Assembly: GCA_016282375.1 (NCBI GenBank)
Contig: JAEEKI010000019.1
Span: forward strand, 1 to 64,000
DNA length: 64,000 nt
Direction of reading: 5' to 3'
DNA from: Caryophanales bacterium
GTDB lineage: Bacteria; Bacillota_I; Bacilli_A; RF39; UBA660
The notes below the pieces were generated by a model, which did no database searches, was not told the origin of the DNA, and saw nothing but the letters and a program-made list of their open reading frames with translations. Position 1 is the stretch's first letter, and each line of letters opens with the position of its first letter. Position numbers and translations under genes: made by a program. Positions 1 through 64,000 of this stretch are shown one piece after another.

Positions 1-626
1 ACATTGGCCACCATAAATTTTCCTGCATATGTTTTTCCTGATAATGTACTTTGATCCGCATTTACATTATAGAATTTACTTGTTAATGTCCATACTGCTG
101 TTGAAGTAGTACTACCTGTTCCATCTATTTGCGCTCCACTTACGACGACCGCAGCATAATTGGTATATGTTAATGTTGATAAGTCTGTTTCACTACTTAT
201 ACTGTTTGTTCCTTCACTTACATGAGCATTTGATGCTAAACTTCCTTGAATAGTAAATTCATTTGTAGATACTCCACTTGTATGTGTTGTATATTTATCG
301 GTACTTGTCCATTCATATATGATGTCATATGTACATACCATACTATAATCAGTATTAGCGGTGAAATTTACAGTTAAAGTTGTATTATTCTCGGCGGCAA
401 CATTACCTTGCTTTGCTTGAACCATATTCGCTGCTGTTATATTAAGAGACATTCCTCCACCTAGAGTATCAAACACCATATTATTTCGTTCTGTGACTGT
501 GTTGGAATTGGCTACATTTGTTATATTCATGTTACCAGTTGAAAAGTATGCATATGTTGCCCCGATTATTGTTACTAATAATGTAACTATGGCTATTGTT
601 AATAAAATTATATTATTTCTTTTCAT
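1..626 (-). CDS. Exported TasA/camelysin-like surface protein, paralog 1 (3' end beyond window)
   Basis: ATG at 624-626; translation MKRNNIILLTIAIVTLLVTIIGATYAYFSTGNMNITNVANSNTVTERNNMVFDTLGGG; shares its N-terminal module with the ORFs at 1874, 41803 and 48814; runs off the left edge. Confidence 0.8.
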   Translation of the reverse strand, partial: MKRNNIILLTIAIVTLLVTIIGATYAYFSTGNMNITNVANSNTVTERNNMVFDTLGGGMSLNITAANMVQAKQGNVAAENNTTLTVNFTANTDYSMVCTYDIIYEWTSTDKYTTHTSGVSTNEFTIQGSLASNAHVSEGTNSISSETDLSTLTYTNYAAVVVSGAQIDGTGSTTSTAVWTLTSKFYNVNADQSTLSGKTYAGKFMVAN

Positions 627-660
627 GGATACCTCTACTATTCAAATATATTATAACATA

Positions 661-1800
661 TTATCCTAATAAAAAAACTTGTTTTATATTTCTTTTAAAA
701 TAATCAAAGAAGTTAGCTTTTAAAACATTTTCCATTACGGTAATATCTGATGTATTAATTAGTTCTTTTTGTTCATTATATATTTCTACTTTGCCAATAA
801 TATCACCTTTTTTAACAGGTGCTTTAACTGTATCTATTTTTAATTTAAATTCATATTTACTAATCTTATCATTGGTTTTTAAAAGTTCAATTGCATCATT
901 TACTAACATTACATCAACATATTCTTTTTTACCTTTATTTACTTTTACTTTACCAAGTATTTCACCTTTACTTTTGATTAAATTAACTTTGTAACTATTA
1001 AAACCATAATTTAAAAGTTTAACTGTATCTTGACTACGCTTTTCAATAGATTCTTCCCCCATCGTAACACTTATTAAACGTAAATTATTTTTTTTAGCGG
1101 TTGCTGTTAAACAATAACCAGCTTGTTCAGTATATCCCGTTTTAAGTCCATCTACTCCAGGATAAAATCTAACTAATTTATTAGTATTAACTAACCATAT
1201 TTTTGAACCATCACTTTTTTGTAAATATTCTTCATAAACCGAAGTAAATTTTAATATATCTTCATATTTTAATAATTCTCTTGCTATCATTGCCATATCA
1301 TAAGCCGATGAATAATGATTTTCTTCGTCTAAACCATGGACATTCATAAAATGAGTATTTTTAAGACCTAGTTCTTCGACTTTTTCATTCATTTTATTAA
1401 TAAACTCTTCTTTCGAACCATAAGTTTTCTCGGCTAGAGCTACGACTGCATCATTAGCCGAAGCCATCGCAATACTTTTAAGTAATTCTCCCATTTTATA
1501 AACATCACCCGTTTTTAAAAATATTTGGGAGCCTCCCATCGAAGAAGCTTCATCAGATATTTCTACTTTGGTATCATAATTAATATTTCCTTTACTTAAC
1601 TCTTCCATTATCAAAAGAAGACTCATAATTTTCGTCATCGAAGCCATTGGTAAACGTTCATGTTCATTTTTATGATAAAGAATTGTTCCTGTATTTTGAT
1701 CAATTAAGATAGCACTTTTGGCATCGACTTCCATTTCAAGTGCATTTACTTGATAAAATAATAAAAAGAAAGATAAAAAAAACAATACTAGTTTTTTCAT
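661..1800 (-). CDS. D-alanyl-D-alanine carboxypeptidase, peptidase S11 family
   Basis: Signal peptide, ASMTKIM (SxxK), SAND (SxN) and KTG motifs. Confidence 0.9.
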   Translation of the reverse strand: MKKLVLFFLSFFLLFYQVNALEMEVDAKSAILIDQNTGTILYHKNEHERLPMASMTKIMSLLLIMEELSKGNINYDTKVEISDEASSMGGSQIFLKTGDVYKMGELLKSIAMASANDAVVALAEKTYGSKEEFINKMNEKVEELGLKNTHFMNVHGLDEENHYSSAYDMAMIARELLKYEDILKFTSVYEEYLQKSDGSKIWLVNTNKLVRFYPGVDGLKTGYTEQAGYCLTATAKKNNLRLISVTMGEESIEKRSQDTVKLLNYGFNSYKVNLIKSKGEILGKVKVNKGKKEYVDVMLVNDAIELLKTNDKISKYEFKLKIDTVKAPVKKGDIIGKVEIYNEQKELINTSDITVMENVLKANFFDYFKRNIKQVFLLG

Positions 1801-1837
1801 ATAACACCTCTTTCTAATTATATTGAATTAATCAAAA

Positions 1838-1866
1838 AAAAGACCACTATTGGATAGTAGTCTTAA
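1838..1866 (-). terminator. Intrinsic terminator of the LRR surface protein gene
   Basis: Minus strand AAGACTACTATCCAATAGTGGTCTTTTTTTT hairpin plus T-run. Confidence 0.8.
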
Positions 1867-1873
1867 TAGCACA

Positions 1874-3211
1874 TTATGATAATGGAGTCCCCATAAATAC
1901 ATCTGCTCCTAGAGTTCCACCATAAGAGGATGTAAACTCAGATGCAGAGGTATATGTAATACCATTATAAGTTACTGATGTTAATACACCACAATTCCTA
2001 AATGCTCGATTATCAATTGATGTAACAGAATTCGGTATCGTTATGGATGATAAACCCGTAGTGGAAATTGCCGAATAACCAATAGATGTCACACCACTTG
2101 GAATATTAATACTAATCAACTTAGGACAGTTTTCAAATGTCAAATTCGGAATTTGTGTTAAAGCACTAGATAATGTTACTTCTGATAAATTACTAATATT
2201 TTGAAAAGAATTTGCACCCAGTGATGTAACTGTATTTGGCATTGTCATAGTAAATAATCTCGTACTAGAAAAAGCATAAGTACCAATGCTTACTATTGGG
2301 CTTGAAATAGTCACTTCTATCAAATTATTCGTTCTATAAAAATTATAATTGCCAATCGAAGTAATATTGCCAGTAATTTCCAAATATTCTATCGAATTAA
2401 AATTTGAACGCCAAGGCTGCTCTGACTCGCTTGTGTAATCAGGCATTGCACCAGAACCAGTTATTTTCAAAAGACCATTACTGTTCAAAGTCCATGTTAT
2501 GTTTTCATTGACACTACCACTGGCAATTTGTGTAACCCCAATAGTGCCCGCAACACATGAAACATTAGCTACTTTAAACCTACCTGAAAAATTCTTACCC
2601 TCTAAAACTTCTTGATTAGCATTCAAATTATAAATTCTACTTATTAAATGCCAAACAGCCGTATTAGTTGAACTACCAGATCCATCAATTTTGGCACCAC
2701 TTACAATGACCGCGCTAGTATTATTACCTACCGCAGCAGTAAAATCTTTTTCTGCTAAAATGTTATTAGTGCCATGCTTAGTATTGTCATTATATGTTTG
2801 ATATGCTTGAATAGTAAACTCATTACTTGTTACTCCACTTGTATGAGTTGTATACCTGTCACTTGAAGTCCATTCGAAAACAATATCGTATGTACAAACC
2901 ATATCATAATCAGTATTAGGAGTAAAATTTACGGTTAAATCCGTGGTATTAGTCACGGCGGCAAACTTACTATTAGCTAGGCCATCAGACATCTTAGCAA
3001 GAGAGATATTAAGGGACATACCACCCCCTACAGTATCAAACACCATATTATTTTGCTCAGTCATGGTGTTAGAATTAACTGCATTTATTACATTCATATT
3101 ACCCACAGAAAAATAAGCATAGGTTGCCCCAATGATTAATGCTAAAAAAATAATAATAACGATGACTAGTAATACCACATTTTGTTTTTTCATATATGCT
3201 CCTACTATCAT
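1874..3211 (-). CDS. Exported surface protein, paralog 2: TasA/camelysin-like N-terminus with BspA-type leucine-rich repeats (likely start MKK at 3193)
   Basis: N-terminal signal ...GATYAYFSVGNMN; C-terminal repeats of the type LTSLGANSFQNISNLSEVTLSSALTQIPNLTFENCPKLISINIPSGVTSIG (LRR_5-like). Confidence 0.8.
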   Translation of the reverse strand: MIVGAYMKKQNVVLLVIVIIIFLALIIGATYAYFSVGNMNVINAVNSNTMTEQNNMVFDTVGGGMSLNISLAKMSDGLANSKFAAVTNTTDLTVNFTPNTDYDMVCTYDIVFEWTSSDRYTTHTSGVTSNEFTIQAYQTYNDNTKHGTNNILAEKDFTAAVGNNTSAVIVSGAKIDGSGSSTNTAVWHLISRIYNLNANQEVLEGKNFSGRFKVANVSCVAGTIGVTQIASGSVNENITWTLNSNGLLKITGSGAMPDYTSESEQPWRSNFNSIEYLEITGNITSIGNYNFYRTNNLIEVTISSPIVSIGTYAFSSTRLFTMTMPNTVTSLGANSFQNISNLSEVTLSSALTQIPNLTFENCPKLISINIPSGVTSIGYSAISTTGLSSITIPNSVTSIDNRAFRNCGVLTSVTYNGITYTSASEFTSSYGGTLGADVFMGTPLS

Positions 3212-3257
3212 TAAGTATACAATATAAAGAAACTCTTAGCAAGATAATATCACAAAT

Positions 3258-3292
3258 AAAAAAGGCCATTAATATATGAAGTGGCCTTTTTA
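3258..3292 (-). terminator. Terminator after the LysR gene
   Basis: AAAAAGGCCA...TGGCCTTTTT hairpin. Confidence 0.75.
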
Positions 3293-3298
3293 AAAAAC

Positions 3299-4216
3299 TT
3301 ATTTAATACTTATTTTTTTTACTTCATCTTTAAAACATTTTATAAACTCTGCTGTGGTTTTGTTCAAAAAATTGGGATTATAGGCAATACTAAATTTAGT
3401 TGTTGGTGTTTTAAAATCAACTGGTATTTCATATAACTCTTTTCTTTTGAAATCATCTTCTAAACACTTTTTAATACCCCATCCAATACCAATACCTTCT
3501 TTGGCTAAAGATTGAGTTACCTCGGTAGCATAACAAGTAAATTGATTTTTAATGACAAGGTTATTCTTCTTCAGAATCTCTTCTAGTTCATTAATGTCTG
3601 GATAACCTCGCATCGGATAAATAATAGGATAATCCACAATCGTATCATGATTCTTTAGATATAAATCATAATACTTTTTATTAGCAAAGAAACATGTCTC
3701 TAATTCACAAATTACTTCTTCGGTTAGAACATGTTCATTTAAGAAAATAGGATATTGTAAGACAACAAAGTCTAATTCATTATTGCGAAGTTTTTCTAAC
3801 ATTTCCATATTACTAGTCATATAAATATCAAACTTAGCATTGGGATATTTATTACTAAATTCATGCATGACTTTCGGAAGCATAAATTGAGCAATATGGG
3901 AGTATATACCAACCCGAATAGTTCCCGTTAAATCATCTTCTTTTTCGGTTAAGATTCTTTCCCCCATCAGGATATTCTCAAAAGCATTTTTAATGTAATA
4001 CAATAGTTTTTCACCATCTTCGGTTAATGTAACCGTTTTATTATTCCGAATAAATAATTGTGTATTAAGTTGTTGCTCTAAATTCTTAATGGCATTACTT
4101 ATCGCTGGTTGTGAAACAAACATATTTTCTGCAGCTTTAGAAAAACTTTTATATTCCGCTACGGCATAAAAGAAACGATATTTGTTAAAATCATAATTAT
4201 TTTCTAGTATTCCCAT
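3299..4216 (-). CDS. LysR family transcriptional regulator
   Basis: N-terminal HTH YKSFSKAAENMFVSQPAISNAIKNLEQQLNTQLFIR and substrate-binding domain. Confidence 0.92.
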   Translation of the reverse strand: MGILENNYDFNKYRFFYAVAEYKSFSKAAENMFVSQPAISNAIKNLEQQLNTQLFIRNNKTVTLTEDGEKLLYYIKNAFENILMGERILTEKEDDLTGTIRVGIYSHIAQFMLPKVMHEFSNKYPNAKFDIYMTSNMEMLEKLRNNELDFVVLQYPIFLNEHVLTEEVICELETCFFANKKYYDLYLKNHDTIVDYPIIYPMRGYPDINELEEILKKNNLVIKNQFTCYATEVTQSLAKEGIGIGWGIKKCLEDDFKRKELYEIPVDFKTPTTKFSIAYNPNFLNKTTAEFIKCFKDEVKKISIK

Positions 4217-4254
4217 AAAACCTCCAATTTATTTACAAGTATCTTAACATAATT

Positions 4255-5277
4255 TTACTTTTTTACCAAACTTTTTTCTTTAGTCCTATTATTAATAAGT
4301 TTAGTATGTTTTATAACACCTCGATCATCAATTTCTAATTGATGTAATTCATTATCTTTAACATAACGAATTACTTTAATATAAGACGTTTGTGCTTGAT
4401 TAAATATTTTTTCTCTATAATATAAATATTGGCTTTCAGAAATAATCGTGCTATTGTACTCATCATGAACTTCATCATATGACACCATTTCATGAATTGG
4501 CTTTGAACGAGCTTGCATTTTCTTTATTAATGAACAAGTATATCCATTCAGAGATATGGTATTTTTAGCCATAGTATATTTAGCAATACACATATCCGCA
4601 TCAACTTCATAAAGTGATCTATCATTACTATCTATTTTAACTTGTTCTTCGTCTTCGACATATATTGGTGGTTTCTTTTCTAATAGATTATCAATATGTC
4701 CCTCTACTATATCAATCTTTTCCTCGATAGTTTCAGTTGGTTCAACTATTTGTAAATTACGAACACTTAAATAAGCATTAGTAGTCATTTTATCTAACTG
4801 TGTAGCAAAATCAGGATTTTCCATTCGAACATCATCTTTTATATATTTACTTTCATCTTGATTTGCTATACTTAATAAATCAATAACCAAATCATATTTT
4901 TGATTAATTTTTAGATAATCTTCACCATTATCATCAACTATGCGATGAAAATCCTCTAATCTAGGCAAGTAAGCAACGTTATCTAATAAAGAACGATCAT
5001 ATAAAATAACAACATCTTGATCTTTACTAACAACATCAGCAAATTTTTCGGCAGTTTTCTCCTTCAATAACTGGGTTTTAAAAACACAATCTTGAAACAT
5101 CATCGTATAAATGTAATCATCAGAACGTGGTTTAGCAACATTTTTGATTATTTCTGAGGCAGTTTCTGGCACCGTTATAACATAGTAGCCATTCTGCTTT
5201 AATTTTTGTGAGACTGCTTGTAAGCAAGTTGATTTACCAGAACATGGGCCTCCGGCTAATACAATTCTATAAATCAT
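4255..5277 (-). CDS. AAA_28/NadR-like ATPase-kinase with a possible C-terminal CYTH-like domain
   Basis: Walker A GGPCSGKST; DRSLLDNVAYLPRL; C-terminal half possibly CYTH-like. Confidence 0.65.
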   Translation of the reverse strand: MIYRIVLAGGPCSGKSTCLQAVSQKLKQNGYYVITVPETASEIIKNVAKPRSDDYIYTMMFQDCVFKTQLLKEKTAEKFADVVSKDQDVVILYDRSLLDNVAYLPRLEDFHRIVDDNGEDYLKINQKYDLVIDLLSIANQDESKYIKDDVRMENPDFATQLDKMTTNAYLSVRNLQIVEPTETIEEKIDIVEGHIDNLLEKKPPIYVEDEEQVKIDSNDRSLYEVDADMCIAKYTMAKNTISLNGYTCSLIKKMQARSKPIHEMVSYDEVHDEYNSTIISESQYLYYREKIFNQAQTSYIKVIRYVKDNELHQLEIDDRGVIKHTKLINNRTKEKSLVKK

Positions 5278-5296
5278 TAAAAATTCCTTTCTAATT

Positions 5297-5312
5297 TGTA
5301 ATCCGGATTACA
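5297..5312. promoter_or_regulatory. 16-bp perfect palindrome TGTAATCCGGATTACA, putative operator
   Basis: Read directly; just upstream of the 4255-5277 start codon and downstream of a -10-like TATTAT/TATATG. Confidence 0.5.
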
Positions 5313-5388
5313 CTCATATAATAACAATGATTTGCAATATTGAAAAATACATTATTTGAATAACTGCTATAATTTTTAGTAATAATAA

Positions 5389-5412
5389 AAAAACTCTCTT
5401 AGAGAGTTTTAC
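5389..5412 (-). terminator. Terminator after the Gre factor gene
   Basis: AAAACTCTCTTAGAGAGTTTT hairpin. Confidence 0.75.
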
Positions 5413-5415
5413 TTC

Positions 5416-5931
5416 TTATAAAGATTTTTTATTATCTTCTTCCTCTGTTAAAGATAATTTATCTTTAATTACTAAAGAATACGTATTTTTAGCAACAGAG
5501 TATTTACAAGTTTCACCAATTCTTTTGTGATAAATAGCCGCACCTAAAGGACTATTAATAGATACCTCGTGAGGAGTAGCAAAAGGATCACCAACCGAAC
5601 CCACTAATTTAAATGATTCTTCACCAATGCCTTCCATTTCTACTAAAATAATGTCCCCTACATCAATAAGATCATTATCGTTTATTTTTTCTACAATAAC
5701 GATTCTTTTTAAACCTGCAATCATTGATCGTAATTGATTAGAAAGAAGTGCATCTACTCTTTCAACTTCACTCAAATCAGAAGATGACCATCCATCTGAT
5801 GCACCAGCATTAAAAGCCGAACTTCTCATTGTATCATTTGCATGAATACGTTCTTTTAAATTATCAATTTCTTTAAGATATTTTTCATAACCTTCTTGAT
5901 CTAAATAAATTGGTTTCTCATTATCTTCCAT
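5416..5931 (-). CDS. GreA/GreB family transcription elongation factor
   Basis: EKPIYLDQEGYEKYLKEIDNLKERI coiled coil, C-terminal VGDPFATPHEVSINSPLGAAIYHKRIGE; RBS AGGAGG before MEDN. Confidence 0.8.
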   Translation of the reverse strand: MEDNEKPIYLDQEGYEKYLKEIDNLKERIHANDTMRSSAFNAGASDGWSSSDLSEVERVDALLSNQLRSMIAGLKRIVIVEKINDNDLIDVGDIILVEMEGIGEESFKLVGSVGDPFATPHEVSINSPLGAAIYHKRIGETCKYSVAKNTYSLVIKDKLSLTEEEDNKKSL

Positions 5932-6027
5932 ATTAAACCTCCTGAATTTAATTTTGTATTCTAACATAAAACCCTTGGAAATACAACGATTTATTTGATA
6001 TAATTCTTTTAGAAATGGAGTGAAATA

Positions 6028-7596
6028 ATGATTAAAAAAATCAAAGAGTATAAACCAAGTAAATGGGTATATGTTATTTTCTTTACATTGCCACTTATTT
6101 TTACCCTATTAATATTAAAAAAACTTGATAATGATACTTGGTATTTACTTAGTGAAGGAAGATATATTGTTCAAAATGGTATTTATCACATTGACCCTTT
6201 ATCGATGCATGAAGGGCTCAAAGTCACAGTACAAAACTGGTTATCAGCTTCTATCTTTTGGCTCGCATATAGCGCTTTTAAAGAAGCAGGTGTTTTCTTA
6301 TTAGTTCTCATTTGTAACTTCTTTATATGTTTCTTCTTATACAAGATTGGCAATGTAATCAGTGATAATAATCGGGTATTATCACTATTAATGATGTTTA
6401 CTACTTCTGTTACTTTAGCAGCTCACTTTATTGTATCTAGACCACAGGTAATGAGTTTTGTCTTATTACTGAGTCTCATATATATCTTGGAGCTCTATAT
6501 TAAGACTGATAATGGCAAATATTTAATCTGGCTACCTATTTTATCCTTAATTGAAATTAACTTACATGCTTCTTTATGGTGGATGATTTTCCTATTTACG
6601 TTACCTTATGTAATTGATTCATTTAAAATACCAATTCTGAGAACCCAAGGTTACCGTAAGAAGCCATTATTTATCGCTATCATCGTCGCCTTATTAATGG
6701 GATTAATTAATCCTTATGGTTATAAAGCTATTACCTTTATTTTTACCAGTTATGGTGATAAATACATGCATAATTACATCAACGAATTATTACCATTTAC
6801 ATTTAAAGCTAATAATTTATGTAATCATGCATTCATAATAATGCTTTCGACAGCACTTATCTATTTTTTCTTCCGGGAAGGAAAAATTAGAGTCAGATAT
6901 ATATGTTTATACTGTGGAACATTAATTTTAGGACTAATGTCTGTCAAGGGATTTAGTCATTACTTCTTAGTAAGCATTTTCCCTTTGGCATATTTTTTCA
7001 AAGATTTATTTCCTAATTCTTTCGAAGATTTACCACCTAAAATGCGTAAAGTACTTAATGTGTTATACACCTTTTTAGGAATTATCCTAACGGTATGTTG
7101 TTGCGTGTTACTAGTTTGGCGATTAAACAATATTAAACTATCTCATGATTCCGAAAAAGCCTTAGAAGTTCTAGGCAAATTTGCTGATAAAAAAGTAAAT
7201 AGTGTTTATTCATCATTTAATGATGGTGGTGTTGTCGAATTCTATGGATTTAAACCATATATTGATCCAAGAGCAGAAGTTTATCTAAAAGTTAATAATA
7301 AAAAAGCTGATATTTTCAAAGAATATTATGAATTACAACATAATGCTATGAATATCGAAGACTTCTTAAATAAATATAATTTTGATTACTTAATCGTAGC
7401 CTACAATGATGCTATTCGAACTACTATGCAAGATAATCCAAAGTATTTCATCTTATATGATGATTCTAACTTAAAATACACATTATTTGCTCGTAATGAT
7501 TTAATTGATGCTAAAACTAGAAATGAAATTATTGAATCATATGATAAAGCTGTCAAAGAAGCTAAAGAAAAAGAAGCTAGCAAGAAAAAAAGCTAA
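6028..7596 (+). CDS. Polytopic membrane protein, GT-C/GT39-like
   Basis: Many TM segments, extracytoplasmic C-terminal domain; family uncertain. Confidence 0.5.
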   Translation: MIKKIKEYKPSKWVYVIFFTLPLIFTLLILKKLDNDTWYLLSEGRYIVQNGIYHIDPLSMHEGLKVTVQNWLSASIFWLAYSAFKEAGVFLLVLICNFFICFFLYKIGNVISDNNRVLSLLMMFTTSVTLAAHFIVSRPQVMSFVLLLSLIYILELYIKTDNGKYLIWLPILSLIEINLHASLWWMIFLFTLPYVIDSFKIPILRTQGYRKKPLFIAIIVALLMGLINPYGYKAITFIFTSYGDKYMHNYINELLPFTFKANNLCNHAFIIMLSTALIYFFFREGKIRVRYICLYCGTLILGLMSVKGFSHYFLVSIFPLAYFFKDLFPNSFEDLPPKMRKVLNVLYTFLGIILTVCCCVLLVWRLNNIKLSHDSEKALEVLGKFADKKVNSVYSSFNDGGVVEFYGFKPYIDPRAEVYLKVNNKKADIFKEYYELQHNAMNIEDFLNKYNFDYLIVAYNDAIRTTMQDNPKYFILYDDSNLKYTLFARNDLIDAKTRNEIIESYDKAVKEAKEKEASKKKS

Positions 7597-7841
7597 CTTC
7601 TTTTTTTATCTACTTTTTGTAATAATTCATAATGATGTAAATTACTTTCATAATAATCTAGTTTCTTTTTAATAACAGTAATTATCTTACCAATATAACT
7701 CTTTGATACTTTTTTATATTCAGCTATCTCACTTAATGATAAATTTTCTTCATAATATAAACTAAATATCTCTTGTTGTTTTTCAGTTAATAAAAAGGCA
7801 TAAATGTTATATAATTCAGAATAATAAACAAATTCGTTCAT
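7593..7841 (-). CDS. ylxM: YlxM-like putative DNA-binding protein
   Basis: LTEKQQEIFSLYYEENLSLSEIAEYKKVSKSYIGKII HTH; directly upstream-overlapped by ftsY. Confidence 0.85.
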   Translation of the reverse strand: MNEFVYYSELYNIYAFLLTEKQQEIFSLYYEENLSLSEIAEYKKVSKSYIGKIITVIKKKLDYYESNLHHYELLQKVDKKRS

Positions 7842-8830
7842 TTTATTAAATCCTTAAATAAACCATAAATATAATTTTCTATATCAAAGGTTTCTAAATC
7901 AGTCATTTTCTCTCCTAAACCAACAAACTTAACAGGAATGTTTACTTCTTCTTTAATAGCTAAAACAATTCCACCTTTAGCCGTACTATCTAGTTTAGTT
8001 AAGACAATACCTGTAATATTAGTTATTTCTTTAAAACTTGTAGCTTGCATAATACCATTTTGACCAGTCGTAGCATCAATAACGAGTAAAGTCTCATGGG
8101 GTGCACCTGGTATAATACGACCAATTACTTTATTGATTTTTTCTAGTTCAGCCATTAGATTAACTTTGTTTTGTAGTCTACCAGCCGTATCAATTAAAAC
8201 AATATCATTTTTATTATCAATTGCTTGATGAAGGCCATCAAAGATTACACCGGCCGGATCACTTTCATCTTTACCATAAAAGTCTGTTCCTACTCTTTCG
8301 CTCCATAGTTTAAGTTGCGAAACAGCTCCTGCCCTAAAAGTATCACCCGCAATCATCATGACACTCTTACCCATTTCTTTATATTTATGAGCTAGTTTAG
8401 CAATCGTAGTCGTTTTACCTACACCATTAACACCAACAACAAGAATAACTGTTGGGCCATCCTCTGCAAAATTAATCTTATCCGTTAAACTTTGATTATT
8501 AACATAAATAATGAACAACTCATCAACAATAACTTCATTTAGGTAAGAAGTATCTGTGATATTTTCTTTCTTAACTCGGTCTTTAATACGATCCATGAAA
8601 GAAAAGACAGTATTAACCCCAATATCTGCTGTAATTAAAATATTTTCTAGTTCATCAAAGTACTCATCACTTACCTTAGTATATTTAATACCTAATAAAC
8701 TAAGTTTAGAAACAAATTCATCACGAGTCTTTTCTAAACCTTTATCATATGTTTCAACTACTTCTTGTTGTTCAGGTTCAACCTTTTTATTCTTGGTAAA
8801 TTTTTCTTTTATTTTACTAAATAATGACAT
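7838..8830 (-). CDS. ftsY: Signal recognition particle receptor FtsY
   Basis: GVNGVGKTTTIAKLA, DTFRAGAVSQL, DTAGR, TKLDSTAKGG. Confidence 0.97.
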   Translation of the reverse strand: MSLFSKIKEKFTKNKKVEPEQQEVVETYDKGLEKTRDEFVSKLSLLGIKYTKVSDEYFDELENILITADIGVNTVFSFMDRIKDRVKKENITDTSYLNEVIVDELFIIYVNNQSLTDKINFAEDGPTVILVVGVNGVGKTTTIAKLAHKYKEMGKSVMMIAGDTFRAGAVSQLKLWSERVGTDFYGKDESDPAGVIFDGLHQAIDNKNDIVLIDTAGRLQNKVNLMAELEKINKVIGRIIPGAPHETLLVIDATTGQNGIMQATSFKEITNITGIVLTKLDSTAKGGIVLAIKEEVNIPVKFVGLGEKMTDLETFDIENYIYGLFKDLIK

Positions 8831-8832
8831 AA

Positions 8833-9549
8833 TTATAATTCCACATTATGATAAATATTTGATACATCTTCAATTTCTTCAAGTAAAGAAAGAAGTCTTT
8901 CAAACAATTCTTTATCTTCGCCTTCCAATGTTATTTTTTCTTTTGCAAACATTCCTACTTCATCAAATATGTATTCTACATTAGGAATAACACTTTCAAT
9001 TGTATCTTTTAATTTATTTTCATCCGAAGGATTAACCGAAATAGTTAATATACCATCTTCATTTTCAAAATCAATTGGTTCAATACCTGCTTCGATTAAT
9101 TTATCTAGTATTGCTTCATCATTATCACATTTAAAAGAAACAACACCTAAATAATCATAATTATAAGATACACTATTAGTTACACCAAGATTCTTATGTA
9201 CTTTATTAAATGCTGCTCTTACGAAACCAACTGTTCGATTAACATTATCGGTAAGAGTCTTAATAATTAATGTTGAGGCACCTGGACCAAATCCTTCGTA
9301 AATAACTTCCGTATAGTCTTCGCCACCAGCACCTTTTGCCTTATCAATAGCTCTTTGAATAATGTCACTTGGTACTTGCATTTTCTTCGCTTTATCCACT
9401 AATCTTTTTAAGATTACATTACTATCTGGATCAGGAACACCCTTCTTCGCAGCTAAATAAATCTCTTTAGCATAGGTAGTATAAATCTTACCCTTGGCAG
9501 CCCCTGTTTTTTGAATGCTTGCTTTCCTTACTTCGTATGCTCTTCCCAT
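8833..9549 (-). CDS. YebC/PmpR family transcriptional regulator
   Basis: MGRAYEVRKASIQKTGAAKGKIYTTYAKEIYLAAKKG; YTEVIYEGFGPGAS. Confidence 0.95.
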   Translation of the reverse strand: MGRAYEVRKASIQKTGAAKGKIYTTYAKEIYLAAKKGVPDPDSNVILKRLVDKAKKMQVPSDIIQRAIDKAKGAGGEDYTEVIYEGFGPGASTLIIKTLTDNVNRTVGFVRAAFNKVHKNLGVTNSVSYNYDYLGVVSFKCDNDEAILDKLIEAGIEPIDFENEDGILTISVNPSDENKLKDTIESVIPNVEYIFDEVGMFAKEKITLEGEDKELFERLLSLLEEIEDVSNIYHNVEL

Positions 9550-9628
9550 ACATTCACTTCCTTTTTCTATGAAAAATTATAGCATATATGCTTATTATAT
9601 GACAATTGTTATTAAAAAAAGAAACAAA

Positions 9629-10561
9629 TTAATGTTTCTCTGTTTCAATAGTTAGCATATTCATCATTATTTCATATAATTGTTTATGCTTTTTAACAAT
9701 TACTTGTAATATTACTCCTGTAATCCATAATAATAAAGATATAATTAAGAAAATACAAGCTACAATTAAAGTTGGAAATCTTGGAACTAAGCCTGTTTTA
9801 GAAAATTCTACGACTACTGGAATTCCAAAACCCAAAGATAATAATAAAAATAATACCGAAAAGATGTTAAAAAATGAAGATGGTTTATATTCCTTAAATA
9901 AAATAGCTATTGTTCTTAGAACTTTAAATCCATCTTTAAAAGTATTTAATTTAGATTCACTACCTTCAGGACGATTGCGAAAATTAACAGGTATTTCAAC
10001 TAAATGATAGTTTTTATCAACAGCATGAATAGTCATCTCAGTTTCTATTTCAAAGCCTTTGGATAAAACAGGAAATCCTTTGACAAATTCATAACTAAAT
10101 GCCCGATAACCTGTCATAATATCTTTAACTTTATTATTAAATAATTTATTTATAAAGAAACGAACCATTTTATTTCCTAAGTTATGAAATGGTCGCTTAT
10201 TCTCCGTAAAATAGGTAGATGATAGACGATCACCAATTACCATATCTGCTTTCTTTTCCAAAATCATATCGCACATTTCGCGAGCATGTTCTGCAGGATA
10301 AGTGTCATCTCCATCAATCATTAAATAACACTCAGCATTGATATTTCTAAACATGCTACGAACAACATTACCCTTGCCTTGTTTATATTCATACCTAACA
10401 ACTGCTCCCGCCTTCCTAGCAATTTCATCCGTTCCATCCGAAGAATTATTATCATAAACATAAACTGTTGCTTCTGGTAAGGCTTTTTTATAATCCTTTA
10501 CTACTTTTGCTACTGTCTTAGCTTCATTATAACATGGTATTAATACCGCAATTTTATCCAT
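9629..10561 (-). CDS. Family 2 glycosyltransferase with C-terminal TM helices (DPM1/GtrB-like)
   Basis: VLIPCYNEAKTVAKVV, DNNSSDGT, DGDDTYPAE, two C-terminal TMs. Confidence 0.88.
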   Translation of the reverse strand: MDKIAVLIPCYNEAKTVAKVVKDYKKALPEATVYVYDNNSSDGTDEIARKAGAVVRYEYKQGKGNVVRSMFRNINAECYLMIDGDDTYPAEHAREMCDMILEKKADMVIGDRLSSTYFTENKRPFHNLGNKMVRFFINKLFNNKVKDIMTGYRAFSYEFVKGFPVLSKGFEIETEMTIHAVDKNYHLVEIPVNFRNRPEGSESKLNTFKDGFKVLRTIAILFKEYKPSSFFNIFSVLFLLLSLGFGIPVVVEFSKTGLVPRFPTLIVACIFLIISLLLWITGVILQVIVKKHKQLYEIMMNMLTIETEKH

Positions 10562-10597
10562 ACATCCACCCTCTCATAAACATTATAACATAACTTA

Positions 10598-11887
10598 CTA
10601 TCCGACAAAACTCTTAAAAGACTCAAAACTAGTTCCTCTTTGCATATTAAATCTTCTTAAAAGTAATGATGATCCATTATAAGTTTTAGTATAATTAGCA
10701 CCACTTTCTGTTGTTACTGCAAAACGATAATAGTTTCTAGCAATATTTAGGGTATCAATATTTCTTTGACCATAAGGATAAGCAATCGTATTAACTTCTT
10801 TTCCTATTAGATTTTCTAAATACTCTTTACTTGTTTTTAATTGATACTCTTGTTCTTCATAAGACAAAGTATTTAAGTGAACATGACTAACAGTATGTGA
10901 TCCAATTTCGACTAGACCACTATCAGATAGTTCTTTAACCATGCTTGGATTCATATACACTGAACCATCAAGCCAATCAGTAATAATGAACATATTTGAC
11001 TTGATATTACGAGCCTTCATTATTGGATAAGCAATCGTATACATATCTAAATATCCATCATCAAAAGTAATAATAACTGGTTTATCATAATAAGCTGCTT
11101 GGCCTATCTCTGATAAAAAAAGGGTTTTATAACCATTTTCATATAAATATTGCATTTGATTCTCAAAATTACCTGGTCGAACAAATAGACTTGAATTTCC
11201 CCATACATTATCGTCAACTCCATGATAAGTTAAAATAGGAATTTTCTTACCATATGCTTCCTCAATACTTACTAAGGTAATACCTAAATCATATTTAGAA
11301 AATTCTTTTTTAAACTCTTCCGTTACATAAATAATATTATAATTAGTAGAAATAAAATTAGCATCATTTTCGACAAGGAAATCTAATATTTCAAGATTAT
11401 TATCTATTGTTTTTAATAATTCACTTTTTGCTTTTTCATCATTTTTAAAAGACTTAGTTATTTCACTACTATTATATATTTCTAAAATAGTTTTCTTTTC
11501 ATAATCTTGATACTTTTTTAGATACTTATCGATATTATCATAATTCCAAGAACTAATAGTATCTTTTAAATTATTATAAACAGTTATAGAATTATCAATA
11601 TTATTTATTTCACTTAACTCTAAGTCTGTTACTTCTAAATCGTTTATTTGTTGATGAATATCAATATATTCATTTAATAAATTACATATCTTATCATTAC
11701 ATTCTAACTTTTCACCTGTTATATAATTACTATAACTATCTTTAATCTCTTGAACTCTTTTTTGTTGTTCTTCAGTACTTTTTTTACGTTCATCACTATG
11801 CTTTTTATAGTTAAATAATATAATGCCCATTACTAAAAAGAAAATGAAAACAACTATCAAAATTAATAAGACTTTTTTCTTATTCAT
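10598..11887 (-). CDS. Polysaccharide deacetylase (NodB homology) family protein
   Basis: ILTYHGVDD, VIITFDDGYLDMYT, IGSHTVSHVHL, IAYPYGQ. Confidence 0.9.
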   Translation of the reverse strand: MNKKKVLLILIVVFIFFLVMGIILFNYKKHSDERKKSTEEQQKRVQEIKDSYSNYITGEKLECNDKICNLLNEYIDIHQQINDLEVTDLELSEINNIDNSITVYNNLKDTISSWNYDNIDKYLKKYQDYEKKTILEIYNSSEITKSFKNDEKAKSELLKTIDNNLEILDFLVENDANFISTNYNIIYVTEEFKKEFSKYDLGITLVSIEEAYGKKIPILTYHGVDDNVWGNSSLFVRPGNFENQMQYLYENGYKTLFLSEIGQAAYYDKPVIITFDDGYLDMYTIAYPIMKARNIKSNMFIITDWLDGSVYMNPSMVKELSDSGLVEIGSHTVSHVHLNTLSYEEQEYQLKTSKEYLENLIGKEVNTIAYPYGQRNIDTLNIARNYYRFAVTTESGANYTKTYNGSSLLLRRFNMQRGTSFESFKSFVG

Positions 11888-11899
11888 TATTATTCATCC

Positions 11900-13180
11900 C
11901 TATTCATTTTTTGATAACAAATTAATTATATCTTTTTCCTTATTCTCCCAAGAATTCGCTATTGCTTCCTTTGATAAAATTTTATCATACTCTTTTGTTT
12001 TAAGCTTTTTATAATTCTTAAAAATATCTTCATAATCTTTTTCTTTATCCGCTATAAAAACACTCTTGTATTTCTTACATTCAGGCATTGGTGAAGTAAC
12101 AATTAATTTATTTAGAGCCATGTATTCAAATACTTTGATGGGATTAGTTGCAAGCGTAATTTCATTTATGACAAATGGAATCCAAGCAATATCAAAATAT
12201 CTTGCATAACTAGGCAATTTTTCATAATTAACTGGACCTACATAATAGATATTATCAACATTCTCAATTCCAGACTCATCAAAAGTTGTATCATATTTAA
12301 TACCAATTAAAACAAAAGCAATACTAGAATTATTCTTAGCAAGATTCATTACTAATTTATAGTCAAACCAACTAGCTAAAGCTCCATAATAACCAACGAT
12401 TAATTTATGTTTCTTTTTAATATCTTCCATTACGGTAATTTTTTCATTTCCCGCATTTTGAAAATGCTTTAAATCAACACCATTACTAGATAAAATAACA
12501 TTCTTTTCACTTTTACGTTTTATTACCATATCCTTATAAAGATTATCTGCACTGGTAACAACCATAACATTATCAATATTATTAATAACATAATTATGAA
12601 TGTCTTCGACATTTTTAGGTAATTTATCAGTACCTGCTAAAACTGGATTTAAATCATCAATATATTCATAAAGCATTTTAAAACCATTTTCTACATATAA
12701 ATCAACATCTTCTTTTTTTACATTCCAACATGTTGAGTATAATTGTAAATATTTAGGTTTATTAATCTCTAAAAGTTTTGTAAACAAATCATTTCTAAAA
12801 GACTTAATCTCATAATTAATTAAATATAATCGATCATTAATCTTATCAATAAATTTTGTTTTATCAGTCATTCTCGTAACCTCATAAAAAACAATTGAAG
12901 TATCTTCACTTAGACATTTAGCAATTTGTTGAGATCTTTGGAAAAGTGGTACATTCCATCCAAAAGAACTACGCCATACAATAATGCGATCATACTTTTT
13001 GGAAAGTGCTTCATCAATTTGTTTTAATATTTCTTTTCGATGAATCCGATAATAAATTCTTTTTCCAATATTTATTTTATTATAATAATTAGCTAAAATA
13101 TATTTCCAAGCTTTCTTAATACTTGTTAATAATCCATCTCTTTTTGTTACACTAATAAACTTACTAATTTTGTCTTTCAT
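11900..13180 (-). CDS. Glycosyltransferase (GT-B), paralog of 24926-26188
   Basis: VPLFQRSQQIA, KLIVGYYGALASWFDYKLV, IPFVINEITLATNPIKVFEYMALNK shared with the second copy. Confidence 0.8.
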   Translation of the reverse strand: MKDKISKFISVTKRDGLLTSIKKAWKYILANYYNKINIGKRIYYRIHRKEILKQIDEALSKKYDRIIVWRSSFGWNVPLFQRSQQIAKCLSEDTSIVFYEVTRMTDKTKFIDKINDRLYLINYEIKSFRNDLFTKLLEINKPKYLQLYSTCWNVKKEDVDLYVENGFKMLYEYIDDLNPVLAGTDKLPKNVEDIHNYVINNIDNVMVVTSADNLYKDMVIKRKSEKNVILSSNGVDLKHFQNAGNEKITVMEDIKKKHKLIVGYYGALASWFDYKLVMNLAKNNSSIAFVLIGIKYDTTFDESGIENVDNIYYVGPVNYEKLPSYARYFDIAWIPFVINEITLATNPIKVFEYMALNKLIVTSPMPECKKYKSVFIADKEKDYEDIFKNYKKLKTKEYDKILSKEAIANSWENKEKDIINLLSKNE

Positions 13181-13244
13181 TTTGCACCTTCTTTATTATT
13201 TTAACAAAAAATAGTTATTAAATCAAAAAAACAAATGAAATTAT

Positions 13245-13703
13245 TCATTTGTCATTAAGATGTTTTTTTTGTGGATTATGAACTTTTTTCTCACCTTTTA
13301 TTACTTCAGTTAGTTTAGTCGAAGATATCCCTTCTGTATAGGGAAAATAGATTATTTTAATTCCTTCTTTAGCACATTCTTCTTCATATTTTTGCCACTT
13401 TTCTGTTCCATACCAATCATCGCCCACAAATAATAATGTAGCTCCAAGTTTTTTACACATTGCTATTTTATCCATATCTTGTTGGGGAACAACAGCATCA
13501 ACATATTTGATAGACCGAACAATTTCAGCTCGATCTTCATAAGGAATGATTGCCGACTTTCCTTTATATTTAACTAATTTATCAACAGTTACACCAACAA
13601 CCAATTTATCACATAATCCCTTAGCATTCTTTAATAGGGTTAAATGGCCAATATGAAATAAATCAAAAACACCGGCTGTATAACCAATAACTTTTTTCAT
13701 CAT
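13245..13703 (-). CDS. Cytidylyltransferase-like protein (TagD-like glycerol-3-phosphate cytidylyltransferase)
   Basis: GVFDLFHIGHLTLLKNAK and EGISSTKL motifs; next to a TagB/F-like gene. Confidence 0.8.
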   Translation of the reverse strand: MMKKVIGYTAGVFDLFHIGHLTLLKNAKGLCDKLVVGVTVDKLVKYKGKSAIIPYEDRAEIVRSIKYVDAVVPQQDMDKIAMCKKLGATLLFVGDDWYGTEKWQKYEEECAKEGIKIIYFPYTEGISSTKLTEVIKGEKKVHNPQKKHLNDK

Positions 13704-15025
13704 TCTCCTCCATTTTTGATTTGATATACTTTTTTTGCTAGTTTATACAACTTGCCATCCCTATAATAACTTAGTTCCCTTTCTAATTCTTCTATTTCAC
13801 TTTCAAGATTACTTATCTTTTCATCTTTTTCACTAATACTACTATTAAGATTATTAATAGTAGTATTAAGATTATTAATAGTACTATTAAGATTATTAAT
13901 AGTAACACCTTGTTCAGCTGTTTTCTTATACTCTATATCTAATCTAGTCCACAAATCCTCTGAATAATCTTTATAATATAAGAAATCATCATGTAATTTT
14001 CTTCTTAATAGATAAGATTGTCGATCAATATCATCATTCAAGTATTTTTCTATTACTTTGACAAAGTCCTTTATTGGATCTTTTGAATGATAAAAATTTT
14101 TTTCATTCCATTCGTTTTGTTTTTGAATTATCTTACTACTTAAGCTTTTTTTCAAAATATCAGGTATTTTATTAATATCCTGTGTATATGGTATGATGCC
14201 TTCTTTATATAGTTCGTATTGAATAGTATTAAAATCTCCTAGCTTGTTTTGATTAATATCATTAGTAAAAATAGCTACAGGAATATTATTATATATAGCA
14301 TCAAATACTGAGGCTGAATTATCGGTTAATACAACATCCGCTATTTCTAATAATTCTTTCAATTCTTTATGCAAATCATAAAATTCATCAACATTTACTT
14401 TAACTTTATCTATTCTTTTTGCTTCATCTACCAAAAATTTTGTGCCATGATGAATCTTAACTATTACATAATAATCATTACGAAGTTTATTTAATTCTTC
14501 AGCAATTAAGTCAATAGAGCACTCTTTACCATAAGTTGGTAAATAAAGTAAGACTTTTTTACCTTTATCATGTTTTTTTCTCTTAAAGTTAATATACTTT
14601 AAATCACTTACTATTTCTGTATTTGTATAATTATTTAATAATCTTGCAGAATATGGTCCAGAACATAATATACAGTCATACTTCATATATAAATACGGTA
14701 TATATACCTTATCTGGTTTAGCAGTTATCTGACTATATCTAAATCTTATTTTGTATTGAGCATCGATTATTAAGTTACTCTCATATGGTTCTAATAAAAT
14801 TTTATATTTAATTTTACGAGCTTTAGTATATACATTATATCCCTTTTTACGTAATTGATTTATTACATCACTAAATAAATCTTGAAATCCCGTTTTATCA
14901 TCAGTTAATAATCCATAAAAATCAACACAATAGCCAAGTTTAATTAACTCTTCAATACCTGGCAGAATATTTAATAATTGAACACAATTATAAACTACAA
15001 CTGCTATCTTACTATTGGTTTTCAT
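13700..15025 (-). CDS. CDP-glycerol glycerophosphotransferase family (TagB/TagF-like) with C-terminal heptad coiled coil
   Basis: Catalytic region KVLLYLPTYGKE, IADVVLTDNSASVFDAIYNNIPVAIFTND; C-terminal TINNLNSTINNLNTTINNLNSSISEKDEKI. Confidence 0.75.
   Translation of the reverse strand: MKTNSKIAVVVYNCVQLLNILPGIEELIKLGYCVDFYGLLTDDKTGFQDLFSDVINQLRKKGYNVYTKARKIKYKILLEPYESNLIIDAQYKIRFRYSQITAKPDKVYIPYLYMKYDCILCSGPYSARLLNNYTNTEIVSDLKYINFKRKKHDKGKKVLLYLPTYGKECSIDLIAEELNKLRNDYYVIVKIHHGTKFLVDEAKRIDKVKVNVDEFYDLHKELKELLEIADVVLTDNSASVFDAIYNNIPVAIFTNDINQNKLGDFNTIQYELYKEGIIPYTQDINKIPDILKKSLSSKIIQKQNEWNEKNFYHSKDPIKDFVKVIEKYLNDDIDRQSYLLRRKLHDDFLYYKDYSEDLWTRLDIEYKKTAEQGVTINNLNSTINNLNTTINNLNSSISEKDEKISNLESEIEELERELSYYRDGKLYKLAKKVYQIKNGGE
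13840..13902 (-). repeat. Three 21-bp in-frame tandem repeats (heptad coiled coil)
   Basis: TACTATTAAGATTATTAATAG / TAGTATTAAGATTATTAATAG / TACTATTAAGATTATTAATAG. Confidence 0.9.
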
Positions 15026-15078
15026 AAATCACCTTCTATCTATCACTAATAATAGTATATCACATAAAGTAGTCATAA

Positions 15079-15106
15079 AAAAAGAATGATATCAGAATCA
15101 TTCTTT
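15079..15106 (-). terminator. Terminator after the MnaA-like gene
   Basis: AAAGAATGATATCAGAATCATTCTTT hairpin. Confidence 0.75.
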
Positions 15107-15110
15107 ATTA

Positions 15111-16223
15111 TTACTTATTAAAATACTCAATGATAGCATCAACAATTCTTTTTGATGCTAGACCATCACCATATGGATTAGAAGCCTTACTCATTTTTTC
15201 ATATGCTTTCTTATCTGTTAATAGTTTTTTTGTTTCTTTATAAATAACTTCTTCATCAGTACCTACAAGTTTTAATGTACCTGCTTCAATACCTTCTGGT
15301 CTTTCCGTAGTATCTCTTAAAACTAAAACTGGCTTACCCAATGAAGGAGCTTCCTCTTGAATACCACCACTGTCAGTAAGAATCATATAACTCTTGTTTT
15401 GAAAATTGTGAAAATCGAATACTTCAAGAGGCTCAATTAATTTAACACGATCACAGTCAGCAAAAACTTCATTAGCAACTTCCCTTACTTTAGGATTCAT
15501 ATGAATTGGATAAATAACTTTAACATCTTCATATTCATCAACAATTCTTTTAATGGCTCTAAAAATATGACGCATTGGATCACCCAGATTTTCTCTTCTA
15601 TGAGCAGTTAATAAAATCATTCTTTCACCCTTTTTTATCCAATCAAGTTCAGGATGAGTATAATCTTCGTCAACCGTTGTACTCATAGCATCAATGGCGG
15701 TATTTCCCGTAACATATATTTTTTCTTCTTTAATATTTTCATCCAGAAGATTTTGCTTACTCAAATTCGTCGGAGCAAAATACATATCGGTCATACAATC
15801 AACCATTTGCCGATTCATCTCTTCAGGGAATGGTGAATATTTATCGTTTGTACGTAAACCTGCTTCAACATGACCAATAGCTACTTGATTATAAAAAGCT
15901 GCTAAAGCACCAGCAAATGTTGTCGTCGTATCACCATGAACTAAAACAATGTCTGGTTTAACCTCTTTTATTACTTCCTCTAAGCCACTCAATGCTCTAG
16001 TTGTTACCTCACCTAGTGTTTGACCTTGCTTCATAATATTTAAATCATAATCAGGCTTAATTTTAAAAGTTTCAAGTACTTGATCTAGCATCTCTCGATG
16101 TTGGGCCGTAACACAAACGATACTCTCTATTTCCTTTCTACCTTCTAACTCTTTTACAAGCGGAGCCATTTTTATAGCTTCTGGTCTAGTTCCAAATACG
16201 CTCATTACTTTAACTTTTTTCAT
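15111..16223 (-). CDS. wecB: UDP-N-acetylglucosamine 2-epimerase (non-hydrolysing)
   Basis: VFGTRPEAIKMAPLVKEL, HVEAGLRT, PEEMNRQ, LTAHRREN, LTDSGGIQEEAPSLGKPVLVLRDTTERPE. Confidence 0.97.
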   Translation of the reverse strand: MKKVKVMSVFGTRPEAIKMAPLVKELEGRKEIESIVCVTAQHREMLDQVLETFKIKPDYDLNIMKQGQTLGEVTTRALSGLEEVIKEVKPDIVLVHGDTTTTFAGALAAFYNQVAIGHVEAGLRTNDKYSPFPEEMNRQMVDCMTDMYFAPTNLSKQNLLDENIKEEKIYVTGNTAIDAMSTTVDEDYTHPELDWIKKGERMILLTAHRRENLGDPMRHIFRAIKRIVDEYEDVKVIYPIHMNPKVREVANEVFADCDRVKLIEPLEVFDFHNFQNKSYMILTDSGGIQEEAPSLGKPVLVLRDTTERPEGIEAGTLKLVGTDEEVIYKETKKLLTDKKAYEKMSKASNPYGDGLASKRIVDAIIEYFNK

Positions 16224-16256
16224 TTTATCACTCTCTTTCCTTTAATAATGTTTATT

Positions 16257-17189
16257 TTAAAAGTTAATTCGTTTTTCTTCAATAACAAGAGGTCTATGCA
16301 TAACTCGATTATTTATTGCCATTATATATTCGCCAACAATACCGATAAAGAATATTTGTAGTGCTCCTAAAAAGAAAATACCAATTAACATCGGAGCAAC
16401 ACCGGCAACAAATTTATCCCAATATATAAGTTTTAAAATAAGATATACTATACCAATTATAAAACTGATTATTGACACAATAACACCAAAAAAGACAGCA
16501 ACTCGTAATCCCACTTTAGTATAAGATGTAAAACTAATCATCGCAGCATCATAAAGGGAATATAAATTGTTATGAGTTTTCCCAAATTTTCTTTTTTGTT
16601 GTTCATAACATATCTCTTTACGTTTAAATCCTAGTTCAGCAACTATACCTCTTAAAAAAGGAGTACTATCATCAAGATTCTTTAATACCTCGATGAAATC
16701 TTTATCATATAATCCAAAACCAGTAAAATGTTCTATTTGATCAACATTACTAAACTTTTTAATCATCTTATAATAAATACTTCGTAGAAAATACATTAGT
16801 TTATTTTCTCTACTCTTATTCTTTATACCAATGACTATTTTATAACCATTTTCCCACTCTCTAACAAATTTAGGAATCATATCAACAGGATCTTGAAAAT
16901 CTGCACACATCAGAATAGTACAATCTCCAGTAGTTTGTTGTAAACCATAAAATGGGGAATTAAATTGGCCAAAGTTTTTAGCATTAAATATGGCCTTAAT
17001 ATTCTTGTTTTTTTCACATAACTTTTTAATAATATCCCTTGTTTTATCTTGTGAATCATTATCTATAAAGATTATTTCATAATCATATTTAGGTAATTCT
17101 TTTTTGAATTCATTGATGATTGCCTCTGATAAAGGTTGAACATTTTCCTCTTCATTATATGTGGGAATTAAAATACTTACTTTTTTCAT
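16257..17189 (-). CDS. GtrB/DPM-like undecaprenyl-phosphate family 2 glycosyltransferase
   Basis: VSILIPTYNEEENVQPL, DNDSQDKT, ADFQDP, C-terminal two-TM hairpin, FFIGIVGEYI. Confidence 0.88.
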   Translation of the reverse strand: MKKVSILIPTYNEEENVQPLSEAIINEFKKELPKYDYEIIFIDNDSQDKTRDIIKKLCEKNKNIKAIFNAKNFGQFNSPFYGLQQTTGDCTILMCADFQDPVDMIPKFVREWENGYKIVIGIKNKSRENKLMYFLRSIYYKMIKKFSNVDQIEHFTGFGLYDKDFIEVLKNLDDSTPFLRGIVAELGFKRKEICYEQQKRKFGKTHNNLYSLYDAAMISFTSYTKVGLRVAVFFGVIVSIISFIIGIVYLILKLIYWDKFVAGVAPMLIGIFFLGALQIFFIGIVGEYIMAINNRVMHRPLVIEEKRINF

Positions 17190-17264
17190 ACTAACCTCTT
17201 ACTAACTATGATATCAATAAACTAATGATAGTGCAAATACTTACCAATCACAAATTTATTGATG

Positions 17265-18161
17265 TTATCTAAAACTATCACTTATTTCCTTAATACCATC
17301 CTTAAATGTATATTGCTCTTGCCAATCAATGGTATTCTTTAATTTTGTAATATCTGGGTTAATTCCAGATGGTGTTTGTTCCCCAAAAATAATCTTACTA
17401 TCTGTTTGTAGAACATCCTTCATATCTAAAATAAAATCTTTCAAGACACGGGTATCATCACTTGCTAAATTAAAAACACCTTCAGCCTTTTCATTTTCAT
17501 TTAACAATATCAGAGCATTAACAGCATCATTAATATACAAATAGTTCCACAATTGCATACATGATGATAATTCAACATCAGCATTTTCTTTCATTTTACT
17601 AATGGTAGACATTATTAATGATTGTTTAAAGTCACCAGGACCATAAAGACTAAAAATACGAGGTTCTACTAATCTAATATTATTCTTTTGACAGTAATCC
17701 TTAGCAATCTCATAAAAATTTAACTTTGCTTTTCCGTAGGCAGTTACTGGCTGACATTTTGCATTTTCATTTACATTTTCGCTTTGAATACCATATTCTG
17801 CTTGTGAACCAGATGTAAAGAATGTTTTACATCCAATTTTTCTCGCTGCTTTTAAAGTACTTAATGAATTTTCAACATTTAACATTTGCATTTCTTCATT
17901 ATTACGATCTTCACCTCTAGTACCATTCCATGCAAAATGATACATTGTATCACATTCTTCCGTAATATAGTTAGGTAATTGTTCAATATTCTCCATATTG
18001 ACTTCAACTATATTAATGTTTTTATACTTAGATAATAAATCCTTTTTACTACTATTCTCACGTATAACAGCATGAATTTCATAATCTAAAGTACTTAATT
18101 TTTCAATCAAATGTAAGCCTATAAAACTCGTTGCACCCGTTATAACTACTTTTTTCATCAT
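17265..18161 (-). CDS. NAD(P)-dependent epimerase/dehydratase (extended SDR), YerF-like by context
   Basis: VVITGATSFIGLHLIEKL; Y-x3-K TAYGKAKLNFYE; neighbour of the TPP enzyme and rfbFGH. Confidence 0.8.
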   Translation of the reverse strand: MMKKVVITGATSFIGLHLIEKLSTLDYEIHAVIRENSSKKDLLSKYKNINIVEVNMENIEQLPNYITEECDTMYHFAWNGTRGEDRNNEEMQMLNVENSLSTLKAARKIGCKTFFTSGSQAEYGIQSENVNENAKCQPVTAYGKAKLNFYEIAKDYCQKNNIRLVEPRIFSLYGPGDFKQSLIMSTISKMKENADVELSSCMQLWNYLYINDAVNALILLNENEKAEGVFNLASDDTRVLKDFILDMKDVLQTDSKIIFGEQTPSGINPDITKLKNTIDWQEQYTFKDGIKEISDSFR

Positions 18162-19855
18162 AACCCCATTAATTCATTATATAATTCTCTATCAATCAGT
18201 GGTTCTTGATCCTGATTAGGCTTTCCATATTCTAATTTTGGAAAAACATAAGTATCTTCATCAATAGACACTTCAATCAACTTGTTATTGCCACTGAATA
18301 AATCACTAGGGATTCTCGAATTTAAAGATAATCTTTTGTATTCTAAGTCATAAGCCTTAGCTATTAATTTGAAATTTGGAGTTGAATATCCACCATCTTT
18401 AGTTGTAAATGCATAATTTTTATTAAAATACATCTCTTGAAAATGACGAATCATACCTAGTGCATGATTATTAAAGACAACAACATTAACAGGTATTTTG
18501 CTATTTTTTAAATACTGTAATTCTTGTATATTCATCTGAATACCACCGTCACCAGAAAAACTAATAACTGGCTTTTTTTTAGCATAATATGCACCGATAG
18601 CCGCTGGCAAAGAATACCCCATAGCGCCATGTCCACCAGAGAATAATGCTAATTGATTTGCCTTAAAGCGAAAATATTGAGCAATCCAAACTTGATTTTG
18701 ACCAACATCAGTTGTAATTATGCAATCATCTGGAGCAACAACACTTATCTGTTTTACAAGATTACTAATAGCATTTTTATCATAATCTTTTAAACGACTT
18801 TTAATTGTATTACAAACAGCTTGCCAATCATCAAATCGATGCTTTAAAAATGACAAATCATTCCTTAGTAATTCCATTAAAACACTACCAATTTCACTCT
18901 TAATTATTACTTGATTATCTTTAATTTTATTCTTTAATTCACCTTCATCAATATCAACCCTTATAACCGTGGCATTTGGCGCAAAATTTTCTTTTTTTGC
19001 CCCTACTTGCCTTATATCGAGACGCGTTCCTAAAGAAATAATTAAATCACTTTTAGCAACTATAAAATTAGCTGTCCTATCTCCATAAGCTCCTATAAAG
19101 CCAAAATTATTAGCATTATCAAAAGGCAAAACATCGACAGCAAGCATGCTATACACAATGGGTATATTAAGCTTTTCTGCCAATTCTAAGAATTGCTTTT
19201 TATTACTTTTTATACCATTACCAATAATAATACATGGCCTTTGACAATTATTTAAGGCATTTAAAATTGGTTTGATATTAACACAAGAATTACTCTTTTC
19301 TACTGTTGTAAACTTGTTAACATTTTTGCTATCTATAATACTCCTAAAAACATTCATTGGAATATCTAGCAAAACTGGTCCGGGACGGTCACTAGTAGCA
19401 ATATAATACGCCTTTTCCAATTCGTATTCCAAATTATTAACATCATCAACATAACTTACATATTTTGTTACATTCTTCACAATATCAACAATATTTGTTT
19501 CTTGAAATCCTTTTTGTCTTCCAAGACCAGGACTATTCTTTTCAAAAGTATTAACTTGTCCTGTAATAAAAAGAGTCGGTATTGAATCAAAGTAAGCATT
19601 ACATATTCCAGTAATTAAATTAGTAGCGCCTGGACCACTAGTGGCAAATGCTACACCTATATCTCCCTTTGCTTGAGCATATCCGCATGCCGCAAAAGAA
19701 CAAGCTTGCTCATGATAGTTAATGTGCGTTTTAATTTCATCTTCTCTTTTTGAAAGTGAATCCATTAAATGTGTTACCATTCCACCAGGATAGCCAAAAA
19801 CATCACTAACCTTTTTTGATATGAGAAATTCTACTATTAAATCTGAACCTTTCAT
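18158..19855 (-). CDS. Thiamine-diphosphate-dependent acetolactate-synthase-like enzyme, YerE-like by context
   Basis: GYPGGMVTHLMD, HEQACSFAACGYAQAKGDIGVAFATSGPGATNLITG, TPP-binding SGDGGIQMNIQELQYLKNSKIPVNVVVFNN. Confidence 0.88.
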   Translation of the reverse strand: MKGSDLIVEFLISKKVSDVFGYPGGMVTHLMDSLSKREDEIKTHINYHEQACSFAACGYAQAKGDIGVAFATSGPGATNLITGICNAYFDSIPTLFITGQVNTFEKNSPGLGRQKGFQETNIVDIVKNVTKYVSYVDDVNNLEYELEKAYYIATSDRPGPVLLDIPMNVFRSIIDSKNVNKFTTVEKSNSCVNIKPILNALNNCQRPCIIIGNGIKSNKKQFLELAEKLNIPIVYSMLAVDVLPFDNANNFGFIGAYGDRTANFIVAKSDLIISLGTRLDIRQVGAKKENFAPNATVIRVDIDEGELKNKIKDNQVIIKSEIGSVLMELLRNDLSFLKHRFDDWQAVCNTIKSRLKDYDKNAISNLVKQISVVAPDDCIITTDVGQNQVWIAQYFRFKANQLALFSGGHGAMGYSLPAAIGAYYAKKKPVISFSGDGGIQMNIQELQYLKNSKIPVNVVVFNNHALGMIRHFQEMYFNKNYAFTTKDGGYSTPNFKLIAKAYDLEYKRLSLNSRIPSDLFSGNNKLIEVSIDEDTYVFPKLEYGKPNQDQEPLIDRELYNELMGL

Positions 19856-20253
19856 TTTTTCTCCTTATATGTCCAAAATTTATTAATTATAAAATTAAGA
19901 GGAATGGTTACTAATAAGCATATTATTGGTGCTATGTATTTAGAAATTCCCATTTTATCGACTTGAATATATAATAATCCATTGCTAATAATAAAAGTAA
20001 TTAAATAGGCAACATAAGTCCGAAATAAAATAGTTTTCTTACTGTTATCTGATTTAAATACAAATTTACTATTCCAATAATAAGCATTTAATACACTAAT
20101 TATAAACCCAAATATATTAGCGACAATATAATGAACACCCAAATATACTAAAAGATAATATACCGCTAATGATATGACAGTATTGGATACTCCTACTAAA
20201 CCAAATTTAATAAATTGAACTATTAATTTTTTATTATCTTTTAACCATTTCAC
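19852..20253 (-). CDS. GtrA-like flippase family protein
   Basis: FIKFGLVGVSNTVISLAVYYLLVYLGVHYIVANIFGFIISVLNAYYWNSKFVFK. Confidence 0.9.
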   Translation of the reverse strand: MKWLKDNKKLIVQFIKFGLVGVSNTVISLAVYYLLVYLGVHYIVANIFGFIISVLNAYYWNSKFVFKSDNSKKTILFRTYVAYLITFIISNGLLYIQVDKMGISKYIAPIICLLVTIPLNFIINKFWTYKEKK

Positions 20254-21599
20254 TTTTTATCCTTAAAATAATCATTAAAGCATTTAACAATATATTTTTG
20301 CATATCTTCAGTCATTCCAGGATAAACACCAATCCAAAAAGAATCATTCATAATTTTATCAGTATTATGTAAATCACCAACTACCCGATAACCCTTTCTA
20401 GTTTTACGCATTTCATCAAAACAAGGATGTTTAATTAGATTACCAGCAAAAAGCATTCTTGTTTGTATATTATGATCTTCAAGATACTTTACTAAATCAT
20501 TACGAGATACTCCATCCTTAACTGTTAACATAAAGCCAAACCAACTAGGATCAGCATTATCAGCACAGGTCGGCAATACTAAATAGTCTTCTAATTTTTT
20601 TAAGTGTTTATAAAAATAATTAAAATGTTCCTTACGTTTTTCAACAAAACTTGGGAACTTTTCTAATTGAGCTACACCAACAGCAGCTTGCATATCTGTT
20701 GCTTTTAAATTATATCCAAAATGAGAATAAACATATTTATGATCATAGCCTAATGGAAGTTCACCATATTGTCTATCAAAACGATGACCACACATATTAT
20801 CTTTTCCCGAAGGACAAACACAATCTCTTCCCCAATCACGTAATGATTTAACTATTTTACCAAGTAACGGATTATTTGTATAAACAGCTCCACCCTCACC
20901 CATGGTCATATGATGTGGTGGATAAAATGATGAAGTTCCAATATCCCCAATTGTTCCTGTAAATTTTTCGTGACCATCAATTGTATACTTACTTCCTAAA
21001 GCATCACAGTTATCTTCAATTAACCATAAATGATGTTTAATACAAAAATCCTTAATAAATTGTAAATTATAAGGATTACCTAAAGTATGAGCAATCATTA
21101 TTGCCTTTGTCTTCTTTGATAAGGCTTTTTCAAGTTCATTAACATCAATATTATATTCAGGAATTGTCACATCTACAAAAACCGGTATAGCACCGTATTG
21201 AATTATAGGAGTAACTGTTGTTGGAAAACCCGCTGCTACCGTAATAACTTCATCGCCTATTTTAATGGCTTTATCCTTTAGCAAAGGAGAGGTTAAAGCC
21301 ATAAAAGCAAGTAAATTAGCTGACGAACCCGAGTTAACCAATGCTACATAATCAACACCAAGATATTCACCTAGTTTTTTTTCAAACTCAGCCGTATATC
21401 TCCCGGATGTTAACCAAAATTCAAGAGCACTATCGACAAGATTAGTCATTTCCTTGCTATCATATACTCTCGAAGCATAAGCAATCCGATCACCGCTTTT
21501 AAATTTCTTTTTTACATTATGATATTTGTCACAATATTCAGCAACGATTTCTAATATTTCTTTTCTTGCTTCTTCTTCAGTTTTATTATCAAAATTCAT
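20250..21599 (-). CDS. rfbH: CDP-6-deoxy-4-keto-glucose 3-dehydrase (E1, RfbH/DdhC)
   Basis: SFYPPHHMTMGEGG (His in place of PLP Lys), CVCPSGKDNMCGHRF [2Fe-2S] C-x-C-x7-C motif. Confidence 0.93.
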   Translation of the reverse strand: MNFDNKTEEEARKEILEIVAEYCDKYHNVKKKFKSGDRIAYASRVYDSKEMTNLVDSALEFWLTSGRYTAEFEKKLGEYLGVDYVALVNSGSSANLLAFMALTSPLLKDKAIKIGDEVITVAAGFPTTVTPIIQYGAIPVFVDVTIPEYNIDVNELEKALSKKTKAIMIAHTLGNPYNLQFIKDFCIKHHLWLIEDNCDALGSKYTIDGHEKFTGTIGDIGTSSFYPPHHMTMGEGGAVYTNNPLLGKIVKSLRDWGRDCVCPSGKDNMCGHRFDRQYGELPLGYDHKYVYSHFGYNLKATDMQAAVGVAQLEKFPSFVEKRKEHFNYFYKHLKKLEDYLVLPTCADNADPSWFGFMLTVKDGVSRNDLVKYLEDHNIQTRMLFAGNLIKHPCFDEMRKTRKGYRVVGDLHNTDKIMNDSFWIGVYPGMTEDMQKYIVKCFNDYFKDKK

Positions 21600-22645
21600 T
21601 ACTTATTCTCTCTTTCCTTATTAAACTCTTTTATTTGCTTAATCATACATTTTTTAATATCTTCACTTTTATAGAATTCAACAGTCTTTTCAATAGCCTT
21701 TTCAATATTCCAAGTAGGTTTCCAACCAAAAACTTTTCTGATATGGGAACAATCCAATTTTAAGAAATTAGCTTCATGAGGTCCACCATCATACTTGGAA
21801 ATCCATTTTTGGCCATCGCCCCATTTTTCACAAAATAAATCAGCGATTACTCCGGTTGTTACACAATCTTCATCATTTGGTCCAACATTATAAAAGCCAG
21901 CATAATCTTTATTTTCATATTGTTTTTCAACAATCATTAAATAAGCAAAAAGCGGTTCCAAAACATGTTGAAATGGTCGAATTGAATAAGGATTTCTAAT
22001 AATAATATCTTCTTTATTTAAAGACGCCCTAACACAATCTGGAATTATACGGTCCTTGGCATAATCTCCTCCACCAATAACATTTCCCGCTCTTGCCGTA
22101 GAGATACTAATCTCTTTCTTTTCAAAGAAAGAATTAATATAACAATGCGTTACAAGTTCTGAGCATGACTTACTATTAGAGTATGGATCAAAACCGTCTA
22201 GAACATCATTTTCCCGGTATCCCCATTCCCATTCATTATTTTTATATACTTTATCAGTTGTTACATTTAAAAATGATTTAACTGAGTTAGATAGCCTAAT
22301 ACACTCTAATAAATTTATAGTTCCCATAACATTAGTTTCGTATGTATATCTAGGTTCATCATAGGAAAGTCTTACAAGTGGTTGAGCTGCTAAATGAATT
22401 ACAATCTCCGGTTTTGCTTTATCAAAAGTTTCTTTTAATTTGTCAAAATCCCGAATATCACTAATTATGGAAGTCATTTTTTTGTCTAAACCTAATTGGT
22501 AAAATAAACTATCCTTCTTCGAAGGACATAAAGCATATCCAGTAACTTCTGCACCGGCTTCAACTAATATTTGGCATAGCCATGAACCTTTAAATCCTGT
22601 GTGTCCTGTAACGAAAACCTTTTTTCCTTTATAAAAATCCAACAT
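21599..22645 (-). CDS. rfbG: CDP-glucose 4,6-dehydratase
   Basis: VFVTGHTGFKGSWLCQIL, YSNSKSCSE, VIGGGDYAKDRIIPDC. Confidence 0.95.
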   Translation of the reverse strand: MLDFYKGKKVFVTGHTGFKGSWLCQILVEAGAEVTGYALCPSKKDSLFYQLGLDKKMTSIISDIRDFDKLKETFDKAKPEIVIHLAAQPLVRLSYDEPRYTYETNVMGTINLLECIRLSNSVKSFLNVTTDKVYKNNEWEWGYRENDVLDGFDPYSNSKSCSELVTHCYINSFFEKKEISISTARAGNVIGGGDYAKDRIIPDCVRASLNKEDIIIRNPYSIRPFQHVLEPLFAYLMIVEKQYENKDYAGFYNVGPNDEDCVTTGVIADLFCEKWGDGQKWISKYDGGPHEANFLKLDCSHIRKVFGWKPTWNIEKAIEKTVEFYKSEDIKKCMIKQIKEFNKERENK

Positions 22646-22646
22646 A

Positions 22647-23423
22647 CTATTTCCAGCCCTTCATCCAAGGTGCATCTCCACTAGCAATTAAATCTTCTAG
22701 GTAGTTTTTGTCCTTAAGAACATCCATACATTGCCAAAAACCATCATATTTATAGGCTACTAAATTACCTTCTTTAGCAAGAGTCTCTAATGGTGCTTTT
22801 TCAAATACAGTACTATCGCCTTCAATATAATCAAATACTTCTGGTTCTAAAACCATATAGCCACCATTAATCCAGCCGCCATCAGCTTTACTCTTTTCAA
22901 CAAAACTCTCAATAACATTGCTATCATTAATCTTTAAGGCACCAAATTTACCACCAGGTTGAACCGCTGTAATCGTAGCGATTTTTCCATGCTTCTTATG
23001 AAATTTTAACAAATCTTTAATATTAAGATCACATACGCCATCACCATAAGTTAACATAAATGTTTCATCACCAACATAATCACGAATTCTTTTAATTCTT
23101 CCACCAGTCATAGTATTTAGACCAGTATCAATCAAAGTAACACTCCACGGCTCAGAATAATTATTATGAATTTCAACTTTATTCTTTTTCATATCAAATG
23201 TAACATCAGATGCGTATAGATAATAATCTTTAAAGTATTCTTTAATTTTTTCTTGCTTATATCCACAACAAATTATAAATTCATTTATTCCATAATGAGA
23301 ATATTCCTTCATAATATGCCAAAGGATTGGTTTACCTCCAATTTCAATCATTGGTTTTGGTTTTAAATGTGATTCCTCACTTATTCTTGTACCAAAACCT
23401 CCCGCTAAAATTACTGCTTTCAT
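22647..23423 (-). CDS. rfbF: Glucose-1-phosphate cytidylyltransferase
   Basis: MKAVILAGGFGTRISEESHLKPKPMIEIGGKPILWHIMK. Confidence 0.96.
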   Translation of the reverse strand: MKAVILAGGFGTRISEESHLKPKPMIEIGGKPILWHIMKEYSHYGINEFIICCGYKQEKIKEYFKDYYLYASDVTFDMKKNKVEIHNNYSEPWSVTLIDTGLNTMTGGRIKRIRDYVGDETFMLTYGDGVCDLNIKDLLKFHKKHGKIATITAVQPGGKFGALKINDSNVIESFVEKSKADGGWINGGYMVLEPEVFDYIEGDSTVFEKAPLETLAKEGNLVAYKYDGFWQCMDVLKDKNYLEDLIASGDAPWMKGWK

Positions 23424-24913
23424 TTTTTCAATTCCTCCTTACTTTCAATATGTAACAGTTTTTTTATAAAATCTTTTCCATAATATATTCCAACCACAGC
23501 TAATATACATAAAAGTGGTTCAAATGCATATTTGTAGCGTCCTTGACTTTCAACAAATAAAAGCATCATACAAAAGCCAAAAACAGCTATGTTTACAAAC
23601 AATAATTTATTATTCTTAAGATATATAACATTATAGAATACTCCACCTAATACAAATAGACAAAGAATGATGTAATATATTTCATTTATAGGGATTATTA
23701 AAGTATTAAATAGCATATTAGCTCCACTTTCCAGTTTATAAGCATCTAAGGAAGCTGTAATCCAGTACAATTGAGCATTATCAGCTCCAAAACTACTATT
23801 AGTTTTATATATTAATAAATTTGGATATGCTGCTAAGTTTTCCTTAATCTCTTTTTTTAATTTTTTGGCAAAATGAGCATCTGTCTTTTTAATATCTTTG
23901 TTATGACTATAAAAGTAATCACTAAATTCTCCATATCTTTCTGCACTATATAACCCAGAATTATTTAAGCCTAAACCAACATAAGCATATTGCCAAAATT
24001 GATTACGTATTATTTTTTCACCTATTATATGTTCCTCAACAGCAAAAATTATCGAATTAGAAGTAAAGAAACTAAATATAACAATCAAAAAAGTAACAAT
24101 TGATGACTTCCATATTTTTTTATTAATCATAATCATTAAAATTATGATAATGAATAATGCCATTAACATTGCTGGAGAAAAGTTTTTGAAAAATCCTAAC
24201 AAACTAATGCTAATACCAAGAAGAACAACTATCCACCATTTTTTCTTTAAATTGCTATCATTAATAACATCATAAGTTACTGTAAAAAGATATACACTTA
24301 TACACATAAATAATAATGCATAATGATCCGGTGATAAGATTGTATTATATAAAAGCATTGAGGGCCAAAAAGTATATAAAATAACAGCCATATTAGCTAC
24401 TGCTTCATTTTTAAAGATTCGTTTTGTACTTAAATAAAGAAAAATACCTGCTACAGATGTTGCTAAAATGTTAACAAAAAAAGAAACAAGTTGATGAGCA
24501 ACAAATATTTTATATGCTACACCATTAATAATTGAATATAACATATAATGGTATGCTGTTTGAAAATATGTTGTTTTAAACGAAAAAGCTTTAGCTCGAT
24601 TAAAAACGTCATAAAAGTCTGATACTTGAATCATGTTTTTACTAAACCAAATTGCTATACCAACACGTAATAATAATCCAATAATTGTTAGTATATAAAT
24701 AGTCTTCTTACTCTTTAAAAATTTTAATGAAGACCAATCAATTAATATCAAAATCATAATTATGACAAAAACAAACGGTGTTAAAACTTCCGTACGTGTG
24801 AATATAACAAAATTAGGAAATATTAAAAAAAAGACTAAAAAACAAGAAATAAGAAAAGTATAGGCTTTTTTAGAAAAAAGAGAATTAAAAATGCTTACAA
24901 TTTTAGATTTCAT
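23420..24913 (-). CDS. Polytopic membrane GT-C (GT39/PMT-like) protein
   Basis: About 10 hydrophobic segments, FWPSMLLYNTILSPDHYALLFMC, within the polysaccharide cluster. Confidence 0.65.
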   Translation of the reverse strand: MKSKIVSIFNSLFSKKAYTFLISCFLVFFLIFPNFVIFTRTEVLTPFVFVIIMILILIDWSSLKFLKSKKTIYILTIIGLLLRVGIAIWFSKNMIQVSDFYDVFNRAKAFSFKTTYFQTAYHYMLYSIINGVAYKIFVAHQLVSFFVNILATSVAGIFLYLSTKRIFKNEAVANMAVILYTFWPSMLLYNTILSPDHYALLFMCISVYLFTVTYDVINDSNLKKKWWIVVLLGISISLLGFFKNFSPAMLMALFIIIILMIMINKKIWKSSIVTFLIVIFSFFTSNSIIFAVEEHIIGEKIIRNQFWQYAYVGLGLNNSGLYSAERYGEFSDYFYSHNKDIKKTDAHFAKKLKKEIKENLAAYPNLLIYKTNSSFGADNAQLYWITASLDAYKLESGANMLFNTLIIPINEIYYIILCLFVLGGVFYNVIYLKNNKLLFVNIAVFGFCMMLLFVESQGRYKYAFEPLLCILAVVGIYYGKDFIKKLLHIESKEELKK

Positions 24914-24925
24914 AGAAAAATATCC

Positions 24926-26188
24926 CTATTTATTTTCTAGCAAATCAATGATAGTATTTGCTTTGCTATCCCATGTATTTTCTTTAGCCTCTTTCATTTC
25001 AAGTTCATGATATTCATTATCTCCATTTAATTTGATAGCTTCATCAATTTTTTTAATATAATCAGCATGGTCCTTGCCAATTAAAACACTCTTATATTTC
25101 CGACATTCTTTCATATCAGTTGTCAAAATAGGCTTTTTAGTAGCCATATATTCGAATAGTTTTACTGGTGATGTTGACTCAGTAATTTCATTGATAACAA
25201 ATGGAATAGTAAGTAAATCAACATCTTTAGTAATATTAATAAGCTCGTTGTATGGTATTTTACCTAAATAAAATACATTCTTAACTTTTTCAATTTTGCT
25301 CTTATCAAATGTGTCATCATATTTAATACCAATCAATACAAAAGCATAATCCTTATGGGCATTTGCTGCTTCTTTTATCAAGTCATAATCAAACCAAGTT
25401 GCTAAAGATCCATAATAGCATACTATTTTCTTATAATTCTCTTTAATATCCTTAATTCTTTCATCAAGTTCTGAACTACTTGGAATAAAGTCATCAACAT
25501 TAACTCCATTCGTAGATAAAACTAATCTTGATTTACGATATTTTAAAGCATCATCACGAAGTTTATCCGCTGTTACAACAACATAACAATCCTTATTTTT
25601 CAATACTCTTTTATGTTTTTCTAAATAGTAGTCAGGGACTGAATTTGTTATATCTTCATGAATCTCATCAATATATTCATATAAAACTGTTTCATTATTC
25701 TCTAAAGCTTCTTCAACAATACTATAATCACTTATTGTATCAGTTGAATATAAATGTAATATTTTATTATTAATATCTAATTCCTTTAGAAAATCATAAT
25801 CAGTTACAACATATAGATTATCATTTATTTTGGAATATAAAGTAGGAATCTTATCATATACATAGTTAGTTGTACAATATAAATACAATACATCTCCTCT
25901 TTTAGATAAAGACAAAGCTATTTGTTGAGGCCGTTGAAATACCGGTAAATTCCACTCAGTATAAGGATAAAAGATAAAAACATATTTATACTTCTTATTA
26001 CGACATACCTTTTCTAGTTCAATATAATCTTTTCTTTGTTTTCTTTTAATTTTTTCCTCAATATGAGTTGTGTATCGATTATCTAGTCTATCAAAGAAAC
26101 GAAAAACCCGATACAAGACTTTCTTCATAATTTTTAAAAAACACCCTATTATTCCATACTTTTTTAAACCATTAATTAACTTCTTCAT
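24926..26188 (-). CDS. Glycosyltransferase (GT-B), paralog of 11900-13180
   Basis: LPVFQRPQQIALSLSK, KIVCYYGSLATWFDYDLI, IPFVINEITESTSPVKLFEYMATKKPI. Confidence 0.8.
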   Translation of the reverse strand: MKKLINGLKKYGIIGCFLKIMKKVLYRVFRFFDRLDNRYTTHIEEKIKRKQRKDYIELEKVCRNKKYKYVFIFYPYTEWNLPVFQRPQQIALSLSKRGDVLYLYCTTNYVYDKIPTLYSKINDNLYVVTDYDFLKELDINNKILHLYSTDTISDYSIVEEALENNETVLYEYIDEIHEDITNSVPDYYLEKHKRVLKNKDCYVVVTADKLRDDALKYRKSRLVLSTNGVNVDDFIPSSSELDERIKDIKENYKKIVCYYGSLATWFDYDLIKEAANAHKDYAFVLIGIKYDDTFDKSKIEKVKNVFYLGKIPYNELINITKDVDLLTIPFVINEITESTSPVKLFEYMATKKPILTTDMKECRKYKSVLIGKDHADYIKKIDEAIKLNGDNEYHELEMKEAKENTWDSKANTIIDLLENK

Positions 26189-26966
26189 TTACTTCCTCCT
26201 GATTTTTCGTAATTGATCGATAATATTCATTGCAAACTTCAATATCACCTATTTTAACAACATGGCCATGATCTAACCAAATAACTTTATCACATATTTT
26301 CTTAATGGACTCTAATGAATGGGAAACATATAAGACTGTTGTTCCGCCATTAATCATTTCCATCATTTTTCCTTCGCTTTTTGCTTGAAATGCCAAATCA
26401 CCAACTGACAATATTTCATCGACGATAAGTATTTCAGGATTAACTACCGTAGCAATACTAAATGCTAATCTAGCAACCATTCCTGATGAAAAATTTTTAA
26501 CTGGCACATCCAAGAACTTATCTAGTTCAGAAAACTCTACTATCTCATTAAATTTAGAATCAATAAAGGGTTTGTCATAACCCATTACGGCACCATTTAA
26601 GTAGATGTTTTCTCTAGCAGTAAGATCCATATCAAATCCAGCTCCCAGCTCAATCATCGGACAAATATTTCCTCCAACTAATACTTTTCCTTTCGTTGGT
26701 TTCATAACCCCAGCAACTATTTTTAAAAGAGTTGACTTTCCAGCACCATTGCTACCAATTAGTCCGACGACTTCACCTTTTTTTATCGTAAAATCGACAT
26801 CCTTTAGAGCCCAAAATTCATTTTTCTTCTTTCGCTCTTTCTTTTCTTTGCGCTTCTTTGCATCAAATATATCTACAAAACCTTGTTTTAAAGAAAATCC
26901 TTTCTCAATACCAAGATTAAAGCGCATCGACACATCTTCAATTTTTATCATTTCATCTTGATTCAT
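26172..26966 (-). CDS. ABC transporter ATPase, teichoic acid/polysaccharide export (TagH-like)
   Basis: GSNGAGKSTLLKIVAGVMKPTKG, FSSGMVARLAFSIA, ILIVDEILSVGD. Confidence 0.93.
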   Translation of the reverse strand: MNQDEMIKIEDVSMRFNLGIEKGFSLKQGFVDIFDAKKRKEKKERKKKNEFWALKDVDFTIKKGEVVGLIGSNGAGKSTLLKIVAGVMKPTKGKVLVGGNICPMIELGAGFDMDLTARENIYLNGAVMGYDKPFIDSKFNEIVEFSELDKFLDVPVKNFSSGMVARLAFSIATVVNPEILIVDEILSVGDLAFQAKSEGKMMEMINGGTTVLYVSHSLESIKKICDKVIWLDHGHVVKIGDIEVCNEYYRSITKNQEEVNEEVN

Positions 26967-26974
26967 ATTATCAC

Positions 26975-27793
26975 CTAAACATAATATATAAAACCATCTT
27001 GCGTTTTTCTAAAGACAAATATTCCTATCATCAAAGGAACTATTGCGCAAATAGAACAATAAAGCCATACAGATGGTACGGGTATGCTTTTAAACAAAAT
27101 AATATCACGAGCAAATTTAATAAACCAATATAAAGGATTTAATTTAAATAATATTTGATACTTTTCAGGAATTATTGAAAAGTCATACATGATTGGTGTC
27201 ATATACATCCATAATGTAATTAAAACTCCATAAATATAAAACATATCTCGAAGATATACTGCAATTGATGACAAGAAGAAAGCCATTCCAACTACAAACA
27301 GAAACAAACATATCACTACAAAAGGTAATAATAAATGATAAATATTAATACCGGTTCCTGTCAAAAGAATTATTGCATATAAAGGAATTAATGTTAATAA
27401 AAAGTTTATTCCAACAAAAATACATTTTGAAAGTGGAAAAATATATTTAGGTATATACACTTTATTAATAAGACCAAAATTAGCTACTACACTACTCATA
27501 CCTAAATTAGTCGCTTCACTAAAGTAATTAAATATAACTAATCCACTCATTAAATAAACAAGATAATTAACTCCTGTAGCACTCATCTTAAAGACTTGAG
27601 TAAATACAAGCGCCATAACAGACATTGTTAATACTGGATATAAAAGGCTCCATAATACGCCTAAAAAACTTCTTTTATATTTTACTTTAAAGTCACGAAC
27701 CACTAGTTGTTTTAGCAAAAAAGAATACTTTTTTAATCCAATAAACATATTTTTAATGGTCTTAATCATTGCTATCTCCTTCACTTTTTTCAT
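26975..27793 (-). CDS. ABC transporter permease, teichoic acid/polysaccharide export (TagG-like)
   Basis: VVRDFKVKYKRSFLGVLWSLLYPVLTMSVMALVFTQVF. Confidence 0.93.
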   Translation of the reverse strand: MKKVKEIAMIKTIKNMFIGLKKYSFLLKQLVVRDFKVKYKRSFLGVLWSLLYPVLTMSVMALVFTQVFKMSATGVNYLVYLMSGLVIFNYFSEATNLGMSSVVANFGLINKVYIPKYIFPLSKCIFVGINFLLTLIPLYAIILLTGTGINIYHLLLPFVVICLFLFVVGMAFFLSSIAVYLRDMFYIYGVLITLWMYMTPIMYDFSIIPEKYQILFKLNPLYWFIKFARDIILFKSIPVPSVWLYCSICAIVPLMIGIFVFRKTQDGFIYYV

Positions 27794-29975
27794 TATACCA
27801 ATTATTTCTAAATATTACTAGCCATAGAAACTTTATTAAACCAGTATTTTGCTTGATTCTCTTTGGTTCTTTAATCATTCTATACAGCCACTCTAAATGC
27901 ATTTTAATAAAAAACTTAGGTGCCCTTTTAACAGAACCACTAATAACATCAAAAGATCCACCAACAGGCATAATAATCTTTATATTGGCTAATGATTTCT
28001 TATTATTAATAATAAACTCTTCTTGTTTTGGACTACCTAAAGCCACAAATAAAACATCTGGTTTACATTCTTTAATACTTTTTAAAGCCTCTTTTTGATT
28101 AACGTAGCCATCAATAAAACCGACGATATTTAAATCTTTATACTTTTCCTCTAAATTAGTTTTAGCCTTTTTTATTACATCTTTTTTTGAACCATATAAA
28201 AATACTCTATATTTCTTTTCAGAAGCCAATACACATAAATCTTCTACTAGTTCTACTCCGGCAATTTGATTATCAATACTACCATGTTTCATTCTCGAAG
28301 CAAGAATGATACCAAATCCATCTGGAATGTTATAATTTTGACTATTAAATTCTTTAACATATTCACTTTTATTATAAAAATTACTTGTAATCAAAGGATT
28401 AATGTTATAAATAATAATTTGTTTACTATCATCTTCGCTAATTTCTTTTAATAACGTCTTCTTACCTTTATTATAAGCCTTAAACCCTAAAATCATATTA
28501 GGATACTTATTATCACACTTATTAACTTGAACTAACATAATTCCAAGTATAACATTAAGAGGAATAATAATACTAATGGAATTAAGCAAATTTCCACTGA
28601 AATAAGCTGATAATAAAATAAATCCTGTTGCTAGTAAAAGCATCAAATTTTCAAAATTAAACTTAGATTCAAAATCTAACATTATCTTTATACATATGTA
28701 AATATATAGTACGAAATATACACCAATAATAACTAGTAAGCCAATTATCCCTAATGAATAATACTGCATTACATAATCCTTTTCTATATTTTGAATATTC
28801 ATAATTCTTGAATAACCAATACCAAAGAATCTATCTTTTACTTTATTATCATTTATTTCGACAACTCTTTTGATAATTTCTTCTTCTATATAACGTGAGT
28901 TTACCAATACACTTTTATCTTTTTTTAACATTTCATTCCAAAATTCTGGATCTTTTTCATATAGATAATACTTTTTAGGAAAATTTATATTGATAAGTTT
29001 TTGATTAAATAAATCATAAATATCTTCATTAATATCAGAATCATCTTCTATGGAATCTACGTCTTCTATTTCATAAGTCTTAGTTATAGAATCTTCTAAT
29101 AAATCATGATAATACTTATTTCTTTCATTAATCGGAGCATTTTTTAAAATACAAAGAAAAACCGTTAATAATAAAAACATTATTGTTAAAAATGAATACT
29201 TTATTTTTTCTTTTTTTATAACAGTTAAAATTATATAAAGGAATATGGACACTACTAGAATAATAATTGGCCCATACGAAGATATTCGATTACCTAACAT
29301 TAATAATGATAATAAAGACATTATTATTAAAATGGTGTTTTTAAAATTCGTATCATCTTTGAAATTCGAAATAAGGATAGGAAGATATAATAAAATAATA
29401 GCAATTATTTGATTAGTAGCATGAAAAAAACCTTTGCTTGAATAAAGCAAATAATTGTAATTACTATTATTCCAAGAAAAAATATTATATTTTAACCTAG
29501 AAAAATCATATGCAGTATAGCCAATTTTAAATAAGTTACAAATAATAATACTACCACATATCAAAATAAGACAATAATTCATCGTTTTAGAAAATGTCTT
29601 AGCATCAATACTTAGTTTATATACAGTGTAAACAATCAGTACTCCCATGCACATTTTTGTTAAATAAAGTATCTCACTTAATATACTACATCTAATATTT
29701 GAAAGATGTAATATTCCATAAACTAAGTACAATAACAAATAAATAAAAATAAGTTTTCTTTCTTTATTACTACTATACTTAAAAAAAATTATTAAAAACA
29801 ACAAACTAATAATTATGACTCTAATTAATGTTGAAATACTGTTATAAAAAAAATGAAGTTCAAGAAAAAGAGATAAAAAATAAAGGACTAATACGATATT
29901 AGTTATTCTTTTCTTGTCAAAAATATTCATTAGTCCACTTGTCATACTATTTTTCCTTTCTCTTTTTATGATCAA
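27762..29975 (-). CDS. Fusion: O-antigen ligase/polymerase-like membrane domain plus WecG/TagA/CpsF glycosyltransferase domain
   Basis: N-terminal ~480 aa polytopic; C-terminal IPDGFGIILASRM...RVFLYGSKKDVIKKA...ALGSPKQEEFI...VGGSFDVISGSVKRAPKFF..LEWLYRMIKEPKR (TagA hallmarks). Confidence 0.85.
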   Translation of the reverse strand: MIIKRERKNSMTSGLMNIFDKKRITNIVLVLYFLSLFLELHFFYNSISTLIRVIIISLLFLIIFFKYSSNKERKLIFIYLLLYLVYGILHLSNIRCSILSEILYLTKMCMGVLIVYTVYKLSIDAKTFSKTMNYCLILICGSIIICNLFKIGYTAYDFSRLKYNIFSWNNSNYNYLLYSSKGFFHATNQIIAIILLYLPILISNFKDDTNFKNTILIIMSLLSLLMLGNRISSYGPIIILVVSIFLYIILTVIKKEKIKYSFLTIMFLLLTVFLCILKNAPINERNKYYHDLLEDSITKTYEIEDVDSIEDDSDINEDIYDLFNQKLININFPKKYYLYEKDPEFWNEMLKKDKSVLVNSRYIEEEIIKRVVEINDNKVKDRFFGIGYSRIMNIQNIEKDYVMQYYSLGIIGLLVIIGVYFVLYIYICIKIMLDFESKFNFENLMLLLATGFILLSAYFSGNLLNSISIIIPLNVILGIMLVQVNKCDNKYPNMILGFKAYNKGKKTLLKEISEDDSKQIIIYNINPLITSNFYNKSEYVKEFNSQNYNIPDGFGIILASRMKHGSIDNQIAGVELVEDLCVLASEKKYRVFLYGSKKDVIKKAKTNLEEKYKDLNIVGFIDGYVNQKEALKSIKECKPDVLFVALGSPKQEEFIINNKKSLANIKIIMPVGGSFDVISGSVKRAPKFFIKMHLEWLYRMIKEPKRIKQNTGLIKFLWLVIFRNNWYNEKSEGDSND

Positions 29976-30999
29976 ATAGAATATCTGTTTTTAAAACTAC
30001 AAATAATAATAAAATCATTAAGACAATATAAATAATCATCGCTATTTTATTATCTCCTAAAATATAGAAAATAGATACAATTGAAAATAAGATATTAATT
30101 GCATAAATAATTAAAATAGTTATTCTTGGTGAAAAACGCATCTTTAGTAATTGATGATGAAAATGTTCTTTATCTGGTTCCCCTATCTTTTTATGATGAA
30201 TTAATCTTCTTAAAATTGCTAACACGGTATCAAAAATAGGAATCGCTAAAATAATCACCGGTATTACTAAAGAAGTTAAAGTCGTAACCTTAAATCCAAG
30301 CAAAGCTATAATAGAAATCATGAATCCCAAGAAAGTAGAACCACAGTCCCCCATAAAAGTCTTAGCTGGAGGAAGATTATGGACTAAGAATCCTAATGTT
30401 GAACCAATCATTATTAAACATAAGATAATATCTAACCCATCTAAGCGATTTAAAATAAATGCTATAATAGCAACAGTTATAAAATATATAGAACTAATTC
30501 CTGCACATAATCCGTCCAAGCCATCAATTAAGTTTATTGCGTTAATTGCCCCTACAATAAAGAAAATTGATATCAATTGACCTATTAAAGTACCGAAAGA
30601 AAGATTAATACCTAAAAAAGATAATTCTGAAAAATATAACTTTCCATAGAAAACAACAATACATGCGGCAATAATTTGGACTAATAACTTATCTTTTGCT
30701 CTTAAAGATTTTATATCATCAAATAATCCTAACATAACTATAATAAATGAACCAATTAAAATGGATATCATTTGCGTAGTTACATTACCATAAGCAATAT
30801 ATCCAAATAAAAATGCACTATAAATAGCAAGTCCACCTAAACGAGGCATAGGTACTTTATGAACTTTTCTAGCATTAGGCATATCAAGTGCTCCTATATG
30901 ATGAGCAAGTTTTTTAGTTATATAAACACAAAAAAAACTAATTAAGAATGTAATTAATAATATTTCAATTATATTATGATTATTTACTACATAATTCAT
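29947..30999 (-). CDS. tagO: Undecaprenyl-phosphate N-acetylglucosaminyl-1-phosphate transferase (TagO/WecA/MraY family)
   Basis: HIGALDMPNARKVHKVPMPRLGGLAIY, NLIDGLDGLCAGIS, KTFMGDCGSTFLGF, IFDTVLAILRRL, HFHHQLL. Confidence 0.94.
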   Translation of the reverse strand: MNYVVNNHNIIEILLITFLISFFCVYITKKLAHHIGALDMPNARKVHKVPMPRLGGLAIYSAFLFGYIAYGNVTTQMISILIGSFIIVMLGLFDDIKSLRAKDKLLVQIIAACIVVFYGKLYFSELSFLGINLSFGTLIGQLISIFFIVGAINAINLIDGLDGLCAGISSIYFITVAIIAFILNRLDGLDIILCLIMIGSTLGFLVHNLPPAKTFMGDCGSTFLGFMISIIALLGFKVTTLTSLVIPVIILAIPIFDTVLAILRRLIHHKKIGEPDKEHFHHQLLKMRFSPRITILIIYAINILFSIVSIFYILGDNKIAMIIYIVLMILLLFVVLKTDILFDHKKRKEK

Positions 31000-31071
31000 T
31001 TAATTTACACCTATAAATATTATACCTTAATTAGGTCTAAAATAAAAGTTAAACTAAAAATCGTATGCCAA

Positions 31072-33585
31072 CTACTGTCCATTAAGAATAATCATTTGCA
31101 TGCCATACCAATCTTCATAAAGAATATCACTTATTTCATAATTAATACCATGTTGTTCAAATAATTTTACATAATTTACACCAAAATCATAACGAATAAA
31201 ATAAATAGTTTTTCCTTCATTTACAAAATTAACAATATCATCGATAGTAATATTATCTTTAATATTTCCAAACAAATCATCAATCATTTTCTCATTACTA
31301 CATTCATAGCAATAAATGGTTTTATTAGGATGATAATAAGCTTCGACCATCTGAAGATGAGTGTAATCAGAAACAATAAGAGCATCTTCAGGTATCTTTT
31401 CTTGATATTTACGATAGTCACTTTCATTATTTGTCATGACTATCTCATAACGAAGTAAATAATTAATACTTGCCGAAGCAGATATAACAAAAATAATAAA
31501 CAATACGCTAATAGAGTTTTTTTGACTAACTTTTTTACTAATCAAAATAGCCATTATAAACCATAGACATCCAAGACTAGGAAAAAGATATCTTGATACA
31601 AAAAGAGGTGTAATAAGTTTTGAAACAACAATACCAATAGTCATAACTATAAAAGGAATGACTATTCCCAAACTAGCATAGGCTTTATTTACTTTTTTAT
31701 CTTTACTAAGTAAATAGTATATGAAAACAAGCCAAATAATAAAAATTAAAGTTAAAGTCAATAACGATCCACTGGCAGCATCTAGTGTTTGAGCATAAAA
31801 GATGAATTGAAAATAACCAATAAAATCTCTCATCGTAATTTCCGGTATCCAAAAACCACCACTAACAGTCTTAATTTGAAATAGTACCACAATTATCCAT
31901 GGTAAATATAAAATGAAAGTAGTTAAACCACTAATAAACCATTTAACAAAGAAATTCTTATCCTTTCTAATAAGAGAAACAACAAAAAGATATATAAAGA
32001 AAAGAACAATGCATAAACATGAATATAGATGTGAATAAGCTGATAATAAGGAAAATATAACAAAAACAATCCAAGATTTTTTATCATTTTTCTTCAAGAT
32101 ATCCGCCATATATATATAAGCAATAGTTGTAAAACACATAGCCCAACTGTACATTCTAGCCTCTCCAAAGTATTGCATCATACTTGGCATACCAACCATA
32201 AAAAATAAGAAAATACTAGAAGCGAGATATCCATATTCCTTTCTAATCTTTGTAAAACAAATAACGACTAAAATCAATAATGGAATAAAAGATAATAGTT
32301 TTGCAGCAACAATTGAACTCATAAAAGGAAAAATCTTTTCTAATAATGGTAAAAAAAGTCTAATCAACCAATGATATAGCGGTGGATGAACATCATGAAT
32401 ATTTAGTTTAACAATAGAAAACAAACTATGTCTTAGCATTGCCAAAGAGCATGCTTCATCAGCCCAAATAGAATTGTTAAGAAGAATCATTAAGGAAAAG
32501 ATAATTATAATAATTGAGTAAATAACTAGTGAAACACTAAGCAATCTTTCATAATTATCTTTTTTTAAAGATCTTATTAAAAGACAAGATAACAAACTAG
32601 ATATTATTAAAACACCTAAAAACATAATTAAATTATTATCAAAAATAGATTCTAATTTGTATACTTGATATAAAAATAATAAATCAAGTACATAACCACT
32701 AAGATAAAAAATATATAATGCCAATTTTCCTATATAATTTGTATTAAGTTTTATAACGTCATTTATTTTCGAAGTAAGAGCTAATATAAACAATGAAGGA
32801 ATTATTAATAAGTGGGAAAAGAAATAATCATAATTAATAATAACACCCAAATGATGACTAACAACCCTACTTTCTAAAAATAATAATCCCATTCCTATGA
32901 AACAAAGAATATACCAAATATTCCGTGATTTTTTAAGTAAATCTTGGTTATATAATTTAAAATAGTAACCCAATCCAAAAAATAAAAAGCCACTGAAAAG
33001 AAAATTTATATTATTATTAAAAGTACCATGTAAAAATTCATATAATTGCTTAAAATTATTATTAATAATCAAAAAATCATAAGTATTAAATAGTAGACCA
33101 ACAACAAATAAAACGAAGAATAGTTTTAAAACATTTTGAAATAACCTCTTAGTATTAATAAAATACACCAACATCCCTGATAAAAACAATGTACCCATAA
33201 ACCAAGAAATATTTGATGAACTACATGTAATTATTTTCCACATTTGCGTAAGTATATTAAATAATGAAAAGTCATTATTTTTCATTAATTCAATAGCAAG
33301 TCCAGATGTTGCTAAAAATAAATAAAGTATTCCCGTCTTTTTAATAAAATCTTTTATTATAATATTACGATTATCATCATTAATTTTACTAGCTAGAAAA
33401 TAACCGCTTCCAAATAACAAAAATGGAACGCTAATTCGACATATCACTGTATATATATAATATGCCACTTTTGTATCACCAAACAGTTTAGTGTTTAATC
33501 CTAAAAATAATAAAACTAATAATAATTTAAGTATGTCCACTAAAGGATATGCTTTTTCGGAACTACTTTTCATTTTTACACCCAA
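31072..33585 (-). CDS. Fusion: N-terminal acyltransferase-3-like membrane domain plus C-terminal GT-C (GT39-like) domain
   Basis: N-terminal YPLVDILKLLLVLLFLGLN, PFLLFGSGYFLASK; C-terminal IWADEACSLAMLRHSLFSIVKLNIHDVHPPLYHWLIRLFLP. Confidence 0.7.
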   Translation of the reverse strand: MGVKMKSSSEKAYPLVDILKLLLVLLFLGLNTKLFGDTKVAYYIYTVICRISVPFLLFGSGYFLASKINDDNRNIIIKDFIKKTGILYLFLATSGLAIELMKNNDFSLFNILTQMWKIITCSSSNISWFMGTLFLSGMLVYFINTKRLFQNVLKLFFVLFVVGLLFNTYDFLIINNNFKQLYEFLHGTFNNNINFLFSGFLFFGLGYYFKLYNQDLLKKSRNIWYILCFIGMGLLFLESRVVSHHLGVIINYDYFFSHLLIIPSLFILALTSKINDVIKLNTNYIGKLALYIFYLSGYVLDLLFLYQVYKLESIFDNNLIMFLGVLIISSLLSCLLIRSLKKDNYERLLSVSLVIYSIIIIIFSLMILLNNSIWADEACSLAMLRHSLFSIVKLNIHDVHPPLYHWLIRLFLPLLEKIFPFMSSIVAAKLLSFIPLLILVVICFTKIRKEYGYLASSIFLFFMVGMPSMMQYFGEARMYSWAMCFTTIAYIYMADILKKNDKKSWIVFVIFSLLSAYSHLYSCLCIVLFFIYLFVVSLIRKDKNFFVKWFISGLTTFILYLPWIIVVLFQIKTVSGGFWIPEITMRDFIGYFQFIFYAQTLDAASGSLLTLTLIFIIWLVFIYYLLSKDKKVNKAYASLGIVIPFIVMTIGIVVSKLITPLFVSRYLFPSLGCLWFIMAILISKKVSQKNSISVLFIIFVISASASINYLLRYEIVMTNNESDYRKYQEKIPEDALIVSDYTHLQMVEAYYHPNKTIYCYECSNEKMIDDLFGNIKDNITIDDIVNFVNEGKTIYFIRYDFGVNYVKLFEQHGINYEISDILYEDWYGMQMIILNGQ

Positions 33586-33588
33586 TTT

Positions 33589-34032
33589 CTAACTATCTAC
33601 TTCTTTTTTTACAAATACAAGTAACTTACTAAATAAATAATTCAATACTATTATTACAATATTAGAGATAATTTTCATTATCTTATCATTCCAATGTAAA
33701 AGAGTTACTGTAACAAACATAATTAACATGTCTACTAGCAAAGTAATAATACGTGCCCCATAGAACTTTGCAGCTTCTTTTTTAATATTTTTATCTTTAC
33801 TCTTAAAAACAATCTTACGATTAGCTACATAAGCAAAAGTAGCAGCAAACACCCAAGAAACAATATTAGCAATCTGTAATTCAATAGCATTCTTAGGATC
33901 TAATACTGTATATACTAATATATAATAAGTTGCTAAACTAACAATTGTTGATAAAACTCCAATTATTAAATAATTGATTATTTCTTCATATTTTTTATAT
34001 ATGTTAAAAAACTTCTTAACTATTTTTTTCAT
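33589..34032 (-). CDS. GtrA-like flippase family protein
   Basis: INYLIIGVLSTIVSLATYYILVYTVLDPKNAIELQIANIVSWVFAATFAYVANRKIVFKS. Confidence 0.9.
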   Translation of the reverse strand: MKKIVKKFFNIYKKYEEIINYLIIGVLSTIVSLATYYILVYTVLDPKNAIELQIANIVSWVFAATFAYVANRKIVFKSKDKNIKKEAAKFYGARIITLLVDMLIMFVTVTLLHWNDKIMKIISNIVIIVLNYLFSKLLVFVKKEVDS

Positions 34033-34127
34033 TACAAACTACCCTTCACTATAAAAAACACTATCATTAGTCATCTTCTTTATATACATTATACATTAAA
34101 TACTCCCAAAATAAAAGAAAAACAAGT

Positions 34128-35057
34128 TTACCTTGTTCTTACTCTAACTTTTCCAAACTCCATAATATCTGGTATAACTCTAACTAAATTTCCTTCTTCA
34201 TCATATTCTAAATCAGCAAAGAAGCAGCTTCTTACACACTCTACTCCCATTTTTTCAAACATAGGCATTTGATCCATCAAAGCTCCATTTTGAAAAACAT
34301 GCGTATTTGTAAATTTGGTATAGAAAGGTCGATGAACATGTCCTAAAGCCAAAATATCAGGATGATTTTCACTAGGCATTAAATCATAATATTTTTGAGC
34401 ACTTTCCAAAATACCATTGTGATTATGTGTATATCCATGATACATATGTACTTTTACTTTATCAAATAACACATCAGCTTTGTCACTACCAAGATAAATA
34501 ATATCAGGTCTATTAGCATCAATCTCTTTTAAGATATCTACTCCATCACACCTCATGAATGAATCATCATGATTACCAGATATAGTATAAAGTTTGATAT
34601 TTTTAGAACATGGATGAATATTTATAACATAGTCAACCATATCTCTAACAGTATGAACTCGTTGATTTTTTATTCTTTCACCATTTCGATAACCATTACC
34701 ATCAGTAAAATCACCACAACATAAAATGGTATCAATTCCTTTTTCTTCACAAAGCTGATATATATATTCTATTAAATCAGGTCGATCATATAGTGATCCA
34801 TAATGAATATCAGATAAAATACACACTTTTTTATTATTATTAGTTACTATTCTTGAAACACGCCTAGTTTGTTCATTAGGCACTATTTTTACTGGTGAGC
34901 CATTTAAAACATCAAATGGTTGACCATTCTTTTTGAGTTCTAAAACCGTTTCATATAGCGTAGACATATCAATTTCTAAAGTTTCACAGATTTCTTCGGC
35001 CGTACGTTTTTTACCAATCATATATTTAATTTTTCCAATTGCTTCCTTATCTAACAT
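34128..35057 (-). CDS. Metallophosphoesterase with N-terminal HTH-like region
   Basis: ILSDIHYGS, CCGDFTDGNG, ISGNHDDSF, LALGHVHRPF. Confidence 0.88.
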   Translation of the reverse strand: MLDKEAIGKIKYMIGKKRTAEEICETLEIDMSTLYETVLELKKNGQPFDVLNGSPVKIVPNEQTRRVSRIVTNNNKKVCILSDIHYGSLYDRPDLIEYIYQLCEEKGIDTILCCGDFTDGNGYRNGERIKNQRVHTVRDMVDYVINIHPCSKNIKLYTISGNHDDSFMRCDGVDILKEIDANRPDIIYLGSDKADVLFDKVKVHMYHGYTHNHNGILESAQKYYDLMPSENHPDILALGHVHRPFYTKFTNTHVFQNGALMDQMPMFEKMGVECVRSCFFADLEYDEEGNLVRVIPDIMEFGKVRVRTR

Positions 35058-35117
35058 ACAACCATCCCTGACTTCTAGATAAATTTTATCAAATATTTAG
35101 AAAATTAGCAAAAAAAT

Positions 35118-35147
35118 TAGTGATTTTTTTACAAGTTATGCTATAAT
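35118..35147 (+). promoter_or_regulatory. Sigma-A-like promoter with extended -10 for typA
   Basis: TGCTATAAT (TATAAT at 35142-35147). Confidence 0.6.
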
Positions 35148-35174
35148 ACCAAAAGGAAAAAACGGGTGATATAG

Positions 35175-36986
35175 ATGAACAAAATTAAAAATGTGGCGAT
35201 AATAGCCCATGTAGACCATGGAAAAACAACATTAGTTGATGAAATATTAAAATATACAGGAACATTTAGAGAAAACGAAAATATTGATGCTCTTTCCATG
35301 GACTCTAATGATATTGAAAAAGAAAGAGGCATTACCATCTTAGCTAAAACTACCGCTGTTATGTATAAAGATTATAAAATTAATATAGTCGATACTCCGG
35401 GACATGCCGATTTTGGTGGCGAAGTTGAAAGAATCATGAAAATGGTTGATGGCGTTCTTTTAGTGGTTGATGCTTATGAAGGACCGATGCCTCAGACAAG
35501 ATTCGTATTAAAAAAAGCATTAGAATCAGGATGTAAACCAATTGTAGTTATTAATAAGGTTGATAAACCAACTTCTAGAGTAAAAGAAGTTGTTGATGAA
35601 GTGTTAGAACTTTTCTTAGAACTAGGTGCTACGGATGAACAAATCGACTTTAAAGTCGTTTACGCTTCAGCAGCTAATGGAACTTCTTCCTTATCTCCAG
35701 ATCCAAGTACCCAAGAACACTCTTTCGAAGGATTACTTGATTTAATTATTTCTGAGATTGATGATCCAACTGGTAATGAAGATGCTCCATTTCAATTCCA
35801 ACCTGCTCTACTTGACTATAATGACTATGTAGGAAGAATTGCCATTGGTCGAATCTTTAATGGTAAAGTTAAAACTGGGCAAATGGTTAATTGTTTAAGA
35901 TTAGATGGCACAGAAAAACAATTTAGAATTCAAAAATTATTTGGTTTTAAAGGATTAAAACGTTTAGAAATTGAATCAGCTTCAGTTGGTGACATCGTTG
36001 CTATTGCTGGTCTTGAAGATATCTGTGTTGGGGAAACCATCACAGAAACTAATAATCATGAAAGACTACCTATTCTTCACATCGATGAACCAACTCTCCA
36101 AATGACCTTTGGTGTTAATACTTCACCATTTTCTGGTCAAGATGGTAAGATTCTTACTTCAAGAAAAATTGGCGAAAGATTATTTAAGGAAACCCAAAGA
36201 GATGTATCACTAAAAGTGGAACAATTAGATAGTGAAAACTTTAAAGTATTAGGACGTGGTGAATTACACCTTTCAATACTTATTGAAAATATGCGTCGTG
36301 AAAGCTTTGAAATCGAAGTTTCTAAACCTCAAGTTATTATTAAAGAAATCGATGGTATTAAATGTGAGCCATACGAGGATTTACAAATTGAAATAGCTGA
36401 TGAATATATGGGTGGTGTTATCGAAGAATTATCGACACGGGGCGCTATCATGGATAATATGACCCATTTAGGTAATCTTTTAAGAATAACATATACGATT
36501 CCTTCTAGAGGTCTAATTGGTTTTTCAACTAATTTTATGACACTTACCAAAGGTTATGGAATTATGAACCATACTTTCAAAGAATATCTTCCATGTACCG
36601 AAATTAATATTGGAGAAAGAAAACTTGGTGTTCTAGTTTCTAGCGAACAAGGAAAAGCTACAGCTTATTCCCTAGGTGCACTTGAAGATCGTGGTATCAT
36701 GTTTGTAGAACCAAATACTGATGTATATGAAGGTATGATTGTTGGTGAATGTAATCGTGATAATGACCTTGCCGTTAACGTTGTTAAGGGAAAAGAATTA
36801 ACTAACACAAGAAGCGCTTATGCTGATAAAACAGTTGTTTTAAAAAGACCTAGACCTATTACACTAGAATATGCTCTTGATTATATCAATCAAGATGAAC
36901 TAGTCGAAGTAACCCCACATAATATTCGTTTAAGAAAAAGAATTCTTAATACGGAAGCAAGAAAGAAATTTGATGCAAAAAAATAA
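35175..36986 (+). CDS. typA: Translational GTPase TypA/BipA
   Basis: [49 protein letters not shown], full length. Confidence 0.98.
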
Positions 36987-37008
36987 GAGTTTCAAGACTC
37001 TTATTTTT
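36986..37008 (+). terminator. typA terminator
   Basis: AATAAGAGTTTCAAGACTCTTATTTTT. Confidence 0.75.
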
Positions 37009-37919
37009 AAATTAATTCATATTCACGAGATATAATTCGCTTATCTGAACAATACTTTATAACATAATTATTATCCTGTTTACAAATAATAATTCCTATT
37101 GTTTTATCTTGATTAATTCTTCTTATGTTTTCATCTATATAATTCATATATATTTGTACTTGACCTATATGCTCTTTCTTTAATTCAGATATTTTTAATT
37201 CCACTACAACAAAGCAATTATAATCGTAATTAAACAGTAATAAATCTATATAGTTAAATGTATTTCCCATTTTAATTTTATATTCATTTTTGACAAAGGC
37301 AAAACCATTGCCTAACTCTTCTAAAAAAGAGGGAATATCTTCAAGAATTAATTTTTGTAAGACTTTTTCAGTAACTAGTTCATATTTATCATTACTTTTA
37401 ATAATGATAGGATTTTTAACTAAGTCCAATATACTAGAATTCTGATTATTATATACTAGCTTATTTTTAGTTTCTTTTGGAATTCTCTCATATTCACAGT
37501 TTTTAATTCTTGTTATTAGTTCCCGATAGCCTAAATTATCATATATTGCAACATTTATATAATAAACAATTTTATCATCATCATTGATTGATAATAGTTC
37601 TCTATAATGTGACCAACTTAATTGTGAACGCAATGCGTTCAGTTTGTTATTTTTTAAATTTCAAATAAAACCTTCGCATATTCATAAGATTTCTATAACT
37701 ATATTTTTTGTCTTTCAATTCTATTATTAGTCTTTTTGAATACTCTTTTATTAAACCTTCACCATATTTTGCTCTTATATCACCGCCTTGTGCTTCAACT
37801 ATTAGTTTACCAACATTGTAGTAAGTTTCCACATCACTTTTGTTCTTACTATACTCTTTTATTCTTTTATAAATTTCATTAGTAATTAAAAGGCCCTTTA
37901 TTTGTTCATAATAATTCAT
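37007..37919 (-). pseudogene. DUF1016 (YhcG/PDDEXK nuclease) family gene split into two ORFs (37647-37919 and 37007-37633)
   Basis: The two ORFs align end to end with the intact paralog 42953-43843; frame changes after FYLKFKK at an A6 run (AAATTTAAAAAATAA). Confidence 0.8.
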
Positions 37920-38019
37920 TTTGATTATCTCCCTTCACTTATACATATACAGGGAAAATTTTCAATTTCCTTTTTTTATGAACAAATTTGCATAAAAAAA
38001 GGGTTATTAAACTCTTTTT

Positions 38020-39939
38020 CTAATCAAGTTCTAACTTACCAGTATATAGATTATAATACTCACCTTTTTCTTTTAAAAGATCTTCATGAGTACCACGTTC
38101 TATAATACGACCGTTTTCCATAACCATAATTGCTTTGGCATTTTGAATTGTTGATAATCTGTGGGCAATTACAAATACTGTTCTTCCTTCCATCAACTTA
38201 TCCATACCTTCTTGAACTATTTTTTCCGTTCTTGTATCAATCGAAGATGTTGCTTCATCAAGTATCATAACTGGTGGATTTAAAAGTGCACAACGTGCTA
38301 TTGCTAATAATTGCCTTTGACCTTGCGATAAACTTGCCCCATTTGAGGTAATAACTGTTTGATATCCATCAGGTAAATTACGAATAAAATAATCAGCATT
38401 AGCTAACTTAGCCGCTTTAATACATTCTTCATCACTAGCATCTAGTTTACTATAACGAATATTATCCATAATGGTTCCGGTAAATAGATTAGTGTCTTGT
38501 AAAACCATTCCAAATGACTTTCGTAAATCATTCTTATCAATTAACTTAATATCAATACCATCATAAGTAATGCTGCCTTTTTCTACTTCATAAAAAGCGT
38601 TAATTAAATTTGTTACGGTTGTTTTACCTGCTCCGGTGGAACCCACAAAAGCAATCTTTTGACCAGGTTTAGCATATAAAGAAATATTATGTAATACTTC
38701 TTTTTCTGGATCGTAGCCGAAACTTACATCATTAAATCTAACATCACCTTTAAGTTCAATTAGGGAACCATCATCCATTTTCCAAGCCCATTTAGATGTT
38801 TCTTCCTTAACTTCGATTAATTCATTATTTTTAACTTTAACATTAACAAGTTTAACAGTTCCTTTATTTTCTTCAGGCTTTTGATCCATTAAATCAAAGA
38901 TTCTTGCAGCGCCAGATAAAGCCATAATTATAAAGTTTAGTTGTTGTGATACTCTAGTAATTGGGAAAGTAAAACTCTTTGTTAAAGTTAAAAATGCGGC
39001 AATTGTTCCTAAAGTAATTAAACTACCGTTTGGTAAAAAAATAGCAAATAAACCTCCAAAAATAGCAATTATAACATAAGTAATATTACCTAAATTTGCC
39101 ATCATCGGCATTAACATATTGGCATAGATATTGGCTTTGGTACTATTATTACATAGTTCATTATTTATTTTATCAAAGTCTTTTTTTACGACATCTTCAT
39201 GAGTAAAAACTTTAATTACTTTTTGACCATCAATCATTTCTTCAATAAAGCCATTTACTTTACCTAAAGATTGTTGTTGAGCTACAAAATATTTTCCACT
39301 TTTCTTAGCAAATTTACCTGAAATAAGTAGCATTAAAAATATACAAACTAATAATACAAGTGTTAATAAAAAGTTTAAATAAATCATTGAAACAAATGTT
39401 GAAATAATGGTTATTAAACTAGCAAAAGTATTTGGTAAACTTTGCGAAATCATTTGTCTTAATGTATCGGTATCATTAGTATAGTGACTCATAATATCAC
39501 CATGGGAATTACTATCAAAATATCTGATTGGTAATTTTTCCATCTTTTGGAACATATCATCCCGAATATCTTTCAAAACGCCTTGGGAAATATTTACCAT
39601 TAAGCGATTATAAATATACATTGTTATAATAGCTATTAGAAAAATACCACCCATCGCCATTAAAGCCTTAATTAAAGGAGCATAATCTTTATCAATACTA
39701 TTTACTAAAGGTGTTATATAATCATCAATTAAACTTTTTAAGAATAATTGACCATATACTTCAGCAACCGAAGATATAATAATACAAGCAATAACAATAA
39801 TAATAGTTACTCGATGTCTAAAAATATAACTGAATAATCTTTTAATTGTACCCTTTTTAATTGGCTTTTTCTTAATACCTTGGGCCATTTTCATTTGACT
39901 ATTATTCATCTTACTTAACCCCCTTTTTTTGAGAATCAT
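38020..39939 (-). CDS. ABC exporter (ATPase-permease), heterodimer subunit
   Basis: ABC membrane domain, GSTGAGKTTVTNLI, SQGQRQLLAIARCALLNPPVMILDEATSSID. Confidence 0.93.
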   Translation of the reverse strand: MILKKRGLSKMNNSQMKMAQGIKKKPIKKGTIKRLFSYIFRHRVTIIIVIACIIISSVAEVYGQLFLKSLIDDYITPLVNSIDKDYAPLIKALMAMGGIFLIAIITMYIYNRLMVNISQGVLKDIRDDMFQKMEKLPIRYFDSNSHGDIMSHYTNDTDTLRQMISQSLPNTFASLITIISTFVSMIYLNFLLTLVLLVCIFLMLLISGKFAKKSGKYFVAQQQSLGKVNGFIEEMIDGQKVIKVFTHEDVVKKDFDKINNELCNNSTKANIYANMLMPMMANLGNITYVIIAIFGGLFAIFLPNGSLITLGTIAAFLTLTKSFTFPITRVSQQLNFIIMALSGAARIFDLMDQKPEENKGTVKLVNVKVKNNELIEVKEETSKWAWKMDDGSLIELKGDVRFNDVSFGYDPEKEVLHNISLYAKPGQKIAFVGSTGAGKTTVTNLINAFYEVEKGSITYDGIDIKLIDKNDLRKSFGMVLQDTNLFTGTIMDNIRYSKLDASDEECIKAAKLANADYFIRNLPDGYQTVITSNGASLSQGQRQLLAIARCALLNPPVMILDEATSSIDTRTEKIVQEGMDKLMEGRTVFVIAHRLSTIQNAKAIMVMENGRIIERGTHEDLLKEKGEYYNLYTGKLELD

Positions 39940-41635
39940 TTATCTCTCGATAAATCTTTGATGTTTTCATTAAGTTCTTAGGTGTATCAAAGTCTACTAT
40001 CTTACCTTCATCAATAACAATAACACGATCGGCATCCTCGACCGAAGAAATTCTTTGGGCAATAACTATTTTTGTTACTTCGGGCATAAATTCTTTTAAA
40101 TTGTTACGAATTTTAGCATCCGTCATTGTATCACAAGCGCTCGTCGAATCATCAAAAATAATTATTTTTGGTTTTTTCAATAGAGCTCTTGCAATCGCTA
40201 ATCTTTGCTTTTGACCTCCACTAACATTTGTAGCCCCTTGTTCAATATAATAATCTAATCCATTTTCAAACTTCGAAATAAACTCTGTTGCACATGCTAA
40301 ATTACAAGCTACCATTATTTCTTCATCAGTTGCCTTGGCATCTCCCCATTTTAAGTTATCACGAATCGTTCCCGAAAATAATACATTTTTTTGTAAGACC
40401 ATCGAAACAGCATCACGAAGAGCATAAAGACGATAATCTTTAACATTTATTCCACCAACAAGAACCTCACCTTTCATTGGATCATATAATCTAGGTAATA
40501 AATTAACAAGCGTAGATTTTCCCGAACCAGTTGCCCCAATAATACCAATTGTTTCACCTGACTTAATATTTAAATTAATGTTATCTAAAGCTAACTTAGA
40601 TTCATCATCACTATAAGAAAAATCAACATTCTTAAATTCAATATCCCCATTAGGCACATGATCAAATACACAATCACTATCTTTAATATCAGGTTCTTCA
40701 TCAAGTAATTCCACAACTCTTTTCATCGAAGGAAGGGAAATAATAATCATGACATAAATCATAGAAAGCATCATTAAACTAGATAAAATACCCATTGAGT
40801 ACGTAAATAATGAAGCAAGTTGCCCAGTAGTTAAATTACCTGCCACAATGGATTTAGCACCAATATAGCAAATTAAAATAACGGAAAAATATAAAGCAAA
40901 GTCCATAATTGCACTATTAGAGGCCACAATCTTTTCAGCCTTTGTAAATAGTTTATATATTTTTTCAGATACTATATCAAACTTTTCTATTTCATGCTCT
41001 TCACGTACATAGGATTTTACTACTCTAATTCCTCCAACATTTTCTTTAACAACGTTATTAAGTTCATCATATGTCTTAAATACTTTTTCAAAATATGGAT
41101 GAACGATTCTAACAATAATGATTAATAAAGCAAATACAATTGGTACTACAATAAAGAATATTAAAGATATTTTTTTATTAATAATAAACACCATTAATAA
41201 AGAAAAAATAAACATCAAAGGTGCTCTTACCGCAATTCTAATAATCATTTGATATGAATTTTGCACATTTGTTACATCAGTAGTAAGCCTTGTAATAATA
41301 CTTGATGTTGAATATTTGTCGATATTTTTAAAAGAATAATCTTGAACTTTATAATACAAATCATGTCTTAAATTTTTAGCAAATCCATTCGAAGCAATTG
41401 ATGCAAAACGACCCGCTATCATCCCAAAACATAAGGAGAATAAAGCACATATAACAAGTAATATACCAATTGTTATAATATTATTTAAATCCCCAGTTTC
41501 AATACCATTATCGAGTAACTTAGCCATTAAAATAGGAATTAAAACTTCCATTAAGACTTCACCTAACATAAAGACTGGTGTCAAAATAGATTCTTTTTTA
41601 TATTCACGAACGGACTTTAAAATCTTTTTAATCAT
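39911..41635 (-). CDS. ABC exporter (ATPase-permease), heterodimer partner
   Basis: GATGSGKSTLVNLLPRLYDP, SGGQKQRLAIARALLKKPKIIIFDDSTSACD (degenerate D instead of E after Walker B). Confidence 0.93.
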   Translation of the reverse strand: MIKKILKSVREYKKESILTPVFMLGEVLMEVLIPILMAKLLDNGIETGDLNNIITIGILLVICALFSLCFGMIAGRFASIASNGFAKNLRHDLYYKVQDYSFKNIDKYSTSSIITRLTTDVTNVQNSYQMIIRIAVRAPLMFIFSLLMVFIINKKISLIFFIVVPIVFALLIIIVRIVHPYFEKVFKTYDELNNVVKENVGGIRVVKSYVREEHEIEKFDIVSEKIYKLFTKAEKIVASNSAIMDFALYFSVILICYIGAKSIVAGNLTTGQLASLFTYSMGILSSLMMLSMIYVMIIISLPSMKRVVELLDEEPDIKDSDCVFDHVPNGDIEFKNVDFSYSDDESKLALDNINLNIKSGETIGIIGATGSGKSTLVNLLPRLYDPMKGEVLVGGINVKDYRLYALRDAVSMVLQKNVLFSGTIRDNLKWGDAKATDEEIMVACNLACATEFISKFENGLDYYIEQGATNVSGGQKQRLAIARALLKKPKIIIFDDSTSACDTMTDAKIRNNLKEFMPEVTKIVIAQRISSVEDADRVIVIDEGKIVDFDTPKNLMKTSKIYREINDSQKKGVK

Positions 41636-41713
41636 TAAAAACCTCCTTCATTTTTAACTATACCATTATATGATAGATAATACTTTTTTTCAATCAATAT
41701 TATATAAACAAAA

Positions 41714-41744
41714 AATCTAATTTCACTTAAAGCAAAATTAGATT
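41714..41744 (-). terminator. 10-bp stem hairpin downstream of surface paralog 3
   Basis: AATCTAATTT (41714-41723) / AAATTAGATT (41735-41744), 11-nt loop, followed by T-run on the minus strand. Confidence 0.6.
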
Positions 41745-41784
41745 CAAGATATTAAGATGTTCGGAAGATCGCGTGGACGACCAG
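41732..41784 (-). repeat. Conserved 53-bp non-coding 3' flank, copy A
   Basis: 51/53 identical to 48752-48804 by direct comparison. Confidence 0.95.
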
Positions 41785-41802
41785 GCAATAATCTCAGCCA
41801 CC

Positions 41803-42903
41803 CTACGATGAACAACGAGCATGGCCAGAGGCATCAACTTCACAGGCCGCGCTCGCAGTCGCAGAGGCATCGTTACAGTAGACATAACCCTCGATGCTCA
41901 CTTCACAGCTGAGGTGCACATCACCGCAAAAAGCGTATCTGCCGTTAGCGCCGCAATCACTTATATCAAGTGTTATTCCTGCATCGATAAAGGCTTGATA
42001 TATTGCTTGTATGGCACTGGCTTTTTGTTCTGATGTTAAATCACTATTCAATGTATGTCCACTTAACCCATATTGAGTATATGGTTGACTTAAACATATT
42101 TCATGTCCCTGAATTGTTGCACATGCATAGTACTTACTACTATCTTGTCCTATATAGACATTATGGCCTGTTGCTGTTCCACTACTTTGTAATGTTCCAC
42201 CATAGTTTGGATGTGTATGGAGTGTATGTAATTCATCAAACCAATAACTTGTTGGACCTGGTGAAGCTACACAAGAAACGTTGGCTACTTTAAATCTTCC
42301 TGAATATGTTTTACCTGATAAGGCACTTTGATCACTATATGAATTATAAAACCAACTGCCAATTAACCATTCAGCGGTTGTTGTATTAGCACCCGTTCCG
42401 GCAATAGATGCTCCGCTTACGACCGTCGCACTATTTTGGTTTCCTACCAACTCCGATAAGTCAACACCATCTTCCGCATAATTAGTTCCGCTACTTACAC
42501 CAGCACTTGGCTCCAACATGACACTTATTCCAAATTCAATGTCAGTTTCTCCTGGGGAATGAGTTGTATAACGATCTGTACTTGTCCATTCATATACGAT
42601 ATCATACGTACATGCCATACGATAATCCGTATTCGGAGTAAAATTGACAACCAAAACATTTTCATCATATGCGGCGGCCTCACCACTTAAAGCTTCCGAC
42701 ATATTTGCGGCTGTTATATTTAATTGCATTCCTCCGCCTAGAGTATCAAACACCATATTATTTCTTTCAGTAACTGTATTAGCATTTGCTACATTTGTTA
42801 TATTCATATTACCGGTTGAAAAGTATGCATAGGTTGCTCCGATTATTGTTACTAATAATGTAACTATTGCTATCGTTAATAAAATTATATTATTCTTTTT
42901 CAT
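41803..42903 (-). CDS. Exported TasA/camelysin-like surface protein, paralog 3, Cys-rich diversified C-terminus
   Basis: N-terminus MKKNNIILLTIAIVTLLVTIIGATYAYFSTGNMNITNVANANTVTERNNMVFDTLGGG; C-terminus CGANGRYAFCGDVHLSCEVSIEGYVYCNDASATASAACEVDASGHARCSS. Confidence 0.85.
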   Translation of the reverse strand: MKKNNIILLTIAIVTLLVTIIGATYAYFSTGNMNITNVANANTVTERNNMVFDTLGGGMQLNITAANMSEALSGEAAAYDENVLVVNFTPNTDYRMACTYDIVYEWTSTDRYTTHSPGETDIEFGISVMLEPSAGVSSGTNYAEDGVDLSELVGNQNSATVVSGASIAGTGANTTTAEWLIGSWFYNSYSDQSALSGKTYSGRFKVANVSCVASPGPTSYWFDELHTLHTHPNYGGTLQSSGTATGHNVYIGQDSSKYYACATIQGHEICLSQPYTQYGLSGHTLNSDLTSEQKASAIQAIYQAFIDAGITLDISDCGANGRYAFCGDVHLSCEVSIEGYVYCNDASATASAACEVDASGHARCSS

Positions 42904-42952
42904 ATAGACTCCTATATTATACGATTACATTATAACACATATTTTAGATTAT

Positions 42953-43843
42953 TTATATTAATTCATATTCTCTGGCAATAATTCTATCATCTGAGCAATA
43001 CTTAATGACATATTTGTTATCCTGCTTACAAACAATGATACCGATTGTTTTATCTTGATTTATTCTTTTTACATTTTCATCTATGTAATTCATATATACT
43101 TGAATTTGACCTATATGTTCTTTCTTTAATTCAGTTATTTTTAATTCCACTACTACATAACAATTATATTCTATATTAAATAGAAGTAAATCAATATAGT
43201 TATATCTATTACCTACTTTAATCTTATATTCACTTCCTACAAAACTAAAAGCATCACCTAGTTCTTTCATAAATGACTCAATATCCTCTAAGATTATTTT
43301 TTTTAATACTTTTTCCGAAAAACATTCATAATTAGTGCAATTTTTAATTAAAATTGGATTTTTAACTAAATCTTTAATATTCAATTTATCATTGTTTCTT
43401 ATTTTATATTTAGTCTTTTCATCAACGCGACTATATTCATCATTTTTTATTATTTCTCTTAACTTTCGATAACTTATATTTTTATTAATAACAATACTAA
43501 TGTAATAATTAACCTCATCAGCATTAGACAATATCATTAATTCTGTTATATGACTCCAACTTAATTCGGTCGGCAATGACGACCATTTTAAATCTTTAAC
43601 AAATCTATAAAATTGTCTGTATCTTCTTAAAGTTCTTTCATTATACTTTTTATTTAATTCATTTTTTAATTTATTTGCATAGTCGCAAATAACATTTTCT
43701 CCATAATGTTTTCCAGCATCATTTAGCATTTTTCCAACTTTATAGTATGTATTTAAGTCACTTTTATTAATGGAATAGTTTTTTACACTTTTATTAATTT
43801 CATTGTTAATTAATTCATTTTTTATTTCATCGTAATAATTCAT
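42953..43843 (-). CDS. DUF1016 (YhcG/PDDEXK nuclease) family protein
   Basis: ELSWSHITELM, YNYIDLLLFNIEYNCYVVVELKITELKKEHIGQIQVYMNYID, KQDNKYVIKYCSD. Confidence 0.88.
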   Translation of the reverse strand: MNYYDEIKNELINNEINKSVKNYSINKSDLNTYYKVGKMLNDAGKHYGENVICDYANKLKNELNKKYNERTLRRYRQFYRFVKDLKWSSLPTELSWSHITELMILSNADEVNYYISIVINKNISYRKLREIIKNDEYSRVDEKTKYKIRNNDKLNIKDLVKNPILIKNCTNYECFSEKVLKKIILEDIESFMKELGDAFSFVGSEYKIKVGNRYNYIDLLLFNIEYNCYVVVELKITELKKEHIGQIQVYMNYIDENVKRINQDKTIGIIVCKQDNKYVIKYCSDDRIIAREYELI

Positions 43844-43905
43844 TTTGATGATCTCCCTTCACTTATATATATACCGGAAAAATATCAGATTTCCTTTTTT
43901 TAACA

Positions 43906-43937
43906 CAAAAAAACTATTAGAATAATCTAATAGTTTT
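43906..43937 (-). terminator. Terminator after 43951-44466 ORF
   Basis: AAAAAAACTATTAGAATAATCTAATAGTTTTTTT hairpin. Confidence 0.75.
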
Positions 43938-43950
43938 TTTCTTAAATGAA

Positions 43951-44466
43951 TTACATTATAACAAAATCATAATCAAAAGTTTTGTTAATATCTTGTTCAA
44001 TATTTTCAGCATTCCACATACTTAAAACATATTTTTGACTAGATCCTTGAATACTATCAGAATCAATTATATAGTAATAATACTTACTATCTTCATAAAA
44101 ACGATAATTAGTTAAAGCTTGTACTTCAAAATTAACATTTAAACGAATATCTTCAATATTAATAGTGGAATTCTTGTCAATTCTTAATACCAAAGTATAC
44201 GTAGCATCAGCTTTCGTATAGTTATAAACGACAATATCTTGCGTTTCGATATTTTTAAGGCCATAATCGTCACTTACAGACATTAACGTATAATGTGGAT
44301 TATTTAAATATTCATAATTAATGTAGTTATAATTATCATATTTCTTTGCTTCCTCTAGTTCAGTTAAATCAAATGATAACCAAATTGGAATACTTACTAG
44401 TACTAGAAATAATGTAATCAAAATATCCTTATAAATAGATATTTTTAACCTATTTATTCTATTCAC
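43951..44466 (-). CDS. Small membrane/extracytoplasmic protein of unknown function (start GTG at 44464-44466 preferred)
   Basis: VNRINRLKISIYKDILITLFLVLVSIPIWLSF; upstream CAGGGGGA RBS; the longer ORF overlaps the tRNA. Confidence 0.6.
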   Translation of the reverse strand: MNRINRLKISIYKDILITLFLVLVSIPIWLSFDLTELEEAKKYDNYNYINYEYLNNPHYTLMSVSDDYGLKNIETQDIVVYNYTKADATYTLVLRIDKNSTINIEDIRLNVNFEVQALTNYRFYEDSKYYYYIIDSDSIQGSSQKYVLSMWNAENIEQDINKTFDYDFVIM

Positions 44467-44535
44467 ACAAATTCCCCCTGAATATGCTTTAATTATAGCA
44501 TATAATAGCAAAAATGTCAATTTTATGTAAATAAA

Positions 44536-44558
44536 AAAGTTCCTAACTAAGGAACTCT
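44536..44558 (-). terminator. Terminator downstream of tRNA-Glu
   Basis: Minus strand AAGAGTTCCTTAGTTAGGAACTTTTTT. Confidence 0.7.
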
Positions 44559-44569
44559 TATAATTTAAA

Positions 44570-44646
44570 TGGTAACCCGTAGGGGGTTCGAACCCCTGAA
44601 TGCTGCGCTGAGAACGCAGTGTGTTAGGCCACTTCACCAACGGGCT
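44570..44646 (-). tRNA. tRNA-Glu, anticodon CTC, CCA encoded
   Basis: Minus strand AGCCCGT...CTGCG TTCTCAG CGCAG...GGGGTTCGAACCCC..ACGGGTTACCA; acceptor, anticodon and T stems fold. Confidence 0.9.
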
Positions 44647-44692
44647 AAGCCATTAATAAGATAACATAAATTAGTTTGTTTGTCTATAAAAA

Positions 44693-46117
44693 TTAGTATT
44701 GAATACCCCAAATGACATGATGCTTAGCCTCTTGGCCGCAGCAAACACACTTATCATCTATCTTTTCACCATTTTCGACGATACAACGTGATTTACAACC
44801 TTTTAGTTCTTTTATTTTAGTTTCACACTCTTCATTGCCACACCACATAGCATGAATAAATCCAGGTTGTGTATCTAAGATATGCTTCATATCATCCATA
44901 TTATGAGCTTCAAAGGTAAGAGCATTTCTTCTTTCTAAAGCCCGATTATACATATCACTTTGAATTGTATCTAGTAATTTAGTTACATACTCACTAATGT
45001 TAATATCCACGCTTTCTTGAATCTTTTCCCTAGTATCTCGACGAGCAATCGTAATTTTATTTTCTTTTAAATCACGAGCACCAATTTCAATTCTTACCGG
45101 AATACCATTTACTTCTGCTTCGGCAAATTTAAATCCAGGTGACTTATCAGTATTGTCTATGTAAACAGAAATATTACTCTTCAATAATTCTTCTTTGTAT
45201 TTATTAGCTAAATTTAGTTCTTCTTCACTATTGGTTATTAAAACGATTACTACTTGTCTTGGCGCAATTCTTGGTGGTAATACTAGTCCATAATTATCAC
45301 TATGAACCATTATTAAGCCTCCAATCATTCTGGTTGTCGTGCCCCAAGATGTTTGATATACATAATCTAATTTATTATCTTTATTAGTATATTTAATATC
45401 ATAAGCTTTACTAAATTTTTGACCAAAATAATGACTAGTTCCTGCTTGTAAAGCTACCCCATTATACATAAGAGCTTCATTAGTTAAAGTATATTCAGCA
45501 CCCGCAAAAGTCTCTTTTGGAGTTTTAATGCCTGTTATCGAAGGTATAGCTAATACTTCATTATGAAACCAATGATATACTTCTATCATTTGATTTGTTT
45601 CTTTTTTAGCCTCTTCTTCACTTGCATGGATCGTATGGCCCTCTTGCCATAAGAATTCTCTACTTCTTAAAAAAGGTCTTGTTTCTTTTTCCCAACGCAT
45701 AACATTACACCATTGATTGTAAAGTTTAGGTAAATCTTTGTAACTATTTACATGAGTATGATAATAATCACTAAACATCGTTTCACTTGTTGGACGAATA
45801 GCAAGTCTTTCCTCAAGCTCCTTAGATCCGCCTTGCGTTACCCAAGCAACTTCCGGAGCAAATCCTTCGACAAGTTCACTTTCCTTTTTTAATAAATTCT
45901 CAGGTATTAAAAGAGGCATTTGCACATTAACATGACCAAGTTCTTTAAACTTCTTATCAAGTATTTCTTGCATTTTTTCCCAAATAGCATAACCATTTGG
46001 TTCAATTACCATACAACCCTTTACCGAAGAATAATCACATAAATGAGCTGCTCTAACAATACTTGTATACCATTTAGCAAAATCTTCTTCCTTTTTAACA
46101 ATTGCTTTATTATCCAT
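44693..46117 (-). CDS. proS: Prolyl-tRNA synthetase (archaeal/eukaryotic-type, short)
   Basis: EDFAKWYTSIVRAAHLCDYSSVKGCMVIEPNGYAIWE; RPTSETMF; HSDNYGLVLPPRIAPRQVVIV; C-terminal Cys motif. Confidence 0.95.
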   Translation of the reverse strand: MDNKAIVKKEEDFAKWYTSIVRAAHLCDYSSVKGCMVIEPNGYAIWEKMQEILDKKFKELGHVNVQMPLLIPENLLKKESELVEGFAPEVAWVTQGGSKELEERLAIRPTSETMFSDYYHTHVNSYKDLPKLYNQWCNVMRWEKETRPFLRSREFLWQEGHTIHASEEEAKKETNQMIEVYHWFHNEVLAIPSITGIKTPKETFAGAEYTLTNEALMYNGVALQAGTSHYFGQKFSKAYDIKYTNKDNKLDYVYQTSWGTTTRMIGGLIMVHSDNYGLVLPPRIAPRQVVIVLITNSEEELNLANKYKEELLKSNISVYIDNTDKSPGFKFAEAEVNGIPVRIEIGARDLKENKITIARRDTREKIQESVDINISEYVTKLLDTIQSDMYNRALERRNALTFEAHNMDDMKHILDTQPGFIHAMWCGNEECETKIKELKGCKSRCIVENGEKIDDKCVCCGQEAKHHVIWGIQY

Positions 46118-46134
46118 AATATACCTCCATAAAG

Positions 46135-46335
46135 CAAAAAAGATGATACCGATTAAGGAGTCTTAAGACGGTACCATCCTTTTATTTACTTAATTTTAAT
46201 AACGGCTTATCACCGGAAATGTTTACATTTCACTCCAAGGTAGGAACTTACTATTCTTTTTATTATCTTCCACCAAACGATAACTCTCTATCAAAAAAAA
46301 TTAATAAGTCATGTCCTTTTCTTTGCTTTCTAAAC
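46135..46335 (-). promoter_or_regulatory. T-box leader of proS
   Basis: Minus strand GGATGGTACCGTC T-box-like core; GATGGTACCG/CGGTATCATC terminator with T-run; GTTTGGTGGAAG stem I element; candidate Pro specifier CCT at 46242-46244 (minus). Confidence 0.88.
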
Positions 46336-46366
46336 CTATTTTAGCATTTAAATACTCTTTTGTAAA

Positions 46367-47449
46367 TTATAAATTCCATGGATTAGCTGGATCTGGATCA
46401 GTTGGATCCCAGCCTCTATTTTCACTATTAACATCAATTTTGACACCTGCTGGTTTTACCACACCTTCAGGTAAAGAATTACTCTCATAAATCTCGACTT
46501 GAGTATGCCAAGGAAGATTATCATATATCCATTTAGCATCAGCTGTAGATAGTCTTACACAACCAAGAGATGCTGTCGTTCCTAATTTGTTAAATTCTTC
46601 ATATTCTAAATCATTCCAATGTCCATCTGCTGGTTTACTATAATAAGGAACGGAATGAAACCAAATAGCATTAATTATTCTTAAAGTGTAATGTCCCCAT
46701 ACACCGCCAACTAATGATAAAGTCTCATAACGATCAGTCGTTGTCCAAACTCCAACTGGTGTATTTTCTCCGGTAGATACTAAAAATGTCTTAATTATCC
46801 TTGTATATTCACCATTACTATCTTTACCATAAACAACGGCTACATTGAGTGTTTTATTTACCTTTACATAATAAGCACTAGTATTTGTATTAACTACTGT
46901 TTGCTTCTTAGCATTAACTTCTAAAGTAAAAGGAACTTTAGTTTCATTACCACTACTATCAGAAGCGACAAAATATAGTTCATACTCTCCAGCCTTATCT
47001 TGTGAATAATCGCCTGATATCTTTACTCGAACATCATGGTCATAATTATCATTAAACTCAACATACTTTAATAAATCTTCCTTATCTCCTTCGACAATTG
47101 TTATTTTTTTCGGAGCATCTAACGTTGGTGCTATATCATCAATAACTTCTAACATTAAGGAAGTCCTTTTCTTCATACCAAACTTGTTTTTATATGATAT
47201 AGTTATTTCCTTTTTGCCTAAGGTATCAAAAACTATTTTCTCATCTAAATTTGTTACCTTACCATTTTTAACCTTCTTAATGTAATCTTTAACATACGTT
47301 ATTTTATTTACTAAGACTCTTTTCTTATTAACGTATTCAATCTTAGTCGTTGTTAACTTAATAACTAGAAACACTATAAGTGCAATAAAAGCTAATATCC
47401 CTAAAATAAGAATACATAATCTTTTTTTATTTATCTTACTCTTTTTCAT
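46367..47449 (-). CDS. L,D-transpeptidase (YkuD) with extracellular bacterial Ig-like domain
   Basis: HSVPYY...LGTTASLGCVRLSTADAKWIYD (H..SxGC[VI]R) catalytic motif. Confidence 0.92.
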   Translation of the reverse strand: MKKSKINKKRLCILILGILAFIALIVFLVIKLTTTKIEYVNKKRVLVNKITYVKDYIKKVKNGKVTNLDEKIVFDTLGKKEITISYKNKFGMKKRTSLMLEVIDDIAPTLDAPKKITIVEGDKEDLLKYVEFNDNYDHDVRVKISGDYSQDKAGEYELYFVASDSSGNETKVPFTLEVNAKKQTVVNTNTSAYYVKVNKTLNVAVVYGKDSNGEYTRIIKTFLVSTGENTPVGVWTTTDRYETLSLVGGVWGHYTLRIINAIWFHSVPYYSKPADGHWNDLEYEEFNKLGTTASLGCVRLSTADAKWIYDNLPWHTQVEIYESNSLPEGVVKPAGVKIDVNSENRGWDPTDPDPANPWNL

Positions 47450-47456
47450 ACAACTC

Positions 47457-48632
47457 CTATCTACGCTTCTTTTTTAATAGTAACGGTAAAAGCAATATAA
47501 TAATTGAAATATAAAAATATTGCTTAACTATTTTTAAATAATCAATCTTAATATCTTGATCAACTATTTCATCTTCCGTTAGAATTTCTTTTCCATCATA
47601 TTTATAAATTACTTTACCTATCTTACTTCCCTTTTTATCAGTAAAATTAATCTTTTCTTTACCTTCATAGGTAATTTCTAATAAATCTTTGTCATAATCA
47701 ATAGGCAGCAATTTAATTATATCACTATTTGCCTTTATAGAATATGAATCAAGATTGCTTAATGATACTTTTATCTTTTTAATTGTTTCATCCTTAGAAA
47801 CTAATGTAATATTATCATAATTATCTTCGACAAAATCAATTAGGTTGGCATTGTCAATTAGGTGATATGATACGCCTGTTTCATATGGCGCATCTAAGTT
47901 AATAATTATTATTTCATGATTATCAATATCGGCTAAAGAAGCCATACAATAACCTGCATCATATGTAAAACCAGTTTTACTACCTTCAACTTTTGACAAA
48001 TCAAGATTTAAGAAAGCATTATATTTATCAAGGGTTGATTTAACTACTAAACCATTGGATAACGTATACTTTTTAGTCGTAAATATTTCTTTAAAAGTTT
48101 TATTACTTAAAGCATATTTTAATAAATTTAAAACATCTTTAGTACTAGAGTAATGTCCTTCTTCATCAAGTCCTGTTACATTAACAAAATGGGTATCATT
48201 TAAGCCAATTCTTTTAGCTAAAGCATTCATTTTATCTACGAAGCCATCTATTGAATCACTACTTAGTATAGCCAGTGAATTAGTAGCATCTGCTCCACTT
48301 GGTAGCATCGATGCATATAATAAATCTAAATATGTTACTTCATCACCGGCTTTTAAACCAGCTTTACTAAGAACTGGATCAACAGTATTTAAAATCTTAT
48401 TAGTTATCGTAACAGTTTCGGATAAATCTTTTATTTCTTCGATAGCCGTTATGGTCGTCGCAATCTTAGTAAGGGAAGCAATCGAAATAACTCTTTCAGA
48501 TTCCATTTCATATAACATTTCCTCATCAGTTAAATTATAAACAATGACATATTTAGAATTTAAATCTGGATACTTTATTGCTCCAACATTTAAAGGAATT
48601 AATAATAGAAAAAATAACACTACTTTTTTCAT
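47457..48632 (-). CDS. D-alanyl-D-alanine carboxypeptidase, peptidase S11 family (second copy)
   Basis: ASLTKIATTI, SGADATNSLA, KTGFTYDAGYC; C-terminal TM anchor. Confidence 0.9.
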   Translation of the reverse strand: MKKVVLFFLLLIPLNVGAIKYPDLNSKYVIVYNLTDEEMLYEMESERVISIASLTKIATTITAIEEIKDLSETVTITNKILNTVDPVLSKAGLKAGDEVTYLDLLYASMLPSGADATNSLAILSSDSIDGFVDKMNALAKRIGLNDTHFVNVTGLDEEGHYSSTKDVLNLLKYALSNKTFKEIFTTKKYTLSNGLVVKSTLDKYNAFLNLDLSKVEGSKTGFTYDAGYCMASLADIDNHEIIIINLDAPYETGVSYHLIDNANLIDFVEDNYDNITLVSKDETIKKIKVSLSNLDSYSIKANSDIIKLLPIDYDKDLLEITYEGKEKINFTDKKGSKIGKVIYKYDGKEILTEDEIVDQDIKIDYLKIVKQYFYISIIILLLPLLLKKKRR

Positions 48633-48661
48633 TCAACCACCATATATAAGTAGTATATCAT

Positions 48662-48690
48662 AAAAAAAGTTTTCCGAAGAAAACTTTTTT
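48662..48690 (-). terminator. Strong palindromic terminator
   Basis: AAAAAAGTTTTCCGAAGAAAACTTTTTT. Confidence 0.75.
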
Positions 48691-48736
48691 CGTGTGCCTA
48701 CATTTCATTCGGCACGCATTCGGCCTATTCGGCCTT

Positions 48737-48760
48737 TAATTTTGCCTATCGGCAAAATTA
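48737..48760 (-). repeat. Perfect 10-bp stem / 4-nt loop hairpin downstream of surface paralog 4
   Basis: TAATTTTGCC (48737-48746) TATC GGCAAAATTA (48751-48760). Confidence 0.9.
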
Positions 48761-48804
48761 GATTCAAGATATTAAGATGTTCGGAAGAACGCGGGGACGA
48801 CCAG
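48752..48804 (-). repeat. Conserved 53-bp non-coding 3' flank, copy B
   Basis: 51/53 identical to 41732-41784. Confidence 0.95.
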
Positions 48805-48813
48805 ACACCAAGC

Positions 48814-49977
48814 TCAGCCACCATACGATTCACAAGCAGCATGACCAGAGGCATCTACTTCACAGCTATCGCTCGCATCGCCACAGAAGACTATGCCATA
48901 AACGACGTCCACCGTACAGGAGATGTCCCCATCATAAAAGACACAATTAACATTATCATCGTTGGCACCACAACTCCAATTAACATCCCAGCCTTCAACC
49001 AATTCATTTCCAGCATCAATGAATACTTGCCCAAGCGCTTGCGAAGAACTTGCTTTTTGCGCACTTGTTAAATTATTACCTATAATGTGATCTTCAAGGC
49101 CATATTGACTATATGGTTGCGATAAACATACTTCATGGCCATTACCATCATTGGCACATGCATAGTACTTACTACTATCTTGGCCTATATATACATTATG
49201 TCCTGTTGCTGTTCCACTACTTTGTAATGTTCCTCCGTAATTTGGATGTGTATATAATGGTTCATATTGTTCGGTATTATCATTCCATGTTGATGGTGCA
49301 AACCAGTAACTTGTTGGTCCTGATGGAATTGCGGTTCCTGCTACACATGAGACATTGGCCACCTTAAACTTTCCTGCATATGTTTTTTCTGATAATGTAC
49401 TTTGATCTGCATTTACATTATAAAACTTACTTGTTAATGTCCATACTGCTGTACTTGTCGTAGAACCTGTTCCATCTATTTGGGCTCCACTTACTACTGT
49501 TGCGGCATAGTTTGTATATATTAACGTGGATAAATCAGTCTCACTACTTATACTATTGGTTCCTTGTGATACGTGCGCATTATTTGCTAAAGTACCTTGA
49601 ATGGTAAATTCATTACTTGTTACTCCACTTGTATGTGTTGTATATTTATCAGTACTTGTCCATTCATATACAATATCATAGGTACATACCATACTATAAT
49701 CAGTGTTGGGTGTAAAATTTACAGTTAGTGTGGTAGAGTTGTTGGCCGCTACAGTTCCATTATTGGCTTGTACCATATTCGCAGCTGTAATATTAAGACT
49801 CATTCCGCCACCTAAGGTATCAAATACCATATTATTTCTCTCTGTTACTGTATTAGCATTTGCTACATTCGTTATATTCATATAACCTGTTGCAAAGTAT
49901 GCATACGTTGCAAAGGTAACTATGGCAAATAATGTTACTATGGCTATTATTATTAATATTATATTATACTTTTTCAT
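48814..49977 (-). CDS. Exported TasA/camelysin-like surface protein, paralog 4, Cys-rich diversified C-terminus
   Basis: N-terminal module as the other paralogs; C-terminus CGANDDNVNCVFYDGDISCTVDVVYGIVFCGDASDSCEVDASGHAACESYGG. Confidence 0.85.
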   Translation of the reverse strand: MKKYNIILIIIAIVTLFAIVTFATYAYFATGYMNITNVANANTVTERNNMVFDTLGGGMSLNITAANMVQANNGTVAANNSTTLTVNFTPNTDYSMVCTYDIVYEWTSTDKYTTHTSGVTSNEFTIQGTLANNAHVSQGTNSISSETDLSTLIYTNYAATVVSGAQIDGTGSTTSTAVWTLTSKFYNVNADQSTLSEKTYAGKFKVANVSCVAGTAIPSGPTSYWFAPSTWNDNTEQYEPLYTHPNYGGTLQSSGTATGHNVYIGQDSSKYYACANDGNGHEVCLSQPYSQYGLEDHIIGNNLTSAQKASSSQALGQVFIDAGNELVEGWDVNWSCGANDDNVNCVFYDGDISCTVDVVYGIVFCGDASDSCEVDASGHAACESYGG

Positions 49978-50030
49978 AATAATCTCCTACTATAAAAAGT
50001 TTAACATACATATCATTTGTTGGCAATTAA

Positions 50031-50062
50031 AAAAAGCCAATCGCTTTGGATTGGTTTTTTAT
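50031..50062 (-). terminator. Terminator after the 50064 gene
   Basis: AAAAAAGCCAATCGCTTTGGATTGGTTTTTT. Confidence 0.75.
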
Positions 50063-50063
50063 A

Positions 50064-51251
50064 TTAATTTGAGTAATTATCAAAGTATCCTTGAATGAAG
50101 ACAACTGGTGTACCTTTATCGCCTGAACCAGAAGTTAAATCACAAAGTGAACCAATTAAATCTGTATATCTTCTTGGAGTTGTACCTTGAGTTTCAATCT
50201 TACCTTTTAGATTTTGATCTTTTTCCTTAATAGCTTGACGCATTGCTTCAGCAAGTTCTTCACCTTTTAAGTCACTAAACTTATTATCTGATAAATATTT
50301 AAGTTTTAATTCATTTGGGCTTCCTTCAAGACCTTTTGTATAAGCCGGAGATACAACAGGGTCAGCAAGTTCCCAAATCTTTCCTACTGGATCTTTGAAT
50401 GCTCCATCACCATAAATCATGACTTCAATTTCTTTACCAGTTAATTTACGTAATTCATCTTGAATACCATAAACTAATTCTTCACCATTTTCAGGGAATA
50501 ATTTAACTCTTTCTTCAGTTGAACGATTTGAGCCATATAGACCATATTTATGATTACATCCACTTCCATCAACTGGTTCATTACATATTTCGTCCATACC
50601 AAGTATCTTGCCAGTGGCTTTTGCTTTTAGAGCTTCTTTTGTATCTTGACGAGTATGAATGTCACAAACTAGTACATCTTTAACATGATTTAAGATTTCT
50701 GTTGGATTATTAGCTAAAATAATTTCTGCTTCACAGCCTTCTTTTTCAATTAACTCTTTATAAAAGTCAACCATGTTAACACCAGTAAAGATGTGTTTCC
50801 AATCACCAAATTTTTCATGATACTCTTCTTCAGTTAAAACATCAGTATATGGATTAATACCTGATTTTTTTAAACGATCACGATCTAAGATATCATTTCC
50901 AACTTCATCTGATGGATAAGATATTTGTAATGTTATTTTATCCATGGCTCTAGCAATTGCGCTTAAAAGTACTGCAAAACGATTTCTACTTAATATTGGA
51001 AATAAAACACCAATATGATTAGTACCAAATTTCGTTTTAATATCTTTTGCTATTTGGTCAACTGTTACATAATTACCTTGAGCAATACCTACAACAGCTT
51101 CTGTAATAGCTACAATGTCACGATCTCTAAATTCGAATCCTTCGCTTTCTTTAGCTTTCATCAAACTATCAACAACGATTTGTTTTAAATCATCATTTTC
51201 TTTAATTATCGGAGTTCTAATACCCCTTACAATTGTTCCTACACTTCTCAT
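50064..51251 (-). CDS. Coenzyme F420-0:L-glutamate ligase (CofE)-like domain protein
   Basis: MRSVGTIVRGIRTPIIKENDDL; RDRDIVAITEAVVGIAQGNYV; RBS GGAGG before this start. Confidence 0.6.
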   Translation of the reverse strand: MRSVGTIVRGIRTPIIKENDDLKQIVVDSLMKAKESEGFEFRDRDIVAITEAVVGIAQGNYVTVDQIAKDIKTKFGTNHIGVLFPILSRNRFAVLLSAIARAMDKITLQISYPSDEVGNDILDRDRLKKSGINPYTDVLTEEEYHEKFGDWKHIFTGVNMVDFYKELIEKEGCEAEIILANNPTEILNHVKDVLVCDIHTRQDTKEALKAKATGKILGMDEICNEPVDGSGCNHKYGLYGSNRSTEERVKLFPENGEELVYGIQDELRKLTGKEIEVMIYGDGAFKDPVGKIWELADPVVSPAYTKGLEGSPNELKLKYLSDNKFSDLKGEELAEAMRQAIKEKDQNLKGKIETQGTTPRRYTDLIGSLCDLTSGSGDKGTPVVFIQGYFDNYSN

Positions 51252-51336
51252 ATATCCTCCATATGTATTATAACTGAAAAATGCAAATAATAAAAAAATC
51301 AAGCATCAATTTGACACTTGATTTGACATTTTAGTT

Positions 51337-53772
51337 CTAATCAATATCTTTACGAGATAATATTTTAGCAGGAGTATCTTTAACAACCATCATAACTGGC
51401 AATAGCCCTACTAATAAATTAAACAAGTAAATTAGAATAATACTTAAGATAACTGTAAAAGGATTAACTAAGTAGTTTTCTTCAAAATATGATACCGTTT
51501 GCAAGCTACCAAGAGCATAGCTAGTAAATAACACACCTGGTACACAAGCTACGGTAGTAATTGCAAAGATTTCTCCGAAGAACATCTTATATATATCAAT
51601 TCTTTTAACACCAATTGCTCGATAAATACCAATCTCTTTAATTCTTGATAAAAATGAAGCTCTAATCATTAAATAAATTTCCACAAATGAAATGGCTAAG
51701 ATTACAGTACACACAATCATTCCCGCTTTTACGGTGTCTTTTCTTTCATTTTCATAATCCATCTTGTCACGCTCATACACCGAAAAAATGTTAACATTCT
51801 TTTCATTGAAGTCTTCGATAATTCTTTCTTCATCTTTTGGCATAACTAAGACATTTGTCACACCAGTAACCATGTTAATTTTAATAGTATTGCTATTTAC
51901 CAAAAGATAATTAATATTATCACTTTCATAAAATCCCACTACTGTAAGTTTTTGATTATTGATTTTTTCATCAATCGTTTTATTTAAAGTATATTCTCCT
52001 TCCTTAGCAATCGGAGCAATAACTTCATAATCATTTTCTGGAAGTCTTCCCTTTTTAATAATTAGATTATCAACTAGATTATAATCAAGAAAGGAAACAT
52101 TTAAATCATCAGATTCATAGTAATCATAATAAATACTATCACGATTTAGATCATATGTATTAGCCATCATATTCAATAATAATTCCTCAGAGGCATATAT
52201 CGCATTATTATTTAAATCAGTAATTCCAACGATTGTAAATGGTTTCATACCCTTTAAAAGAATAGTCCGACCAATAAAATCTTTTTTATCATAAAGGCCA
52301 ACGTTCTTAGCTAAGTTTTTTTCTGATTTATTTAGAGCCATAGAATCAATAACAATTTCATATTTATCTTTAGGCATTCTTCCTTCGACAATATCAGATT
52401 CTTTTAACAATTTATTACTAGTTAAAGCACCTTTTATAGCAATATTGTTGTTATAGCTTTGATAATAGTCACCTACTGGCATCTTAAACACAATTTTATT
52501 TGAACTAGGTAAAAGATAAGCAGCACTATCTACACTTTCTAATTCTAAATAATCCGCATATTTTAGTTTTGCTGTTTCAACTTTATAATACTCTTTAGGC
52601 ATGCTTATAAAATATTCATCTTTAACATTATAAATACCAAATGCATTACAAACAGCATAAGTAATAAAAGCCCCTGAACCTAAGAATCCTAATAATAATA
52701 TTTTTTTGATTAGTGAATAATCTAATAGTTTCTTAAAACCACCAGCAATCAAAGTAAGCGGATTTAAAATAGAACTATACTTCTTTTGTTTAGTTTCATC
52801 AATAATCTTGCTAAAAGCAAATTCATATTTTTCATAAATAGATTTATCTATTTGTTTATAATGATCATTGACAAATTCAATATTGGAATCATTATCAACA
52901 ACCTCAATTTTTTGATTCTTACCACCCTTGATATAAATATTATTATTCTTAACAACAATTTGTAACTTTATATCATTCTTTAAATCATTATAAATATTAA
53001 TCTCATTGTCCTCATTTTCAAAGTGAGAAACATGTTTAAAATCTTTTAAATAAAATTTATTATCTTGACGATAATCTAGATTATCATTGTTTTTATTAAT
53101 ATAATCTTTAACAATCTTGCCATCTTCGATTTCCAAAATACGATCGGCATAGAACTTAGCAATATCATTTTCATGAGTTACTAAAATAACTAATCTTTCT
53201 TTAGAAATAGACTTAATAATATTCATAATTTCAATCGTATTACCAGAATCTAGATTTCCTGTTGGTTCATCAGCAATAATAATATTTGGATTTTTAACAA
53301 TAGCTCGGGCAATACCTACTCTTTGTCTTTCACCACCAGAAAGCATATTCGCAGGACGATTACGATAACGGTATATACCCAAAGTTTCTAAAACGAAAGT
53401 TACTCTTTTCTGAATTTCCTTTTTATCTTTAATACCTATCATTTTTAAAGATAAAGCCACATTATCAAAAACAGACATATTATCAACTAAATAATAATTT
53501 TGAAAGATATAGCCAACATTTAAATTACGTACTTTATCAACATAATGCATGGTTCTTTTGGTGATTCGATTACCATTAACATAAATCTTACCGCTTTTAA
53601 CATTATCAAGACCACCCATCGCATTTAAAAGTGTTGTTTTACCACATCCTGAAGGACCTAATAAAGCTACTAATCCTTTTTCTGGAAGTTCAAGAGAAGT
53701 GTCATTAATGACATGAATTTCATTTTTCTTATGATGATTAAAATATTTATTAACATTTTCAAGTTTTATCAT
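51337..53772 (-). CDS. ABC transporter, ATPase fused to FtsX/MacB-type permease
   Basis: GPSGCGKTTLLNAMGGLD, LSGGERQRVGIARAIVKNPNIIIADEPTGNLD; C-terminal FtsX-like TM region. Confidence 0.92.
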   Translation of the reverse strand: MIKLENVNKYFNHHKKNEIHVINDTSLELPEKGLVALLGPSGCGKTTLLNAMGGLDNVKSGKIYVNGNRITKRTMHYVDKVRNLNVGYIFQNYYLVDNMSVFDNVALSLKMIGIKDKKEIQKRVTFVLETLGIYRYRNRPANMLSGGERQRVGIARAIVKNPNIIIADEPTGNLDSGNTIEIMNIIKSISKERLVILVTHENDIAKFYADRILEIEDGKIVKDYINKNNDNLDYRQDNKFYLKDFKHVSHFENEDNEINIYNDLKNDIKLQIVVKNNNIYIKGGKNQKIEVVDNDSNIEFVNDHYKQIDKSIYEKYEFAFSKIIDETKQKKYSSILNPLTLIAGGFKKLLDYSLIKKILLLGFLGSGAFITYAVCNAFGIYNVKDEYFISMPKEYYKVETAKLKYADYLELESVDSAAYLLPSSNKIVFKMPVGDYYQSYNNNIAIKGALTSNKLLKESDIVEGRMPKDKYEIVIDSMALNKSEKNLAKNVGLYDKKDFIGRTILLKGMKPFTIVGITDLNNNAIYASEELLLNMMANTYDLNRDSIYYDYYESDDLNVSFLDYNLVDNLIIKKGRLPENDYEVIAPIAKEGEYTLNKTIDEKINNQKLTVVGFYESDNINYLLVNSNTIKINMVTGVTNVLVMPKDEERIIEDFNEKNVNIFSVYERDKMDYENERKDTVKAGMIVCTVILAISFVEIYLMIRASFLSRIKEIGIYRAIGVKRIDIYKMFFGEIFAITTVACVPGVLFTSYALGSLQTVSYFEENYLVNPFTVILSIILIYLFNLLVGLLPVMMVVKDTPAKILSRKDID

Positions 53773-53773
53773 G

Positions 53774-55996
53774 TTAGACCTCCTCATTATATGTCTTCAT
53801 AGCTGAAGATTTAAATAGTTTTCGAGCATATCTTAAAGATATAAAATAACTCATAATTGTTAGAATTAAATAAATAACAATAAAGTCTTTAAGGGTTAAG
53901 TATGACGTTATATCATGAATAAAACTATTATGAATAATGCCAGCATGATCTAAGAATACCAACAACAAAGTTACTAAATATGCCATATTAAAATCAGTTA
54001 ATAATTCAATACTAATAAAGTCACGAATAACATTCTTACTACCACCCAAAATACGTACCGTTGAATAATAAACATTCTTCGACTTCTGAATTAAACGAAT
54101 AACAAAATAAGCAATAAAGAACATAACTACAAACAAGATAGTCGTTATAATAATCTTAAAAATATTAATAACTTTTAAAATCTCGGCATATTCATTAGTT
54201 AATGTATCTCTTATAATTAAAGTTTTAAAGCCAAGTTTTTGTAGTTCACTATCAACATCATCAATCTTTTTAACATTCTTAACGAAGACACTACTTTGAT
54301 ATGATTCTTTGTCAAAGAAATCATGATAATCTTTTTCAGAAATATAAATCTTTGTATCATATTCTTGATATGATTGACCAGTTAAATTATAGAAATTATA
54401 TTTAGTATACATTCCAGTGACTTTAAATTCTTTACTTTCTGAATAATAAATATTCTTAACATCAACTTTAATAGTACTATTTCCACACCAGCTATACTTA
54501 CATAAATAATTAATATCATAAGCAATTAATGCTTCACCTTGAGCTATCTTTTCATTCGGAGATATTCTTAAATGAGATTCATACATGTTAACAACATACT
54601 TATTACCATTAATAGTAACTGTTAATTGGGAATTTTGCTCATTAGCATTTTCTCTTACTTCATCAATTATATCTTGATCAAAATAGAAAGTATGCATATG
54701 ATAACTGTCATCATAAATAATACCTACAACTTTAAGATCACTATTAATTATTTGACCATATATTGTATTTAAGTTAAAAGAGGTATTAAAGACTTCTTCA
54801 GCTTGAGAATCTAAATAATAATCATGACTATATCCCTTAATAACAATTTCATTTTTATTTTGCGGCATTCTTCCTTTATCTACTTTATTAATGCGTGTCA
54901 AAGAATCAATATTACCATAAAAGGAATAATCATCATTTTCGACTAAATAATCTGTATCCAAAATAACATCATCACGAACTACATAATCAACGTTATCAAT
55001 CCGTTGAATTTTTTTAAAATCTTCATTAGTAATAACGGATTTATCCTCTTTTTGAAGAACAATACGCTCATCACTTGCATTTTGAAAATAATTATTATAA
55101 CCACCCTTTTTTTCTTCGTACTCTGCTTGTCTAAATCCCGAATATTCAGTTAAAAAAGCAATGATAACAAATAAAAAGACTACAAAAGTAAGTAAAAACT
55201 TAGGAACAATGTTAAAAGTATTTCGAACGCCAATTCTCACTTTATTAAAGAAAGAAATATTCTTGTATTCACGAAGTTCTGGTTCTTTTGACGTATATTC
55301 TTTTAAATCAATATCTTCCCGAACTTTACCATCATGCATTTCAATTTTTCTTGTTGCATATTCTTCAACTTGTTCATAATTATGAGTAACAATAATAACC
55401 AACTTATCTTTAGCAATTTCAGATAATAATTTGATAACACTCTTAGCGCTTTTAAGATCAAGATTACCAGTTGGTTCATCAGCAATGATGATTGGTGTTT
55501 CTTTGGCAAGGGCTCTAGCAATAGCTACTCTTTGTTTTTGTCCACCAGATAACTTTGAAACTCTTGTATTGCGATATTTATATAAATCAACCTTTTTAAT
55601 TAGTTCGATAATTTTCGTTTTAATATTTCTTTTCTTATATCCATTTAATAGAAGAACTAATTCAATATTTTGATAAACGGTATAACTTCCAACTAAGTTA
55701 AAGCTTTGAAAAATATTACCAATATAGGTTTTACGATAATTTTCAAAATCTTCTTCACTATAATGGCTCGTTTCTTCACCATTAATATACATTTCTCCTT
55801 CTTCATAAGAATCAAGACCTGACAAGACATTTAAAAGTGTTGATTTTCCCGAACCACTTTCACCGGTTATAACGACAAATTCCCCTAGATTAAACTCAAG
55901 GGATACTTTGGTAAAACCACTAGCGACAACACCTTTACTGTAATAGAATTTACTAACATTTTTTAGTTTTAATAACGATGTATCTTTCATAAACAT
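53774..55996 (-). CDS. ABC transporter, ATPase fused to FtsX/MacB-type permease (partner)
   Basis: GESGSGKSTLLNVLSGLDSYEEGEMYING, LSGGQKQRVAIARALAKETPIIIADEPTGNLD; start MFMKD after GGGAAGGAT. Confidence 0.92.
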   Translation of the reverse strand: MFMKDTSLLKLKNVSKFYYSKGVVASGFTKVSLEFNLGEFVVITGESGSGKSTLLNVLSGLDSYEEGEMYINGEETSHYSEEDFENYRKTYIGNIFQSFNLVGSYTVYQNIELVLLLNGYKKRNIKTKIIELIKKVDLYKYRNTRVSKLSGGQKQRVAIARALAKETPIIIADEPTGNLDLKSAKSVIKLLSEIAKDKLVIIVTHNYEQVEEYATRKIEMHDGKVREDIDLKEYTSKEPELREYKNISFFNKVRIGVRNTFNIVPKFLLTFVVFLFVIIAFLTEYSGFRQAEYEEKKGGYNNYFQNASDERIVLQKEDKSVITNEDFKKIQRIDNVDYVVRDDVILDTDYLVENDDYSFYGNIDSLTRINKVDKGRMPQNKNEIVIKGYSHDYYLDSQAEEVFNTSFNLNTIYGQIINSDLKVVGIIYDDSYHMHTFYFDQDIIDEVRENANEQNSQLTVTINGNKYVVNMYESHLRISPNEKIAQGEALIAYDINYLCKYSWCGNSTIKVDVKNIYYSESKEFKVTGMYTKYNFYNLTGQSYQEYDTKIYISEKDYHDFFDKESYQSSVFVKNVKKIDDVDSELQKLGFKTLIIRDTLTNEYAEILKVINIFKIIITTILFVVMFFIAYFVIRLIQKSKNVYYSTVRILGGSKNVIRDFISIELLTDFNMAYLVTLLLVFLDHAGIIHNSFIHDITSYLTLKDFIVIYLILTIMSYFISLRYARKLFKSSAMKTYNEEV

Positions 55997-56005
55997 ATCC
56001 TTCCC

Positions 56006-56021
56006 GTGTAACATGTTACAC
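56006..56021. promoter_or_regulatory. 16-bp perfect palindrome GTGTAACATGTTACAC, putative operator of the ABC operon
   Basis: Lies between the -10-like TATAAT (minus, ~56032-56037) and the RBS of 53774-55996. Confidence 0.6.
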
Positions 56022-56074
56022 TCGTAAACTCATTATACTACCAAAAAAAGAAAAAACCAACCATATTAGTTGAT

Positions 56075-57505
56075 TTATTTCTTCTTTTTTGATTTTTTAT
56101 GTTCATCTTCAAATATGTCGTAGATTTCTTCTGTTTCATCGGTAGTTTCTTCTGTTTGACTAACCTTATTGTCTTTTTTAGTTTTTGGCTTCTCTGCTGG
56201 CACTTCTTTTTTTTCTTCTTTAACAGGAGCACTTTTCTTAACTTTCTTCTTACCACTACACTTTATTAAAAGAATGATAGCAATAAAAGTAACAGTCCCA
56301 AAAGCAATTGCCACATAAGTAATTTTTTTTAAATTATTATTCATACTTTCATAGTTTTCAATATCATACTTCATCAAAGTATTATCTTTAGTATCATAAA
56401 TGTATAAACCTTTTTCTTTCGTTTCAACATTCATTCCATAGATTAACTTATATCTTGATGAAGAACCGGTTTCTAAGCACTCTATTTGATTATTTTGGAT
56501 TTTCAGAGAACTCTTAGTATATTTATCTAATGTTTCATTCATTTCTAAAGGATAGATTGTAATATTACCAAAATTTAGTTCAACATACTTAGTATATTTT
56601 CCGTCTTCATAGATATATAAGCCAATATTTCCATCTTCACCTTTTAATCCTACAAGAGTATATTCAGATATCTCACTATAAAAGGCCGGTATTTCCATTT
56701 CATCAATGGTAATTGTCTTTTCCGTATAACTATGAGGTTTAGTTAAATTACTTGCAATTTTAACTACCGTATACTTTTGACCATCAATTTGGACATTAAT
56801 CGGATTTTTATCCACTACCTCAATTGTTAATTTATATGTTTTTTCACTGCCATTTTGAGCGATAACTACTATATTAATAATATTATTCCCAGCAGATACT
56901 TCAATATCACCATCGCCAGTTACCGTCGCCCGATAATCTTCAGCATAAGCTGCCACATTAATAACAGTTTCATCCTCATTAACAGCCACACTATATTCTA
57001 AGATGTCTTTATCAAATGTAGGTGTAATTTCATAACCTTCGATTTCAATACGATCAAGATTATTATTTCCAGATAAACTTGCTTGATATTCGGCATAAGA
57101 TATTGCACTTACTACTTTGCTACCATCTGATGTACTATAATACGATTCATCCCAGCCAATTACCGCTGAAGAATCAATATAGAATTTTGATTGACCACTT
57201 TTTAAAGCCGTAAATGTATATTTATATGTTACCGATTTCGTATTTCCGTTACTTGCATAAGATGCATAGTGTAAATCAACATCCGAACTAACTAATTTAA
57301 AGACAGAATTATCATAATTTAAAGTGTATTCCCAAGAACCTAATGGTGAAGCTGACGAAATCGTAACATATACCGTAACATTATTTCCAACTATTATTTG
57401 ATTTGCACTTGATGACACCGCAATTGTCGCACTCGCAGCATTAACATTGAGAATTACCATAAAGGGAAAGATAAATAGTAACAATTTATATATTATTTTT
57501 TTCAT
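56075..57505 (-). CDS. Membrane-anchored cohesin-domain protein with cadherin-like beta-sandwich domain
   Basis: Signal peptide; cohesin-like ATIAVSSSANQIIVGNNVTVYVTISSASPLGSWEYTLNYDNSVFKLVSSD; cadherin-like LDRIEIEGYEITPTFDKDILEYSVAV; TM plus charged tail at C-terminus. Confidence 0.75.
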   Translation of the reverse strand: MKKIIYKLLLFIFPFMVILNVNAASATIAVSSSANQIIVGNNVTVYVTISSASPLGSWEYTLNYDNSVFKLVSSDVDLHYASYASNGNTKSVTYKYTFTALKSGQSKFYIDSSAVIGWDESYYSTSDGSKVVSAISYAEYQASLSGNNNLDRIEIEGYEITPTFDKDILEYSVAVNEDETVINVAAYAEDYRATVTGDGDIEVSAGNNIINIVVIAQNGSEKTYKLTIEVVDKNPINVQIDGQKYTVVKIASNLTKPHSYTEKTITIDEMEIPAFYSEISEYTLVGLKGEDGNIGLYIYEDGKYTKYVELNFGNITIYPLEMNETLDKYTKSSLKIQNNQIECLETGSSSRYKLIYGMNVETKEKGLYIYDTKDNTLMKYDIENYESMNNNLKKITYVAIAFGTVTFIAIILLIKCSGKKKVKKSAPVKEEKKEVPAEKPKTKKDNKVSQTEETTDETEEIYDIFEDEHKKSKKKK

Positions 57506-57516
57506 TTCTACTCCTT

Positions 57517-59460
57517 TTAACTAATCGTTAAATATCCTAAGATATGTTTTTGAATTCTTAATAAGTCTACAATATCTACATTACCATCTTGGTTAGTATC
57601 TCCAGCTTTAAGATAACTTCCATCTAAATCAGCATATCCTAAAATAAACTTTTGAATTCTTAATAAATCTTGAATATTAATATTTCCATCCCCTGTTGGA
57701 TCTCCTTTTATAACAGCGTTGAAACTTAATGATTCACTGCCGTGCTTAATGGTAATAATATCACCTGTGGCTAAAATACCTTCGGTTTTATTATTTACAG
57801 TTACCGTAGCATTTGCTGATGAGGCTTGTACTAAAGAAGTAATTTTTGCTACATCAACACCAGCTCCAAAAGTCATTAAATTGCCATTAACAACAATACC
57901 TGTACTATCAATAATATCGTTAAGTGATACATCATCACTATCCGTTTTAACAATACGAATAGTGTATTTTTGAACTAAACCATTTTGAGCAGTAACCGTT
58001 AAAGTAGCAATTGTTTCCTCAGAAGATAAGCTTACATCGCCAGTACCTTCCACTGAGGCCTTAGAATTAATCGTTGTAGCTGAAATATTAACTTTATTAC
58101 CACCTGATACATAATAATCATATTCATAACGATCATGACTAAAATTACTTAATGAGCTACCATTAATAGTAATACTATTTAAATGATTATTAGGATTACC
58201 CACATTAGGTAATTCATAATTATGAGTATCCATATTATCATAAACAGGTATTACAAAAGTAAAACTAGTTGCAGATAATAATTCCATTTCATCATAACCA
58301 CCATAAGTAATAGATGCTTCACTTGCAGCTCCCCGTATATTTGTCATATATTGATGTGAATATGCTGAAGCTGTAGCATAGGAACCTGTATTAAACTTTT
58401 GATAATAACTAGTATCTTGACCTTGACCAATATATGATGCCGAAATAAATGATGCTCCACCTTGAATAGCAATAGGAATAGTAATCCAAGGTTTTAAATA
58501 ATATGTTCCAGTTGCAGCCCAAATAAGACCATCACCAACACCAGTATTAGCGCCAATGTTATATGGATTATAAATATGTTCAAAATGCTCACCAGCATCA
58601 GTTGTTACAGAATAACCTCCTAAAGCATAACCACTATAATTGCCACCTGTTTCTTGACGAATACGGCTAGCTAAATAAATAGCGTTTACGTTATATTCTT
58701 GTGCCGCATTATAAATAACAGAGGAATGTTCAATAATATCACGACCTGCTAAAACACTTTCAATCGCTTCAATAGTTTGATAGCCAGCATCAAAAGATAG
58801 TTTTTCAAACATGAAGATTGATGACTCATCAAAGAAATTACGAGGATCCATATAATAGGCAACTACTTTTTCATTCGCAGAATACCAGTTACTTCCCTCT
58901 TTAACGACAAAAGTATCTGTTAAATAATCATAAGAATCTGTACTTGTAGATAAAAAACCTTCATTTGGCGTTTGAATCAAAGACATCTTACCTACCGATT
59001 CTTTAGAAACGGCGGTCGGATAGTCTAAATTTGTTTTATCAGCCTTAAAAGTCCAATTAGGATATTTATTTTTTAAATTACAAAGACCTGTCCAATAACT
59101 TTGAGGAAATCCCTCATTAGCAAGTGTTATTTCACACTCCGTGGTAGGTTCCTGATGAGCAATCTCATAACTTTCTAAGACTGTATAAGTTGAGCAAACA
59201 TAACCAATATCAGTATCGTTATAATAGATTTGATACCAGCCATCTGAACATCCACCTTCGTCTGGAGTTTTATCTTGACTTGCCAAATTAAATGCTGCAT
59301 TAACAGCGATTTTTTTAATAATACTATAATTGGTTCCCGGACCACTGCGCATATTAACATCACTATAAGTTACCCGAACTTTCATGATTGTTTCAGCATT
59401 AACGTTAAGCCATATGAAAGAAAAGACACATAATATAAATAAAAAGAGTTTTTTACCCAT
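57517..59460 (-). CDS. Secreted SH3b / glucosaminidase / cadherin-like / dockerin type I protein
   Basis: SH3b RVTYSDVNMRSGPGTNYSIIKKI; glucosaminidase MDPRNFFDESSIFMFEKLSF..SRIRQETGG; C-terminal dockerin duplicated GDPTGDGNINIQDLLRIQKFILG..GDTNQDGNVDIVDLLRIQKHILG. Confidence 0.9.
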   Translation of the reverse strand: MGKKLFLFILCVFSFIWLNVNAETIMKVRVTYSDVNMRSGPGTNYSIIKKIAVNAAFNLASQDKTPDEGGCSDGWYQIYYNDTDIGYVCSTYTVLESYEIAHQEPTTECEITLANEGFPQSYWTGLCNLKNKYPNWTFKADKTNLDYPTAVSKESVGKMSLIQTPNEGFLSTSTDSYDYLTDTFVVKEGSNWYSANEKVVAYYMDPRNFFDESSIFMFEKLSFDAGYQTIEAIESVLAGRDIIEHSSVIYNAAQEYNVNAIYLASRIRQETGGNYSGYALGGYSVTTDAGEHFEHIYNPYNIGANTGVGDGLIWAATGTYYLKPWITIPIAIQGGASFISASYIGQGQDTSYYQKFNTGSYATASAYSHQYMTNIRGAASEASITYGGYDEMELLSATSFTFVIPVYDNMDTHNYELPNVGNPNNHLNSITINGSSLSNFSHDRYEYDYYVSGGNKVNISATTINSKASVEGTGDVSLSSEETIATLTVTAQNGLVQKYTIRIVKTDSDDVSLNDIIDSTGIVVNGNLMTFGAGVDVAKITSLVQASSANATVTVNNKTEGILATGDIITIKHGSESLSFNAVIKGDPTGDGNINIQDLLRIQKFILGYADLDGSYLKAGDTNQDGNVDIVDLLRIQKHILGYLTIS

Positions 59461-59552
59461 ATCTATCTTCCTTTCCTATCTTATAATAATTATATCACTT
59501 GTCATATATATTACCAATAGATACGGGCTTTTTTTGTCGAATAATGTCAAGT

Positions 59553-60344
59553 CTATCCTAAAGCAATGTCTAATATCATCATAACTAAAAATCCCATGAT
59601 AGAAAATAAAGCCATGAGATCTTTTGACTTATTGGTTTGACTTTCTGGAATTATTTCCTCTACGACAACATACACCATAGCACCCGCAGCAAAACATAGT
59701 AAAAAAGGCAAAAACAATCTAATTTTTAAAACTAAAAGGGCTCCTAAAACCGCTGATATTGGTTCGACAATAGCACTCAAGCTACCAATTATAAAAGCCT
59801 TGTGATTACTAAATCCCTCTCTTTTTAAAGGCAAACTAACAGCGGATCCTTCAGGAAAGTTTTGTAAGGCAATTCCTATTGTCAAAGCAATAGCCGCTAA
59901 AATAGTCGCTCCATCAATATGATATTTAACACTACCAAAAGCTACACCCAAGGCTAATCCTTCGGGTACATTATGTAATGTAATGGATAAAAAAAGCATT
60001 AAAGATCGTTTATATTTATCATGATGATTTTTCTTTAATAAAAAAGAAAAGAACTTATCTCCACTATAAAGAAGTAAACCTCCACACAAAAAACTGATGG
60101 AAACAGTTAACCAAACGCACATTCTTAAAGATTGACACATTTCCATTGCTGGTTGTAACAAGGAAAAAAAAGATGCAGATAACATAACTCCTGCTGAAAA
60201 ACCCAACATGCCATCCAATAGCGTTTTATTAATACCCTTAAAAAAATAGACAATAGCGGCTCCGAAAGCGGTTACTAAAAAAGTAGTCATACCTGCTATT
60301 AGTGCTTGTACTAAAGGAGATAAGTCCATAAAAAAATCAATCAT
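59553..60344 (-). CDS. ZIP family metal transporter
   Basis: LHNVPEGLALGVAFG, ALQNFPEGSAVSLPL, EPISAVLGALL. Confidence 0.93.
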   Translation of the reverse strand: MIDFFMDLSPLVQALIAGMTTFLVTAFGAAIVYFFKGINKTLLDGMLGFSAGVMLSASFFSLLQPAMEMCQSLRMCVWLTVSISFLCGGLLLYSGDKFFSFLLKKNHHDKYKRSLMLFLSITLHNVPEGLALGVAFGSVKYHIDGATILAAIALTIGIALQNFPEGSAVSLPLKREGFSNHKAFIIGSLSAIVEPISAVLGALLVLKIRLFLPFLLCFAAGAMVYVVVEEIIPESQTNKSKDLMALFSIMGFLVMMILDIALG

Positions 60345-60384
60345 TTATATCACCTATATATAATATGACTGATTTTTTAATCTG

Positions 60385-61113
60385 CTATTTCTTAAGTTCT
60401 TTAATAATTAAATAAAAAACTACTACAAATAATAAAGCATAATATAATATATTCGTCATTTGTTCACCATTATTATCCATATAATGATTGATTTTTGATT
60501 GCACTTCATCTAATTTAGCTAAAGGACCTGTTAATTCAATTTTTTCTGTATCATCAGAAGTTTCTTTAACCTCAAGATTATCATATATGATATTATTTTC
60601 TACACCAGTTAAATCGACCGTTGAACAATAACCATCTTCCGTTTCTCCTGACCATAGACCATCACCTTTTTCTTTGGCAATACTTTGAGCTAAACATAAA
60701 CTTTCTGTATAACGATATTTACCATAAATATAAGCAACTTTGGCATAACCAACATCTACTAGTTCTTTTTGTAACAAACTACCATCTATCCAAATCCATC
60801 CTAAACTACGTCCATATTTATCCGTTTTATTACCCTTTTCATACTCAATAATAATTTCTTTGGCATCTAAAAGTTTATTACAAGTATATTCACTAGCATC
60901 TTTACCATACTCTTGAACTTCTGTATTAGGTTTAACCGTTTCAGGTGTATCAATTGCTAAAAAGCGATATTTAACCTCTTCACCATCCACGTTAAAAACT
61001 GCTGTATCTCCATCTACACAACGGTTTAAAGTAACCTTGAGTAATGAAGTTTCAGCATGAACATTCAAAATTAATAAATTAATAATGGCTAAAAACAATC
61101 CTATTTTTTTCAT
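60385..61113 (-). CDS. Secreted/anchored thermonuclease (SNase) family protein
   Basis: RCVDGDTAVFNVDGEEVKYRFLAIDTPET, YGRSLGWIWIDGSLLQKELVDVGYAKV, C-terminal TM. Confidence 0.93.
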   Translation of the reverse strand: MKKIGLFLAIINLLILNVHAETSLLKVTLNRCVDGDTAVFNVDGEEVKYRFLAIDTPETVKPNTEVQEYGKDASEYTCNKLLDAKEIIIEYEKGNKTDKYGRSLGWIWIDGSLLQKELVDVGYAKVAYIYGKYRYTESLCLAQSIAKEKGDGLWSGETEDGYCSTVDLTGVENNIIYDNLEVKETSDDTEKIELTGPLAKLDEVQSKINHYMDNNGEQMTNILYYALLFVVVFYLIIKELKK

Positions 61114-61119
61114 ACATCC

Positions 61120-61374
61120 CTATTTATTTACATTTTTATAGTAATTTTTCTCATCTAAATCTTTAGCAATATTCTCAAGTTCTTCATTTTCCTCTTCTTC
61201 TAATATATCATTTATGGCAAAAAGGATTTCTTTAATACTCCCATATTCTAAATAATTAATGCCATTTCTTTGTAACACATCGATATGATAATCACTTAAC
61301 AACATTCCATTTTCCCGTGGAATCAACCATGAATTCATATCAGGAAGTAAATCCTTATATGTTTCTTTTAACAT
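61120..61374 (-). CDS. Hypothetical small protein
   Basis: ORF of 84 aa in operon orientation; no recognised family. Confidence 0.5.
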   Translation of the reverse strand: MLKETYKDLLPDMNSWLIPRENGMLLSDYHIDVLQRNGINYLEYGSIKEILFAINDILEEEENEELENIAKDLDEKNYYKNVNK

Positions 61375-61411
61375 TTATTTCACCATGTTAATTATATCAA
61401 ATAAAGCATAT

Positions 61412-61437
61412 AAAAAAAAGATTGTATACACAATCTC
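61412..61437 (-). terminator. Terminator after the LemA gene
   Basis: AAAGATTGTATACACAATCTCTTTT hairpin. Confidence 0.7.
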
Positions 61438-61439
61438 TT

Positions 61440-61988
61440 TTACAGTTTTACTTTAATATTATCTTTCTTATCAGCTTCGATTTGAAATAAATCACATTTT
61501 TTAAAAGCAAACATCGAAGCTACAATATTACTTGGTACTGTCTCAATTGAGGTATTATAACTAGTTACTTCACTATTATAATATCTTCTGGCATAAGCTA
61601 GTTCATCCTCAATTTTAGATAATTTTTCTTGTAAAGACAAATACTCAGTATTAGCTTTTAAATTAGGATAACTTTCAATAATAGCTAAATATTTTGTTAA
61701 ACTATTATTCATTTTTTCTGCTTCATGAATATTTAAATTCTCATGCTTATTATATTCACTTCTTAATTCTACGATATCTTTTAATGTACTACTTTCATGT
61801 TTAGAATAGCCTTTTACGCATTCAACAATATTAGGAATTAAATCAAATCTTTTATTCAATGAAATCTCAATATTGGCTTTAGCCTTTTTAACCCTATTAT
61901 GTAATCGTACAAGACGATTATACATAGCTAGAATAACTAAAATAACCACTAATAGAACTGCTAAAATAATATATATTATATTTTCCAT
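61440..61988 (-). CDS. LemA family protein
   Basis: YNRLVRLHNRVKKAKANIEISLNKRFDLIPNIVECVKGYSKHE. Confidence 0.93.
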   Translation of the reverse strand: MENIIYIILAVLLVVILVILAMYNRLVRLHNRVKKAKANIEISLNKRFDLIPNIVECVKGYSKHESSTLKDIVELRSEYNKHENLNIHEAEKMNNSLTKYLAIIESYPNLKANTEYLSLQEKLSKIEDELAYARRYYNSEVTSYNTSIETVPSNIVASMFAFKKCDLFQIEADKKDNIKVKL

Positions 61989-61999
61989 CTTGGTACCTC

Positions 62000-62824
62000 C
62001 TATTCAACTACAAAACCATTTGCAAAGCCATCAGATGCATAAGTAACAGTTACATTATAATCAGTAAAATCACTAAACTTTGATTTTAAACTACTTAAAG
62101 ATGCACTATCACTTGTTTTAATACCATTATATTCAACCGATAATATATGCTCAGAATTAGCACTATTACTACTAATAACATAATCAATCATGCTCTTAAC
62201 AAAGAAGCCAGATTTATTACCACTATGGAATGTGGCTTGCGTGTTAAATGCTTGCTTAGTAAATTCACTCGTAGTATTTGGTACTGAAGAATTAGCATTT
62301 GTATTAGTGTTTGTATTAGTTTGACTAGATGTAGTATTTTCATCATTGTTATTATTATTTTCTTCCGCATCTATGTCCTCAAGAGTAATTAAATTTACAT
62401 AACCATTATCATCGTAATCTATAGAAACTTCAACTTTATCCCAAGTTCCAAAATTCTTCTTTAAGTTCTTAATTTCTGTTGGATCACTTGTCTTAGTATC
62501 TTTATATACTACTTCGATTAATTGATTCTTATTCTTTTTATTATTCGTTATTACCTCATCAAGTAATCTTGAAACATTAGAACCATACTTTGTACCCATA
62601 TGCATTTCAAAGTCACTATTAAACGAAGATTTATTTATCTCATTTTCCGTATTTCGAAAAAGATTAAAGATACTTGGTTCATTTTCTTTAGCATTTTTAC
62701 GATCAGTAACCACCTTATTTAAAAGCACAATAGATATAACAATAGCTATTATTATTAAAACCACTAATAACCATGTTCTTGGTCTTACTTCCTCATTTAC
62801 ATTTTCTTCAATTTTTTTACTCAT
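62000..62824 (-). CDS. Membrane-anchored protein with two copies of an unknown domain separated by an Asn/Thr-rich linker
   Basis: N-terminal TM; SSFNSDFEMHMGTKYGSNVSRLLDEVIT.. and QAFNTQATFHSGNKSGFFVKSMIDYVIS.. Confidence 0.65.
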   Translation of the reverse strand: MSKKIEENVNEEVRPRTWLLVVLIIIAIVISIVLLNKVVTDRKNAKENEPSIFNLFRNTENEINKSSFNSDFEMHMGTKYGSNVSRLLDEVITNNKKNKNQLIEVVYKDTKTSDPTEIKNLKKNFGTWDKVEVSIDYDDNGYVNLITLEDIDAEENNNNNDENTTSSQTNTNTNTNANSSVPNTTSEFTKQAFNTQATFHSGNKSGFFVKSMIDYVISSNSANSEHILSVEYNGIKTSDSASLSSLKSKFSDFTDYNVTVTYASDGFANGFVVE

Positions 62825-62880
62825 TTTTCAACTACCTTTCATCATCAATTATATCACATAATTGAAAGTATAATATATCA

Positions 62881-62903
62881 AAAAAGAGGATTAATTAATC
62901 CTC
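62881..62903 (-). terminator. Terminator after the DUF1292 gene
   Basis: AGAGGATTAATTAATCCTCT hairpin. Confidence 0.65.
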
Positions 62904-63149
62904 TGCAGATTCATCATCAAACTTGTCTTCAAAATCATTAAGTAATTTGTCAAGCAATTCATAATCTTCAACTTCCTCAACGTAATACTCACCATTTTCA
63001 AAAACTTGTTTAAATACTTCATAATGATCAGATGGTTCATTGTTGATAGCCTCAACACCTAAAAAATACTTATCATTACCATCAATACAATCTAGTAACA
63101 AAATGTATTCTTTACCATCATCTAATGTAATAATCTCATCAACACCCAT
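62895..63149 (-). CDS. DUF1292 family protein
   Basis: Acidic 84 aa, ITLDDGKEYILLLDCIDGNDKYFLGVEAIN. Confidence 0.7.
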   Translation of the reverse strand: MGVDEIITLDDGKEYILLLDCIDGNDKYFLGVEAINNEPSDHYEVFKQVFENGEYYVEEVEDYELLDKLLNDFEDKFDDESAED

Positions 63150-63161
63150 TTTATTCTCCTT

Positions 63162-64000
63162 TTATCGGCCCATAGACCCTAATGAATCTATTTCGTTATT
63201 CTTTCTAGCAAGTCTAACAACTGCTTTTTCTAGTCTAGTTAATTTGCCCATTATTCTTCTTCTTTCATCAAACGTTAATGAACTAGAAGCACCTGCCTTG
63301 GTTCCGATATTTTTTAAAGCATCCATATTAGTTTCATAACTATTATCTTTATACTTAGCACGGAAATTAGCAAGTTCAGTACAGAATGCTAAGTAATTAA
63401 CACTACGGCCACGACGATTTTCTTTGAATAAAATACCTTTTAATTGAGCTATCTTCTTTTTAACCGCATTGCCCCAAGAATGAGCACGACGGCTAACAAC
63501 TTTCTTTCTCTTATCGTTTGGTTTAGGTTGTGCTGGCTCACTCACACCACGATTATTAACGCTATTTAAGAAATCATTTATCGCTTCAGATTGATCTGGC
63601 GCTGTACCTTCTGGATAAAAATCTTTTTCATTATCTACACGTTCTTTACCAGCATCAACAATTCTTCCTCGATCAGGATCATCAGCATAAGATTCATCAA
63701 ATTGTCTTGAATTATATTTTGCATTATATCTAGCATTGATTTCTGCTTGAATAGGATCAATATCGCCTAATTTATTTTGCGAATCTAATATTTCTTCATT
63801 AGTCATACCTGGAGTACTATATTCTTGAGCAGAAGTCGTATCCATAACCGGTAAATCTTGAATTATTTCATTGGATTTACGATAGTAAGTTGATGGTTCA
63901 ACAACAACGCCATCGTTATCTGGAGTCTCTGGACTCATCAAAGGAATTTCCTTTATTGGTTCTTCATTTTCCTCTGGTATACTTGGTGCTGGTTCAGGTT
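63162..64000 (-). CDS. Hypothetical protein (5' end beyond window)
   Basis: Reading frame stays open from MMSPETP to the right edge (..EPAPSIPEENEEPIKEIPLMSPET). Confidence 0.55.
   Translation of the reverse strand, partial: PEPAPSIPEENEEPIKEIPLMSPETPDNDGVVVEPSTYYRKSNEIIQDLPVMDTTSAQEYSTPGMTNEEILDSQNKLGDIDPIQAEINARYNAKYNSRQFDESYADDPDRGRIVDAGKERVDNEKDFYPEGTAPDQSEAINDFLNSVNNRGVSEPAQPKPNDKRKKVVSRRAHSWGNAVKKKIAQLKGILFKENRRGRSVNYLAFCTELANFRAKYKDNSYETNMDALKNIGTKAGASSSLTFDERRRIMGKLTRLEKAVVRLARKNNEIDSLGSMGR

Follow-up and report, generated by a model that had tools for sequence, protein, structure and literature searches.

Whether the hypervariable tails of two related surface proteins are targets of a diversity-generating retroelement (DGR) whose reverse transcriptase (RT) and template repeat (TR) lie elsewhere in the genome is the question raised by a 64,000-nucleotide stretch of DNA (hereafter the window; GC content 28.9%) from G000, the AT-rich genome of a gut-type bacterium assembled into 24 contigs (1.08 Mb, 85% complete). 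The two genes concerned are the following:

41803-42903, minus strand: paralog 3, a 366-aa surface protein (open reading frame and translation)
48814-49977, minus strand: paralog 4, a 387-aa surface protein of the same family (open reading frame, translation and alignment)

The two proteins are 66% identical over their length. An earlier note on this DNA had described their tails as differing in codons in which bases 1 and 2 are scrambled and the third base is kept, and all of the codon pairs that it listed (CAC/GAC, CTC/ATC, AGC/TCC, AGC/GAC, ATC/GTC, TAC/TTC and AAC/GGC) were recovered in our alignment, as were the TGT, GTG and GAT codons kept between both tails. Its count of 98 G/C among the 180 nucleotides at 41761-41940 is exact, and no other stretch of the window is as rich in GC as the two tails.

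Paralog 3 consists of an N-terminal membrane segment with a TYAYF-type SipW-like motif, a beta-rich middle part and the diversified C-terminal domain, and matched no Pfam family. Stretches resembling paralog 4 occur 69 times in G000, most of them more than 60% identical and many at contig ends, indicating that these repeats break the assembly. The C-terminal domain also terminates open frames of the 750-aa class, and leucine-rich-repeat-like surface proteins likewise begin with the ~216 N-terminal residues of the paralogs; since both halves are found on other proteins, they represent separate modules. One such product is encoded in the window at 1874-3211 (minus strand), where the common ~216 residues precede a leucine-rich-repeat-like C-terminus, so that the N-terminal half serves as a surface-display module on several protein types. 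The paralog proteins are probably exported through their N-terminal segments, which makes a binding role at the surface likely. Directly upstream of paralog 3 lies a gene for a YhcG/DUF1016 PDDEXK nuclease (42953-43843, minus strand).

In G000, 20 related variable repeats (VRs) lie at the 3' ends of their target genes, and the tails of paralogs 3 and 4 belong to this set. In the window, the VRs and the elements that follow them were delimited as listed here:

41760-41955, minus strand: VR of paralog 3, which starts at the first Cys codon of the tail, includes the stop codon and reaches to the 3' boundary (aligned with the 20 anchored copies; A-site signature)
41716-41759, minus strand: 3' target-site element of paralog 3 (anchor scan, DNA fold z = -3.6, homology to the element of the relative G214)
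48780-48972, minus strand: VR of paralog 4 (BLAST, alignment)
48737-48779, minus strand: 3' target-site element of paralog 4 (anchor scan, DNA fold -13.2 kcal/mol, z = -3.05)

Both VRs extend past the stop codon, to positions 41760 and 48780, respectively, where a common anchor and hairpin start. The mechanism of DGRs and their hairpin rule, a GRNA loop 3' of the VR, have been described (PMC3240598). In paralog 4 the anchor is followed by the hairpin TAATTTTGCC-GATA-GGCAAAATTA, whose GRNA loop agrees with this rule (Guo 2011, PMC3240598). In paralog 3 the anchor CATCTTAATATCTTGAATC leads into the hairpin TCTAATTTTGC...GAAATTAGA, which is also terminator-like and whose loop is TTTAAG-like, not GRNA, so that paralog 3 is possibly a poor target now. 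Across G000 the anchor scan showed that one 3' site, CATCTTAATATCTTGAATCTAATTTTG plus hairpin, ends 20 copies, with the GC-rich tail preceding it in 19 and a GRNA loop in 11 of the 20 anchored hairpins. The VR of paralog 4 is itself composite, with ~130 bp at its 3' side that are GC-rich and near the other VRs and a 5' part that is AT-richer and diverged; with the paralog 3 VR as BLAST query, the match to paralog 4 was limited to query positions 99-229. Such a 3'-only GC-rich match would fit partial homing from the 3' end, and decay of the 5' side would look identical.

The mutational signature was quantified on 13 anchored tails that align without gaps over 46 codons. Diversity at positions 1, 2 and 3 of the hypervariable codons was 0.64, 0.62 and 0.25, the reverse of what the conserved segments immediately 5' of them show in these genes (0.07, 0.08 and 0.31). 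Adenine was the consensus base in 2 of 59 near-invariant columns (p = 3.5e-8 against 0.33), both belonging to GAT codons in which it is constant across the gapless copies; it was present in 43 of 46 hypervariable columns and was the commonest base there (36%). Among Y-ending hypervariable codons the third base was C in 69%, compared with 12.7% in ordinary genes. The third base was fixed by column in 195 of 212 cells, and the best of 5000 permutations reached 162; one codon had T in 13 of 13 copies. The scrambling of bases 1 and 2 beside a kept third base, first noticed between two tails, therefore exceeds chance among the 13 gapless copies. The non-anchored copies have lost the signature (third-base diversity 0.59). 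Furthermore, the excess of change at adenines continues past the stop codon, a stretch that selection on the protein cannot reach: 8 of 31 consensus-A cells were changed there, compared with 23 of 289 cells at other sites (p = 0.005), in a small test of eight copies with a background above zero. The tails differ from their relatives at template-A positions, as do the VRs of DGRs.

A first family-level search of 196 genomes with a tail-domain profile gave no match; against 394 relatives, the profile matched G000 and three further genomes, G214, G163 and G004. In G214, which belongs to the same family and a different genus, contig C98 (L170) displays a related target-TR-bAvd-RT arrangement. Its 206-aa target gene (2242-2862) ends in CSVYSKNVYCDASDFYCYVDSNGYVGCGDYGAGSSCYVYSAGSVYCS and is accompanied by the hairpin ATCTTTGC-GATA-GCAAAGAT; its TR, at 3086-3246, reads CNVNSESVNCNASDFNCNVNSNGNVNCNDNGAGSNCNVNSDGSVNC and is without the 3' hairpin, as expected; its bAvd-like gene matches PF22296 (E = 1.7e-9, 38.5 bits, just under the curated cut-off of 40); and its RT gene runs off the contig end, leaving the first 135 residues, which share 41% identity with a full-length DGR RT from the genus of the window's genome. 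Of 161 positions, 22 are mismatched between TR and VR, and 19 of these mismatches are at template A (Fisher p = 3e-10). The Cys spacing C-8-C-6-C-9-C-8-C-9-C is identical in the G214 target and template and in the tails of G000, and CATCT..A..TCT..AATC.A...TTTGC is common to the target-site elements of G214, G163, paralog 3 and paralog 4. When the G214 TR was aligned without gaps to the G000 tails, its A columns had a mean diversity of 0.56 and the remaining columns 0.25 (p = 3.6e-10), a result that was not equalled by any of 45 circular codon shifts; this test is not circular, because a template of another genus, with no fitting to the G000 data, was used. Since DGR machinery stands beside the same tail type in G214 and its TR predicts the variable columns of G000, we conclude that the tails are VRs of a DGR acting in trans, that is, remote targets, on a large surface-protein family (probability about 0.92), in support of what the earlier note had proposed, namely a DGR target with RT and TR elsewhere.

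The tail type was found on other proteins in the remaining relatives. In G163, a type IV pilin-like protein with a PF07963 N-terminus (L171, 7983-8873, minus strand) bears the Cys-repeat tail and the target-site hairpin, and no RT occurs among the open reading frames of the surrounding 15 kb; it appears to be a diversified pilin and another remote target. In G004 (L172, G004:C3:30000-36500), ORF 1850-4093 encodes a 747-aa protein with a VRPVLYL-type lectin region, the pattern of which resembles the template of the DGR of G004 itself, as well as the Cys-repeat tail, a single polypeptide possibly uniting two types of diversified domain. DGRs are common in the genus of the window's genome: RVT_1 genes were present in 4 of 10 genus genomes, and at five RT loci of these four (G004, G005, two in G006, and G009), each with a clear TR/VR pair, 17 of 17, 20 of 23, 15 of 16, 10 of 10 and 15 of 15 TR/VR mismatches, respectively, fell at template A. 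In the genus DGRs L080, L081, L082 and L084, which have an Avd-like gene, inspection by eye also placed a small MutS N-terminal-like gene upstream of the RT; at L083 (G005:C3), a different RT-like protein (434 aa), with a nuclease/helicase-like gene immediately after it, resembles by eye a defence-type RT rather than that of a DGR.

The earlier note had directed attention to the rest of the genome for an RT and a template, and neither was found in the 85%-complete assembly of G000. An RVT_1 search of the assembly returned no RT gene, and in a template search with the paralog 3 VR and the inferred TR of this species, which reads about CNANNNNANCNVGNLNCEVNINGYVNCNDNSENENCEVDASGHANC, all matches examined were VR genes or their target sites. 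The sequence closest to the inferred TR (C17:19599, 88%) was rejected as a TR, because it is a coding tail whose A sites often have other letters. As DNA, the inferred TR matched G000 alone in a comparison with ten genus genomes, and no Avd or MutS-like accessory gene was seen in the parts of G000 that were read. Searches of IMG/VR with the anchor and with the tail-domain profile and a degenerate VR pattern, of phages with the predicted TR peptide, and of plasmids with the protein gave no match either.

How much weight such an absence carries was indicated by a housekeeping locus. The G000 assembly holds only a 111-base partial match to rpsB-tsf, and a 3391-bp contig of the rumen MAG Tb.RUG.7 (L041, JAEEYW010000066.1), the sole public exact match to the anchor, carries rpsB and tsf between two paralogs of this family. 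It is the only contig of the family in that MAG, which has no match to the housekeeping genes of the window; on both grounds Tb.RUG.7 was rejected as a conspecific genome, and L041 is probably a misbinned piece of the window's species or of a close one. The presence of this contig in an unrelated MAG means that contigs bounded by these repeats do drop from bins, and the absence of RT and TR from the assembly is therefore weak evidence. We infer that this species has its RT/TR locus in the part of the genome missing from the 85%-complete assembly. The MAG Tb.RUG.7 also contains a textbook DGR (L132, G010:C29; VR 1943-2044, TR 2180-2281, 12 of 12 mismatches at template A) whose target has a GFTLIELLAV pilin-like start; it was rejected as the cognate system on account of its different kind of VR.

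The same absence of RT and TR from 1.08 Mb would also be expected if the DGR had since been lost and the tails were now fixed or merely reshuffled, a sub-case of the DGR reading that differs in present activity and that we regard as possible but unlikely. In Treponema denticola, strains that lack the RT yet retain targets are known (PMC4891356), several copies without the anchor have decayed, and the loop of paralog 3 is not GRNA; however, 13 copies keep near-identical non-A positions, which argues for recent mutagenesis, and in an 85%-complete assembly broken at repeats, a VR-bounded RT locus would be lost in the manner of rpsB-tsf. The system appears to be, or recently to have been, active.

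Besides the missing RT and TR, several points weigh against the DGR reading, among them the constant A of the two GAT codons, the non-GRNA loop of paralog 3 and the truncation of the G214 RT. The 3' spacers fall into about four types, so that one template cannot explain all copies, and an identical VR of at least 130 nt is common to two genes with ~85% identical bodies, which one homing event does not produce. Copies also combine their 3' spacers and VR bodies as mosaics (C13 versus C17). The small codon indels between the tails, raised as a caveat in the earlier note, are real, yet confined to a minority of copies. We read the indels, spacer types and shared VR as the outcome of several template versions over time together with recombination among paralogs. 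The shared tail and the mosaics would also suit antigenic variation driven chiefly by gene conversion between paralogs that retain a DGR-like pattern from an old template, but conversion reshuffles existing letters and does not yield saturated variation in A columns beside constant non-A columns, which makes this account improbable, and conversion probably acts together with the DGR. Gene duplication and diversifying selection on the protein without A-directed mutagenesis, named in the earlier note as the main alternative and in keeping with an expanded (69 stretches), surface-exposed and variable family in which some copies differ by codon indels, can be given hardly any credence, as selection does not fix C versus T third bases by column in a genome that uses T in 87% of Y-ending codons, does not empty constant columns of A, does not favour A sites past the stop codon, and is contradicted by a relative's TR/VR pair that predicts the variable columns here.

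For the DGR acting in trans, the following course is proposed. A template RNA would consist mostly of AAC/AAT codons amid fixed TGC, TGT, GTG and GAT codons; an error-prone RT would copy it, placing random bases opposite A; and the cDNA would replace the tail of one of some twenty target genes up to the fixed 3' site of anchor and hairpin. The product would be an exported protein with a Cys-pinned beta-repeat domain carrying random residues at fixed places, presumably a binding surface, and the domain may accordingly be expected to bind ligands.

The C-terminal domain of paralog 3 was predicted by AlphaFold2 with a pLDDT of about 80-95. A model of the domain (pLDDT 79, pTM 0.74; first 31 residues poor) shows a three-strand sheet, a helix and five short strands, and had no match in the PDB at E <= 0.001 and no lectin in the top 50. 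Fold searches with the full model returned no more than weak matches to pilus, adhesin and tail-fibre structures, on which no interpretation is placed; NCBIfam and PDB sequence searches returned nothing. No C-type lectin fold was detected in the VR domain, either as a Pfam match or in the model, the latter being of moderate weight. In our working model, a short beta-repeat has cysteines and glycines that are fixed and random letters in between. The copy number is unusual, as is a VR that is predicted to be a cysteine-rich beta-repeat and has no detectable C-type lectin relationship. It seems probable to us that these tails define a DGR subclass with a disulfide-pinned, cysteine-rich beta-repeat VR, borne by some twenty or more surface proteins here and by a type IV pilin-like protein in relatives.

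In the largest survey, which covered more than 30,000 DGRs, the annotated VR regions were systematically C-type lectins, and its authors state that remote targets escape their method (PMC8144416); in a DGR target family with Ig domains described later, the VR is still a lectin (PMC10743442). No report of the Cys-repeat tail type was found in a literature search outside of which most subscription journals and preprints lay, and a claim of priority is unsupported. A second, unrelated scaffold, if true, would reveal what a protein needs to tolerate massive variation and would supply a compact disulfide scaffold, and a DGR subclass of this kind, if true, would provide each cell with a whole repertoire of variable binders at once. 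The case of G000 further illustrates the size that a hidden trans repertoire of remote targets can reach, and it poses the testable question of why a 1.1-Mb genome keeps ~20 diversified surface proteins.

The mtd target of the Bordetella phage BPP-1 DGR is a C-type lectin. That system resembles the present one in its A-directed variation at the gene 3' end and in the GRNA-loop hairpin after the VR (PMC3240598), and differs in having one target, a phage tail fibre of the C-type lectin kind (PMC8144416), and GC-rich hairpin stems, whereas those of G000 are AT-rich except beside the loop. Scattered chromosomal VR genes served in trans are shared with the TvpA-type system of T. denticola (PMC4891356) and with Thiohalocapsa PB-PSB1 (PMC10907252). 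The former, in contrast, has up to 7 targets of the C-type lectin type (PMC4891356), and the latter, compared by numbers alone, has 15 targets with 21 VRs at nine loci (PMC10907252); G000 has ~20 VRs of one kind in 1.1 Mb. The genus DGRs (G004, G005, G006 and G009; L133-L137) likewise combine GC-rich VR/TR with AT-rich genomes and possess RT, Avd-like and MutS-like accessory genes, but those target VRs that were read belong to the GVRPVLYL lectin type and are not Cys-repeats. The DGR on C98 of G214 serves one short (206-aa), different target that adjoins TR, bAvd-like gene and RT, unlike the ~20 targets of G000, none of which adjoins an RT or TR in the assembly; it shares with the tails described here the Cys-repeat VR with the same spacing, the homologous anchor with a GATA-loop hairpin, and the position of the VR at the 3' end of the gene.

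Follow-up and report, generated by a model that had tools for sequence, protein, structure and literature searches.

A Noncoding Block Is Shared by Two Genes with Variable Tails

Why should a noncoding block of 53 bp be nearly invariant behind two genes whose coding tails, lying next to it, vary? The window, by which we mean the whole stretch of DNA that was analysed (64,000 nt; JAEEKI010000019.1, positions 1 to 64,000, forward strand; GC 28.9%), contains the block at 41732-41784 and at 48752-48804. Direct comparison of the two copies gave identity at 51 of 53 bases, and the ORF list places them behind two paralogous genes on the minus strand, 41803-42903 (gene A) and 48814-49977 (gene B), 18 bp and 10 bp 3′ of the respective stop codons, confirming the match outside the reading frame that a preliminary description had reported. 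The same description called the coding tails strongly diverged. Genes A and B agree at 58 of the next 73 bases beyond the block, toward the stop codon and tail, and tails of the family differ mainly at codon positions 1 and 2. The 37-nt core of the block occurs exactly twice in the window and not once in dinucleotide shuffles of it. The two loci are organized as follows (VR, variable repeat; IMH, initiation of mutagenic homing).

48814..49977, minus strand: putative target gene B, 387 aa, with an N-terminal membrane/signal segment, a conserved middle and a variable Cys-rich C-terminal tail (ORF and family alignment)
48805..48960, minus strand: VR-like tail of gene B, limits approximate, extending beyond the stop codon (alignment and column profile)
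48780..48804, minus strand: GC-rich, IMH-like element, CTGGTCGTCCCCGCGTTCTTCCGAA on the gene strand (70% GC over the 23-nt class-a consensus)
48752..48779, minus strand: 28-mer CATCTTAATATCTTGAATCTAATTTTGC, common to all copies, its 3′ portion forming the first arm of hairpin 1
48737..48760, minus strand: hairpin 1, TAATTTTGCC-GATA-GGCAAAATTA, with a loop that matches GRNA
48722..48734, minus strand: hairpin 2, GGCC-GAATA-GGCC (fold)
48694..48715, minus strand: hairpin 3, containing GTGCCGAATGAAATGTAGGCAC, for which the G225 VR described below has a homologous counterpart in its flank
41803..42903, minus strand: putative target gene A, 366 aa, a paralog of gene B whose tail is likewise Cys-rich and variable (ORF and family alignment)
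41785..41960, minus strand: VR-like tail of gene A, limits approximate (alignment and column profile)
41760..41784, minus strand: GC-rich, IMH-like element of copy A (alignment, identity profile)
41732..41759, minus strand: 28-mer of copy A (exact core match, identity profile)
41713..41745, minus strand: hairpin of copy A, a 15-bp stem followed by a T-run (fold), probably doubling as the terminator of gene A
3..626, minus strand: further gene of the family, truncated by the contig start, tail absent (ORF reading)

Elsewhere in the window, the gene at 1874-3211 joins the N-terminal part of the target family to a leucine-rich-repeat-like C-terminal half; thus, the N-terminal module is common to different C-terminal domains. 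The genes at 37007-37919 and 42953-43843 are similar to each other, with 82-87% identity in stretches, and the first is split into two frames.

The Module Recurs behind About 20 Tails of One Family

The preliminary description had proposed a genome-wide search for the 53-mer and had counted restriction to the two window loci against its reading; the block is not so restricted. In the window's own assembly (G000, a 1.08-Mb MAG, ~85% complete), a 78-nt query located ~20 sites, 19 good copies and one weak copy (C10:40k), each marking a tail of the target family; all good copies, when read individually, were found behind the tail of one Cys-rich family. Their order on the gene strand is constant: the variable Cys-rich tail, the stop codon, a GC-rich element of one of several classes, the 28-mer and the second arm of the hairpin. 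The 28-mer is the most conserved part of this module despite being noncoding, with a mean pairwise identity across copies of 96%, compared with 80% for the upstream coding sequence and 65% for the VR, while the GC-rich element averages 47% across classes and 84% within class a. No Rfam family covers the module.

A stem of 9-15 bp is present in 19 of the 20 complete flanks, which come from G000 and from a rumen MAG contig (L112; JAEEYW010000066.1) that carries another copy with the same flank and possibly belongs to this species or a near one. In the exception, L009, a mismatch in the 5′ arm is not bridged by the simple stem scan. The loop is GATA, GACA or GAAA, all fitting GRNA, in 11 of the 20 flanks, the other loops being TTA, TTTAAT, TATC, ATTA and AAAA. 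By sequence and fold, an IMH-like element and a hairpin are present 3′ of the VR. The hairpin continues into a T-run in roughly half of the flanks and so probably serves as a transcription terminator as well. Five members of the family are without the module, and their tails consist mostly of T-ending codons, with 21% NNC compared with 49% in members that have it. The module and the VR-type tail occur together.

Tail Variation Is Directed at Adenines

In the alignment and column profile of the family, a variable repeat occupies the 3′ end of the target genes. Codon positions 1 and 2 vary within these tails and position 3, mostly C, is conserved, whereas upstream of the tails in the same genes the pattern is reversed and position 3 varies most. 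We fitted a model with one mutable template base, taking each base in turn and inferring the template from the copies. Because the copies share ancestry and the fit included no correction for a tree, the numbers are descriptive, with the upstream part of the same genes as internal control: the VR fit gave a lnL of −2192.7 for A versus −2305.8 or worse for C, G and T (a gain of >110), with a mutation fraction under the A model of 0.49 at A versus 0.14 at other bases, and A was not favoured in the upstream region; leave-one-out mismatch in the tail was 43% at A sites and 21% at others, as against 17% and 15% upstream. The inferred template is AAC-rich, like known template repeats (GCTAACGACAACAACGCTAACTGCAATGT...). 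Tail variation is thus best explained by mutable template adenines. Non-adenine VR positions also differ, at a fitted 9-14%, compared with almost none in the template repeat/VR (TR/VR) pairs of relatives, which points to multiple templates, to VRs that are old or inactive, or to a chimeric assembly.

A Canonical DGR in a Relative Carries a Homologous Flank

Besides the tails in G000, a profile of the tail domain matched three module-free members in the same-genus genome G002 and two distant ones elsewhere in the GTDB family. The genome G225 (locus L173), from another genus of that family, harbors a target gene (743-1363) that bears the same kind of six-cysteine tail, together with a VR (1217-1377) and a template repeat (1587-1747) that differ at 22 positions, 19 of them template adenines and 3 others. 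The locus further encodes an Avd protein (PHROG E 8.8e-12) and the start of a reverse transcriptase (RT) that is cut by the contig end (PHROG E 4.4e-18; 41% identity with the RT of G002). Translation of its template repeat yields the tail in an asparagine-rich form (CNVNSNGNVNCNDN...), and the repeat is, judged from its sequence, a clear template for the Cys-rich scaffold. The G225 VR and TR diverge directly after TCGCTCGCCCC, and the sequence following the VR aligns with the G000 flank at 73% identity over 99 nt (copy C6). Both flanks fold into the same set of three hairpins, arranged alike, with hairpin 1 starting 22 nt in and carrying a GATA loop, and the 9-mer TGTAGGCAC of hairpin 3 was found, in the 284 kb scanned, only behind the modules and the G225 VR.

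Because the module is homologous to the flank of a canonical VR with the same tail type, we conclude that the 53 bp very probably serve a diversity-generating retroelement (DGR) as its target-site module, most likely a site of the IMH/hairpin type, and regard this G225 element as the decisive evidence. The preliminary description had likened the block to a DGR initiation-of-mutagenic-homing region, a reading now supported by the ~20 tail-linked copies, the adenine-directed variation, the 3′ hairpin and the homologous G225 flank. In such a system, an error-prone RT would copy an adenine-rich template RNA and the cDNA would replace the VR, that is, the 3′ end of each target gene. Homing would be guided by the GC-rich element just beyond the stop codon and by the hairpin that follows, with which the 28-mer overlaps; use of this hairpin in homing is presumed. 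The ~20 dispersed paralogs with the module would then constitute a repertoire of variable six-cysteine tails on proteins that are presumably displayed at the surface, and in the window's species the machinery would act in trans on all copies.

Searches for the Presumed Machinery in the Window's Own Genome

Searches with PF00078 and phrog_1423 detected no RT in the ~85% complete G000 assembly. A template repeat was not found there either; at the DNA level, the inferred template matched nothing better than a VR (90%). At least nine contig ends lie inside the target family (C1, C6, C7, C13, C14, C16, C17 twice and C20), and with the assembly breaking inside this family, a cassette with the template repeat was likely lost. 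We infer that the RT and template repeat are located in unassembled or unbinned sequence. The extra copies that the preliminary description anticipated, at other target genes, at a template repeat or in silent tail cassettes, were encountered in G000 at target genes, and not as a template repeat or, all hits being open frames, as cassettes.

Canonical DGRs are present in same-genus genomes, with TR/VR differences at adenines in 17 of 17 cases in G002 and 15 of 15 in G009. RTs are present in the same-genus genomes G002, G005, G008 and G009 as well as in G225, and Avd in G225 and G002. A canonical DGR in a rumen MAG (L115, G168:C29:1-12000; TR from 2180, VR from 1943; 14 of 15 TR/VR differences at adenines) was considered as the missing machinery and rejected, as its VR and TR are its own and unrelated. 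The target protein of this DGR, which opens with a type IV prepilin signal, matches a family of phage tail proteins. Searches of viral contigs, phages and plasmids turned up no relative of the tail, the 28-mer or the inferred template: none of 38 16-mer matches in viral contigs extends past 18 nt, and two viral matches to the G225 target cover only 27 residues, all in its N-terminal half.

Probable Copying between Targets and Alternative Explanations

One and the same stretch of ~180 bp, with the VR inside it, follows two different 5′ gene parts, at the starts of C16 (C16:1-130) and C17 (C17:1-129), and leads into flanks of two classes, class a at the end of C17 (L009) and class b at the start of C13 (L021). 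An identical VR is not expected twice from random adenine mutagenesis, and thus either a finished VR passed by copying from one locus to another or the assembly collapsed two strains. Copying between repeats probably also occurs, and the shared VR together with the 9-14% non-adenine difference suggests multiple templates and past conversion among the targets.

These same observations, along with the RT not found in the assembly, are what would speak for recombination or gene conversion among the ~20 paralogous tails as the whole explanation, the 53-mer serving as a homology anchor, no retroelement being currently active and the adenine pattern being a fossil. We consider this improbable. Conversion does not produce variation that is specific to adenines while third codon bases stay conserved, a search for silent tail cassettes turned up none, and a homologous module lies behind the canonical VR of G225. 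Tail recombination, the alternative raised in the preliminary description, was thus seen once, in the shared ~180-bp VR, and leaves the adenine signature unexplained. Least credible is a mere transcription terminator duplicated along with the gene family, which would account for the hairpin and the T-run that follows it in about half of the copies, but not for a 28-mer far more conserved than the preceding coding sequence when terminators need no fixed sequence before the stem, for the lack of the module in members that also lack VR-type tails, or for the homology of the G225 flank.

Comparison with Known DGRs

The DGR target-site reading can be set against systems already described. For phage DGRs, a GRNA loop consensus is reported in hairpins 3′ of the VR, where the IMH and the hairpin are enough to make a foreign gene a target (PMC3240598). 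As in BPP-1 and related phage DGRs (PMC3240598), the G000 modules have a GC-rich element at the VR 3′ end followed by a hairpin, adenine-directed variation in the VR and, in the 11 flanks noted above, the 4-nt GRNA loop. In contrast to the GC-rich phage stems, their 9-15-bp stems are AT-rich and some loops are of other kinds; a shared 28-mer, ~20 copies, several GC-element classes and an RT not found in the assembly also set them apart. The G225 DGR shares the six-Cys tail, the VR and the homologous flank, and there the target and template repeat are adjacent, whereas the window's genome has many remote targets.

The Thiohalocapsa PB-PSB1 repertoire comprises 9 loci, 15 targets and 21 VRs (PMC10907252) and resembles G000 in having many targets per genome, some probably diversified in trans, and sequence sharing between loci. 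It differs in that its C-type-lectin targets carry fused defence domains and belong to a multicellular bacterium (PMC10907252), compared with ~20 Cys-rich-tail proteins in a ~1.1-Mb genome. Annotated VR regions in a survey of DGR targets were systematically of the C-type-lectin type (PMC8144416). The G000 tail gave no significant match to Pfam, NCBIfam, PHROGs or PDB sequences, and its AlphaFold model (pLDDT 59.9) was too weak for use. A Cys-rich tail with no detectable C-type-lectin homology is new as a putative DGR target, and the ~20 dispersed targets are a new aspect beside it. If its fold proves different, the six-cysteine scaffold would represent a second solution to massive sequence tolerance. 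More tentatively, at somewhat less than an even chance, a small-genome rumen-type bacterium might hold at least 20 surface proteins with disulfide-rich, non-lectin tails. One or a few DGRs with several IMH classes would then rewrite these tails in trans, and finished VRs would also pass between genes by copying. With ~20 targets and several target-site classes in a ~1.1-Mb genome, trans-targeting and IMH specificity would become testable by within-genome comparison.

The N-terminal architecture of the targets is shared with that of the same-genus DGR in G002, which has both RT and Avd (L069 and L074 are the G002 and G009 loci), while G002-type targets end in another VR domain (...GVRPVLYL...). 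A 763-aa gene in G000 (L014, G000:C20:47000-52500) resembles the G002 DGR target over much of its length (...NVRPVVYLKSD...) and has the Cys-rich VR tail behind, an apparent swap or addition of a variable domain.
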